Of a stretch of DNA of 40,855 bases, positions 1 to 40,855 are shown piece after piece; within the stretch, counting starts at the first letter, position 1, and the number at the start of each line of letters is the position of its first letter. Origin of the DNA: an uncultured Clostridia bacterium (lineage in GTDB: Bacteria > Bacillota > Clostridia > Oscillospirales > Ruminococcaceae); the NCBI GenBank assembly GCA_947627005.1, contig CANQUJ010000016.1, positions 1 through 40,855 of the forward strand. The letters run 5' to 3'. Position numbers and translations under genes: made by a program. The notes under the pieces were generated by a model that was not told the origin of the DNA, searched no databases, and saw only the letters and a list, made by a program, of their open reading frames with translations.

Positions 1-1595
1 CGAATCGCCGCTTCTTTCTCCGGCGGGCATTGGGGCTGCTTGGCGCTCTCTGACTTGGGCTTATTATAATTCTCCCGTTCAATAATCCCGCACTTTTGTT
101 TCACTTGCGCGATGTAGAGGGAAGAAACCGTGAGCCCGGTATGCTCTTTCACATAAGCCTTGATCTCTCCATAGGTCGCGCCTTTCTGGAAGCCGGACAT
201 ATCCATATCCTCCAGAGAGAAGTCAACCCTGATTTTCTTTGACTGGATTTCTCCCTTGGAAAGTTGAACAACCGTCTCGACATGCGCCGTTCGGGGGAAC
301 ATATCCGCCGGGCAAAGGCGGGCGAGCGCGTAGCCCCGGTCGCAGAGATATCTTGCGTCTCTTGCGGCGGTGGCGGGGTTGCAGGATATCATCACTATCC
401 TCTTCGGCCGCATTTTTATCATCGCTTCGAGCGCCGTTCGGTCGCAGCCCTTTCTCGGCGGGTCGACGGTTATAACGTCCGGCCGCTCGCCCCGCTCGAT
501 AAGCTCTTGCGCGATCTTTCCGGCGTCGCCCTCTAAAAATTCCGCGTTGCCGATCCCGTTGAGTTCCGCGTTTTTGCGAGCGTTTATAACCGCTTCGGCG
601 ACTTCTTCGACCCCTATAAGCCGCCCGGCCTCTTTCACAAGCGAAAGCCCTATCGTCCCCGCGCCGCAGTATAAGTCCAAAAGCGTTTCGCCGCCCCTCA
701 AATCGGCGTATTCCGCCGCTTTTCGATAAACCGCCTCGGCGGCCTCGGTGTTCACCTGATAAAAGCTCTTCGGCGAAATTTCCACCTTTACCCCGCAGAT
801 TTCGTCGCAAATCGCGCCGTTTCCGTATAAAATTTCATCTTTTTCGCCCAAAATAACGTTCGTCTTTTTCGGGTTGATGTTAAGCGTCACCGCGGCGATG
901 TCCGGGAACTTTTCGACCAGCCTCTTCGCAAGGCCGTCGTATTCGCCGGTCGGCTTTGAGACTACGAGACAGACCGCAATCTCGCCGGTGTGAAATCCCC
1001 GGCGGAGATAAATATGCCTTAAAAGGCCGCGCCCGCTCTCTTCGTCATAGCATGGAAGCCCCTTTTCGCGCTGATACCCGATTATTTCTCGGGAAATATC
1101 CGAAAAAACGCTCGGCTCAAGCTTGCAATCTTCTGTCGGCACGACCCTGTGCGACCTCTTAGAGTAAAACCCGCAGACCGCGCCGCCCCGCCCCTCGGCG
1201 ACCGGCAGCTGCGCCTTGTTGCGCCAGCGCTCGGTAACGCCGGTAGAAATAATCGGTTCGGGAGAAACGTCAAACCCGCCGATCCGCGCAAAAGCGTCTT
1301 TAACAAAGCCCGCCTTCGCCCTAAGCTCGGCCTCGTATGAAATATGCCTAAGCGCGCAGCCGCCGCAGCTTCCGTATGCGGGGCAGCCCGGCTCGATTCG
1401 GTCGCCGGAGGGCGAAATAAGCCGCTCTATCTTAGCGTAGGCGTAGCTTTTGCAGACCTTTAATATCCTGCACTCCGCAAAGTCCCCGACCGCCGAAAAC
1501 GGCACAAAAACCACCGTTCCGTCGACTCTTCCGACCCCCGCGCCCTCGCTCGTTATGCCGGTGATCTCAAGGGCGACGACGTCGTTCTTCTTCAT
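1..1595 (-). CDS. rlmD: 23S rRNA (uracil-C5)-methyltransferase RlmD/RumA family, 3' end outside window
   Basis: A SAM-dependent RNA m5U methyltransferase of the TrmA/RumA family, expected to modify a uridine in 23S rRNA. From ATG 1595 the frame shows a TRAM-like N-terminus (about residues 1-55), iron-sulfur cysteines C71, C77, C80 and C157, the SAM-binding DLYCGAGTIG starting at D307, DPPRKG at 378-383 and the catalytic cysteine C405 in SCNPA. The family normally ends just after the HVETV motif (H438 here). This frame continues with no stop to the window edge, adding at least 85 residues (about 447-531) that include CGIIERENYNKPKS. The start overlaps the hemZ stop as ATGA, so the two are probably translationally coupled. 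The family call is firm. The exact target base and the true C-terminus cannot be settled here. Confidence 0.9.
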   Translation of the reverse strand, partial: MKKNDVVALEITGITSEGAGVGRVDGTVVFVPFSAVGDFAECRILKVCKSYAYAKIERLISPSGDRIEPGCPAYGSCGGCALRHISYEAELRAKAGFVKDAFARIGGFDVSPEPIISTGVTERWRNKAQLPVAEGRGGAVCGFYSKRSHRVVPTEDCKLEPSVFSDISREIIGYQREKGLPCYDEESGRGLLRHIYLRRGFHTGEIAVCLVVSKPTGEYDGLAKRLVEKFPDIAAVTLNINPKKTNVILGEKDEILYGNGAICDEICGVKVEISPKSFYQVNTEAAEAVYRKAAEYADLRGGETLLDLYCGAGTIGLSLVKEAGRLIGVEEVAEAVINARKNAELNGIGNAEFLEGDAGKIAQELIERGERPDVITVDPPRKGCDRTALEAMIKMRPKRIVMISCNPATAARDARYLCDRGYALARLCPADMFPRTAHVETVVQLSKGEIQSKKIRVDFSLEDMDMSGFQKGATYGEIKAYVKEHTGLTVSSLYIAQVKQKCGIIERENYNKPKSESAKQPQCPPEKEAAI

Positions 1596-3094
1596 TTCCC
1601 GTCCCCCTCTTTGATGATCTCCGAAAGCCTCTTCGCGGCCTCTTTTTTTCGGGCTATGACCGTTTCGTCGAACTTTTTTATGTATTCGAGAGGATACTTC
1701 GGGTTGTAAAATCTGTCTATCTTCGCCTCTCCGGCGACTGTTTTGGTCGATCCTCCCGCCCCGACGGCGATTACCGTCTGAATGTCCTCCATCATATTTA
1801 CGTTGTATATTCCTACCGTTCCGCCCTTCTCCCAGCCCACGTTTTCCTGGTTTCCAGCCTGGTTTTTCTGGCGATAGAGATAATACGGCCGATATCCCGC
1901 CTTAAATAGCGCCCTCGAAGAATACGCCGTCATCTCTGCGGCCTCGGCCGAGCCGAGCTTGAAGTTTTCGGCGTGCATAAGGTCGGAAGAGCGCTTTACC
2001 GAAAGCGCGTGGACCGTTATATTTTCGGGCGAGAGGGCAATAACTCCGTCCAGCGAGGCTTTAAAGCTCTCTAATCCGTCCCTCGGCAGCCCCGCGATAA
2101 GATCGACGTTCACCGCCGAAAAGCCCGCCTTTTTCGCAAGAGCGAACGCCTCGTAAAACTGCTCTACGGTGTGCTTTCTCCCGATAGCCTCCAATACCGC
2201 GGGGTTTAAGGTCTGCGGGTTGACGCTGACCCTGTTCCCGCCGTTTTGCTTGATGGTATAAAGCTTTTCCTCGGTGACGGTGTCCGGCCTTCCGGCCTCT
2301 ACGGTATATTCCCTTATTCCCGAAAGGTCGAAGCTCGAAGCTATCTTTTTCATAATCATATCAAGGGTCTGCGGCTCCAAAGAGGTCGGCGTTCCCCCGC
2401 CGAAATATACGGTATCAAGCCTAAGCCCGAGGCCGGATATAAGCTCTGCGGTAACCGAAATCTCTTCGCAAAGCTTTTCGGCGTATTCGGGGATAAGCCT
2501 TTTAAAGCTCTCTACCGTCTGCGAGACGAATGAGCAATAAGCGCATCGCGAGGGGCAGAACGGTATCGAAACGTAAAGGCTGAAGCCGTTTTTCGGCAGG
2601 GCCGAGACCGTGCCTTCTCTCGTCTTCGCGGTTTCGAGCGCGAGTTTTATTTTCTCATCCGATACCCGGCATTTTTTCTTAAGCCGCTCTTCGATCTCGC
2701 GGTCGCCAAGGCCGGCCGCCTTAAGCTTGTTTATAAGCTTTACCGGCCGCACCCCGGTAAGTATCCCCCAAGCCGGGGTTATCCCGGTAAGGCGGCTTAG
2801 CGAATCGAAAGCCAGCTCGCAGAGCGAAAACTCGCAGGAATGTTCAAAGTCCGGGGAGTCGACCCTCAACATATTTTTTAAAGAAACGCTCTCGCCGAAA
2901 ATCTCGGCATAAGAGCAAAGCTCGGCGCAGCCGGAATATATTCTTCTCGAAAGAACAATTCTGTCGCCGGAAATCTCCGGCAGCGGCTCGCCGTCTCTTA
3001 AAAATATAAAATTAAAGCTGCGAATCGGGAAGAAAAGCTTTAAAACCGCTTCGATCTCGTATTTGAAATTCTGCCCGATCATTACCGCCGTCAT
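1592..3094 (-). CDS. hemZ: HemZ-type coproporphyrinogen dehydrogenase-like radical SAM protein
   Basis: A 500-residue radical SAM protein of the HemZ branch of the oxygen-independent coproporphyrinogen III oxidase (HemN) family. The radical SAM cluster motif is CPSRCAYC with C180, C184 and C187, followed by the SAM-contacting GGGTPTSL. An N-terminal domain of about 165 residues precedes the radical SAM core, as in clostridial HemZ. HemN-family enzymes decarboxylate coproporphyrinogen III in haem synthesis, but several HemN-like members act as haem chaperones or have other roles, and no other haem gene is visible here. It begins 14 nt after the hydrolase gene and its stop overlaps the rlmD start, so it belongs to the recJ-rel operon. 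The family is well supported; the reaction is inferred. Confidence 0.88.
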   Translation of the reverse strand: MTAVMIGQNFKYEIEAVLKLFFPIRSFNFIFLRDGEPLPEISGDRIVLSRRIYSGCAELCSYAEIFGESVSLKNMLRVDSPDFEHSCEFSLCELAFDSLSRLTGITPAWGILTGVRPVKLINKLKAAGLGDREIEERLKKKCRVSDEKIKLALETAKTREGTVSALPKNGFSLYVSIPFCPSRCAYCSFVSQTVESFKRLIPEYAEKLCEEISVTAELISGLGLRLDTVYFGGGTPTSLEPQTLDMIMKKIASSFDLSGIREYTVEAGRPDTVTEEKLYTIKQNGGNRVSVNPQTLNPAVLEAIGRKHTVEQFYEAFALAKKAGFSAVNVDLIAGLPRDGLESFKASLDGVIALSPENITVHALSVKRSSDLMHAENFKLGSAEAAEMTAYSSRALFKAGYRPYYLYRQKNQAGNQENVGWEKGGTVGIYNVNMMEDIQTVIAVGAGGSTKTVAGEAKIDRFYNPKYPLEYIKKFDETVIARKKEAAKRLSEIIKEGDGK

Positions 3095-3108
3095 TTTATC
3101 ATCTCGCT

Positions 3109-3759
3109 TTATTTAATAAAATCCTCGCCGAGCGAATCGCGCAGCCCGCCGAGATACGGATTGAACCTAAGCTCGGCTCTAAGGTCGGTCGGCGCGCCGT
3201 GCCCGGCGTAGACTATCCTGTTCTTCCGGGTCTTCATGATTTTTTCTATCGATCGAATAAGCTGCTCAAAGCTTCCACCCCCAAGGTCGGTTCGGCCGAC
3301 CGTCCCCTCGAAAAGCGTGTCGCCGGTAAAAATAAGCCCCTCCGCGACAAACGAGACCGACCCGGCGGTGTGCCCCGGGGTGGCCATAACCTTTATTTCC
3401 GCGCCGCCGAGGGCGATAGTATCGCCGTCCGAAAAGGTCTTTGCGCCGTAAAAAGGCTCAAACGGCGAACCGAAGTAATCCGCAAGGCAAAGCCCGCTGT
3501 CCGCGAGCATCGGCAGGTCTTTCTCGGAGATATAAACCTCGCATCCGTATTTTTCGACCAGGCCGTTCAGCGCCTCGATGTGGTCGCAGTGGCCGTGGGT
3601 AAGAAAGATCTTCTCGGGAATAATCCCCAAAGAATCGACTCGCCGAGAGATCATATCCGCGCTGAATGGCGCGTCGACCAAGGCCGCGTGCCCGCCCTCC
3701 GAGAGAATATAGCAGTTAGTGCCGAAATCCCCCAAATTATAAATCGGCGTAACGGTCAT
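3109..3759 (-). CDS. MBL-fold metallo-hydrolase (YcbL / glyoxalase II-like)
   Basis: A 216-residue metallo-beta-lactamase-fold hydrolase. The di-metal motif is THGHCDH (H55, H57, D59, H60), with further ligands at H130 in TPGHTAGS, D147 in FTGDTLFEG and the C-terminal AGHG histidine. Length and motif spacing resemble the short YcbL-like glyoxalase II group, which hydrolyses thioesters such as S-lactoylglutathione in some members; in Clostridia, where glutathione is uncommon, the substrate is unclear. The start ATG overlaps the rel stop as ATGA, so it is translated from the same mRNA. An MBL-fold gene between rel and hemZ is a recurrent arrangement in Firmicutes. Enzyme class is confident, substrate is not. 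Confidence 0.88.
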   Translation of the reverse strand: MTVTPIYNLGDFGTNCYILSEGGHAALVDAPFSADMISRRVDSLGIIPEKIFLTHGHCDHIEALNGLVEKYGCEVYISEKDLPMLADSGLCLADYFGSPFEPFYGAKTFSDGDTIALGGAEIKVMATPGHTAGSVSFVAEGLIFTGDTLFEGTVGRTDLGGGSFEQLIRSIEKIMKTRKNRIVYAGHGAPTDLRAELRFNPYLGGLRDSLGEDFIK

Positions 3760-5948
3760 TTTGCGCTCCTTTCGACCGAAAGAACGCCCGGTATCTTCTT
3801 CATTCGGGTTATAACCCCCTCAAGCTCGGTCGTCCCGGCAACGCTTATCGTCAGCGAGCCCATAAAGTTGCCGTTTTTTAAAACCCTCGCGGTCGCCTCG
3901 TGGGTAGAGATCCTCGCCTCGCTAAGGCTGTTCAAAACGTCGCCGAAGATGCCTATCCGGTTGTATCCGATAACGTCGAGCGCAACCTTGTAGTAGGCGG
4001 TGGTCTGCTTCCCGGCCCATCTTACCGGGATCCAGCGCTCCGGCTCGGAGTCGCGCTGCGAAAGATAGTTCACGCAGTCTTTTTTATGGACCGAAACGCC
4101 GTGCCCCCGGGTTATAAAGCCGATTATGTCGTCGCCGGGCAGCGGCGAGCAGCACTGCGAAAGCTTTACCACGCAGTCCGAAATCCCGTCGACTATAATG
4201 CCGGTGCCGGAGCGGTCGGAAGCGGGCGAAAACTCAAAGCTGTCGGTCTTTTCCTGCTGGACGTATTTTTTCGCGTAGTCCTCTTTAAGCCGCGGTATGA
4301 TCTTTGAAAGAACCACCCCGCCGTAGCCCACGGCGGCGTAAAAGTCGTCCAAAGTCTCGCATCCGTGGTGCTTCATATCCACCGCGATAAGCTCGGGCAG
4401 GTCTTCCTCCGAAATATGGATAAGATTCCGCCTAAGCTCGCGCCAAACGGCCTCTCTCCCCTCGACTATATTCTCCTCCCGCCGCTCTTTTTTAAACCAA
4501 GCGCGAATCTTCGCCTTCGCCTCGTTGGTCTGACAGATGTTCAGCCAGTCGCGCTTCGGGCCGTGGGCAGGGTCTTTAGAGGTTATTATCTCTACTATCT
4601 CGCCGGTTTTGATGACATAGTCGAACGGAACGAGCTTTTTATCCACCTTCGCGCCGGTCATCTTGTGCCCGACCTGCGTATGAATCGCATACGCGAAGTC
4701 GATGACGGTCGCCCCCTGCGGCAGGGTTATGACGTCGCCCTTCGGGGTCATCGCGAAAACGTCTTCGGGCGCGAGGTCGTTTTTTATCGCGCGGACTATA
4801 TCCTCGGCGTCGTCTGTCTCTTTTTGAGTGTCGAGGATTTGGCGGACCCAGTTTAACCGCTCGTCGAACTTGTATTTTCCGCTTCTGCCCTCTTTATATT
4901 TCCAGTGCGCCGCGATCCCGAACTCTGCGGTGTGGTGCATCTCCCAAGTCCTTATCTGGACCTCGAAGGGTATCCCCTCCCGCCCCATAACGGTGGTGTG
5001 AAGGCTTTGATACATATTCGCTTTAGGGGTAGAGATATAGTCTTTAAAGCGGTTCGGTATCGGCTGGAACATATCGTGCATTATCCCGAGGACGTAGTAA
5101 CACTCGGTCACCGTGTTGACGATGACCCTTACCGCGTATTTGTCGTATATTTCGTCGAAGGTCTTGCCCTGCTCGTAGATTTTTTTATAAATTCCGTAGG
5201 CGCTTTTAACTCTTCCCTCGACTGTCGGCACCGGGTCGAAATCCGAAGAAAGCCGCTTTTTTATCCTCGTTTTAATGGTTTCGATGAAGTCTTCCCGCTC
5301 TTTTTTGCTCTTTTCAAGAAGCTGCTCTATCTCGGCATATGCGAACGGGTCGAGATAGGAAAACGAAATGTCTTCAAGCTCTTCCTTAAGCTGCCTGATA
5401 CCGAGCCTGTTGGCCAAAGGGACGAAGATCGACATCGTTTCCAAAGAGACGTCCCGCCGCTTGACCCCGCTTCTGAAGCCCAAAGTCCTCATATTGTGAA
5501 GCCTATCCGCGAGCTTGATGATTATGACCCTAATGTCCTTCGCCATCGAAAGAAAGATTTTTCTTATGTTCTCGGCCTGCTGCTCTTCTTTTGAAGCGAG
5601 CTTGATTTTATCCAGCTTCGTAACTCCGTCGACGAGGTTCGCGACGTCCGCCCCGAATTTCTTTTTGACGTCGTCATAGGTGGCCTCGGTGTCTTCCACA
5701 ACGTCGTGCAAAAGCGCCGCGCAGACGGCGTCGGTGTCCATTCCGAGGTCGACGAGAATCGTCGCGACGGCGAGCGGGTGGGTTATATAGGGCTCGCCCG
5801 ATTCGCGCTTCTGCCCCTCGTGCATAAGCTTTGCGTATTCGTAGGCCGAGCGTATTTTGCTCAGATTATAGTGCCTGTCAAGTTCGGCAAGGCGCGATAT
5901 AAGCTTTTCAAAGGTCTCGTTGCAGGTTTCGATAGTCTGCTCTGCCAT
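3756..5948 (-). CDS. relA: Bifunctional (p)ppGpp synthetase/hydrolase Rel
   Basis: A 730-residue Rel/SpoT-type stringent-response enzyme, which makes and degrades (p)ppGpp. The hydrolase half keeps its metal residues: H57 and the HDVVED motif at 81-86. The synthetase half keeps RFKD at 300-303, the version typical of bifunctional Rel rather than synthetase-only RelA, and the NMYQSLHTTV stretch at 311-320. A TGS domain follows at about 395-455 (VFAMTPKGDV, then GATVIDFAYAIHT) and a C-terminal ACT/RRM domain at about 655-730. The ribosome site AGGAGG overlaps the recJ stop codon upstream. It lies 12 nt after recJ; the apt gene often found between them in Firmicutes is absent here. Confidence 0.96.
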   Translation of the reverse strand: MAEQTIETCNETFEKLISRLAELDRHYNLSKIRSAYEYAKLMHEGQKRESGEPYITHPLAVATILVDLGMDTDAVCAALLHDVVEDTEATYDDVKKKFGADVANLVDGVTKLDKIKLASKEEQQAENIRKIFLSMAKDIRVIIIKLADRLHNMRTLGFRSGVKRRDVSLETMSIFVPLANRLGIRQLKEELEDISFSYLDPFAYAEIEQLLEKSKKEREDFIETIKTRIKKRLSSDFDPVPTVEGRVKSAYGIYKKIYEQGKTFDEIYDKYAVRVIVNTVTECYYVLGIMHDMFQPIPNRFKDYISTPKANMYQSLHTTVMGREGIPFEVQIRTWEMHHTAEFGIAAHWKYKEGRSGKYKFDERLNWVRQILDTQKETDDAEDIVRAIKNDLAPEDVFAMTPKGDVITLPQGATVIDFAYAIHTQVGHKMTGAKVDKKLVPFDYVIKTGEIVEIITSKDPAHGPKRDWLNICQTNEAKAKIRAWFKKERREENIVEGREAVWRELRRNLIHISEEDLPELIAVDMKHHGCETLDDFYAAVGYGGVVLSKIIPRLKEDYAKKYVQQEKTDSFEFSPASDRSGTGIIVDGISDCVVKLSQCCSPLPGDDIIGFITRGHGVSVHKKDCVNYLSQRDSEPERWIPVRWAGKQTTAYYKVALDVIGYNRIGIFGDVLNSLSEARISTHEATARVLKNGNFMGSLTISVAGTTELEGVITRMKKIPGVLSVERSAK

Positions 5949-5960
5949 ATATGCCGCCTC

Positions 5961-7985
5961 CTAAATAAGTCCGCGAAGCTTAATAAGCGTTTCGCTCGAA
6001 TCCAGATCCGCCCGCGAGGTCGGGGTCTTCGGGGTGATCCTCCCGGTCTGCCTTGAAAGCCCGATAAGCCCGACGTCGCAAAAAGCGTCCAAAATGATCT
6101 GAAGCTTAAACGCGTTGATCCTTCCGCCGAGGCGGGCGTATAAGCTTTCGTAGGTTATCGGGGTTTTTGAAGAGGTTATGAATTTATAGACCTCGACGAG
6201 CTCGGCCCGCTGCGGGTCGCCCTTTTTAAGAATCTCTTTGTCTATGTCCTCCCGCCTAATAAACGCCTCATAGGCGCTCCTCGCCGCGAAAAAAGGCTCC
6301 TGCTTCGCGCCGTGAAGCCGATAATCCGCGACTCTTAAAGAAACGCTTCTTATCCCTTTATATTCATTCGGGCTCATATTCGCCATAAGGTCGATTTTAT
6401 CCCCCGCCGAAAGCGGAAAATCCGCGGTCTTGACCCTGAACATAATCGCCGAGGCGCGAACGCCGTCGTAGACGAGGTCGAGCTTAGTGTATTCGCCGTT
6501 TTTGATGGGGTGAACCGCCGCAATCTCCGCCCCGGAAATCGCGAACATCGGCTCGGGGTTAAGGCGGCCGAAAGGCTCGATCTTAGAGAGCGAGGCGGCG
6601 TTTTCAAATGTTATGTCGCTTCCGCGCAAAAGCTTGTCCGCCGACAAGGTCATCTTCGGCATAACCGGGACGTTTTCGCGGGCGTATTTTTCTATCGCAT
6701 CTTTAAGAGCGGGGATATTCTCCTCCGAAACGGTAAGCCCGCCGGCAAGCTCGTGCCCGCCGTATTTTATCAGAAGCTCTCGGCAGCTGTCAAAACATGC
6801 GAAGACGTTGAACCCCTCGAACGACCTCGCCGATCCGCACGCGACGCCGTCGTCGCCGATAGAGATTACCAGCGCCGGCTTTTCGTATGCCTCCATAAGC
6901 TTTGCCGCGACTATGCCGATTATACCCCTGTGCCAGTTCTTTCCGGCGACTGTAAGAATCCTGCCGTTTAGCGCGGCCGGGTCTTTGTCTATGATCTCGT
7001 TTATCTCCGAAAACACCGCCGCCTCGACCGTCTTTCTCTTCGAGTTAAGGCGATCGAGCTCTTCGGCGAAGCCCTCGGCCTCCGGTCCGTCCGAAAGAAG
7101 CATATTCAAAGCAATCTGCGGCGAGCCGAACCGGCTTGCGGCGTTAATCCGCGGGACAAGCCCAAAGGCCGCCCCCGAGGCGGTTATATTTTCAAGCGAG
7201 AGGCCGCTTTTTTCGGCCAGCGCGGCCATGCCGAGGTTTTCGGTGTTCTTTAAAAGCCTAAGCCCCCGCGAGACGATTATTCTGTTTTCGCCGATAAGCG
7301 GCATAACGTCGGCGATGGTGGCGACCGCGACAAGGTCGAGATACTGCTCGCAGACCATATCGTAGCTGCCGCCGTCAAGGGCGGCGCAAAGCTTTAAAAC
7401 CACCCCGGCCCCGCAAAGCTCTTTAAACGGAGAGGGGCAGTCTTTTCTGTGCGGGTCGACTATCGCCAACGCCTCGGGCAGAATATCGGTCGGGCGGTGG
7501 TGGTCGGTTATAACAAGCTTAAGGCCGAGCTCTGCGATAAGCTTAGCCTCTTCAATCGCGGTAACGCCGTTGTCGACGGTGATTATAAGCGAAACGCCCA
7601 AGTCGCGCATCTCTTCAACAGCGGCGGTGTTAAGGCCATAGCCCTCGTCCCGCTCGGGAATCTTGCATATAACCTCCGCGCCCATGCTTTCAAGATATCC
7701 CGCCAAAACCGCAGTAGAGGTTATTCCGTCGCAGTCGTAGTCTCCGTATACGCAGATGAGCTCGCCCGAGTCGACGGCTTGATTTATCGCCTCGACGGCG
7801 TTTTGCATATCTGCGAGCAAAAACGGGTCGGAGAGCTCGTCGCCGTTAAAAAATTCGGCGAGGCTTTCAAGGTCTTCATATTTTCTCGCGGCCATAACCT
7901 CGGAAAGAAGCGGCCCGAGGTCTGTTCCGGCGTTTATTCTTTTAACCGCGGCCTCGTCCGGCCGCGAAACTGTCCATCTTTTCAT
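5961..7985 (-). CDS. recJ: Single-stranded-DNA-specific 5'-3' exonuclease RecJ
   Basis: A 674-residue RecJ nuclease of the DHH phosphoesterase superfamily, acting in recombination and repair by resecting single-stranded 5' ends. Motifs in order: DYDCDG at 82-87, DNG at 138-140, DHH at 161-163 and the DHHA1 motif GGHELAGG near residue 403. An OB-type domain follows at about 460-560 and a Firmicutes-style C-terminal extension of about 100 residues closes the protein. The ATG at 7985 has a GGAG site a few bases upstream. It is first in the minus-strand operon recJ-rel-MBL-hemZ-rlmD and has a strong promoter directly upstream. Confidence 0.95.
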   Translation of the reverse strand: MKRWTVSRPDEAAVKRINAGTDLGPLLSEVMAARKYEDLESLAEFFNGDELSDPFLLADMQNAVEAINQAVDSGELICVYGDYDCDGITSTAVLAGYLESMGAEVICKIPERDEGYGLNTAAVEEMRDLGVSLIITVDNGVTAIEEAKLIAELGLKLVITDHHRPTDILPEALAIVDPHRKDCPSPFKELCGAGVVLKLCAALDGGSYDMVCEQYLDLVAVATIADVMPLIGENRIIVSRGLRLLKNTENLGMAALAEKSGLSLENITASGAAFGLVPRINAASRFGSPQIALNMLLSDGPEAEGFAEELDRLNSKRKTVEAAVFSEINEIIDKDPAALNGRILTVAGKNWHRGIIGIVAAKLMEAYEKPALVISIGDDGVACGSARSFEGFNVFACFDSCRELLIKYGGHELAGGLTVSEENIPALKDAIEKYARENVPVMPKMTLSADKLLRGSDITFENAASLSKIEPFGRLNPEPMFAISGAEIAAVHPIKNGEYTKLDLVYDGVRASAIMFRVKTADFPLSAGDKIDLMANMSPNEYKGIRSVSLRVADYRLHGAKQEPFFAARSAYEAFIRREDIDKEILKKGDPQRAELVEVYKFITSSKTPITYESLYARLGGRINAFKLQIILDAFCDVGLIGLSRQTGRITPKTPTSRADLDSSETLIKLRGLI

Positions 7986-8015
7986 ATCGGTCTCCGTAAA
8001 AAACTATATATAGAT

Positions 8016-8044
8016 ATTATAGCAGGTTTTTCGCGGTTTGTAAA
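8016..8044 (-). promoter_or_regulatory. Sigma-A promoter of the recJ operon
   Basis: On the minus strand TTTACA (8044-8039) and a perfect TATAAT (8021-8016) are separated by exactly 17 nt. Transcription would begin near 8009, leaving a short leader of about 25 nt before recJ. No other candidate promoter was seen before the end of rlmD. Confidence 0.85.
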
Positions 8045-8102
8045 GAGAGAAAAACGGACAGATACGGAAGCAAAGAAAACAGAAAGCAGAAATCAGAGGG
8101 CA

Positions 8103-8183
8103 GAAGATAGAGGTTAGAAGATAGAGTGTCGAAATCGCAGAAATTCGCAAAGCCCAACCTCTATCCTCTATCCTCTAACTCTC
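8103..8183. repeat. Purine-rich tract with pyrimidine-rich partner (long imperfect inverted repeat)
   Basis: From about 8041 to 8126 the plus strand is strongly purine-rich, ending in a short direct repeat built on AGAAGATAGAGGTT. About 30 nt later (8157-8183) comes a pyrimidine-rich stretch built on CCTCTATCCTCTA that is roughly its reverse complement, so the two can pair into a long imperfect hairpin. There is no open frame with a ribosome site here. Function unknown. Confidence 0.55.
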
Positions 8184-8195
8184 GATCATCTAAAA

Positions 8196-8366
8196 GTTTT
8201 CGATCCAACCTTTTTCAAAAGGTTGGCGAGGTCGAGGGCGAGAAGCCCTCGTCGCGCTCCGCAGAGCGCGAAATCCCCTTACTAAAAATAGCGCAGGAAG
8301 GGGAGCGAAAATCTGTCCTGTGGACAGTTTTCGCGTGGGGGAACCCTCGCCGGGGGTTCCCCCGAA
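8196..8366 (+). repeat. Five-hairpin repeat element, copy 1
   Basis: Five stem-loops in a row. H1 at 8205-8226 has arms CCAACCTTTT and AAAAGGTTGG. H2 at 8233-8251 has arms CGAGGGC and GCCCTCG. H3 at 8252-8271 has arms TCGCGCTC and GAGCGCGA with loop CGCA. H4 at 8305-8334 has a 7+6 bp stem with one bulged T. H5 at 8337-8363 has arms GGGGGAACCC and GGGTTCCCCC with a 7-nt loop. The same order, loops and spacing recur in two more copies at 10084-10346 and, inverted, at 10463-10640. Stem sequences differ between copies but pairing is kept. Open frames crossing this element are not credible genes. Confidence 0.85.
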
Positions 8367-8368
8367 AA

Positions 8369-8520
8369 TCGCGGCTGCGAGAGCAGTCGCGCACCTCAAC
8401 GTCGGGCTCTCGCCTCTTTAACCCGCAGCTCCGGCAGGAGCTGCGCACCTAAACGTCGGGTTTGCGTCTCTTTTATCCGCAGCTCCGGCAGGAGCTGCGC
8501 GCCTCAAAGTCGGCCCATCT
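8369..8520 (+). repeat. Three tandem hairpin units with 54-nt period
   Basis: Directly after copy 1 of the five-hairpin repeat, three units follow with a period of 54 nt. Each holds a hairpin (8371-8390, then arms GCAGCTCC and GGAGCTGC around loop GGCA in units two and three) followed by GCRCCTMAAMGTCGG. The same unit occurs after copy 2 (10356-10391), with an identical 20-nt hairpin. The units are contiguous, with no unique spacers, so this is not a CRISPR array. Confidence 0.8.
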
Positions 8521-8524
8521 TTGC

Positions 8525-8552
8525 AAAAAAGACCGCCCCTCTCGGAGCGGCC
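8525..8552 (-). terminator. Rho-independent terminator after the SPFH gene
   Basis: On the minus strand a GC-rich hairpin at 8552-8531 (arms GGCCGCTCC and GGGGCGGTC, pairing with a G-T wobble) is followed immediately by six T residues. It begins 28 nt after the SPFH stop and should end the NfeD-SPFH transcript. Confidence 0.85.
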
Positions 8553-8580
8553 TTTATAACAGCTTTGAACCTCAAACTCG

Positions 8581-9534
8581 TTATTCCTTCGATATGATCT
8601 CTTTAAGCCCTGCGGCGAGGCCGGCAAAGCCCTGAATCTCGCTCGGAATGATGATCTTGGTGGATTTGCCGTCGGCGGCCTTTGCAAAGGCCTCGAGGCT
8701 TTTAAGCGCAAGAACCTGCTGGTTCGGGTTGGCTTCGTTGAGCTTTTTAAGGCTCTCTGCGAGAGCAGACTGAACCGCGTCGATGGCCTCCGCCTCGCCC
8801 TGCGCTTCAAGAATCTTCTGCTCTTTAACGGCGCTCGCGCGAAGAACGGTTGCCTCGCGCTCGGCCTCGGCCTTAAGGATCTCGGCCTGCTTGTCGGCCT
8901 CCGCCTTAAGGATCTTCGACTGCTTTTCGCCCTCGGCGACGAGTATCTGCGACTTCTTGTCGCCCTCGGCCTGAAGGATCTTCTCGCGGCGTTCGCGCTC
9001 GGCCTTCATCTGCTTCTCCATCGCGTCCTGAATCTCACGCGGGGGGATGATGTTTTTAAGCTCGACGCGGTTGACTTTGATCCCCCAGCGGTCGGTCGCC
9101 TCGTCGAGAATTATGGTTATCTTTTCGTTGATGGTATCGCGCGAGGTCAAGGTCGCGTCGAGCTCGAGCTCGCCGATGATGTTTCTTAAAGTGGTCGCGG
9201 TAAGGTTTTCAATCGCGGCTATCGGGCGCTCTACGCCGTAGGTATAAAGCTTGGCGTCGGTGATCTGGAAGAACACTACGGTGTCGATCTGCATCGTAAC
9301 GTTATCCTTGGTGATGACCGGCTGGGGCTTAAAGTCCGCGACCTGCTCTTTGATCGACACCTTTTTCGCGATCTTGTCGATAAACGGGAAGAGCATATGC
9401 GGGCCGGTGTGAAGCTCGCGGTTAAAGGCGCCGAGGCGCTCTACCACATAAACCTGCGCCTGCGGAACGATCTTGAAGTTTGCGATAACTACCGCAAGAA
9501 GAATTAGAACTATGACTGAAATGATTACCGGCAT
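8581..9534 (-). CDS. SPFH/Band 7 domain protein (stomatin/QmcA-like)
   Basis: A 317-residue membrane-anchored scaffold protein of the SPFH (stomatin/prohibitin/flotillin) superfamily. Residues 1-20 form an N-terminal transmembrane anchor, then the Band 7 domain runs from about 22 to 180 (QAQVYVVERLGAF, GIKVNRVELKNIIPP). A charged coiled coil follows at about 170-260 and contains 11-residue repeats of the form KQSKILKAEAD. A short amphipathic C-terminus (AGLAAGLKEIISKE) ends it. Family members form membrane oligomers and are linked to lipid microdomains or protease control. It lies 21 nt downstream of an NfeD gene, the usual partner, and AGGAGG precedes ATG 9534. The precise role is unknown. 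Confidence 0.93.
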   Translation of the reverse strand: MPVIISVIVLILLAVVIANFKIVPQAQVYVVERLGAFNRELHTGPHMLFPFIDKIAKKVSIKEQVADFKPQPVITKDNVTMQIDTVVFFQITDAKLYTYGVERPIAAIENLTATTLRNIIGELELDATLTSRDTINEKITIILDEATDRWGIKVNRVELKNIIPPREIQDAMEKQMKAERERREKILQAEGDKKSQILVAEGEKQSKILKAEADKQAEILKAEAEREATVLRASAVKEQKILEAQGEAEAIDAVQSALAESLKKLNEANPNQQVLALKSLEAFAKAADGKSTKIIIPSEIQGFAGLAAGLKEIISKE

Positions 9535-9555
9535 AATGTATAACCTCCTAAATAT

Positions 9556-9993
9556 TTAATCTCGGCGCTTGGCGACTATAAGCTTTGCGCCGTCGATTTC
9601 TTTGACTACCACCGTCTCTCCGGCGGGGATCTCCGCCCCGTCTTCGCTGACGGCCTTCCACGAAACTCCGCCGATCGTGGCCCTGCCCTTTGAAAATTCG
9701 TTTTTGATCTCTTCGGTGACTATTGCGGTCCTGCCGATATTAAGGTCGGCGTTGGTTCTGACGAATCCGCCGCGAAGCCTTTTGACTATCGGTCGGGTGA
9801 GGATCAAAAGGATTGCGGAAACCGCGATGAACACCGAAAGCTGCGCCCAGCGCGGCGCGCCCAAGCCCGCCAGAATAAGCGAAACGAGCGACCCGCAAGC
9901 GAACCAGATCGAGACGAACTGAACGGTTATGACTTCGATCACAATGCCGGCTATAAGGACGAATCCCCAAGCGACGGCCATCAGTATGTCCAT
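9556..9993 (-). CDS. NfeD family membrane protein
   Basis: A 145-residue short NfeD protein. It has two to three hydrophobic segments in residues 1-70 (ending near LLILTRPIVKRL) and a C-terminal OB-fold domain (NIGRTAIVTEEI to AKLIVAKRRD). NfeD proteins pair with SPFH proteins, as here with the next gene, and are thought to help assemble them in the membrane. A GTG at 10002 is possible, but GGAGGT at 10006-10001 overlaps it and sits 7-8 nt before ATG 9993, and the predicted transcription start is near 10008, so ATG 9993 is preferred. Confidence 0.9.
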   Translation of the reverse strand: MDILMAVAWGFVLIAGIVIEVITVQFVSIWFACGSLVSLILAGLGAPRWAQLSVFIAVSAILLILTRPIVKRLRGGFVRTNADLNIGRTAIVTEEIKNEFSKGRATIGGVSWKAVSEDGAEIPAGETVVVKEIDGAKLIVAKRRD

Positions 9994-10014
9994 ACAAAAC
10001 ACCTCCGTAAAGGC

Positions 10015-10043
10015 ATTATAGCATATTTAATGTAATTTGTAAA
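10015..10043 (-). promoter_or_regulatory. Sigma-A promoter of the NfeD-SPFH operon
   Basis: On the minus strand TTTACA (10043-10038) and TATAAT (10020-10015) are 17 nt apart. The predicted start near 10008 gives a very short leader containing the GGAGGT ribosome site for ATG 9993. Confidence 0.85.
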
Positions 10044-10083
10044 TAGGGAAAAATTAGCGGGGAGCGATTTTAGCAAAACCGAA

Positions 10084-10346
10084 AGTTTTCGGTCAAGCCT
10101 TTTTCAAAAGGCTTGCGGGGGTCGAGGGGGCAGCGCCCCCTTGTCGCAGCCCGCAGGCTGCGAAAGCCCGAAACGAAGGCGCCCTGCAAGGGGTGCAATG
10201 CAAGCCGGTTTTGTAGCCAATCGGACTTCGCGGGCATATATGCCCGCCCTGCTCGTCCTCTTGGACAAAACCGGCGTGCATGTTTCAAAAACAGTCCGGC
10301 GGACTGTTTTTGGAAGAGGGGACGCTCTGCAAGAGAGAGCGTCCCC
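10084..10346 (+). repeat. Five-hairpin repeat element, copy 2, with an extra cruciform
   Basis: Same order of stems as copy 1. H1 is at 10094-10115 (arms CAAGCCTTTT and AAAAGGCTTG). H2 is at 10126-10140 (GGGGGC and GCCCCC). H3 is at 10144-10163 (TCGCAGCC and GGCTGCGA, loop CGCA). H4 is at 10286-10312 (a perfect 12-bp stem). H5 is at 10318-10346 (GGGGACGCTCT and AGAGCGTCCCC, 7-nt loop). Between H3 and H4 this copy has 122 nt where copies 1 and 3 have 33, including the large inverted repeat at 10198-10281. Confidence 0.85.
10198..10281. repeat. Long inverted repeat with an inner 18-bp palindrome
   Basis: The outer arms 10198-10214 and 10265-10281 pair at 16 of 17 positions (core GCCGGTTTTGT with ACAAAACCGGC). 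Inside lies a perfect 18-bp palindrome at 10230-10247 (GCGGGCATATATGCCCGC). It sits between H3 and H4 of copy 2 and looks like an insertion relative to the other two copies. Confidence 0.8.
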
Positions 10347-10350
10347 TTTT

Positions 10351-10435
10351 AATTCGCGGCTGCGAGAGCAGTCGCGCACCATAACGTCGGGTTTTTCGCT
10401 TTAATCCCCGGCTCCGACAGGAGCTGCAAGCCTTA
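10351..10435 (+). repeat. Hairpin units related to the 54-nt tandem repeat
   Basis: The hairpin at 10356-10375 is identical over 20 nt to 8371-8390 and is followed by GCGCACC and then ACGTCGGG. A second, degraded unit follows (CCGGCTCCGACAGGAGCTGC, 10408-10427). As at copy 1, these units follow H5 directly, so they appear to be part of the same composite repeat. Confidence 0.75.
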
Positions 10436-10462
10436 AAATTTTCTCGCTTGCGCTCGAAAATC

Positions 10463-10640
10463 GGGGAGACCCCCGACGAGGGTCTCCCCACACGAAAACA
10501 ATTCACCGGATTGTTTTCGCTCCCCGTCCTGCGTTTCGCTTCGCAAGAGTTTTCGCGCTCTGCGGAGCGCGACCAAAGGGCGCCGCCCTTTGGATTTCCG
10601 CAAGCCTTTTGGAAAAGGCTTGACCGAAAACTTTTAGCTA
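10463..10640 (-). repeat. Five-hairpin repeat element, copy 3, inverted
   Basis: Read on the minus strand from about 10640 to 10463, the stems are H1 (10622-10601), H2 (10593-10573), H3 (10572-10553, arms TCGCGCTC and GAGCGCGA, loop CGCA), H4 (10519-10493, arms CGAAAACAAT and ATTGTTTTCG) and H5 (10489-10463, arms GGGGAGACCC and GGGTCTCCCC, 7-nt loop). The H3-H4 gap is 33 nt, as in copy 1. It lies about 25 nt downstream of the GH26 stop in sense orientation, and no ordinary T-tailed terminator was seen after that gene. Confidence 0.85.
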
Positions 10641-10665
10641 AAGCGCCCTTAACAACCTCGCGCCC

Positions 10666-12171
10666 CTATTCGAGCGGATATTTTCTCAAATTCGGCAGCT
10701 CGTCGAGCGTGAGCGTGTATTCGCTCTCGTAGGCCTTCTTGAGTATATATTTTTCGGTGTAAAATTCGGTGTAGCCGCCGCTCTCGCCTACGCAAAACTC
10801 GCCGCTCCACGTCCCCCAAAGCAGCCACCTCGCGTTGTCGTTATAAACCATATCCGGGTCCATAACGCAGCCGTTTTCCGAAAGCGCAATAAGCTTGTTT
10901 TCGCCCGAACACTCGGCGCACTTCTCGAAAGTCGACGAATAGCTTCCGTATTCATGCTGACCGGGGTAGATATCCCAGCCCACAATGTCGACCACGTCGT
11001 CGCCGGGGTACCAGTCCGCGTCCTGGCCGTTCCAAAGCCAGATAAGGTTGGTCAGCCCGTGCTCGTTGGTGAGCTTGTCGTACATCGTTCTCCAAAGCGC
11101 TTTATAAGCCTCCGGGCCGCTCTCGCCCCACCAGAACCAGCCGCCCGAGCCTTCATGAAGCGGCCGCCACAAGACCGGCACGCCGTCCTCCTGAAGCCGC
11201 TTAAGCTGCTCTGCGATCGCGTCTATGTCCTTCATAAGCTTCTCGTAGCCCTCTTCGTCCTCGCCGTTCATTATCGCCGCAAGGTCCATCGTGACCGCGT
11301 CGGAGCTGTAACCTTCCCACCACATTCTTCCGTAGTCGATAAACGATTTCGGCGCGATCCAGTGCCAGCAGAACTGCACGATTCCGCCGGCGTTGTAATA
11401 CCAGTCATGGGCGTATTCGACCGCGTTAGAGGTCGTTCCCATCTCGACCGAAAGCGGGGTATAGCCGGTCATATCCAGCCCGAGTACCGCAAAACTCTCG
11501 CCGGTCTCGGTCATAATCGCGTTGTATTCGTTCGATTCGCGGCCCTTTTCGGCGTATTGCCCCGAAAGGGTGTATTTTCCGTAGATATCGCAGAGGAATT
11601 TATAGAGCATCTTCGTGTGCTCGTCGGCGTTCGGGTTAGAGAGCCCCGCCGTGACGTTGTAGACGTTTTTATAGTCGAACTCCGTCGGCGAGACGGTGAG
11701 CGTTCCGAAGTCTACCCAGCCCCAGTTCGGGGTGAGTTTTATGCTGTTCTCGCCCTTGTTCAGTCTGACGAATTTCGCGACTCCGTCCTCCGGGGTGATG
11801 TCCGCAATCTTAAAGCCGTTGACTGCGACGTAGTTGACTCTGTTTCCGTCGCCTTTCTGCTCGAACGAGAGGTCATAGAACCCCTCTTCGGGGATCTCGA
11901 CCTTATAGGTTATCGAGTCGCCCTCGGCGTTCATGCCGGTTATCATGCTCCCCGAAAGCCTCGCCCCGCCGGCCAAAACCGCCTCGCTCGCGGGGATTTC
12001 AACAGTCTCGCCGCCGCCTTTGGCTTCGTTGAGCGAAAGCGCGGGGATTGAAAGATCGTTAAAGCTCTTTCTCACGTCGCCGTACTTCGCCTTGATGGTG
12101 GTGTTCTCGCAGCCGGTCAAAACCAGAATCGCCGCGAGTATCGCCGTAAAAATTTTAAAACTTTTTTTCAT
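10666..12171 (-). CDS. Lipoprotein beta-mannanase-like GH26 glycoside hydrolase with N-terminal CBM
   Basis: A 501-residue secreted lipoprotein with signal peptide and lipobox LTGC (C21). Residues about 55-160 form a beta-sandwich resembling CBM35-type carbohydrate-binding modules (IPASEAVLAGGARLSG, GWVDFGTLTV). A GH26 catalytic domain spans about 180-490. The acid/base glutamate is E340 in WRPLHEGSGGWFWWG and the nucleophile E432 in ALSENG, both in the expected GH26 contexts. GH26 enzymes are mostly endo-beta-1,4-mannanases; other specificities exist. ATG 12171 has GGAGG upstream. It follows dnaE by 30 nt with no promoter seen in the gap, so it is probably the last gene of the long murD operon. 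It suggests that the cell degrades plant mannan at its surface. Confidence 0.92.
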   Translation of the reverse strand: MKKSFKIFTAILAAILVLTGCENTTIKAKYGDVRKSFNDLSIPALSLNEAKGGGETVEIPASEAVLAGGARLSGSMITGMNAEGDSITYKVEIPEEGFYDLSFEQKGDGNRVNYVAVNGFKIADITPEDGVAKFVRLNKGENSIKLTPNWGWVDFGTLTVSPTEFDYKNVYNVTAGLSNPNADEHTKMLYKFLCDIYGKYTLSGQYAEKGRESNEYNAIMTETGESFAVLGLDMTGYTPLSVEMGTTSNAVEYAHDWYYNAGGIVQFCWHWIAPKSFIDYGRMWWEGYSSDAVTMDLAAIMNGEDEEGYEKLMKDIDAIAEQLKRLQEDGVPVLWRPLHEGSGGWFWWGESGPEAYKALWRTMYDKLTNEHGLTNLIWLWNGQDADWYPGDDVVDIVGWDIYPGQHEYGSYSSTFEKCAECSGENKLIALSENGCVMDPDMVYNDNARWLLWGTWSGEFCVGESGGYTEFYTEKYILKKAYESEYTLTLDELPNLRKYPLE

Positions 12172-12201
12172 TTCGATTACCTCCGAATATTAAAATGAAA
12201 A

Positions 12202-15200
12202 TTATTTAAGCCTTACGTTTTGCTGCCCGAAGCGCTTTAAAAGCTCCGAAAGGGCCTTGCCGTCAAGGGCTATCCCCTCCGCTCCCTTAAGCGCGGTAAG
12301 CTTTTTAAGGTCTTCGATATAGATTCTGAGCGGCGCGGGGCCGGAATGTTTCATCGCGAAATCTTTTATCGCGGCCGCGCCCTCTCGGTCGCCGGAGGAA
12401 AGCCTTACGCAGAGCGATTTTTTTGAAAGCTCTTTGATCTTATCCTCTATCGGCATTACCGTATCCGCGAGTATCTTCGGGTCTTCTTCGTCTTTAAAAG
12501 AAAGCTTCCCCTCGATAAAAAGCCTCGCTTCCGCCTGCAATATCCCCCTCGCCTTTTCGTATACGTTCGGGAAAATAATAGTCTCGATCTCCCCCGAAAT
12601 GTCTTCCATTCCCAAAAAGCACATCTGCTTTCCGTTTTTTGCGGTTATCATCTTTTTGCTTCTCAAAATCCCGATTATCGCAACGTTTTGGCCGTCCCTA
12701 TATTCCGGCGGACTGTACGAAGCGCCGTCGATTATTCTCTTCGCGGTGGTCATTCCCGCGGCGTAAAGCCAGCCGGAATACTCCGAAAGCGGGTGGCCCG
12801 AAACGTATATCCCTATCGTTTCCTTCTCCATTTCAAGAAGCTCGGGCAGCGAATATTCCTCTGCCGGCTTGATCTCCGGCTCGCCGCCCTCGCCCGGGCC
12901 GTCGCCGAAAAGGTCGAGCTGCCCCTCTATTCCGTCCCTCTTTGAATCCGCCACCGCAGACATCAAAAGGTCGTAGCTTTCAAGCATTTCGCGCCGATTC
13001 GTCTTGAAAGAATCGAACGCGCCGGACATTATCAGCGCCTCTACCGCCCTTGAATTGATCTCTTTTCCGTACATTCTCGATATAAAATCGAAGAGCGAAA
13101 CAAAGTGCCCGCCGCTCTCTCTTTCGCTTATGGCGGCGTCTATCGCGCCCTTTCCGAGGCTTTTTATCGCCAAAAGCCCGAAGCGTATCCCGCCCTCGGT
13201 TTCGGTAAAGCCCTCTCCGCTAAGGTTTATATCCGGCCCCAGAATTTTTACCCCTTTCGATTCACATTCCTCGGCGTATTCGGTTATCATCGAAAAGCTG
13301 TCAAGAACGCTGGTCAAAAGCGCGGCCATATATTCTTTAAAGTAGTGAAGCTTTAAATATGCGGTCTGATACGCCACCGTGGCGTAGGCCGCGGCGTGGG
13401 ATTTATTGAATGCGTATGAGGCGAAGGAGAGCATATCGTCGAAAAGCTCGTTCGCAACGCTTTCGGGGACGCCGTTTTTAACGCAGCCCTTTGTGGTCTC
13501 GTCTCCGAAGATAAACGCCTTTCGCTCGGCCTCGAGGGCCTTTAGCTTTTTCTTCGCCATAGCCCGGCGAACGACGTCCGCCCTGCCGTAGGAATACCCC
13601 GCGAGCTCGCGGAATATCTGCATAACCTGCTCCTGATAGACGATGCAGCCGTAGGTAACGTCGAGAATAGGCTTCAAAAGCGGGGTCTTATAGGTTATAA
13701 GCCCGGGGTTGTGCCTGTTTCGGATATAGGTCGGTATAGAATCCATCGGCCCGGGGCGGTAAAGCGCGATAACCGCGATAAGGTCTTCAAGATTCCGCGG
13801 GACGAGCCGCATTATCGTCGAGGTCATGCCGCCGGATTCAAACTGGAAGACCCCCGAAGTGTCGCCTTTAGAGAGCATTTTATAAACCCCGGCGTCGTCG
13901 TAGGGGATCTTTTCGATGTCGAACCCCGGGACGGTTTTGTTTATCCTGTTCTGCGCGTCGCGGATGACCGTAAGGTTGCGCAGCCCCAAAAAGTCTATCT
14001 TCAAAAGGCCGAGGCTCTCTAAAACAGTCATCGTGTATTGGGTCACGAGCTGGCCGTCGTTGGTCTGAAGAGGAACATAGTCGCTGACCGGGCCGTCGGT
14101 TATAACCACTCCCGCCGCGTGGGTAGAGGCGTGCCGGGGCATACCCTCGACCTGCATAGCGGTGTTGATAAGCTCGCGAATCTTCGGGTCGGAGTCGTAA
14201 AGCTCTTTAAAGTCGCGGCTTGTCTCTAACGCCTGCTTCAAGGTCGCCCCGAAGGGCACCGCCTTCGCGACCCTGTCCGCCAGGCCGTATGAAATATCCG
14301 TCGCCCGGGCGACGTCGCGAACGGCGTTCTTCGCGGCCATAGTCCCGAAGGTTATAATCTGCGCGACGTGGTCGGTCCCGTAGCGGCGCTTGACGTAGTC
14401 TATGACCTCCTGCCGGCGCTCTACGCAAAAGTCGATGTCGAAATCCGGCATGGAGACCCTCTCGGGGTTCAGAAATCTCTCAAACAAAAGGTTGTATTTA
14501 AGCGGGTCGACGCCGGTTATGCCTATGCAATACGCCGCAAGGCTTCCCGCGCCGGAGCCCCTTCCCGGGCCGACCGGTATCCCCGCGGACTTCGCATAAT
14601 GAATAAAATCCCAGACGATGAGATAGTAGTTTACGAACCCCATCTTCGAGATTATCGAAAGCTCGTATTCAAGCCGCTCTTTCGCGCCCTTTGGCGGATT
14701 TTCGCCGTATCTTTCATAAAGCCCCTTTTCGCAGAGCTCTCTCAAATACGCCTCGTTGTCCTCGACCCCTTCTATCGAGAACCCGGGCAGCTTTGTGACC
14801 CCGAACTCGAAGTCGAGATTGCATTTTTTGGCGATCTCGGCGGTGTTTGATACCGCGTCCGGCCTTTTTATAAAAAGCTTCGCCATATCCTCGCCGGATT
14901 TAAACCAAAACTCCTCGGTTTCAAAGGTCATCGCGTCCGGGTCGCTTACCGTAGTGTTAGTCGCGATGCACATTAAAATCTTCTGCGCCTTGGCGTCGGC
15001 GCGGTCGATATAGTGGCAATCGTTTGTCGCGCAGAGCTTGATTTTAAGCTCGTCCGCAAGGCGATACTGATAGGGCAGAATATCCCGCTGCTCTCTAAGT
15101 CCGTGGTCCTGGACTTCGATGTAGTAGTCCTCGCCGAAAAGGGCCTTATATCTCTCGGCGGTCTCCTTCGCGCCGTCATAGTCGTTGTTTAAAAGCTTTC

Positions 15201-15633
15201 TCGCGACCTCTCCCGCCAAACAGGCGGACATACAGACCAGCCCCTCGGAGTGGGCGGACAAAAGCTCGAAGTCTATCCTCGGCTTTGAATAAAACCCCTC
15301 GGTATAAGAGGCCGAAACAAGCTTGCAGAGGTTTTTGTAGCCGGACTCGTTCTTGCACAAAAGAATTAGGTGATAGGGCGAAAGGTCCTGCTTTCCGGCC
15401 TTGTCGAACCTCGTTCTTGGGGCGACGTATACCTCGCAGCCGATTATCGGCTTTATCCCTTGGGCTTTACATTCGTTGTAAAATTCTATCGCGGCATAGA
15501 CGTTTCCGTGGTCGGTGACGGCGACCGCGCTCATTCCGAGCTCTTTCGCCCGCGAAACAAGCCGCTTTATCCGGCAGGCGCCGTCTAAAAGAGAATATTC
15601 GCTGTGAACATGAAGATGGACAAAATCTTTCAT
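12202..15633 (-). CDS. dnaE: DNA polymerase III subunit alpha (DnaE)
   Basis: The 1143-residue C-family replicative polymerase. The N-terminal PHP domain starts at HLHVHSEYSLLDG (residues 7-18) and continues with DHGN at 41-44. The polymerase active-site motif PDFDIDF lies at 396-402 (D399 and D401), after GPGRGSGAGSLAAY at 355-368; the third acidic residue is in the KIDFLGLRNL stretch. An OB-fold near residues 985-1060 is visible from YRDGQNVAIIGILRSKK. The length fits full-size DnaE (DnaE1 or DnaE3 type), not PolC, because no exonuclease insertion is present. The ATG overlaps the whiA stop as ATGA, tying replication polymerase synthesis to the cell-wall and regulatory operon upstream. Confidence 0.96.
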   Translation of the reverse strand: MKDFVHLHVHSEYSLLDGACRIKRLVSRAKELGMSAVAVTDHGNVYAAIEFYNECKAQGIKPIIGCEVYVAPRTRFDKAGKQDLSPYHLILLCKNESGYKNLCKLVSASYTEGFYSKPRIDFELLSAHSEGLVCMSACLAGEVARKLLNNDYDGAKETAERYKALFGEDYYIEVQDHGLREQRDILPYQYRLADELKIKLCATNDCHYIDRADAKAQKILMCIATNTTVSDPDAMTFETEEFWFKSGEDMAKLFIKRPDAVSNTAEIAKKCNLDFEFGVTKLPGFSIEGVEDNEAYLRELCEKGLYERYGENPPKGAKERLEYELSIISKMGFVNYYLIVWDFIHYAKSAGIPVGPGRGSGAGSLAAYCIGITGVDPLKYNLLFERFLNPERVSMPDFDIDFCVERRQEVIDYVKRRYGTDHVAQIITFGTMAAKNAVRDVARATDISYGLADRVAKAVPFGATLKQALETSRDFKELYDSDPKIRELINTAMQVEGMPRHASTHAAGVVITDGPVSDYVPLQTNDGQLVTQYTMTVLESLGLLKIDFLGLRNLTVIRDAQNRINKTVPGFDIEKIPYDDAGVYKMLSKGDTSGVFQFESGGMTSTIMRLVPRNLEDLIAVIALYRPGPMDSIPTYIRNRHNPGLITYKTPLLKPILDVTYGCIVYQEQVMQIFRELAGYSYGRADVVRRAMAKKKLKALEAERKAFIFGDETTKGCVKNGVPESVANELFDDMLSFASYAFNKSHAAAYATVAYQTAYLKLHYFKEYMAALLTSVLDSFSMITEYAEECESKGVKILGPDINLSGEGFTETEGGIRFGLLAIKSLGKGAIDAAISERESGGHFVSLFDFISRMYGKEINSRAVEALIMSGAFDSFKTNRREMLESYDLLMSAVADSKRDGIEGQLDLFGDGPGEGGEPEIKPAEEYSLPELLEMEKETIGIYVSGHPLSEYSGWLYAAGMTTAKRIIDGASYSPPEYRDGQNVAIIGILRSKKMITAKNGKQMCFLGMEDISGEIETIIFPNVYEKARGILQAEARLFIEGKLSFKDEEDPKILADTVMPIEDKIKELSKKSLCVRLSSGDREGAAAIKDFAMKHSGPAPLRIYIEDLKKLTALKGAEGIALDGKALSELLKRFGQQNVRLK

Positions 15634-16556
15634 TCGGTTTCCTTCTTTCCGGCAAGCTCGAGAATCCGAGCGAAGCGGTGGTTTATCCCCGAGCGCGAAA
15701 CCGGCGGGACGGTAAGCCCGCTAAGCTCCGAAAGGCTGGCCTCGGGGTATTTAAGCCTAAGTTCGCAAAGCTCTTTAAGCTCGTCCGGAAGCCTTGAAAG
15801 CCCGCCCTCGGCCCTAAGCTTTTCTATCGCCTCTATCTGAATCCTCGCCGAGCGGTTCTGCTTCCCAAGGTTTGCGGTGTCGCAGTTCGTCGCGCGGTTG
15901 GCGCGGTTTCTGATGTCTTTATAAATTTTAACGTTCATAAGCTCAAGGCTCGATCTCGGCGCGCCGATAAAGGTCAAAAGGTCTTCTATCTGCTCGCTTT
16001 CTTTAAAATACAGAACGCTCGCCCGCCCCCTTGCGGTTATCCTTCCGCAAACGCCGAGCCGCTCTTCAAACAGCCCGCAAAGCTCCCGCATAAGTCTTTC
16101 GTGCGGGGCGACAAATTCGAGATGATAGCTTTTTTCGGGCGCGACGACGCTCCCGCAGGCCAAAAAAACGCCCGCCGCGAAAGAGCCGAGGTTTTTATCC
16201 CCCGGAAGCTTGGCCCATAAAAGGCTTCGCTCCCCGCCCGAAAGGGCTATCCCCGCCTCGTTCAATATCTTAGAGACGTTCTCCTCGCCCTTGATTTTAA
16301 GAAGATAGAGCTTCGGCAGGGTCCTGCGCTCGCGCTTCGATACCGAAACTGCGCCCTCGCCGGCGATATGGGAAGAGAGCTTCAAAAAAAGGTCTCTGAC
16401 GTCGCGGTTTTCGGTCTGAAAAAGAATTTCGCCCGCGCCGAGACTTCGGCAAAAAAGTATCATTCCGCCGAGGCAGGCCGAGCATTTTTTTCTTCCGCTT
16501 ATATTCCCCGCGGCCTCGGCCTTGGCCTTTCCGGAAAAAGTACCGACCGAGCTCAT
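15630..16556 (-). CDS. whiA: DNA-binding protein WhiA
   Basis: A 308-residue WhiA protein. The N-terminal part is a degenerate LAGLIDADG homing-endonuclease-like fold (GVFLACGSVVAPEKSYHLEF, then FIGAPRSSLELMNVK). After the RNRANRATNCDTANLGK linker comes a C-terminal helix-turn-helix (LKYPEASLSELSGL and INHRFARILELA). WhiA affects cell division or sporulation and chromosome segregation in Gram-positive bacteria. The open frame extends upstream to 16604, but ATG 16556 overlaps the rapZ stop as ATGA and gives the normal family N-terminus, so it is the preferred start. The gluconeogenesis-factor gene yvcK usually found between rapZ and whiA is missing. Confidence 0.95.
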   Translation of the reverse strand: MSSVGTFSGKAKAEAAGNISGRKKCSACLGGMILFCRSLGAGEILFQTENRDVRDLFLKLSSHIAGEGAVSVSKRERRTLPKLYLLKIKGEENVSKILNEAGIALSGGERSLLWAKLPGDKNLGSFAAGVFLACGSVVAPEKSYHLEFVAPHERLMRELCGLFEERLGVCGRITARGRASVLYFKESEQIEDLLTFIGAPRSSLELMNVKIYKDIRNRANRATNCDTANLGKQNRSARIQIEAIEKLRAEGGLSRLPDELKELCELRLKYPEASLSELSGLTVPPVSRSGINHRFARILELAGKKETE

Positions 16557-17407
16557 TTGTCCGCGCACCTGTGCTCCGCCCGGGCGTCGTAGCCCTCGCT
16601 GCAAAGCTCATCGGAAAGCCTTCTTGCGAAGCTTACGCTGCGGTGCTTTCCGCCGGTGCAGCCGAACGCGATGACAAGCCTCGCCTTGCCCTCTTTTATA
16701 AACATCGGGATCAAAAAGTCGACGAGGTCGTGAATTTTTCCGTAGAGTTCATTTGATTCCGGCCGAGAGAAAACATAGTCGTAAACCTCGTCGTCGAGGC
16801 CGGTTTTTGTTCTAAGCTCGGGGACGTAGAACGGATTTTTAAGGCATCTTACGTCGAATACGAGGTCGGCGTCTTTCGGGAGGCCGAACATATACCCGAA
16901 CGATACGACGTTTATTATCATGCTGCTGTCTTCGCCCTCGAAAAGCGACCTTAGCCTTCTGCTGAAAGAAGTGGTCGAGGCGCTCGAGGAATCGAGGTAG
17001 ATATCCGCCATATCGCGGGCGTCGGCAAGCTCTTTTCGCTCCATATCTATCGCCCGAAGAATGTTGCCCGAGGCTTCTTCTTCAAGGGGGTGCCTTCTTC
17101 GGGTTTCTTTGTATCTGTTTATGAGTATCGCGTCGTCGCAGTCGACGAAAACGATTTTAACGTCTATCCCCGAGGCTCGCAAAGCCTCTACGCTCTCGCG
17201 GAACTTCGAGAAAAGCTCTCCGGATCGAATATCGACGGCGAAGCAAAGCCTATCCGTCTTCGGGACGGAGTTTCTTATAAGCTCGGCGAAGCTTGAAAGA
17301 AGCTCGGGCGGCATATTGTCTATGCAATAGTAGTCGAGGTCCTCAAAAACGTTAAGCGCGGTGGATTTCCCCGCGCCGGACATTCCCGTTACGATAACGA
17401 TTTTCAT
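16553..17407 (-). CDS. rapZ: RapZ/YvcJ family nucleotide-binding adapter protein
   Basis: A 284-residue P-loop protein of the RapZ/YvcJ family. The Walker A motif is GMSGAGKST at residues 8-16, a DCDDAI stretch lies near residue 113, and the C-terminal signature FGCTGGKHRSV is present near 250. Family members bind ATP/GTP; in E. coli RapZ guides RNase E to a small RNA controlling GlmS, and in Bacillus YvcJ affects competence. Here the function is inferred only from family. AAGGAG precedes ATG 17407. It sits between murB and whiA, as in many Firmicutes. Confidence 0.95.
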   Translation of the reverse strand: MKIVIVTGMSGAGKSTALNVFEDLDYYCIDNMPPELLSSFAELIRNSVPKTDRLCFAVDIRSGELFSKFRESVEALRASGIDVKIVFVDCDDAILINRYKETRRRHPLEEEASGNILRAIDMERKELADARDMADIYLDSSSASTTSFSRRLRSLFEGEDSSMIINVVSFGYMFGLPKDADLVFDVRCLKNPFYVPELRTKTGLDDEVYDYVFSRPESNELYGKIHDLVDFLIPMFIKEGKARLVIAFGCTGGKHRSVSFARRLSDELCSEGYDARAEHRCADK

Positions 17408-17425
17408 ATTTTCAGCTCCTTCGGC

Positions 17426-18349
17426 TTAAGGTTCGGCCGGTATAAGCCTAACCTCCGGCTCTAAATCAAAGCCGGTATTTTCCTTGACTGTTTTTTGGGT
17501 GAGCTCTATAAGCTCGGTGATGTCGGCCGAGCTGCACCCGCCGAGATTTATTATAAAATTCGCGTGTTTAGGGCTTATCTGCGCCCTGCCGACCGTCTTC
17601 CCCTTAAGGCCGCTCTGCTCGATTACAAGGCCGGCATAGGTCCCCTCCGGCCTTTTAAACGCCGAGCCGAAGGATGGATATTCGAGCGGCTGGCGGGCCC
17701 GCCTTCTCGATATAAGCTCCCCCATTTTTTCGGCGATTTTTTCCTTGTCTCCCTCTATAAGCTCGAACGACGCGGAAATTATTATCTCCCCGCTGCGCTC
17801 GAATCTGCTGGTTCGATATCCGAGGCCGAGCTCGTCGCCTGTAAAGGCAATAAGCTTGCCATCCGTTCCCATCGCGGCGACGCTTTTTACGACCTGTTTT
17901 ATCTCGCCGCCATATGCCCCGGCGTTCATATAAACCGCCCCGCCGACCGTCCCGGGTATCCCGTAGGCAAACTCGAGTCCGCTAAGAGAATGTTCCTGCG
18001 CAAAGGCGCATACCGCCGAAAGCTGGACCCCCGCCGAGGCGGTTATGATGTTTCCTTCAATCGAGATTTTTCCGCTTTTCGGCGCGGGGATTATCACCGC
18101 TCCCCTAAATCCGTCGTCCGAAAAAAGGCAGTTCGAGCCGTTGCCCATGACCATAGAGTAAAGCCCAATAGCTTTACACTTATTGAACACCTCGGCCGAA
18201 ACCTCGGCGCTCGGAGAGATTACCGCAAGGTCGCATTTTCCGCCGGTTTTGACGGAGGTGTGCGGCCCCAGCGGCTCGTTATAAAGAAGCTTGCAGCCTC
18301 GCTCTTCGGCAAAGGCTTCGGCCTCTTTCAATTTATCGCGAAAGGTCAT
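17426..18349 (-). CDS. murB: UDP-N-acetylenolpyruvoylglucosamine reductase MurB
   Basis: A 307-residue FAD-dependent reductase that makes UDP-N-acetylmuramic acid in peptidoglycan synthesis. FAD-binding residues are in SVKTGGKCDLAV and GNGSNCLFSDDG, followed by GIPGTVGGAVYMNAGAYGGE. The YPSFGSAFKRP motif carries the catalytic serine, and the C-terminal glutamate is in EPEVRLIP. The pattern is type II MurB (short, lacking the extra loop of E. coli MurB), usual in Firmicutes. AAAGGA precedes ATG 18349. Its neighbours hprK, PHP and rapZ form a conserved block. Confidence 0.96.
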   Translation of the reverse strand: MTFRDKLKEAEAFAEERGCKLLYNEPLGPHTSVKTGGKCDLAVISPSAEVSAEVFNKCKAIGLYSMVMGNGSNCLFSDDGFRGAVIIPAPKSGKISIEGNIITASAGVQLSAVCAFAQEHSLSGLEFAYGIPGTVGGAVYMNAGAYGGEIKQVVKSVAAMGTDGKLIAFTGDELGLGYRTSRFERSGEIIISASFELIEGDKEKIAEKMGELISRRRARQPLEYPSFGSAFKRPEGTYAGLVIEQSGLKGKTVGRAQISPKHANFIINLGGCSSADITELIELTQKTVKENTGFDLEPEVRLIPAEP

Positions 18350-18372
18350 ATTATCGTCCTTTCAGTAAAAAA

Positions 18373-19104
18373 TTATATGTCGAGACAGGGGCGCCTTTTT
18401 AAAATCCTCTCTCTAAGCTCCGCCCAGTCGGCGTTGGCGATAAGCCCCCGCGGAAAGCCGAGCTCTTGAAGAATTTGCTCCGAAATCGGGGTCTCGGCGA
18501 TAGTCCCCCAAAAGTGAGAATCGGTGTTCACGGCTATCGGGCAGCGCTGTTTTTTACATTCTAAAAGCATCTCGACGACCGTTTCTTTCGGGCTTTTGCC
18601 GTCTCTGATCGAGCTTTCGTTGAGCTCTAAAAGAACCCCGGCCTCTTTCGCCGCCGAAACCAAAACCCGCCAATCGACCGGAAAATGCTTGGTGGTCGGG
18701 TGGCCGATCATATCGACCGAGGGGTTTTCAAGCAGCTTCAAATAGCCCTTTGTGACGGTCTCTTCGCTCTGCCGCTCAAAGTTTTCAAAGTAGTAGCGGT
18801 GATACGAGGCGACGACAAACTCGAATTTATAGGGCGAGCCGTCGCAGACGTCGAGGCCGCCGTCATAGTCGATAATATTCGCCTCGACGCCCTTCAATAC
18901 CGTTACGCCCAGAATTTTTCGCGGCAGAACCCGCATATTTCCGAAGTGCCAGATATGGGGCGAATCGGGCATCGCGGGGCCGTGGTCTGTCATGGCCAAA
19001 CACTTTACGCCTGATTCCTTCGCCCTCACGCAGTTTTCGGTTATTGTCGAAAATCCGTGGGTCGAGGCGACGGTGTGGGTGTGAAGATCCGCTTCGATAA
19101 GCAA
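18373..19104 (-). CDS. PHP-domain phosphoesterase (YcdX-like)
   Basis: A 243-residue protein consisting of one PHP domain. Metal ligands are visible in DLHTHTVAS (H8 and H10), TDHGP near residue 40, the glutamate of GVEANI near 75, ASYHRY near 99 and the C-terminal NTDSHFWG. It belongs to the YcdX-like phosphatase group; the substrate is unknown. The start is TTG 19104 (then CTT ATC GAA), with AAGGGG about ten bases upstream; no better ATG exists before the DLHTH motif. It lies between hprK and murB, a common place for this family in Clostridia. Confidence 0.9.
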   Translation of the reverse strand: MLIEADLHTHTVASTHGFSTITENCVRAKESGVKCLAMTDHGPAMPDSPHIWHFGNMRVLPRKILGVTVLKGVEANIIDYDGGLDVCDGSPYKFEFVVASYHRYYFENFERQSEETVTKGYLKLLENPSVDMIGHPTTKHFPVDWRVLVSAAKEAGVLLELNESSIRDGKSPKETVVEMLLECKKQRCPIAVNTDSHFWGTIAETPISEQILQELGFPRGLIANADWAELRERILKRRPCLDI

Positions 19105-19122
19105 TTTTTTATCCCCTTTTTG

Positions 19123-20082
19123 TCAAAAATCCTTCCAATTCGAGACGGTTTCGTTCGATTCCATCTCAAGCCCGAGGTTGCCCAAAAGCTCCTGCGCGGC
19201 GTTGTAGCCCATCTTTTTCTCGCGGTTGTTCATCGCCGCGACCTCAAGAATGACCGCAAGGTTGCGCCCCGGCTTTACCGGTATTGTAATGCTCGGGACC
19301 TTTACACCGAGTATGCTGGTGTATTCGTTATCCACTCCCATTCTGTCGTAGAAGCGGTCCGGGTCCCAGGGTTCAAGCTTGACTACAAGGTCTATCCTCT
19401 CGGTGTTTTTGATCGAGCCCATGCCGTAAAGTCTGCGGACGTTTACTATTCCGATGCCCCTAAGCTCGATAAAGTGGCGGATATTTTCGGGCGACGAGCC
19501 GACAAGGGATATCGCCGATACCTTTTTGATCTCGACGGCGTCGTCTGCGACAAGCCTGTGCCCGCGCTTGACGAGCTCTATCGCGGTCTCGGATTTACCT
19601 ACGCCGCTCTCTCCGACTATAAGAACGCCCTCGCCGTAAATCTCGATGAGAACGCCGTGGCGGGTGATCCTCTGCGCAAGCTCGACGTTCAAATATGCGA
19701 TACCCCTCGCCAAAAGCTCGGAGGAGCCGAGTTCCGTCCTTAAAAGCGGAACGCCGTATTTTTTCGCCGAAGAGAGCATCTCGGGAAAGATGTCGTGGTT
19801 CAGACAGACTATCAGCGCCGGGAATTTATAGGAAAAAAGCCTGTCGAGCCGCTCGGCCCTGACTTCGGACTCGAGCCCTTTAAGATAGGCGAACTCGGTG
19901 TTCCCGCAGGACTGGACCTTTTCGGTGTTGAAGTATTCGTAGAACCCCGCAAGCTGAAGCGCGGGGCGGTTGATGTCGTTGTTGTAGATGTAGATGTCCT
20001 TAAGGTCGCCCGGGCTGTATACAACCTCGAGCTTAAGCTCGTCGACGAGCTGCGATAGCGAAACCTTGTAAGCGTCTGCCAT
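19123..20082 (-). CDS. hprK: HPr kinase/phosphorylase
   Basis: A 319-residue bifunctional enzyme that phosphorylates and dephosphorylates Ser46 of HPr, the central switch of carbon catabolite repression in Firmicutes. The N-terminal domain spans about 1-130. The Walker A motif is GESGVGKSE near residues 155-163 and the family signature is IELRGIGIVNVRRLYG near 205-220, followed by the catalytic loop region. GAGGAGG upstream of ATG 20082 overlaps the stop of the preceding gene. Its presence supports a PTS-type regulatory network, though no PTS gene is in the window. Confidence 0.96.
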   Translation of the reverse strand: MADAYKVSLSQLVDELKLEVVYSPGDLKDIYIYNNDINRPALQLAGFYEYFNTEKVQSCGNTEFAYLKGLESEVRAERLDRLFSYKFPALIVCLNHDIFPEMLSSAKKYGVPLLRTELGSSELLARGIAYLNVELAQRITRHGVLIEIYGEGVLIVGESGVGKSETAIELVKRGHRLVADDAVEIKKVSAISLVGSSPENIRHFIELRGIGIVNVRRLYGMGSIKNTERIDLVVKLEPWDPDRFYDRMGVDNEYTSILGVKVPSITIPVKPGRNLAVILEVAAMNNREKKMGYNAAQELLGNLGLEMESNETVSNWKDF

Positions 20083-20094
20083 AATAGATCCTCC

Positions 20095-21363
20095 TCAAAG
20101 AGATATTGTTTTTTCGTCGAGCATATTCTGCGCCGCCAAAATTATCCCGAGCCTGCCTGTCGGGTATGTAAGCCCGCCCTGAAGCCAGGCGGCAAAAGGC
20201 TCGCGGATAGGCGCGTCGGCCGAAAGCTCTATCGAAGCGCCCATAGTAAACGCCCCGGCGGCCATGATGACCTTTGAATCGTACCCGGGCATATCCGCCG
20301 GCTCGGGCGCGGCGAAGCTGTCTATCGGGGAGCCGTGCTGGATCCCCCTTATGAACGAGCAGAGCGCCGCCTCGTTTTTCAAAAGAATCGAGGCGATTAT
20401 ATCCGCCCTCGGCTCGCCGGATTTGGGCAAAGTCTCATAGCCGAGCATATTGAAGAGCCGACACGCGAACACCGAGGTTTTAACCGCGTTCGCGACGGTC
20501 TGCGGCGCAAGGAAGAAGCCCATAAACATCTCGCGGTTTTGGTGGAGGGTCGCGCCGATTTCTTTGCCCATTCCGACGCAGGTAAGGCGATAGGCGCAAA
20601 GCTCGATAAGGTCCTTTCTTCCGGCGATATATCCGCCGGTCGAGGCTATTCCCCCGCCCGGGTTTTTAATAAGCGAGCCCATCATTATATCCGCGCCGAC
20701 GTCCGTCGGCTCGATTCTCTCGACAAACTCTCCGTAGCAGTTGTCGACCATGATGATCGCGTTTTTGTCCGCCGAGCGTATCGCTTCGACGATTTTTTTG
20801 ATGTCCGCTACCGAATAGGACGGTCTGGTCGAATACCCCCGCGAGCGCTGGATATAGGCTATTTTAGCGCCCCTCGCCCTCTCGGCTATCCGCTCAAGGT
20901 CGGGCATGCCGTTCGGCAAAAGCCCGACTTCTTCATACTCTATCCCATAGTCTTTAAGCGAGCCGTTCCCCGGTTTCCCCCGCTTGCCGACTATCTCTTC
21001 AAGGGTGTCGTAAGGCGCGCCGGTGCACATCAAAAGCCTGTCTTTGGGTCGAAGGATCCCGTAAAGCGCGGTCGAAATGGTGTGCGTTCCGTTCACAAAA
21101 TTGAACCTCACGAGCGCGTCCTCCGCCCCGAAAGCGTCGGCGTAAACGCGGTCGAGCGCCTCTCTTCCGAGGTCGTCGTAGCCGTAGCCGGTCGTTCCGT
21201 GAAGATGCGGCTCCGAAACCTTGTTTTTGATGAACGCCGAAAGAACCTTTTCGCCGTTATACGCGGCTATCGAGTCTATCTCGGCGAACTGCCCGGCGCA
21301 GGCCGCCTCCGCCCTTTCGGCAAGCTCTTTAAGTTTTGGGTCGATTTTAAAAAATTCCGTCAT
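20095..21363 (-). CDS. PLP-dependent methionine gamma-lyase family / aluminium resistance protein
   Basis: A 422-residue fold-type I PLP enzyme of the family annotated as methionine gamma-lyase-like or aluminium resistance protein (YnbB group). NGTHTISTALYGIL lies at 91-104, D207 in IIMVDNCYGEF pairs with the PLP pyridine nitrogen, and the Schiff-base lysine is K233 in MGSLIKNPGGG. The true reaction of this family is not established. The open frame extends to 21567, but its first 68 residues overlap the GNAT gene in another frame and are basic and low-quality; ATG 21363 has GGAGAG upstream and gives the family N-terminus. Confidence 0.9.
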   Translation of the reverse strand: MTEFFKIDPKLKELAERAEAACAGQFAEIDSIAAYNGEKVLSAFIKNKVSEPHLHGTTGYGYDDLGREALDRVYADAFGAEDALVRFNFVNGTHTISTALYGILRPKDRLLMCTGAPYDTLEEIVGKRGKPGNGSLKDYGIEYEEVGLLPNGMPDLERIAERARGAKIAYIQRSRGYSTRPSYSVADIKKIVEAIRSADKNAIIMVDNCYGEFVERIEPTDVGADIMMGSLIKNPGGGIASTGGYIAGRKDLIELCAYRLTCVGMGKEIGATLHQNREMFMGFFLAPQTVANAVKTSVFACRLFNMLGYETLPKSGEPRADIIASILLKNEAALCSFIRGIQHGSPIDSFAAPEPADMPGYDSKVIMAAGAFTMGASIELSADAPIREPFAAWLQGGLTYPTGRLGIILAAQNMLDEKTISL

Positions 21364-21388
21364 TTTTCTCTCCGATATCCTGTTTTTT

Positions 21389-22120
21389 TTATAATTTTTC
21401 TTTGATTTTAAAGGCGCGGTCGCAAAAAATCTTCTTATACCCCAGCGACTCGTAAAACCCTGCGGTCTCCTCGTTCGCCGAAAGATAGGCAAAAGCCCCT
21501 TCTTCCGCCAAAAGGCGGGCAGCTTTCGCCAAAAGGGTTCGCGCATAGCCCTTTCCGCGATCTTCAAAAGGGGTCGCGACGTCCGCGATATAGGCCGCGC
21601 CGCCGTCGATAAACCTTACAGTCAGCACCGAGCTTTCATAGCCCAAAAGCCTTGAAAGCCCGAGATTCTGCCGCCGAAGCGTGTCGGTAAGCCAAAGGGC
21701 AAAGCTGTCGTTTTCGCCGAAAGCGGTCTCAAATGCCACCGCCGGCTCGGGATAGATAAGCCCCTCGGCCGAATCGCCGGGCGGGACTTCAAAAAAGCTG
21801 CGCTCTATCGGCGAATAGCCCGAAAAGCCGCGATTCAGTGCAAGCTCCGGCGATATTTCGACAAATTCGGGCGAGCAAAAGCCGATAAATTCGGCGATCT
21901 CCCGCTTGGCGCCGAAGGCCGGGGCCGCGCCCTCGCAAAGCCCGACCGCCGCCCCGCCGTTGAAGACGGAAATAACGCCTATCCGCTTTCTTCCGCAGAT
22001 TTCGTAGAACCGGCAGAAGTCGTACCCCGAGCCGTATGCCGCGAAATGCGAGCGAATGACCCGGGAAACGTGGCTTTCTTTGAGGTTTACCCCCTCGAGC
22101 GAGCCGAGCAGCCTTATCAT
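21389..22120 (-). CDS. GNAT family N-acetyltransferase
   Basis: A 243-residue protein with a C-terminal GNAT acetyl-CoA-binding fold: IADVATPFEDRGKGYARTLL (motif A, with the RGKGYA pyrophosphate loop) near 178-197 and ANEETAGFYESLGYKKIF near 214-231. The N-terminal half is weakly conserved and may fold as a second degenerate GNAT unit. The substrate is unknown. Its ATG overlaps the murD stop as ATGA, so it is translationally coupled to murD; this may reflect operon crowding rather than a role in the cell wall. Confidence 0.85.
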   Translation of the reverse strand: MIRLLGSLEGVNLKESHVSRVIRSHFAAYGSGYDFCRFYEICGRKRIGVISVFNGGAAVGLCEGAAPAFGAKREIAEFIGFCSPEFVEISPELALNRGFSGYSPIERSFFEVPPGDSAEGLIYPEPAVAFETAFGENDSFALWLTDTLRRQNLGLSRLLGYESSVLTVRFIDGGAAYIADVATPFEDRGKGYARTLLAKAARLLAEEGAFAYLSANEETAGFYESLGYKKIFCDRAFKIKEKL

Positions 22121-23505
22121 CTTAGCGCGTTGACCTTCGCCTTAAAGTCGCGCCCGCGCGCCTCGAAATTGGGGTAAAGGTCGAACGACGCGCAAGCCGG
22201 CGAAAGCGAGACTATATCCCCGGCTTTGGCCTCTTTTCTTGCCAAAGACACCGCCTCGGCCATCGACCCGGCGTGAAGTATCTTAAGCTCTTCGGGGTTA
22301 TAAAGCGGGGTGTCGGTGACCGCCTTTTCTATCTTTTCGGCGGTCGCGCCCATAAGTATCAAAACTTTTACAAATTCGTTGACCGGCCCGGCGAGCGGCT
22401 CAAACGGTATCTTTTTGTCGTATCCGCCGGCGATGACGATTATCTTTCTGTTGAAGGACCGCAGCCCCGCGATGACCCTCGTCGGGCTCGAGGCTATCGA
22501 GTCGTTGTAATACTTTACGCCGTCAAGCTCGCGGACAAATTCGATGCGGTGCTCTACCCCTCCGAAGCTTCTTGCGACCTTGCAGATGGATTCGACCGAA
22601 ACGTCGCCCCAGACGGTGCATATGGCGGCGAGATAGTTTTCGATGTTGTGCTCGCCGGGAAGCCTTATTTCGCTTGCGGAGATTATCTTAACCGATTTTC
22701 TGCCGTCGCAGTAGCAGAGGTTGCGGTTAGAGTCGAGATATGCGCCGACGGCCGGCTTTTCTTTTCGGGAGAACATATTAAGGCTTCCGCGAACGCGGTC
22801 TTTAAGGGCGCGGGTCCCCTCGTTGTCAAGATTCAAAACCGCCTTAGAGAAGGCGCTCTGGTGGTCCAGAATGTTGCACTTCGCGGCGACGTATTCGTCC
22901 ATAGTTCCGTGAACGTCGAGGTGGTTCGGGGTTATGTTGGTTATGACCGCGACGTCGGGGCTTTGGCGCATCGAGATGAGCTGGAAGCTTGAAAGCTCGA
23001 CTACCGCGTAGTCGTCCTCCGAGATGCTCTCGATCCGCGGCAGAAGCGCCTTTCCGATATTCCCCCCGAGCCAGACGGTATACCCCTCGGCCTTTAAAAA
23101 TTCCGAGATGAGGGTGGTAGTGGTGGTCTTGCCGTCAGAGCCGGTGACCGCGAAGATTCGGCAGGGGCAAAGCTCGAAAAAGCTCTCCATCTCGCTGGTG
23201 ACGACCACGCCGCGCTCCCTCGCTTCGATGAGGCGGGGGTGGTTGTAATACATTCCCGGGGTGCGGTATACGACGTCGAAACTTTCAAGCGAGTCGAGAT
23301 AGCCGTCGCCGGTGATGAATTTTGCGCCGCTAAGGCTTTTTATAAGCTCTTTGTCGTATGATTCCGCCGGCTTGCGGTCCAAAATCGTAACGTCTATCCC
23401 CTTAGAGAGGAAAAGGCGAATAAGCTCGTTATGACTTACTCCGGTTCCGATAAAAGCGACCTTTTTTTCTTTTAATCCCTCAAAAAAACGCGCTGTTTTG
23501 CTCAT
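22117..23505 (-). CDS. murD: UDP-N-acetylmuramoylalanine--D-glutamate ligase MurD
   Basis: A 462-residue Mur ligase adding D-glutamate to UDP-MurNAc-L-Ala. The N-terminal Rossmann-like domain starts at VAFIGTGVSHNEL. The central ATP-binding loop is GSDGKTT at 122-128, with ITPNHLDVHGTMDEY further on. The C-terminal domain carries YNDSIASSPTRVIAGLRSF and LSPACASFDLYPNFEARG, the latter typical of MurD. AAAGG lies upstream of ATG 23505. It is the first gene of the long minus-strand operon and has its own promoter. Confidence 0.96.
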   Translation of the reverse strand: MSKTARFFEGLKEKKVAFIGTGVSHNELIRLFLSKGIDVTILDRKPAESYDKELIKSLSGAKFITGDGYLDSLESFDVVYRTPGMYYNHPRLIEARERGVVVTSEMESFFELCPCRIFAVTGSDGKTTTTTLISEFLKAEGYTVWLGGNIGKALLPRIESISEDDYAVVELSSFQLISMRQSPDVAVITNITPNHLDVHGTMDEYVAAKCNILDHQSAFSKAVLNLDNEGTRALKDRVRGSLNMFSRKEKPAVGAYLDSNRNLCYCDGRKSVKIISASEIRLPGEHNIENYLAAICTVWGDVSVESICKVARSFGGVEHRIEFVRELDGVKYYNDSIASSPTRVIAGLRSFNRKIIVIAGGYDKKIPFEPLAGPVNEFVKVLILMGATAEKIEKAVTDTPLYNPEELKILHAGSMAEAVSLARKEAKAGDIVSLSPACASFDLYPNFEARGRDFKAKVNALR

Positions 23506-23558
23506 GTATAAAAATTCCTTTCAGGTTTGATTGGCGGCGGCATAATGCCTCTGTATAT

Positions 23559-23587
23559 ATTATATATTATTCTTTCGGAAATTTCAA
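23559..23587 (-). promoter_or_regulatory. Sigma-A promoter of the murD operon
   Basis: On the minus strand TTGAAA (23587-23582) and TATAAT (23564-23559) are 17 nt apart, giving a start near 23552 and a leader of about 47 nt. It is divergent from the pot promoter about 100 nt away. Confidence 0.85.
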
Positions 23588-23603
23588 CCTCTTCGGCGAG
23601 GTT
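23586..23603. promoter_or_regulatory. Candidate operator: inverted repeat next to the murD -35 box
   Basis: Perfect 6-bp arms AACCTC and GAGGTT surround TTCGGC, touching the murD -35 hexamer. It could be a repressor or activator site between the divergent murD and pot promoters, but a chance repeat is possible. Confidence 0.35.
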
Positions 23604-23680
23604 TTATTTGTTCAATTTCAAAAAAGAAAGATTCCGAGAAAGTCGATTTTTGTATGAAATGAAAAAGTTGCGTTTTAATA

Positions 23681-23709
23681 TTGTAAAAATTTTAAAAGAG
23701 TATTATAAT
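23681..23709 (+). promoter_or_regulatory. Sigma-A promoter of potABCD
   Basis: TTGTAA (23681-23686) and a perfect TATAAT (23704-23709) are 17 nt apart in an AT-rich stretch. The start near 23716 leaves a leader of about 50 nt before potA. Confidence 0.85.
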
Positions 23710-23764
23710 AAAAGCGGCGCAGGCCGTAATTTTCAATTTTCAGAAAAGGAGACAAAGAAAGTAA

Positions 23765-24811
23765 TTGGAAAATACCATCATCAGTTTGCGAAACGCTGTC
23801 GTAGAGTATGACGGGGAACAAATCCTTAAAAGCATCAGTCTCGACATTATCGACAAGCAGTTCGTAACTCTTCTGGGGCCGTCGGGTTGCGGCAAGACTA
23901 CAACCCTGCGTATCATCGGGGGCTTCGCCGAAATGGCGAGCGGTGATCTGTTTTTTAACGGTGTTAATATTAAAAATCTTCCTCCCCATAAGCGGCAGGT
24001 CAACACCGTGTTCCAAAAGTATGCGCTTTTCCCGCATCTTAACATTTACGAGAACATAGCGTTCGGTCTCAGGATCCAGAAGCTTCCGGAGGACGAGATC
24101 AGAGAGCGCGTGGGCGAGATGCTCGAGCTTGTAAATATGCGGGGATACGAAAAGCGCTCTATCAACTCTCTTTCGGGCGGCCAGCAGCAGCGAATCGCGA
24201 TAGCTCGGGCGCTCGTAAACCGACCGAAGGTTCTTTTGCTGGACGAGCCGCTCGGCGCGTTGGACCTTAAGCTTAGAAAAGAAATGCAGATCGAGCTTAA
24301 GCGTATGCAGCAAGACCTTGAAATCACATTCATTTACGTTACTCATGATCAAGAGGAAGCGCTTACCATGTCGGATACCGTCGTCGTTATGAGAGACGGC
24401 ATGATTCAGCAGATAGGCACCCCTCAAGACATTTACAACGAGCCGAAGAACGCCTTTGTGGCCGACTTCATCGGCGAGTCTAATATAATCGACGGCATAA
24501 TGCGGCGCGATTTCGCGGTCGAATTTGCCGGAAAGGAATTCGTATGCGTCGACAAGGGCTTTGATAAAGACGAGCTCGTAGACGTAGTTATCCGACCGGA
24601 GGATATAAAGGTCGTTCCGCAGCAAGACGGCGCCATAGTGGGAGTAGTCGAAAACGTCGTATTCAAAGGCGTTCACTACGAGATCACGGTAGACGCCCTC
24701 GGATATAAATGGATAATCCAGTCCACCAGGAGCGAGAGCGTGGGCTCGATCATCGGAATGAACGTTACCCCCGAGGATATCCATATCATGCACAAGACGG
24801 AGGACGAATGA
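23765..24811 (+). CDS. potA: Spermidine/putrescine ABC transporter ATP-binding protein PotA
   Basis: A 348-residue ABC ATPase driving polyamine import. Walker A is GPSGCGKT at 38-45, the Q-loop is in [11 protein letters not shown], the signature is LSGGQQQR at 136-143, Walker B is LLLDEP at 157-162, and the H-loop is in [10 protein letters not shown]-terminal TOBE-type regulatory domain follows from about 240 ([11 protein letters not shown]). The start is TTG 23765 with AGGAG about a dozen bases upstream; no in-frame ATG precedes the conserved N-terminus. Its stop overlaps the potB start. PotA call rests on sequence and on potB, potC and potD following. Confidence 0.95.
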
Positions 24812-25620
24812 TGAAGGCGCCTAAAGCTCTTGCCGTACCGTATGTAGTCTGGGTGCTGATATTCACCGTCATCCCGCTCGGGCTGGTCGTCGGCTTCGCT
24901 ATGACCGACCCCGACGGAAATCTCACTCTTGAAAACATCTTCGCGATGTCGGACTATATGGCGGTTTTGTTCCGCTCTATCCTTTTTGCGATAATCGCAA
25001 CGATAATCTGTCTTATAATCGCCTTTCCCGCGGCATACATAATCTCCCGCGCGAGCGCGATTAACCAATCCACCCTCGTCGTTTTGCTGATGGTCCCGAT
25101 GTGGATAAACTTTCTTTTAAGGACCTACGCTTGGATGACCCTTTTGGAGCAAAACGGCCTCATCAACAAGCTCTTGGGGCTGGTCGGCCTCGGGCCGTAT
25201 AATCTTATCAACAATTCCGGCGCGGTCATTTTGGGCATGGTCTATAACTATCTGCCCTTTATGATCCTTCCGCTCTATTCGGTTATGGTAAAAATCGACC
25301 ACAGCATAATCGAAGCGGCGCAGGACCTTGGCTCTAATAAGGCGAGACTGGTAAGAAAAGTCCTGCTTCCGCTTTCTATGCCCGGGATATCTACCGGGGT
25401 TATCGCGGTGTTCGTGCCCTCGGTATCGACTTTTATCATCTCGCGTATGCTCGGCGGCGGAACCAACGACCTTATCGGAGACATCATCGAAATGCAGTTC
25501 TCCGGCAACTCCTATAACCCCCACCTCGGCTCGGCGATGGCGCTTGTTCTTATGATAATCGTCATCTTTATGATGAGCCTCTTCAACCAATTCGGATCGG
25601 AGGAGGACGTGCCGCTATGA
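24811..25620 (+). CDS. potB: Spermidine/putrescine ABC transporter permease PotB
   Basis: A 269-residue inner-membrane permease with about six hydrophobic helices. The cytoplasmic EAA loop that docks on PotA reads EAAQDLGSNKARLVRK and then LPLSMPGI. Two adjacent in-frame ATG codons exist at 24808 and 24811. GGAGG at 24799-24803 is 7 nt from the second and only 4 from the first, so 24811 is preferred. Longer starts back to 24709 lie inside potA and lack a ribosome site. The gene overlaps potA at the potA TGA and overlaps potC by ATGA, indicating tight coupling. Confidence 0.94.
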   Translation: MKAPKALAVPYVVWVLIFTVIPLGLVVGFAMTDPDGNLTLENIFAMSDYMAVLFRSILFAIIATIICLIIAFPAAYIISRASAINQSTLVVLLMVPMWINFLLRTYAWMTLLEQNGLINKLLGLVGLGPYNLINNSGAVILGMVYNYLPFMILPLYSVMVKIDHSIIEAAQDLGSNKARLVRKVLLPLSMPGISTGVIAVFVPSVSTFIISRMLGGGTNDLIGDIIEMQFSGNSYNPHLGSAMALVLMIIVIFMMSLFNQFGSEEDVPL

Positions 25621-26432
25621 AAAGCCTATCTTCAAAGATCTATATGTATCTGCTCTACATCTTCCTCTATCTGCCGATACTCGTATTGATCGTTTTTTCC
25701 TTCAACCAATCCAAATCCCGCGCCAACTGGACGGGCTTCACCTTCCACTGGTACGCCGACCTATTTAGGGACGAGAGAATACTCACCGCGCTGCTTAATA
25801 CCGTTATCGTGGCGGTCTGCGCCTCCGTCTTCGCGACAGTTTTGGGGACTATGGCGGCCCTCGGAATTTACAGCATGAAGAAGACCGGCCGAACCCTTTT
25901 GATGGGCGCGACCTATATCCCGGTCATCAACCCCGAGATCATTATGGGTATCTCGCTGATGATCCTCTTTAAGTTCTTCGCCTCTCATTTTAACCTCCAG
26001 TTCGGATTCGCGACCCTTATCCTTGCGCATATTTCCTTCGACGTGCCCTACGTTATCTACAACGTTTTGCCGAAGCTTAGGGCGATGAACCCGAACCTCG
26101 TCGAGGCCGCGCAGGACCTCGGCTGCAACCCGAGGCAGGCGTTCTTTAAGGCGGTAATTCCCGAAATAATGCCGGGCATCTTCTCGGGCTTTTTAATGGC
26201 GATGACCTATTCGGTTGACGATTTCGTGGTTTCATACTTCACCTCCGGCACCAACGTCGAACCCCTTTCGGTCACGATAGAGTCGATGACGAGAGTTAAA
26301 GTATCCCCGAAGATAAACGCTCTTTCGGCTATAATCTTCGTGGTGATCTGCGCGATAATGATCGCGAGAAACATCATCGAAAACCGCAATCTTCGCCGCG
26401 ATTTGGCCCTTTCGCGGGCCGCAAGGCAATAA
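25617..26432 (+). CDS. potC: Spermidine/putrescine ABC transporter permease PotC
   Basis: A 271-residue second permease subunit with six predicted helices and its own EAA loop (EAAQDLGCNPRQAFFKAVIP followed by EIMPGI near 160-185). The N-terminus has the PotC-type pattern YIFLYLPILVLIVFSFNQSK. ATG 25617 overlaps the potB TGA. It forms the transmembrane channel with PotB. Confidence 0.95.
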   Translation: MKSLSSKIYMYLLYIFLYLPILVLIVFSFNQSKSRANWTGFTFHWYADLFRDERILTALLNTVIVAVCASVFATVLGTMAALGIYSMKKTGRTLLMGATYIPVINPEIIMGISLMILFKFFASHFNLQFGFATLILAHISFDVPYVIYNVLPKLRAMNPNLVEAAQDLGCNPRQAFFKAVIPEIMPGIFSGFLMAMTYSVDDFVVSYFTSGTNVEPLSVTIESMTRVKVSPKINALSAIIFVVICAIMIARNIIENRNLRRDLALSRAARQ

Positions 26433-26445
26433 AGGGGGCGGCGAT

Positions 26446-27711
26446 ATGAAAAGATTTCTTTCGATAATTATCATCGCGGCCCTTGCGCTTTCGCTCGCGG
26501 GGTGCGGGTCCTCCGCCGCCGACGAAAAACGCGTCCCGACCGAAGAGATCCTCGAATCCTTCGGGCTCGACCCGGAGCTCTTCTCGGACTACGACTACGG
26601 CATGTTTTATGGGCAGGAGATAACCCTTAACGTCGCCAACTGGGGCGAATATATGTCGATAAACGACGACGAGATGACCGACGTAAACAAGCTGTTCGAG
26701 GCGCTGACCGGCGTCGAAGTAAACTACAAGACCTACGCCTCGAACGAGACGATGTATTCAAAGCTTCTCTCCGGCGGGGCGACCTACGACATCGTTATCC
26801 CCTCGGACTATATGATCTCGAAGATGATAAAAGAGAATATGCTCGAAAAGCTTGATTTCGACAATATCCCGAACATCAAGAACATCATGCCGAGCTTTTT
26901 GAACCCGCAGTACGACCCGACCAACGAATATTCAGTCCCCTACCTTTGGGGAATGGTCTGCATAATCTATAACACTACGATGGTCGACGAAGAGATCGAC
27001 TCTTGGGCCTCTTTGTGGGACGAAAAATACGCCGGGAACATTCTTATGTTCAACAACCCGCGCGACGCCTTCGGGATAGCGCAGGCGTATCTCGGATACA
27101 GCCTTAACACCGAAGACAAGGGCGAGCTCGACCGCTGTTCTTCGCTTTTGAGAGATCAAAAAGAGATCGTTCAGGGATACGTTATGGACGAAATCTTCGA
27201 CAAGATGGAGGGCGGCTCGGCGGCGATAGCGCCCTACTACGTCGGCGACGCGGTCACGATGTGCGAAGACAACCCGGATCTCGAATTTGTAATCCCGAAA
27301 GAGGGAACCAACTGGTTCGTAGACGCGGTGTGTATTCCGACCACCTCTAACCCCGAAAACAAAGAGGTCGCAGAGATGTATATAAACTTCCTCTGCGAGC
27401 CGGAGATCGCGCTTGCAAACTGCGACTACGTCGGGTATTCGACCCCGGTCGCCGAGGCTTATGAGCTTTTGGACGACGACGCCAAGGCCGACGAGAGAAG
27501 ATATCCGAGCGACGAATTTTTGATTGAAAACACCGAGGTTTTCGTCAATATGAGCGACGAGGCCAACGCCTATATGCAAGAGCTTTGGACCCAGCTTAAG
27601 GTCGACAACTCTAACGTCTGGTTCGTGCCGGTATTCCTTGTCTGCCTTATCGCCGCAACGATATTCGTAAACGTTCGCCGCGCGCGGAAAAAGAAGAGAG
27701 ACAGCTTCTAA
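26446..27711 (+). CDS. potD: Polyamine-binding lipoprotein PotD with a C-terminal membrane segment
   Basis: A 421-residue extracellular solute-binding protein of the PotD/PotF family. A signal peptide ends in lipobox LAGC (C20). The mature domain begins ITLNVANWGEYMS near residue 63, with SKLLSGGATYDIVIPSDYM and VPYLWGMVCIIYN further on, as in PotD. Unusually, the end (VWFVPVFLVCLIAATIFVNV, then RRARKKKR) is a hydrophobic helix followed by a basic tail, a predicted stop-transfer anchor. The protein would thus be tethered at both ends, or the lipobox may be unused. It closes the pot operon 13 nt after potC, with GGGGG before the ATG. Confidence 0.94.
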   Translation: MKRFLSIIIIAALALSLAGCGSSAADEKRVPTEEILESFGLDPELFSDYDYGMFYGQEITLNVANWGEYMSINDDEMTDVNKLFEALTGVEVNYKTYASNETMYSKLLSGGATYDIVIPSDYMISKMIKENMLEKLDFDNIPNIKNIMPSFLNPQYDPTNEYSVPYLWGMVCIIYNTTMVDEEIDSWASLWDEKYAGNILMFNNPRDAFGIAQAYLGYSLNTEDKGELDRCSSLLRDQKEIVQGYVMDEIFDKMEGGSAAIAPYYVGDAVTMCEDNPDLEFVIPKEGTNWFVDAVCIPTTSNPENKEVAEMYINFLCEPEIALANCDYVGYSTPVAEAYELLDDDAKADERRYPSDEFLIENTEVFVNMSDEANAYMQELWTQLKVDNSNVWFVPVFLVCLIAATIFVNVRRARKKKRDSF

Positions 27712-27741
27712 TCGCGCTGTAAAATCTATCTATGCGCCCTG

Positions 27742-27757
27742 CTTCGGAGTTCCGAAG
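27742..27757. promoter_or_regulatory. Perfect short inverted repeat between potD and the PRPP-synthetase-like gene
   Basis: Arms CTTCGGA and TCCGAAG flank GT, in the 90-nt gap. No T-run follows directly (GAAAAG instead), so it is not a standard terminator; an operator or a processing stem is possible. Confidence 0.35.
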
Positions 27758-27801
27758 AAAAGATATATTAAAAACGCCCTTACGAGGGGCAGGAGGTTAA
27801 T

Positions 27802-28956
27802 ATGACAAAACGCAGAAAAACGGCGCAGGTCTTCAATCCAACGGTAAGCGTCGCCCCGCTCGGCATTATAGCGATGGACGGCGCGAAAGAGCTCGGCAAA
27901 AAAATCAACGACTATCTCGTTACTTGGGCGAGGCAGTCGGGGCAGGATATCGACACCTTCTTGATCCCCTGCAAATGCCCCCGCTTCCAATCCGGCGACG
28001 CCAAGGCCCTTATCGAAAGCACGGTTCGCGGCCTTGACCTATTCATCATCTGCGACACCGGCAACCACAGCTGCACCTACCCCCTGTTCGGGCACGAAAA
28101 CCATATGTCGCCCGACGACCACTACCAAGACCTTAAGCGAATCATTCAGGCCGCGGGCGGAAAGGCGCACCGCATAAACGTAATCATGCCTATCCTCTAC
28201 GGCGGAAGGCAGCACCGCAGAAGCTATCGCGAGTCGCTCGACTGCGCGTCGATGCTTCAAGAGCTTCAGGCGATGGGGGTCGAAAACATTCTGACCTTCG
28301 ACGCCCACGACCCGCGCGTTCAGAACGCCGTTCCGCTTATGGGATTCGACAACATCATACCCTCCTACCAGGTTTTGAAGACCCTTGTTCACACCGTTTC
28401 CGACCTTGAATTTGACAAGAACAGGTTTATGGTCGTCTCTCCGGACGAGGGCGCTATGTCGCGAAATATGTACTACGCCTCGGTCCTCGGGGTGGATCTC
28501 GGAATGTTCTACAAGCGGCGTGACTACTCTGTCATCGTAAACGGCCGCAACCCGATAGTCGCCCACGAATACCTCGGAAACGACGTCAAAGGAAAGGACA
28601 TCTTCATCGCGGACGACATCATCTCCTCCGGCGAATCGGTCCTCGATATAGCGAGCGAGCTTAAAGCCCGCGAGGCAAATCGAATCTTCGCATATGCGAC
28701 CTACCCGATCTTCACTAACGGATTAGAGGCTTTCGACGAGGCGCACAAGAGCGGAATGTTGACCGGGGTCTACGGAACGAACCTTAGCTATCTTAACCCC
28801 GACCTCTTTGAGCGCGACTGGTTCCACACCGTCGACTGCTCGAAATACGTCTCGTATTTCGTCGCGGCGCTTAACCACGATATGTCGGTTAGCGACATTC
28901 TGGACCCTCACGAGAAGATAAAAGAGCTTCTTCGCGAGCACGGTCACGCGGAATAA
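27802..28956 (+). CDS. Divergent ribose-phosphate pyrophosphokinase-like protein
   Basis: A 384-residue protein with two phosphoribosyltransferase-type domains as in PRPP synthetase. The ATP-binding side is recognisable in NVIMPILYGGRQHRRSYRES near residues 129-148 and TFDAHD near 171. KRRDY near 235 matches the catalytic KRR region. The PRPP loop reads ADDIISSGESVLD near residues 271-283, where classical enzymes have DDMIDTGGT-like sequence. It is about 65 residues longer than classical Prs, with extra residues at both ends. It probably makes PRPP from ribose 5-phosphate and ATP, but a paralogue with another substrate is possible. AGGAGG precedes the ATG; the gene lies after potD with a 90-nt gap. 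Confidence 0.8.
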   Translation: MTKRRKTAQVFNPTVSVAPLGIIAMDGAKELGKKINDYLVTWARQSGQDIDTFLIPCKCPRFQSGDAKALIESTVRGLDLFIICDTGNHSCTYPLFGHENHMSPDDHYQDLKRIIQAAGGKAHRINVIMPILYGGRQHRRSYRESLDCASMLQELQAMGVENILTFDAHDPRVQNAVPLMGFDNIIPSYQVLKTLVHTVSDLEFDKNRFMVVSPDEGAMSRNMYYASVLGVDLGMFYKRRDYSVIVNGRNPIVAHEYLGNDVKGKDIFIADDIISSGESVLDIASELKAREANRIFAYATYPIFTNGLEAFDEAHKSGMLTGVYGTNLSYLNPDLFERDWFHTVDCSKYVSYFVAALNHDMSVSDILDPHEKIKELLREHGHAE

Positions 28957-29006
28957 AAAATCGGCATAAAATTATATCATAACGGCATTTTTACGGAGGT
29001 ATCGCC

Positions 29007-29507
29007 ATGCTGAAAGAATTTGACGTCAAGACCTTATGCTTTAACCCTTTTGAGCGGATAGGCCGCGACTGGTGCCTTATAACCGCCGGCCGCGAAGGAA
29101 GCTTTAACACGATGACAGCCTCTTGGGGCGGGGTCGGAATCCTTTGGAACAAAGAAGTCTCGACCTGCTACATAAGGCCGCAGCGCTATACGAAGGAGTT
29201 CGCCGACCGCGAGGAATACTTCACCCTAAGCTTCTTCCCCGACGGATACAGAAAGGCGCTGAACCTTTGCGGAACGGTCTCGGGAAGGGACCACGACAAG
29301 CCCGCAGAGGCGGGGCTTACTCCCCTCTTTACCGACGGAACCGTCGCTTTTAAAGAGGCCGATCTCGTTTTAGTCTGCAAAAAGCTCTACGCCCAGCCGA
29401 TGACCGAGCAGAGCTTTACCGACAAAGAGGTTCTTGAGCGCAACTACCCGAGCCGCGACCTTCACACGATATACGTCGGCGAAATAGTTAAAGCGTATAA
29501 AGCCTAA
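29007..29507 (+). CDS. Flavin reductase-like (FMN-binding split-barrel) protein
   Basis: A 166-residue protein of the flavin reductase-like, FMN-binding split-barrel family. The N-terminus WCLITAGREGSFNTMTASWG matches the FMN-binding strand-loop pattern (LITA then NTMTASW), and RPQRYTKEFADREEYFTLSF gives the second conserved stretch. Such proteins reduce flavins or act as flavoprotein electron carriers; the partner is not evident. CGGAGGT lies before ATG 29007. Promoter unclear; possibly read through from the gene 50 nt upstream. Confidence 0.85.
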   Translation: MLKEFDVKTLCFNPFERIGRDWCLITAGREGSFNTMTASWGGVGILWNKEVSTCYIRPQRYTKEFADREEYFTLSFFPDGYRKALNLCGTVSGRDHDKPAEAGLTPLFTDGTVAFKEADLVLVCKKLYAQPMTEQSFTDKEVLERNYPSRDLHTIYVGEIVKAYKA

Positions 29508-29529
29508 GACAAACATTCATAAAAACCCG

Positions 29530-29572
29530 CTCCCTCTCATACTATGTCCAATAAGGACGAGTACGGAGGGAG
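29530..29572 (+). promoter_or_regulatory. Hairpin sequestering the ribosome site of the P-type ATPase
   Basis: CTCCCTC (29530-29536) pairs perfectly with GAGGGAG (29666 minus 100, that is 29566-29572), which contains the ribosome site 7 nt before ATG 29580. A G-T pair extends this stem, then TACT pairs with AGTA and GTCC with GGAC, closed by loop AATAA. The whole 43-nt leader segment can fold as one interrupted hairpin hiding the ribosome site. It does not match the yybP-ykoY or other metal riboswitches I can recall. Confidence 0.6.
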
Positions 29573-29579
29573 TTTTATT

Positions 29580-32189
29580 ATGAGCGAATACAAAGGGCTT
29601 ACTTCGCAGCGGGCGGAGGAGATATTAAAAGAAAACGGAGAAAACCGCCTTAGCGCAAAAAAGCGCCCGAGCGCCGCGGCGATATTCGCGGGGCAGTTTA
29701 AAGACGTTATGGTGATGATTCTTTTGGCGGCGACGGCGATATCGGCCTTTATGGGCGAGATCTACGACGCGCTGACCATCATCGCGATAGTTCTTTTGGA
29801 CGCGATACTCGGGTTTATACAGGAATACCGAACCGAGCGGACCCTTGAGGCGCTTGAAAAGATGACCGCGCCGACCGCAAAGGTCATCCGCGACGGAAGG
29901 CTTATCGAGATCGAGGCTTCAAAGCTGGTCTCGGGGGATATTTTCAGGGTAGAATCGGGCGACAGGATACCCGCGGACGGAAAAATCTTGGAGCAAAGCG
30001 ACCTAAGATGCGACGAATCGGTCTTGACCGGAGAATCGAGAGCCGTCAAAAAGGCGGTATATTCCGGCGAAGATTTAAGCCAGCCCTCGCAGGAGGGGGC
30101 GGTTTACGCCGGGGCCTCGGTTTTAAGGGGGAACGCTCTTTGCGAGGCGGTCTATACCGGAATGAACACCCAGATGGGAAAGGTCTCGGGAATGATAGAT
30201 TCGGGCGAGGACGAAAAAACGCCGCTTCAGAAAAAGCTTTCAAAGCTCGGCGGGGCGCTCTGCGCGATATGCCTTTTCGTCTGCGCCCTCGTCACCCTTG
30301 CGGGGATACTTCGCGGAGAGCCGCTTTTCGATATGCTTATGACCGGAATAACCATCGCCATCGCCGCGATACCCGAGGGGCTTCCGGCGACCGTTACCAT
30401 CGCGCTCGCCCTCGCTGTTAGGCGAATGTTGAAGCAAAACGCGCTGGTGCATAAGCTTCATTCGGTAGAGACTCTCGGCTGCACGACGGTAATCTGTACC
30501 GACAAGACCGGCACCCTTACCGAAAACAGAATGACCGTTACAAAAATATACGCTTCGGGGCGGGAAATTCTGCTCGAAGGCTCGGGCTATTCGGGAAAGG
30601 GCAGGGTTACGGTCGACGGAGAGGATTTGAAGGAGCTTTATGGCGGGGCGAAAGAGGCGGTTTTGTGCGCGGCGGTTTGCAACAACGCTAAAATTATCCC
30701 GCTCGAGCCGGAAAACGCCCGCGAGCGGAAAAACCGTGGCAGGTTCGATATAATCGGCGACCCGACCGAGGCCGCGCTTTTGATCGCGGCGGAAAAATGC
30801 GGGGTCGCGAAGAACGGCGAAGTCGGCGGAATTAGGCGGATATCGGAGATACCCTTTGACAGCGAGACCAAAAAGATGAGCGTTACCGTTTCGGCCTCCG
30901 GCAAAGAGGAAATTTATACCAAGGGTGCGCCGGATATAATCATTTCGGAGTGTTCGCTTATTATGACCGACAGCGGCGCGAAAAAGCTTGGCCGCGAAGA
31001 GAAGCGGGGGCTTGTTTTAAAGGCGGAGGAGATGGCCTCGGCCGCGCTTAGGGTCATCGCGATGTCGAAGTCTTCGCCGGCGGGAGAGATCTTTTTGGGC
31101 CTTGCGGGAATGATCGACGCCCCGAGAGAAGAGGCCGCAAGGTCGGTCCGCGAATGTAAAAAGGCGGGGATAAGGGTAGTTATGATAACCGGCGACCACC
31201 TTTTGACCGCAGAGGCGATAGCGAAAGAGGTCGGGATTTTAAGCGGAGGCGGCAGGGCGATATCAAAGGCCGAGCTGGACAAAATGAGCGACAAAGAGCT
31301 TATCCGCGAGGCGAGGGATATTGCGGTCTACGCGAGGGTAAGCCCGTCCGACAAATTGAGGATCGTGAACGCGCTTAAGGCCGGCGGAGAGACCGTTGCG
31401 ATGACCGGCGACGGAGTCAACGACGCTCCGGCGGTCAGGGCGGCGGACATCGGCGTCGCGATGGGAAAGACCGGCACCGACGTTTGCAAACAAGCCGCCG
31501 ACGTGATTCTTTTGGACGACGACTTTTCAACCCTCCGCCTTGCGGTAAAACAGGGGCGGACGATATTCTCTAACATACGAAAGCTGGTAAGATACCTTAT
31601 TTCCTGCAACATCGGCGAAGTCGCGGTTATGTTTCTTTCGATTCTTCTCGGCATGCCGGTGGTGCTGCTTCCGACCCAAATTCTGCTCGTAAATCTCGTC
31701 ACCGACGGGCTTCCGGCGGTAGCCCTCGGGCTTGAAAAAACCGAAGACGAGGTTATGGCGATGAAGCCGAAGGAATTTTCGGGCAGCTTTGCGAGCGGCG
31801 GCCTTTGGGCGAGAATCGCGCTTAGGGGCGCGCTTATCGGGCTTTGCACGCTCGGCTGCTTCGCATATTGCCTAAACCTCGGCCAAAGCCTTTCGGAGGC
31901 CCGCACCGCCGCGCTTATAACCCTTATTCTTTCGCAGCTTATCCACGTTTTTGAATGTCGCAGCGAGAGAAAATCGGTCTTTTCCGTAAACCCGCTTTCA
32001 AACCCCGCGCTGCTGCTTTCGGTCGCGGCCTCGGCGGCCGTCACGGCGGCCTGCGTTTGGTGGGCGCCGCTCTCGTCCATAATGCAGACCTCGCCGCTCT
32101 CCCCCGAGATTTTGGCGGCGGCGGTAATCTTCGCGGCGGCGGTGCCCTTTGCCGCGGGGATAATAAGCTTTATCGCGAGGAAAAAATAG
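29580..32189 (+). CDS. Type IIA (calcium-transporting) P-type ATPase
   Basis: An 869-residue cation pump related to SERCA/PMCA. The actuator motif TGES is at 150-153, PEGLP in M4 at 265-269, the phosphorylated aspartate D308 in CTDKTGTLT, and the hinge motif TGDGVNDAPA near 609-618. M6 reads NLVTDGLPAVALG, matching type IIA calcium-binding residues. An N-terminal cation-ATPase domain precedes M1 and about ten helices are predicted. An upstream in-frame ATG at 29544 lies in the hairpin and has no ribosome site; GGAGGGAG before ATG 29580 decides the start. Expected role: calcium (or manganese) export. Confidence 0.94.
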   Translation: MSEYKGLTSQRAEEILKENGENRLSAKKRPSAAAIFAGQFKDVMVMILLAATAISAFMGEIYDALTIIAIVLLDAILGFIQEYRTERTLEALEKMTAPTAKVIRDGRLIEIEASKLVSGDIFRVESGDRIPADGKILEQSDLRCDESVLTGESRAVKKAVYSGEDLSQPSQEGAVYAGASVLRGNALCEAVYTGMNTQMGKVSGMIDSGEDEKTPLQKKLSKLGGALCAICLFVCALVTLAGILRGEPLFDMLMTGITIAIAAIPEGLPATVTIALALAVRRMLKQNALVHKLHSVETLGCTTVICTDKTGTLTENRMTVTKIYASGREILLEGSGYSGKGRVTVDGEDLKELYGGAKEAVLCAAVCNNAKIIPLEPENARERKNRGRFDIIGDPTEAALLIAAEKCGVAKNGEVGGIRRISEIPFDSETKKMSVTVSASGKEEIYTKGAPDIIISECSLIMTDSGAKKLGREEKRGLVLKAEEMASAALRVIAMSKSSPAGEIFLGLAGMIDAPREEAARSVRECKKAGIRVVMITGDHLLTAEAIAKEVGILSGGGRAISKAELDKMSDKELIREARDIAVYARVSPSDKLRIVNALKAGGETVAMTGDGVNDAPAVRAADIGVAMGKTGTDVCKQAADVILLDDDFSTLRLAVKQGRTIFSNIRKLVRYLISCNIGEVAVMFLSILLGMPVVLLPTQILLVNLVTDGLPAVALGLEKTEDEVMAMKPKEFSGSFASGGLWARIALRGALIGLCTLGCFAYCLNLGQSLSEARTAALITLILSQLIHVFECRSERKSVFSVNPLSNPALLLSVAASAAVTAACVWWAPLSSIMQTSPLSPEILAAAVIFAAAVPFAAGIISFIARKK

Positions 32190-32197
32190 CGCGATGA

Positions 32198-32303
32198 GGG
32201 GCGAAGCCCCGGCTGCGTCCCCCCTTCGGGGGGCGCGGCGCCGCAGGGCGGCTTTGCCGCCCTGCGGGCCCCGCGAGCGAAGCTCGCGGGGCGGGCTTCG
32301 CCC
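32198..32303. repeat. Array of five abutting GC-rich hairpins
   Basis: Stems in order: GGGGC/GCCCC (32198-32210, loop GAA), CCCCCC/GGGGGG (32219-32233, loop TTC), a 12-bp perfect stem CCGCAGGGCGGC/GCCGCCCTGCGG (32241-32267, loop TTT), CCCCGCGAGC/GCTCGCGGGG (32269-32291, loop GAA) and GGGC/GCCC (32293-32303, loop TTC). All loops are three bases. The array lies between the convergent ATPase and FAD-dehydrogenase genes. No frame across it looks coding. Confidence 0.85.
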
Positions 32304-32313
32304 TTTAAACCGC

Positions 32314-32343
32314 ACAAAAATAAGGCTTTAGCGAACTAAAGCC
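32314..32343 (-). terminator. Terminator after the FAD-dependent dehydrogenase
   Basis: On the minus strand GGCTTTAG (32343-32336), loop TTCG and CTAAAGCC (32331-32324) form a perfect 8-bp UUCG hairpin, followed by TTATTTTTG. It starts about 33 nt past the stop of the dehydrogenase. Confidence 0.85.
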
Positions 32344-32375
32344 CGAAGAAGCCGAAGAAGCTTTTCGCCGCCGCG

Positions 32376-33962
32376 TCAAGGCTCGGGCGGGGCAAAACTC
32401 TCCATAATTTTAAGCGCGGTCCTAACTCCGTCGACTGCGGCGGACATAATTCCCCCGGCGTAGCCCGCGCCCTCTCCGCAGGGGTAGAGGTTTTCGGTAT
32501 AAAGCGCGGTCCCGCGGTCGTTTCGGGTGATCCTCACCGGCGAAGAGGTCCTCGTCTCCGGCGCGATCAAAACCGCTCCCCTGTCGCCGAAGCAGGCCAT
32601 TTCTTTTGAAAACTTCGCTATCCCCTCGCGCAGCTTTTCGGTCACAACTTGCGGGAAGATCCCGCCGATGCCGCAAAACTCGACTCCGGGGCGATACGAG
32701 GCCGAGACCGAGGGTTTGACCCTCCCCTCGCCCAAAAACGAGCCGACGGTTTCCGCCGGGGCGCGATAGCTTTTGGTCAATTCAAAGGCGCGGCGCTCGA
32801 TGTTTCGGGCGAACTCCACCCCGCCGAGCGGCCCGGGGCCGAAGTCTGATCTGTCCACCGAGACGACCAGCGCCGAATTTGCGTTTTCGCCGTCTCTAAG
32901 ATATCCGCTCATTCCGTTGGTGACGATTCCGCCGCGCTCGCTCGCCGCCGCGACGACCTCTCCTCCCGGGCACATGCAAAAGGTATAAACCGCCCTGCCG
33001 CCCGTGCGGTGCGAAAGCTGATATTCCCCTTTCGGAAGCCCCGCTTCGGCCGAGGTTTTGCCGTATAAGCTGCGGTCGACTTCGTCCTGGCGGTGCTCTA
33101 TCCTTGCGCCGACCGAAAATGCCTTCGGCTCTATCGAGATCCCGCAGTTTAAAAGCTTTTCAAAGGTGTCTCTCGCCGAATGGCCTATCGCCAAAACCAA
33201 AGCCGAAGTCTCAATTTTCCCGCCGATTGTCGATATCTCGCGGACCATGCCGTCTTTAATCTCAAGGCCCTCTAAGGGGCTTAAAAACCTGACCTCTCCG
33301 CCCTTTTCGATAATTCTTCGGCGGATATTGACGACTACCTCTCTAAGCCTGTCCGTCCCGATATGCGGCTTTGAAAGATACATAATCTCCTCCGGCGCGC
33401 CGAAGCCGCAGAGCCGCTTTAAAACATATCTGCAAAGCGGGTCGCCGATTCGGGTGGTAAGCTTGCCGTCCGAAAAAGTCCCGGCTCCGCCCTCGCCGAA
33501 CTGAATGTTAGTGCGCTCGTCAAGCTCGCCGCCGGCGAAAAACCCCTCGACTTTTTTAACGCGGGTCTCCATATCGCCGCCGCGCTCTAAAACTATCGGC
33601 CGATACCCCGCCTCGGAAAGAAGCAGCGCGCAGAACATTCCCGCGGGGCCGAACCCCGCGATAACCACCCTTCCGCTTCGCTTTTCGCTCGATATATTCG
33701 CCTTCGGCTCGGGTTCTTCAAAGAATCTGACCTCTTTTTTTCGCTCCGAGAGGGCCTTTTCGCGCTCCTTCGACTTCAACGAGATCATAACCGAGCAGAC
33801 CGAATGAATATCCTCGCGCTTTCTCGCGTCGAGGGAGATTTTATATATCCCCGCGCCGAAAACCTCGCTCTCTTTGATCCCGAGGCGCTTTTTCGCGGCC
33901 GATATGATCTCCTCCTCCGGCGTTCCGACCGGGCAGGATATATTTGAAACTATGATCGGCAT
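32376..33962 (-). CDS. FAD-dependent dehydrogenase (COG2509-type oxidoreductase)
   Basis: A 528-residue NAD(P)/FAD-dependent oxidoreductase of the uncharacterised family often annotated FAD-dependent dehydrogenase. After a small N-terminal domain (1-85) comes the Rossmann motif VVIAGFGPAGMFCALLLSEA near 97-116, then GEGGAGTFSDGKL near 158-170, ALVLAIGHSARDTFE near 260-274 and the C-terminal PCGEGAGYAGGIMSAAVDG. The substrate is unknown. The open frame extends to 34124, but those 54 residues overlap cdaR and are low-quality; ATG 33962 has GGAGG eight bases upstream. It follows cdaR with a short hairpin between. Confidence 0.9.
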   Translation of the reverse strand: MPIIVSNISCPVGTPEEEIISAAKKRLGIKESEVFGAGIYKISLDARKREDIHSVCSVMISLKSKEREKALSERKKEVRFFEEPEPKANISSEKRSGRVVIAGFGPAGMFCALLLSEAGYRPIVLERGGDMETRVKKVEGFFAGGELDERTNIQFGEGGAGTFSDGKLTTRIGDPLCRYVLKRLCGFGAPEEIMYLSKPHIGTDRLREVVVNIRRRIIEKGGEVRFLSPLEGLEIKDGMVREISTIGGKIETSALVLAIGHSARDTFEKLLNCGISIEPKAFSVGARIEHRQDEVDRSLYGKTSAEAGLPKGEYQLSHRTGGRAVYTFCMCPGGEVVAAASERGGIVTNGMSGYLRDGENANSALVVSVDRSDFGPGPLGGVEFARNIERRAFELTKSYRAPAETVGSFLGEGRVKPSVSASYRPGVEFCGIGGIFPQVVTEKLREGIAKFSKEMACFGDRGAVLIAPETRTSSPVRITRNDRGTALYTENLYPCGEGAGYAGGIMSAAVDGVRTALKIMESFAPPEP

Positions 33963-33981
33963 TTTATCCTCCGAAACAATA

Positions 33982-34009
33982 CCGCGGGAAGGGCTCTGCC
34001 ATCCCGCGG
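33982..34009. promoter_or_regulatory. Intercistronic stem-loop between cdaR and the FAD dehydrogenase
   Basis: Arms CCGCGGGA and TCCCGCGG (8 bp, perfect) with an inner GGC/GCC pair. On the minus strand it is followed by TATTGTTT, too weak a T-run for a normal terminator, and then by the next ribosome site. It may stabilise or attenuate the transcript. Confidence 0.5.
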
Positions 34010-34014
34010 AAGAA

Positions 34015-35328
34015 TTATTGCTCGTTCTGCTGTTGCTGCTGCTCCGGGGTCTTGATCTCGAAGCTTGCCAAAACCTGGTTGGTTCCGGTCGCCCAAATAT
34101 TCGGGTAGTTCGGGGCGTATACATAGGCGGTCAAAAATCTCGTCCCGGTTATCGGCCCGTAGTCGATAAGGTCTATCTGCGCGACGAAATCCGAGGCGTC
34201 TATCTGCTCCAAAATCTCCTCCGGCCCGACTACCGTTACGGTTATGCGGTTCTGCTCGACCGTTACGTCGTAGGTCGACGAGCCGTTTATCGTGTAGATC
34301 TGGGAGTTTGAAAGGGTTATCCGCTTGGTCGAATACCCCTCGAGCGGGAAACTTACCTGAACTTCGTCGATACCCGAGATGTTGGTATAGTTGCTGGTCT
34401 GCTCGGGGATAGTGAAGCTTTGAACATAGCCGGGCTGAATGTTTTTAACGTCGATAAAGCCGAGGTTGATTTGGTCGATATTCTCGATCGCCGCGCTCTG
34501 GCTTCTTACCAAAATCGACTCTGCCGACATAGTATAGGGTATCGAATCGGTGTCGACTTCGTCGGTATAGCCCATTATGCCGAAGTTGAGCGAAAGGGTT
34601 TTGGTGATGTATACCGGGATGTAAACGCTGAAATCGGTAGTTCCGAGGGTTACGCTCGGGTGCTCGAAGACGGCGTCGCCGTTATAAAGCGAGACTATAT
34701 CCGGCCGCATATTCACCGAAGAGTTTAAGGTCCGCGAAGAGTCGAAGGACAAAACGCAGGAGGTTACCTGGTCGATATAATCCTGCGGGCCGGAAACGGT
34801 GACTTGGCTCGGGGTGACGGCTATTTCCTCCGGGTCTATCGCATAATCCTGCGCCGACTGGACGTTTGAGAGGTCGACAGTCAGCGAGCCGTCTTCTACG
34901 GTGAGGGTTTTGGTTACTATGCGGTCGAAGACAATGTGCACCGACTCGGGATAGATAGCGACGTCGCTGATGCGATCCCCCCTCGTGCTTTCGACGATAA
35001 GGGGGATATCGTATGCGCCGGAAGCCTTAACATTGTCGAGATTAAGCCTTATTTTTACGTCGTCGTTCGTGTAGTCTTTATAGCTGTCGCGCTGGCCGGT
35101 AAACGAAAGGTTTACCGTCGAGACGTCGTTGCTTATAACCGAAAGGCTTGCGAGGTTGGCGTACGAGCCCTCGAGGTTAAAGTCTATCGGGACGTCGTAC
35201 AGGCTTATTTGAACGTCGGAAAATACCGTTACCGAAAGCACCGCCCAAAGTATCACCGACAAAAGGATCGAGACGAGGGCGAGGATAAGGTTCCCGCGGT
35301 TCTTTTTAATTCTTTTTCTTTCCGCCAT
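34015..35328 (-). CDS. cdaR: CdaR, YbbR-domain regulator of diadenylate cyclase
   Basis: A 437-residue YbbR-domain protein. An N-terminal membrane helix (LILALVSILLSVILWAVLSV, residues 14-33) is followed by four extracytoplasmic YbbR repeats, each with a pattern such as TVNLSFTGQRDSYKDY or SQVTVSGPQDYIDQV. The C-terminus is glutamine-rich (QQQQQNEQ). CdaR binds and modulates the membrane cyclase CdaA, encoded just upstream. Its ATG 35328 lies inside the end of cdaA (23-nt overlap), with GGAG just upstream also inside cdaA. Confidence 0.93.
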   Translation of the reverse strand: MAERKRIKKNRGNLILALVSILLSVILWAVLSVTVFSDVQISLYDVPIDFNLEGSYANLASLSVISNDVSTVNLSFTGQRDSYKDYTNDDVKIRLNLDNVKASGAYDIPLIVESTRGDRISDVAIYPESVHIVFDRIVTKTLTVEDGSLTVDLSNVQSAQDYAIDPEEIAVTPSQVTVSGPQDYIDQVTSCVLSFDSSRTLNSSVNMRPDIVSLYNGDAVFEHPSVTLGTTDFSVYIPVYITKTLSLNFGIMGYTDEVDTDSIPYTMSAESILVRSQSAAIENIDQINLGFIDVKNIQPGYVQSFTIPEQTSNYTNISGIDEVQVSFPLEGYSTKRITLSNSQIYTINGSSTYDVTVEQNRITVTVVGPEEILEQIDASDFVAQIDLIDYGPITGTRFLTAYVYAPNYPNIWATGTNQVLASFEIKTPEQQQQQNEQ

Positions 35329-36208
35329 CTTTGCGCTCCTTTCCCGATTTGAGGATACTTATGATGTTAATGTCGCGGTTATTTTCGGGCAAAAGCTTAG
35401 AGCGGAGATACTGGACGAGGCGCTCTTTGGTGTATCCCCTTGTAAGCTCGCCGTTCTCGGCGATTGAGACCGTTCCGGTCTCTTCGGATACGACGATTAT
35501 TATCGCGTCGGAATTCTCGCTCATGCCGATCGCAGCGCGGTGCCGCGAGCCGAGCTGTTTATTGATCCGCTCTTCTTTGGCGGGGGTGGGCAAAAAGCAG
35601 CCCGCGGCGATTATTCTTGCGTTGCGGATAACCACCGCGCCGTCGTGAAGAGGGGTCTTGGGGTAGAAGATGCTACCAAGGGTCGGAACGCTCGGTATGC
35701 AGTCCATAACCGTGCCGTTTTCGATCTGTTCGCCAAGGCGGTTGGTTCGCTCGATGACGATAAGCGCGCCGGTGGCAGAGTCGGAGAGCTGGCTCACGGC
35801 CTCTCCGATAACTTCTATCGCGTCGGCCCAGTTCTGGGTGGTGTCGTCGGCGTGATAGCCGGTCCCCCCGAAGACGGATTTAACGTTGGTCCGCCCGACC
35901 CGCTCGAGGACTCTTCTGAGTTCGGGCTGGAAGACCACGACAAGGGCGATCAAGCCGACCTGGAAGAAGTTTTGTAGAAGATAAGACATCATTTTAAGCT
36001 GGAGAGCGGCCGAAACGGCGTATATGACCACGACCACGATGATGCCGGTCAACAGTTGCTGGGCCTTTGTCTCTCTAACAAGCTTAAAGCCTTTATACAA
36101 TATATACGCCATAAGAAGCATATCAATAACGTCGATAAACTGGATCGACGCGAACACGCTTATGATCTTTGAGGCGGTGTCAGTCAAAAAACCGAGTGCT
36201 GTCTCCAA
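35306..36208 (-). CDS. cdaA: Membrane diadenylate cyclase CdaA
   Basis: A 300-residue enzyme making cyclic di-AMP from two ATP. Three N-terminal helices (about residues 26-92) precede the DAC domain, with the catalytic DGA at 189-191 in PLHDGAVVI and RHR at 222-224 in GSRHRAAIG. The frame has no early ATG. TTG 36208 lies eight bases after GGGG and gives the usual N-terminus; another TTG at 36238 would add ten residues but lacks a ribosome site. Cyclic di-AMP controls potassium and osmolyte balance and wall homeostasis. The glmM gene that often follows cdaR is replaced here by the FAD dehydrogenase. Confidence 0.95.
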   Translation of the reverse strand: METALGFLTDTASKIISVFASIQFIDVIDMLLMAYILYKGFKLVRETKAQQLLTGIIVVVVIYAVSAALQLKMMSYLLQNFFQVGLIALVVVFQPELRRVLERVGRTNVKSVFGGTGYHADDTTQNWADAIEVIGEAVSQLSDSATGALIVIERTNRLGEQIENGTVMDCIPSVPTLGSIFYPKTPLHDGAVVIRNARIIAAGCFLPTPAKEERINKQLGSRHRAAIGMSENSDAIIIVVSEETGTVSIAENGELTRGYTKERLVQYLRSKLLPENNRDINIISILKSGKERKDGGKKKN

Positions 36209-36253
36209 TGCTATTTCCCCTTCCGCACAAGGCCGCAATTTCCATTCTTTTAT

Positions 36254-36282
36254 ATTTTAACAGTTTTTTTCAGAAATTACAA
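36254..36282 (-). promoter_or_regulatory. Promoter of the cdaA-cdaR operon
   Basis: On the minus strand TTGTAA (36282-36277) and TAAAAT (36259-36254) are 17 nt apart, just past the cysteine desulfurase stop. Start near 36247, leader about 40 nt. Confidence 0.75.
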
Positions 36283-36286
36283 TAGG

Positions 36287-37423
36287 TCACAGCCCGGTTT
36301 TGCAAATTTTTTTCAATTCCTCGCAGAGCAGTCTGACGTCCCGCTCGGCGCTGAAGACGGAGGGCGAAAACCTTACCGTTCCGTCCGGAAGGGTATTTAG
36401 GCTTCGGTGGGCGAGATAGGCGCACTGAAGCCCGCCCCGAAGGGCGAAGCCGCGCAAAGATAGCGCGTTTGAAAGCGCGGGGGCGGGTATGCTCTCGATA
36501 TTGAAAGAGACTATCGGCGCAAAGCCCCCGCCCCGGCGGTATATCTTTATTCCGTCGGTTTTGGAAAGCCCCTCGATAAAAACGCCGCAGAGCTCGTCTT
36601 CATAGGCGCGTATCTTCTTTATCCCCATGGTTTTGACGTATCTTATCCCCGCGCCGAGTCCGGCTATCCCGACCGTGTTTAAGGTCCCGCTTTCAAGCCG
36701 CTCGGGCATAAAGCCGGTCTGCTCGAGCTCGCCGGAAGTCGCGCCGGTTCCGCCCTCGATCACGGTAGAGAGCGGATACGCGCCGTCGGATATCAAAAGG
36801 CCGGTGCCGGTCGGGCCGTAAAGTCCCTTGTGGCCGGCCGTGCAGAGAAAGTTCATGCCGTCTTTAAGCGAGATCGGCAGAACGCCGCAGGCCTGCGCGC
36901 CGTCGACTATAAAACATATCCCCCGGCGGCGGCAAAGCTCGGCAATCTCGCGGATAGGCGAGATTCTGCCGGTGACGTTCGAGGCGGCGGTAAACACAAC
37001 GCAGCGAACGTCGCCTTTTAAAAGCCCCTCAAGGTTTTCAAGCGTCTCATCGTCGGATTTGCCGACTTCGCAGACCTCCGTCCTTACGCCGCGCTTCATA
37101 AGCGCATAAGCCGGCCGCGAGACCGAATTGTGCTCAAAAGACGAAATAACCATTCTGTCGCCCGGGCGAACAACGCCCTTTATCGCAAGGTTGAGGGCGT
37201 GGGTGCAGTTTTGGGTGAAGACGGTGTTTTCCGGCTCGGCGTTAAAAAATTCCGCCACGAGCGCCCGAGTCTTATAAACCGCCTCGGAGGCGGCCTTTGA
37301 AAAGGCGTGGCCTCCCCTGCCCGGGTTGCCGCCAAGGCGCTCTGTCGCAAGCTTAACGGCCTCTATGACGGAGGGCGGCTTAGGGAAGGTGGTCGCGGCG
37401 TTGTCGAAATAAATCTGTCTCAT
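36287..37423 (-). CDS. Cysteine desulfurase family protein (class V aminotransferase fold)
   Basis: A 378-residue PLP enzyme of the NifS/SufS-like group. FDNAATTFPKPPSV opens the protein, D174 in FIVDGAQACG contacts PLP, K199 in CTAGHKGLYGP is the Schiff-base lysine, and C334 in GGLQCAYLAH is the candidate persulfide cysteine. It resembles the short desulfurase family found beside DUF3343 proteins and often linked with selenium metabolism. Substrate may be cysteine or selenocysteine. AGGTGAT precedes the ATG and the DUF3343 gene ends 4 nt upstream, so the two form an operon. Confidence 0.9.
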   Translation of the reverse strand: MRQIYFDNAATTFPKPPSVIEAVKLATERLGGNPGRGGHAFSKAASEAVYKTRALVAEFFNAEPENTVFTQNCTHALNLAIKGVVRPGDRMVISSFEHNSVSRPAYALMKRGVRTEVCEVGKSDDETLENLEGLLKGDVRCVVFTAASNVTGRISPIREIAELCRRRGICFIVDGAQACGVLPISLKDGMNFLCTAGHKGLYGPTGTGLLISDGAYPLSTVIEGGTGATSGELEQTGFMPERLESGTLNTVGIAGLGAGIRYVKTMGIKKIRAYEDELCGVFIEGLSKTDGIKIYRRGGGFAPIVSFNIESIPAPALSNALSLRGFALRGGLQCAYLAHRSLNTLPDGTVRFSPSVFSAERDVRLLCEELKKICKTGL

Positions 37424-37427
37424 AATA

Positions 37428-37655
37428 TCACCTGCCGCGCTCGACGGTCTGTCTGCCCTTTATCGCTATTCCCGCCCGCTCCAATATTTCGCAGACCGTC
37501 TGTGGGTCGTCTTTTATTCTAAGCGAATACCCGCAGCCGACCCGCGAATTTCGCTCCTGTCGCTCGATCTCGCAGTAGCGGCCGGTATTGTTTAACAGGG
37601 TTTTGGCCTTCATCGCGTAGGTAATCGACGAGACCGAAATCAAAGTATATGTCAA
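37428..37655 (-). CDS. DUF3343 protein, putative Se/S carrier-like
   Basis: A small protein (75 residues from the preferred start) matching DUF3343, a ferredoxin-like/TusA-like fold proposed to carry sulfur or selenium. It shows the typical N-terminus YTLISVSSITYAMKAKTLL and the VGCGYSLRI cysteine motif. Three starts are possible: ATG 37682, ATG 37661 and TTG 37655. GAGGTG sits about 8 nt before the TTG but only about 2 nt from the second ATG, and the first ATG is almost at the predicted transcription start. TTG 37655 is therefore preferred. It would hand sulfur or selenium to or from the adjacent desulfurase. Confidence 0.85.
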   Translation of the reverse strand: MTYTLISVSSITYAMKAKTLLNNTGRYCEIERQERNSRVGCGYSLRIKDDPQTVCEILERAGIAIKGRQTVERGR

Positions 37656-37693
37656 TGCCATCACCTCATATATAGTCAGCATAAAGCTTTTAC

Positions 37694-37723
37694 ATTGTAT
37701 GACGTCGGGCGGAAAAATGTCAG
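37694..37723 (-). promoter_or_regulatory. Probable promoter of the DUF3343-desulfurase operon
   Basis: On the minus strand CTGACA (37723-37718) and TACAAT (37699-37694) are 18 nt apart. The start near 37687 fits a TTG 37655 translation start. Weaker than the divergent promoter of the isomerase gene. Confidence 0.55.
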
Positions 37724-37760
37724 CCGAAAGGGGCGGAAAGAAAAAAATTCACAAAACCTA

Positions 37761-37789
37761 TTGAAAAGCGGGGACAAATAATGTATAAT
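37761..37789 (+). promoter_or_regulatory. Strong sigma-A promoter of the isomerase-family gene
   Basis: TTGAAA (37761-37766) and a perfect TATAAT (37784-37789) are 17 nt apart. Start near 37796; leader about 65 nt. Confidence 0.88.
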
Positions 37790-37808
37790 ATCCCTATCAG
37801 AAGGTATT

Positions 37809-37824
37809 GAGCTATCAATAGCTT
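37809..37824. promoter_or_regulatory. Candidate operator in the isomerase leader
   Basis: An inverted repeat with arms AGCTAT and ATAGCT around CA lies 13-28 nt after the predicted start of transcription, a position where a sugar-responsive repressor could act. It could also be a weak RNA hairpin. Confidence 0.4.
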
Positions 37825-37860
37825 GTTGAAATTTATTCGGACATTTTGGAGGTAACAAAA

Positions 37861-39339
37861 ATGGTAAACATTCCCGAAGTAAAACTCGGCATTATCGCCG
37901 TTTCGAGAGACTGCTTCCCCATCGCCCTCTCGACCGCCCGCCGCGAAGCCATAGTTAAGGCCTACGGCGAAGGAATCTACAACTGCAAGACCACCGTTGA
38001 AAACGAAAAAGACGCCCTTAAGGCCGTCGCCGACGTTACCGAGCACGGCTGCAACGCGCTCGTCGTCTTCCTCGGAAACTTTGGACCCGAGACCCCGGAG
38101 ACCCTTATCTGCAAACACTTTGACGGCCCCGTTATGTACGTCGCCGCAGCGGAGGGCGACGGAGATATGATCAACGGCCGCGGCGACGCCTACTGCGGCA
38201 TGCTCAACTGCTCATACAACCTCGGCATGCGCCACCTCAACGCCTACATACCCGACTACCCCGTCGGAACCGCTGAGGAGTGCGCCGACATGATAAGAGA
38301 GTTCGTGCCGATCGCAAGAGCTGTCATCGGCGTCAAGAACCTCAAGATCATCACCTTCGGACCGAGACCGCAGGACTTCTTCGCCTGCAACGCGCCCATC
38401 AAGGGGCTTTACGAGCTCGGCGTCGAGATCGAGGAAAACTCTGAGCTTGACCTTCTTGTCTCCTATAAGGCCCACGCCGGCGACCCGAGAATCAAAGAAG
38501 TCTGCGCCGACATGGCTAAGGAAATGGGCGAAGGAAGATATTATCCCGAGCTGTTGGAGAGAATGGCGCAGTTCGAGCTTACCCTTCTCGACTGGGCGGA
38601 GGCCCACAAGGGCGCCCGCAAATACGTCGCCTTCGCCGATAAATGCTGGCCCGCATTCCCCGAGCAGTTCGGATTCGAGCCCTGCTACGTCAACTCCCGC
38701 CTTGCAAGCCGCGGTATCCCCGTCTCTTGCGAGGTCGACATCTACGGCGCTCTTTCGGAATACATCGGCGCTTGCATCACCGCCGACGCCGTGACACTTC
38801 TTGATATCAACAACTCCGTTCCGAAGTATATCTACGACGAAGATATCAAGGGCAAGTTCGACTACAAGATCACCGACACCTTTATGGGCTTCCACTGCGG
38901 AAACACCCCCGAGTGCAAGATGTGCGACGCGAGAGCGGTCAAGTATCAGCTTATTCAGCACAGGCTTCTTGAGCCCGCGGGATCGGAGCCCGACTTTACG
39001 AGGGGAACCCTTGAGGGCGACATCGCTCCTTCCGAGATCACCTTCTATCGCCTCCAGTGCGATTCCGAGGGCAACCTTCGCTCATACATCGCCGAGGGCG
39101 AGGTTCTTCCGGTCGCGACCCGCTCGTTCGGCGGCATCGGAATCTTCGCTATCCCCGAGATGGGAAGATTCTATCGCCATGTTCTCATCAAGAAGAGATA
39201 CCCGCACCACGGCGCCGTCGCGTTCGCCCACTGCGGCAGGGCGATGTTCGAGGTATTTAAGTATCTCGGCGTAAAGGATATCGCCTACAACCAGCCCGCA
39301 GGGGTTCTTTATAAAGGCGAGAATCCGTTCTGCAAATAA
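37861..39339 (+). CDS. L-fucose/L-arabinose isomerase family protein
   Basis: A 492-residue protein of the L-fucose/L-arabinose isomerase superfamily. E291 (SCEVDIYG), D315 (TLLDINN) and H457 (AFAHCG) occupy the expected order of the metal-binding triad, and HHG at 449-451 precedes the last histidine. Several family members have unknown substrates, so a specific sugar is not assigned. The gene favours C-ending codons more than its neighbours and has a near-ideal promoter and GGAGGT site, suggesting strong expression. The frame runs to 37846, but ATG 37861 is placed correctly after the ribosome site. No sugar transporter or kinase is adjacent in the window. Confidence 0.85.
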   Translation: MVNIPEVKLGIIAVSRDCFPIALSTARREAIVKAYGEGIYNCKTTVENEKDALKAVADVTEHGCNALVVFLGNFGPETPETLICKHFDGPVMYVAAAEGDGDMINGRGDAYCGMLNCSYNLGMRHLNAYIPDYPVGTAEECADMIREFVPIARAVIGVKNLKIITFGPRPQDFFACNAPIKGLYELGVEIEENSELDLLVSYKAHAGDPRIKEVCADMAKEMGEGRYYPELLERMAQFELTLLDWAEAHKGARKYVAFADKCWPAFPEQFGFEPCYVNSRLASRGIPVSCEVDIYGALSEYIGACITADAVTLLDINNSVPKYIYDEDIKGKFDYKITDTFMGFHCGNTPECKMCDARAVKYQLIQHRLLEPAGSEPDFTRGTLEGDIAPSEITFYRLQCDSEGNLRSYIAEGEVLPVATRSFGGIGIFAIPEMGRFYRHVLIKKRYPHHGAVAFAHCGRAMFEVFKYLGVKDIAYNQPAGVLYKGENPFCK

Positions 39340-39361
39340 AATTTGGCCCCTAATAAGACTA

Positions 39362-39401
39362 CCCCCCCCCCGATGAATTTCGGGGCGGGGGCTGTTTTTT
39401 T
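39362..39401 (+). terminator. Rho-independent terminator of the isomerase-family gene
   Basis: A C-run pairs with a G-rich arm (CCCCCCGA and TTCGGGGCGGGG region) and is followed by CTG and seven T residues, about 20 nt after the stop codon. Confidence 0.88.
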
Positions 39402-39471
39402 ACGGCAACGCGAAAGATTCGCGGGAGTTTGCCGTCTTATATATTGAAAAACGATTGAAAGGTTTGGTTTT

Positions 39472-39764
39472 ATGAAAAAAATCGTCGCGTTTATAGTCGC
39501 GGCGGCGCTTTTGCTCTGCGCTTGCAGAGCGGCCGCGCGGAAAGCTATATCGAGAGCCTCGGGGAGACGTCGGAAAAAGAGCTCGCCGAGGAAAACCTCG
39601 TCACCTCGCAGGGATATAGCTTAAGAATGATTAACGCCGACGGCCTGCCGATATACGCGGTCTTTGAAGATTACCCCGAGATGTGCATATTCTTCGACCT
39701 CGACAAAAGCGCGGAGATCACGGCGTACAACATTATCAACACGATAAAAATAGAGAAGGATTAA
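39472..39764 (+). pseudogene. Small lipoprotein gene split by a one-base frameshift
   Basis: ATG 39472, with AAAGG upstream, begins a signal peptide (MKKIVAFIVAAALLLCAC) ending at a lipobox cysteine, but that frame becomes arginine-rich and stops near 39624. The following sequence is sensible in another frame from 39522 to the stop at 39764 (SGRAESYIESLGETSEKELA and later GYSLRMINADGLPIYAVFED). Adding one C after 39525 would join them as CAC-QSG. The protein would be about 97 residues. It is not recognised. Either a true inactivating deletion or a base-calling error in a C pair. Confidence 0.7.
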
Positions 39765-39765
39765 G

Positions 39766-40149
39766 ATGAAGATCAAGGGTTTATACATTTACTGCGCGGT
39801 TTTGACGGCCGCAGTCGCGATCGCGATCGGCGCGCGGTTCGTCTCGAAGCCGTGGTTTGAGACGACTTTTAGAAGCGTCGGCGAGATAATTATGGCGGAG
39901 GGCGGCGAAGAAACCGCCTTCCCGCTTATAGAGCGCACGGCGGTAAGATTTAAGACTTCGGACAGCTCGTACGTCCTGATTTCGCGGTGCAGGCTTATCG
40001 ACCTCGAAAATTTTTACAGGGAAAGAAAGTGCGAGGTCGAGAAAGCGCAGGACGGGATGATTGTGACGTTCGAGGGAAGAGAGTATGAGATCGAACGCCT
40101 CGCGGACGAGCTGGGATATGTAAGCTGGGGAGTGAGGGGTGTTTCTTAA
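39766..40149 (+). CDS. Small membrane-anchored protein of unknown function
   Basis: A 127-residue protein with one N-terminal hydrophobic segment (IYCAVLTAAVAIAIGARFV, about residues 8-26) and a mixed, charged domain after it (FKTSDSSYVLISRCRLIDLE). The ATG is one base past the stop of the split lipoprotein gene, with GAAGGA upstream, so they were co-transcribed. Not recognised; an extracytoplasmic domain is likely from the N-terminal anchor. Confidence 0.7.
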   Translation: MKIKGLYIYCAVLTAAVAIAIGARFVSKPWFETTFRSVGEIIMAEGGEETAFPLIERTAVRFKTSDSSYVLISRCRLIDLENFYRERKCEVEKAQDGMIVTFEGREYEIERLADELGYVSWGVRGVS

Positions 40150-40151
40150 GC

Positions 40152-40855
40152 CTACTCAAAAACATCGGGATATTTTTCTTTTATGGAATTTGAATACTTT
40201 TCTGCTCCATTTGGATTGAGATGGTTTGTATCACCGAAATATTCATTATCATAGTAATACAAATCGCCGTTAATGGTTATCTGTGGATATTCCGATTGTA
40301 AACCCTTCATATAATCGAAATAATCCGTTAAAAAGCTTTCATAGCATGCATCATATGTCGCTTTGTTCATCGGAACAACTTCAAGTATAACGTCTACGCC
40401 TAAGTCAAGACACATATCAAAAGTTTTTCTGAGGTAATAATCCATAATGCCAAGTGGCCTAAAGCTCAAATATCTTGACTCCACTCCTATTTCCTCACTG
40501 TATTTCAGCTTTCCGAAATATGTCTGACCGTTTGCTCCGGTCGCAAGGTCATACTCTTCCGAATTAACTTCATATCTATTTTCCGTTAATGATTTAATAA
40601 ATGCTTTTCCGTATTGTTTAACAGAATAAACTTTATACTCTAAAATTTTATCATCAAAATCTGTCAGTATATCTTCCGTCCATTTGTAAATCGGATCATT
40701 ATCTTGACCCTCGTATCTCAAAGCGGTTTTATATACCCTTTTTCCGCTTTCTTTTGCCGCTTTTGGAGCAGACAGGGTCTGTTCATAAAGAGACTTTGTA
40801 AGCATTTTATGTATGTCTCTAAGATAATCGCTGTATGAAATTTCTTCGAGATTTT
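40152..40855 (-). CDS. SGNH-hydrolase-like / DltD-like protein, 5' end outside window
   Basis: The C-terminal part (at least 234 residues) of a larger protein, open to the right window edge; the internal ATG at 40805 is not taken as the start. The end GDTNHLNPNGAEKYS carries the D-x-x-H pair typical of SGNH/GDSL esterase-like proteins, and DVILEVVPMNKATYDACYES recalls DltD-like and O-acyl-transfer partners. The gene is clearly richer in A and T than the rest of the window, with many aromatic codons TAT/TTT and AAA, suggesting recent acquisition or a surface-polymer locus to the right. Confidence 0.7.
   Translation of the reverse strand, partial: NLEEISYSDYLRDIHKMLTKSLYEQTLSAPKAAKESGKRVYKTALRYEGQDNDPIYKWTEDILTDFDDKILEYKVYSVKQYGKAFIKSLTENRYEVNSEEYDLATGANGQTYFGKLKYSEEIGVESRYLSFRPLGIMDYYLRKTFDMCLDLGVDVILEVVPMNKATYDACYESFLTDYFDYMKGLQSEYPQITINGDLYYYDNEYFGDTNHLNPNGAEKYSNSIKEKYPDVFE

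What the first reader, a model, noticed from the sequence alone, without database searches (positions are those of the whole stretch)
8196..10640. Five-hairpin repeat in three copies with compensatory base changes
Three copies (8196-8366 plus, 10084-10346 plus, 10640-10463 minus) keep the same stem order H1-H5. H3 loop CGCA is kept while its stem changes from TCGCGCTC/GAGCGCGA to TCGCAGCC/GGCTGCGA. H5 changes from GGGGGAACCC/GGGTTCCCCC to GGGGAGACCC/GGGTCTCCCC to GGGGACGCTCT/AGAGCGTCCCC, always with a 7-nt loop. The H3-H4 gap is 33 nt in copies 1 and 3. Paired changes imply that the folded form, as RNA or cruciform DNA, is under selection. They flank the NfeD-SPFH operon. They may be a REP/MITE-like mobile repeat family or a structured RNA; I do not know a published name.
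Basis: partly seen in the sequence, partly recalled or inferred. Interest (0 to 1): 0.72.

Follow-up and report, generated by a model that had tools for sequence, protein, structure and literature searches.

The report
Mosaic palindromic hairpin repeats between genes
The hairpin clusters around this operon are three of about 45 copies of a non-coding, patchwork repeat that sits between the genes of this bacterium and its relatives, most likely as mobile DNA rather than as an RNA, and one of its hairpins also occurs in a methane-producing archaeon.

Summary
The three copies belong to a family with 54 covariance-model matches in this 2.07-Mb genome (44 at E<=1e-16); the model also hits 57 of 295 sampled genomes of the order. 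Stems covary: 98.5% of cells paired, 15 of 25 pairs changed on both sides, covariation score reached by 0/500 shuffles. In H1-H3 of 131 arms, 2,891 pairs are Watson-Crick, 7 G.T and 6 A.C: no wobble excess. Direction ignores gene direction. So the folded form is probably DNA. All 32 element places examined are intergenic. The RecJ-SPFH gap lacks the insertion in all 3 relatives syntenic there. Hairpin modules reassort almost freely. In 10 of 10 composites a B arm faces an A/C arm. Copy 2 carries a nested 84-bp element, hence its longer gap. I file it as a REP/BIME/MITE-like mosaic with no identified mobiliser. Y1 transposase is associated with carriers (7/14 vs 1/17, p=0.011) but absent from half of them; IS110 and reverse transcriptase do not fit. 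The exact H1 hairpin was found only in Clostridia-type and Methanosarcina records.

The parts
8190..8530 (+). Element 1: single A1-type arm plus three 54-nt H6 units, ending at CATCTTTGC next to a terminator-like hairpin of SPFH
8193..8205 (+). Terminal tag AAAGTTTTCGATC of arm 1 (its last C is also the first base of H1)
8205..8226 (+). H1 of arm 1 (CCAACC type)
8233..8251 (+). H2 of arm 1
8252..8271 (+). H3 of arm 1, loop CGCA
8274..8304 (+). Further predicted hairpin in the 'gap' between H3 and H4
8305..8334 (+). H4 of arm 1
8337..8363 (+). H5 of arm 1
8370..8530 (+). Three 54-nt H6 hairpin units
10082..10637 (+). Element 2: composite, B arm + H6 units + inverted A2 arm
10082..10350 (+). B-type arm (with the nested 84-bp element inside)
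10199..10282 (+). Nested separate 84-bp inverted-repeat element, skipped in other copies of the arm
10351..10460 (+). Centre of the composite: H6-type units
10461..10637 (-). A2-type arm, inverted (copy 3)

Best explanation
The feature is a family of mosaic palindromic interspersed DNA repeats that works like REP/BIME or MITE repeats. An arm is a 5' tag (usually AAAGTTTTCGNTC) followed by five or six short hairpins. A composite element is a B arm, one or more H6 units and an inverted A- or C-type arm; single arms with H6 units also occur. It carries no recognised gene, sits between genes, and is presumably moved in trans by a cell enzyme that reads the tag, the loops and the hairpin shape in single-stranded or cruciform DNA, not the stem sequence. 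That would leave stems free to change as long as they stay paired. Copies then exchange hairpins with one another. Shown: copy number, architecture, intergenic position, a site that is empty in relatives, covariation, no wobble excess in H1-H3, module reassortment. Inferred: mobility by an enzyme in trans, DNA-structure recognition, the exchange mechanism.
For: 54 model matches in the own genome; 32 of 32 places examined intergenic; RecJ-SPFH gap without the element in G022, G003 and G005, the 3 relatives syntenic there; covariation score 0/500 and slid controls 29-55% paired; G.T 7 vs A.C 6 among 2,913 pairs of H1-H3; oriented loops, CGCA 91 vs TGCG 1 and TC 79 vs GA 0; no gene-direction preference; modules H1, H2, H3 and downstream without detectable association, 33 combinations in 43 arms; solo palindromes at G000:C2:115493 and in L212; no predicted gene between facing arms in G066, and 4 long frames tested there have no Pfam match.
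Against: No mobilising enzyme was found and no clean target-site duplication was seen. The empty site could in principle be a deletion, and it is one site. Hairpins downstream of H3 show a mild G.T excess (38 vs 19, p = 0.016), which leaves room for an RNA-level effect. On the fitted alignment H2 shows 56 G.T against 17 other mismatches; I read this as misregister, because the local recount gives 5, but it speaks against me as it stands. There are no expression or transposition data.
Confidence: 0.73

Rival explanations
1. A structured non-coding RNA or cis-acting RNA leader/terminator, selected as RNA.
For: Strong covariation and stable RNA folds; mild G.T excess in downstream hairpins and in H2 of the fitted alignment; H5 of B arms is followed by short T runs.
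Against: No wobble excess in H1-H3 on local recount; no preference for gene 5' or 3' sides; no Rfam match at gathering score and only weak ones at E 0.1-1; terminator scan of 7900-10800 finds 3 sites versus 5.2 expected.
Confidence: 0.12
2. REPIN/RAYT-like system moved by a Y1 transposase, which has since been lost from some carriers.
For: Tag plus hairpin and inverted doublets resemble REPINs; one Y1 gene in the own genome; within the genus Y1 matches occur in 7 of 14 carriers and 1 of 17 non-carriers, p = 0.011, though carriers look like one lineage, so shared ancestry may explain it.
Against: 7 of 14 genus carriers have no Y1 match at all, and full-length ones are in only 3 of 14; G058, with 14 model matches, has none; no arm was found in the 3.4-kb locus around the own Y1 gene, only an 84-bp element.
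Confidence: 0.1
3. Passive palindromes: no recognition at all. Perfect stems are kept only by DNA-polymerase template switching between arms, and copies spread by recombination.
For: Near-perfect Watson-Crick stems with few intermediates; template switching homogenises inverted-repeat arms (abstract of PMC8604942).
Against: By the same abstract that mechanism also inverts spacers, but loops are almost never inverted (CGCA 91 vs TGCG 1; TC 79 vs GA 0). It also does not explain the conserved tag or the insertion into the RecJ-SPFH gap.
Confidence: 0.1

Closest known systems
REP/BIME (bacterial interspersed mosaic elements)
   Same: Intergenic, multi-copy, palindromic units in mosaic and alternating orientation (abstract start of PMC2817692, listing only).
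   Different: Longer arms with five or six hairpins; tag usually AAAGTTTTCGNTC instead of GTAG or CGTC (title of PMC3733652); hairpin-by-hairpin reassortment.
REPIN/RAYT
   Same: Two inverted tagged hairpins as the minimal unit (solo palindromes); partial association with Y1.
   Different: Half of the genus carriers have no Y1 match.
MITE
   Same: Short element without recognised gene, with inverted ends and an orthologous site that is empty in relatives.
   Different: No parent transposon found, no clear target duplication; in the window composite the first 84 nt of the two arms are only 80% complementary to each other, less than the local stems.

Membership tests
REP/BIME | Intergenic multi-copy palindromes in mosaic clusters | tested here: met
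   32/32 places examined intergenic, 54 model matches, modules mixed
REP/BIME | GTAG or CGTC tag at one end of the palindrome | tested here: not met
   Tag is AAAGTTTTCGNTC or a close variant in the arms read
REPIN/RAYT | Y1 (RAYT) gene in the carrier genome | tested here: inconclusive
   Present in 7 of 14 genus carriers against 1 of 17 non-carriers (p = 0.011), absent in the other 7 carriers, two of which are under 90% complete
REPIN/RAYT | Repeat next to the Y1 gene | tested here: not met
   No arm in the 3.4-kb locus around the only own Y1 gene
MITE | Terminal inverted repeats, no gene | tested here: met
   in G066
MITE | Target-site duplication | tested here: inconclusive
   None consistent by eye in the flanks of 30 elements
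MITE | Shares ends with an autonomous transposon | not tested
   Only Y1, IS110 and reverse transcriptase were sought
Structured ncRNA | Excess of wobble pairs over A.C in covarying stems | tested here: inconclusive
   No excess in H1-H3 (7 vs 6); excess in downstream hairpins (38 vs 19) and in H2 of the fitted alignment
Structured ncRNA | Match to a described Rfam family | tested here: not met
   0 at gathering score; four weak hits at E 0.11-0.99, all far below gathering score
Structured ncRNA | Transcription as a discrete RNA | not testable with these tools
   No RNA-seq

The most novel reading that the evidence does not exclude
A transposase-orphan DNA hairpin system in which a conserved tag and oriented loops are read while stems are interchangeable cassettes, copies swap single hairpins at near linkage equilibrium, and the same tag-hairpin module operates in a bacterium and an archaeon after transfer between domains.
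Probability: 0.2. Interest if true: 0.75.

Novelty: new variant of a known kind. Interest (0 to 1): 0.52.

Why it matters
Covariation is often taken as a sign of a functional RNA. This family shows strong covariation that is probably DNA-level, and the G.T versus A.C count is a cheap test to tell the two apart. The family is widespread in its order (57 of 295 sampled genomes) and has no Rfam match. Hairpin-level reassortment, and an exact hairpin shared with Methanosarcina, raise testable questions about how such palindromes move.

Tried and rejected
IS110 as mobiliser: the own genome's one match (29.8 bits, cut-off 29) lies in a 1,426-aa frame, and 20 other genus members have weaker matches in frames of 1,305-1,483 aa, so I take it for an unrelated long protein. 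Reverse transcriptase: 0 in the own genome. Y1: I first meant to reject it by distribution, but on recount it is associated with carriers (7/14 vs 1/17, p = 0.011); it is now kept as a rival, its odds raised from 0.05 to 0.1 and those of the best explanation lowered from 0.75 to 0.73. Phage or plasmid origin: 0 exact tag+H1 matches in viral contigs, and blastn with 8190-8530 found no match in the phage and plasmid collections. Terminators: 3 found, 5.2 expected. Target duplications: none consistent by eye. Autonomous parent: facing arms up to about 960 bp apart in G066 enclose no gene predicted by my script, which was trained on the window; frames up to 113 codons exist, and the 4 of them that I searched in Pfam gave nothing. 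Avoidance of equal modules in facing arms looked striking (0/10 for the downstream module, 4.1 expected), but each of the 10 composites is simply B plus A/C, so I do not claim avoidance; for H2 (0/10, 1.95 expected) and H3 (3/10, 5.2 expected) the shortfall is weak, and H1 is as expected (4/10, 3.8). The one search set was selected for hairpins and was not used for counting. A1 holds 41 own arms (of 44 strong model matches) and 19 from relatives. Left out: L033:2076 (insert in place of H2), L023 (no clear tag), the second L012 arm, truncated tags, L045 and L052, and two own arms fetched only later (L198, L199). Papers: searches showed no description of this family in their listings, which cover open-licence papers only. 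I saw listings with abstract starts, find-passages of PMC3733652, PMC4666352 and PMC3116915, and outline with abstract of PMC8604942 and PMC1525189.
Full report
Check of the observation. The three hairpin clusters are present. Copies 2 and 3 are the facing arms of one 556-bp element (10082-10637). Copy 1 is a single arm followed by three 54-nt hairpin units (8190-8530). Single-strand folds are far more stable than dinucleotide shuffles (0 of 200 shuffles as stable in each). Copy 2's longer H3-H4 distance comes from an 84-bp inverted-repeat element at 10199-10282 that most other copies of the arm lack and that occurs elsewhere in the genome. The neighbours are RecJ-like (5961-7985), SPFH (8581-9534), NfeD (9556-10002) and a GH26 protein (10666-12171).

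Copy number and spread. Blastn with arm 1 lists 60 matches in the own genome. A covariance model of tag+H1-H3 (R1) gives 54 matches at E<=0.1, 44 of them at E<=1e-16; the weakest overlap others or are fragments. In 60 relatives, 15 including the own genome match by blastn: 14 of the 31 genus members including the own one, plus one weak match outside. R1 matches 57 of 295 sampled genomes of the order, in 38 of 148 genera; that call used stricter filters, so this is probably a lower bound. Viral contigs: 0 by exact pattern; phages and plasmids: 0 by blastn.

Position. All 32 element places in the own genome that I fetched from the list and read lie between predicted genes; gene prediction was my own codon-usage script. 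Neighbour orientations are -- 14, -+ 9, +- 4, ++ 3, with 2 places lacking a gene on one side; the tally printed is one higher for -+ because it includes the 84-bp element in L108. For 21 single-arm elements the H1 side faces a gene 5' end 10 times and a 3' end 11 times; the other side is 10 and 10. RecJ and SPFH are adjacent in G022, G003 and G005 with 141, 138 and 166 bp between the blast matches, against 595 bp in the window, and no arm in that gap. The extra stretch in the window lies between the region upstream of RecJ and the SPFH terminator-like hairpin. Insertion in the own lineage is the simplest reading, but deletion is not excluded.

Structure. On an alignment of 60 arms (41 own, 19 from relatives; chosen by sequence similarity, not by folding), the structure H1-H3 has 98.5% of cells paired against 86.2% in shuffles, 15 of 25 pairs with two-sided change, and covariation score 0.392 against 0.172. 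None of 500 shuffles reaches the paired percentage, the two-sided counts or the covariation score; 21 of 500 reach the number of further pair types. Sliding partners by 1-3 columns drops pairing to 29-55%. RNAalifold predicts nearly the same pairs. The arms are related, so the shuffles overstate the evidence.

RNA or DNA. If RNA were selected, G.U intermediates should outnumber A.C mismatches. With a hairpin finder that treats all mismatches alike, 131 distinct arms (hairpin found in 125, 118 and 97 of them for H1, H2 and H3) give 2,891 Watson-Crick, 7 G.T, 6 A.C and 9 other pairs; hairpins further downstream give 3,111, 38, 19 and 27 (p = 1.0 and 0.016). The finder trims ragged ends, which lowers both mismatch classes. 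On the alignment fitted to the model, G.T versus all other mismatches is 4 vs 7 in H1, 5 vs 21 in H3 and 56 vs 17 in H2; I read the H2 figure as misregister of stems of different length. So H1 and H3 show no wobble tolerance, H2 shows none on local recount, and the downstream part shows a mild excess. That structured RNAs carry several percent G.U is recalled, not tested here. Loops are oriented: CGCA 91 versus inverted TGCG 1 for H3, TC 79 versus GA 0 for H1. Outside that set, searches list a few copies with loop GA, at least two of them solo palindromes, which read both ways.

Mosaic. Classing 43 own arms by tag, H1, H2, H3 and downstream type gives 33 distinct combinations of the last four. 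Tag and H1 are linked (0 of 5,000 permutations as high); tag with H2 and with H3 is borderline (p 0.07 each); H1, H2, H3 and downstream type show no association (p 0.12-0.99). With 43 arms the power is modest. In the 10 composites compared, one arm is B and the other A1, A2 or C; L033, whose second arm is interrupted, was left out. A minimal form is a bare H1 palindrome (G000:C2:115493-115551; L212). In G066, of another genus of the same family, there are 72 exact H1 copies and facing arms up to about 960 bp apart with no predicted gene between them; some of these look like two elements side by side.

Cross-domain sharing. An exact 35-nt pattern for tag+H1 hit 51 stretches in genome contigs: 18 in records titled Clostridia, Neglecta, Ruminococcaceae, Ruminococcus or Oscillospiraceae, and 33 in Methanosarcina (31 of MSH10X1, one M. 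spelaei, one UBA11020). That tool may leave out the own genome and near ones. A shortened pattern gives 49 copies in MSH10X1, 3 in M. spelaei and 1 in UBA11020, with 0 for the reversed control, and occurs in 2 of 398 sampled genomes of the own phylum, the own one and G066. In Methanosarcina the hairpin often sits in arrays with about 110-bp spacing, and in the stretches read it is not followed by H2 and H3. By my estimate this is far beyond chance; transfer or convergence is undecided.

Mobiliser. Y1 matches occur in 7 of 14 genus carriers and 1 of 17 non-carriers (p = 0.011); 7 carriers have none, and only 3 carriers have a full-length one. This is compatible with a lost Y1 partner or with shared ancestry of the carriers. 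IS110 has no convincing match in the own genome and reverse transcriptase none. The enzyme remains unknown, and mobility in trans is inference by analogy to REPINs, whose authors propose RAYTs (passages of PMC3116915).

Verdict. I read it as a DNA-level mosaic palindromic repeat family, a new variant of the REP/BIME/MITE kind. No description of it appeared in the listings.

Noticed in passing
window 10199-10282; also L029, L037, L108, L200-L205, L142, L144: Second repeat family: 84-bp element with a conserved core (about CGGGCATATATGCCCG) inside outer stems that differ but stay paired; some copies sit inside arms (window, L029, L037, L142, L144).
   Followed up: partly
window 8070-8180; L020, L025, L029, L030, L035: Purine-rich degenerate repeats (CAGAAAT/ATAGAGG type), in the window with a facing pyrimidine-rich arm, often flank the elements; in L020 on both sides.
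   Followed up: no
L057-L061 and the other Methanosarcina loci: The exact tag+H1 hairpin of the clostridial family occurs, often in tandem arrays, in Methanosarcina; no other group turned up in that scan.
   Followed up: partly
L108 about 2020-2280, L096, L099, L140: Third hairpin repeat with AAAAGGTAT ... ATACTAT ends and CACCCCACCCC blocks, also with differing but paired stems; in L108 it adjoins the only Y1 transposase gene of the genome.
   Followed up: no
window 10096-10067 -; L206-L223: Element ends carry an outward TTGACC (window) or TTGACA (G066) that could serve as a -35 box; 10/12 promoter match in the window.
   Followed up: no
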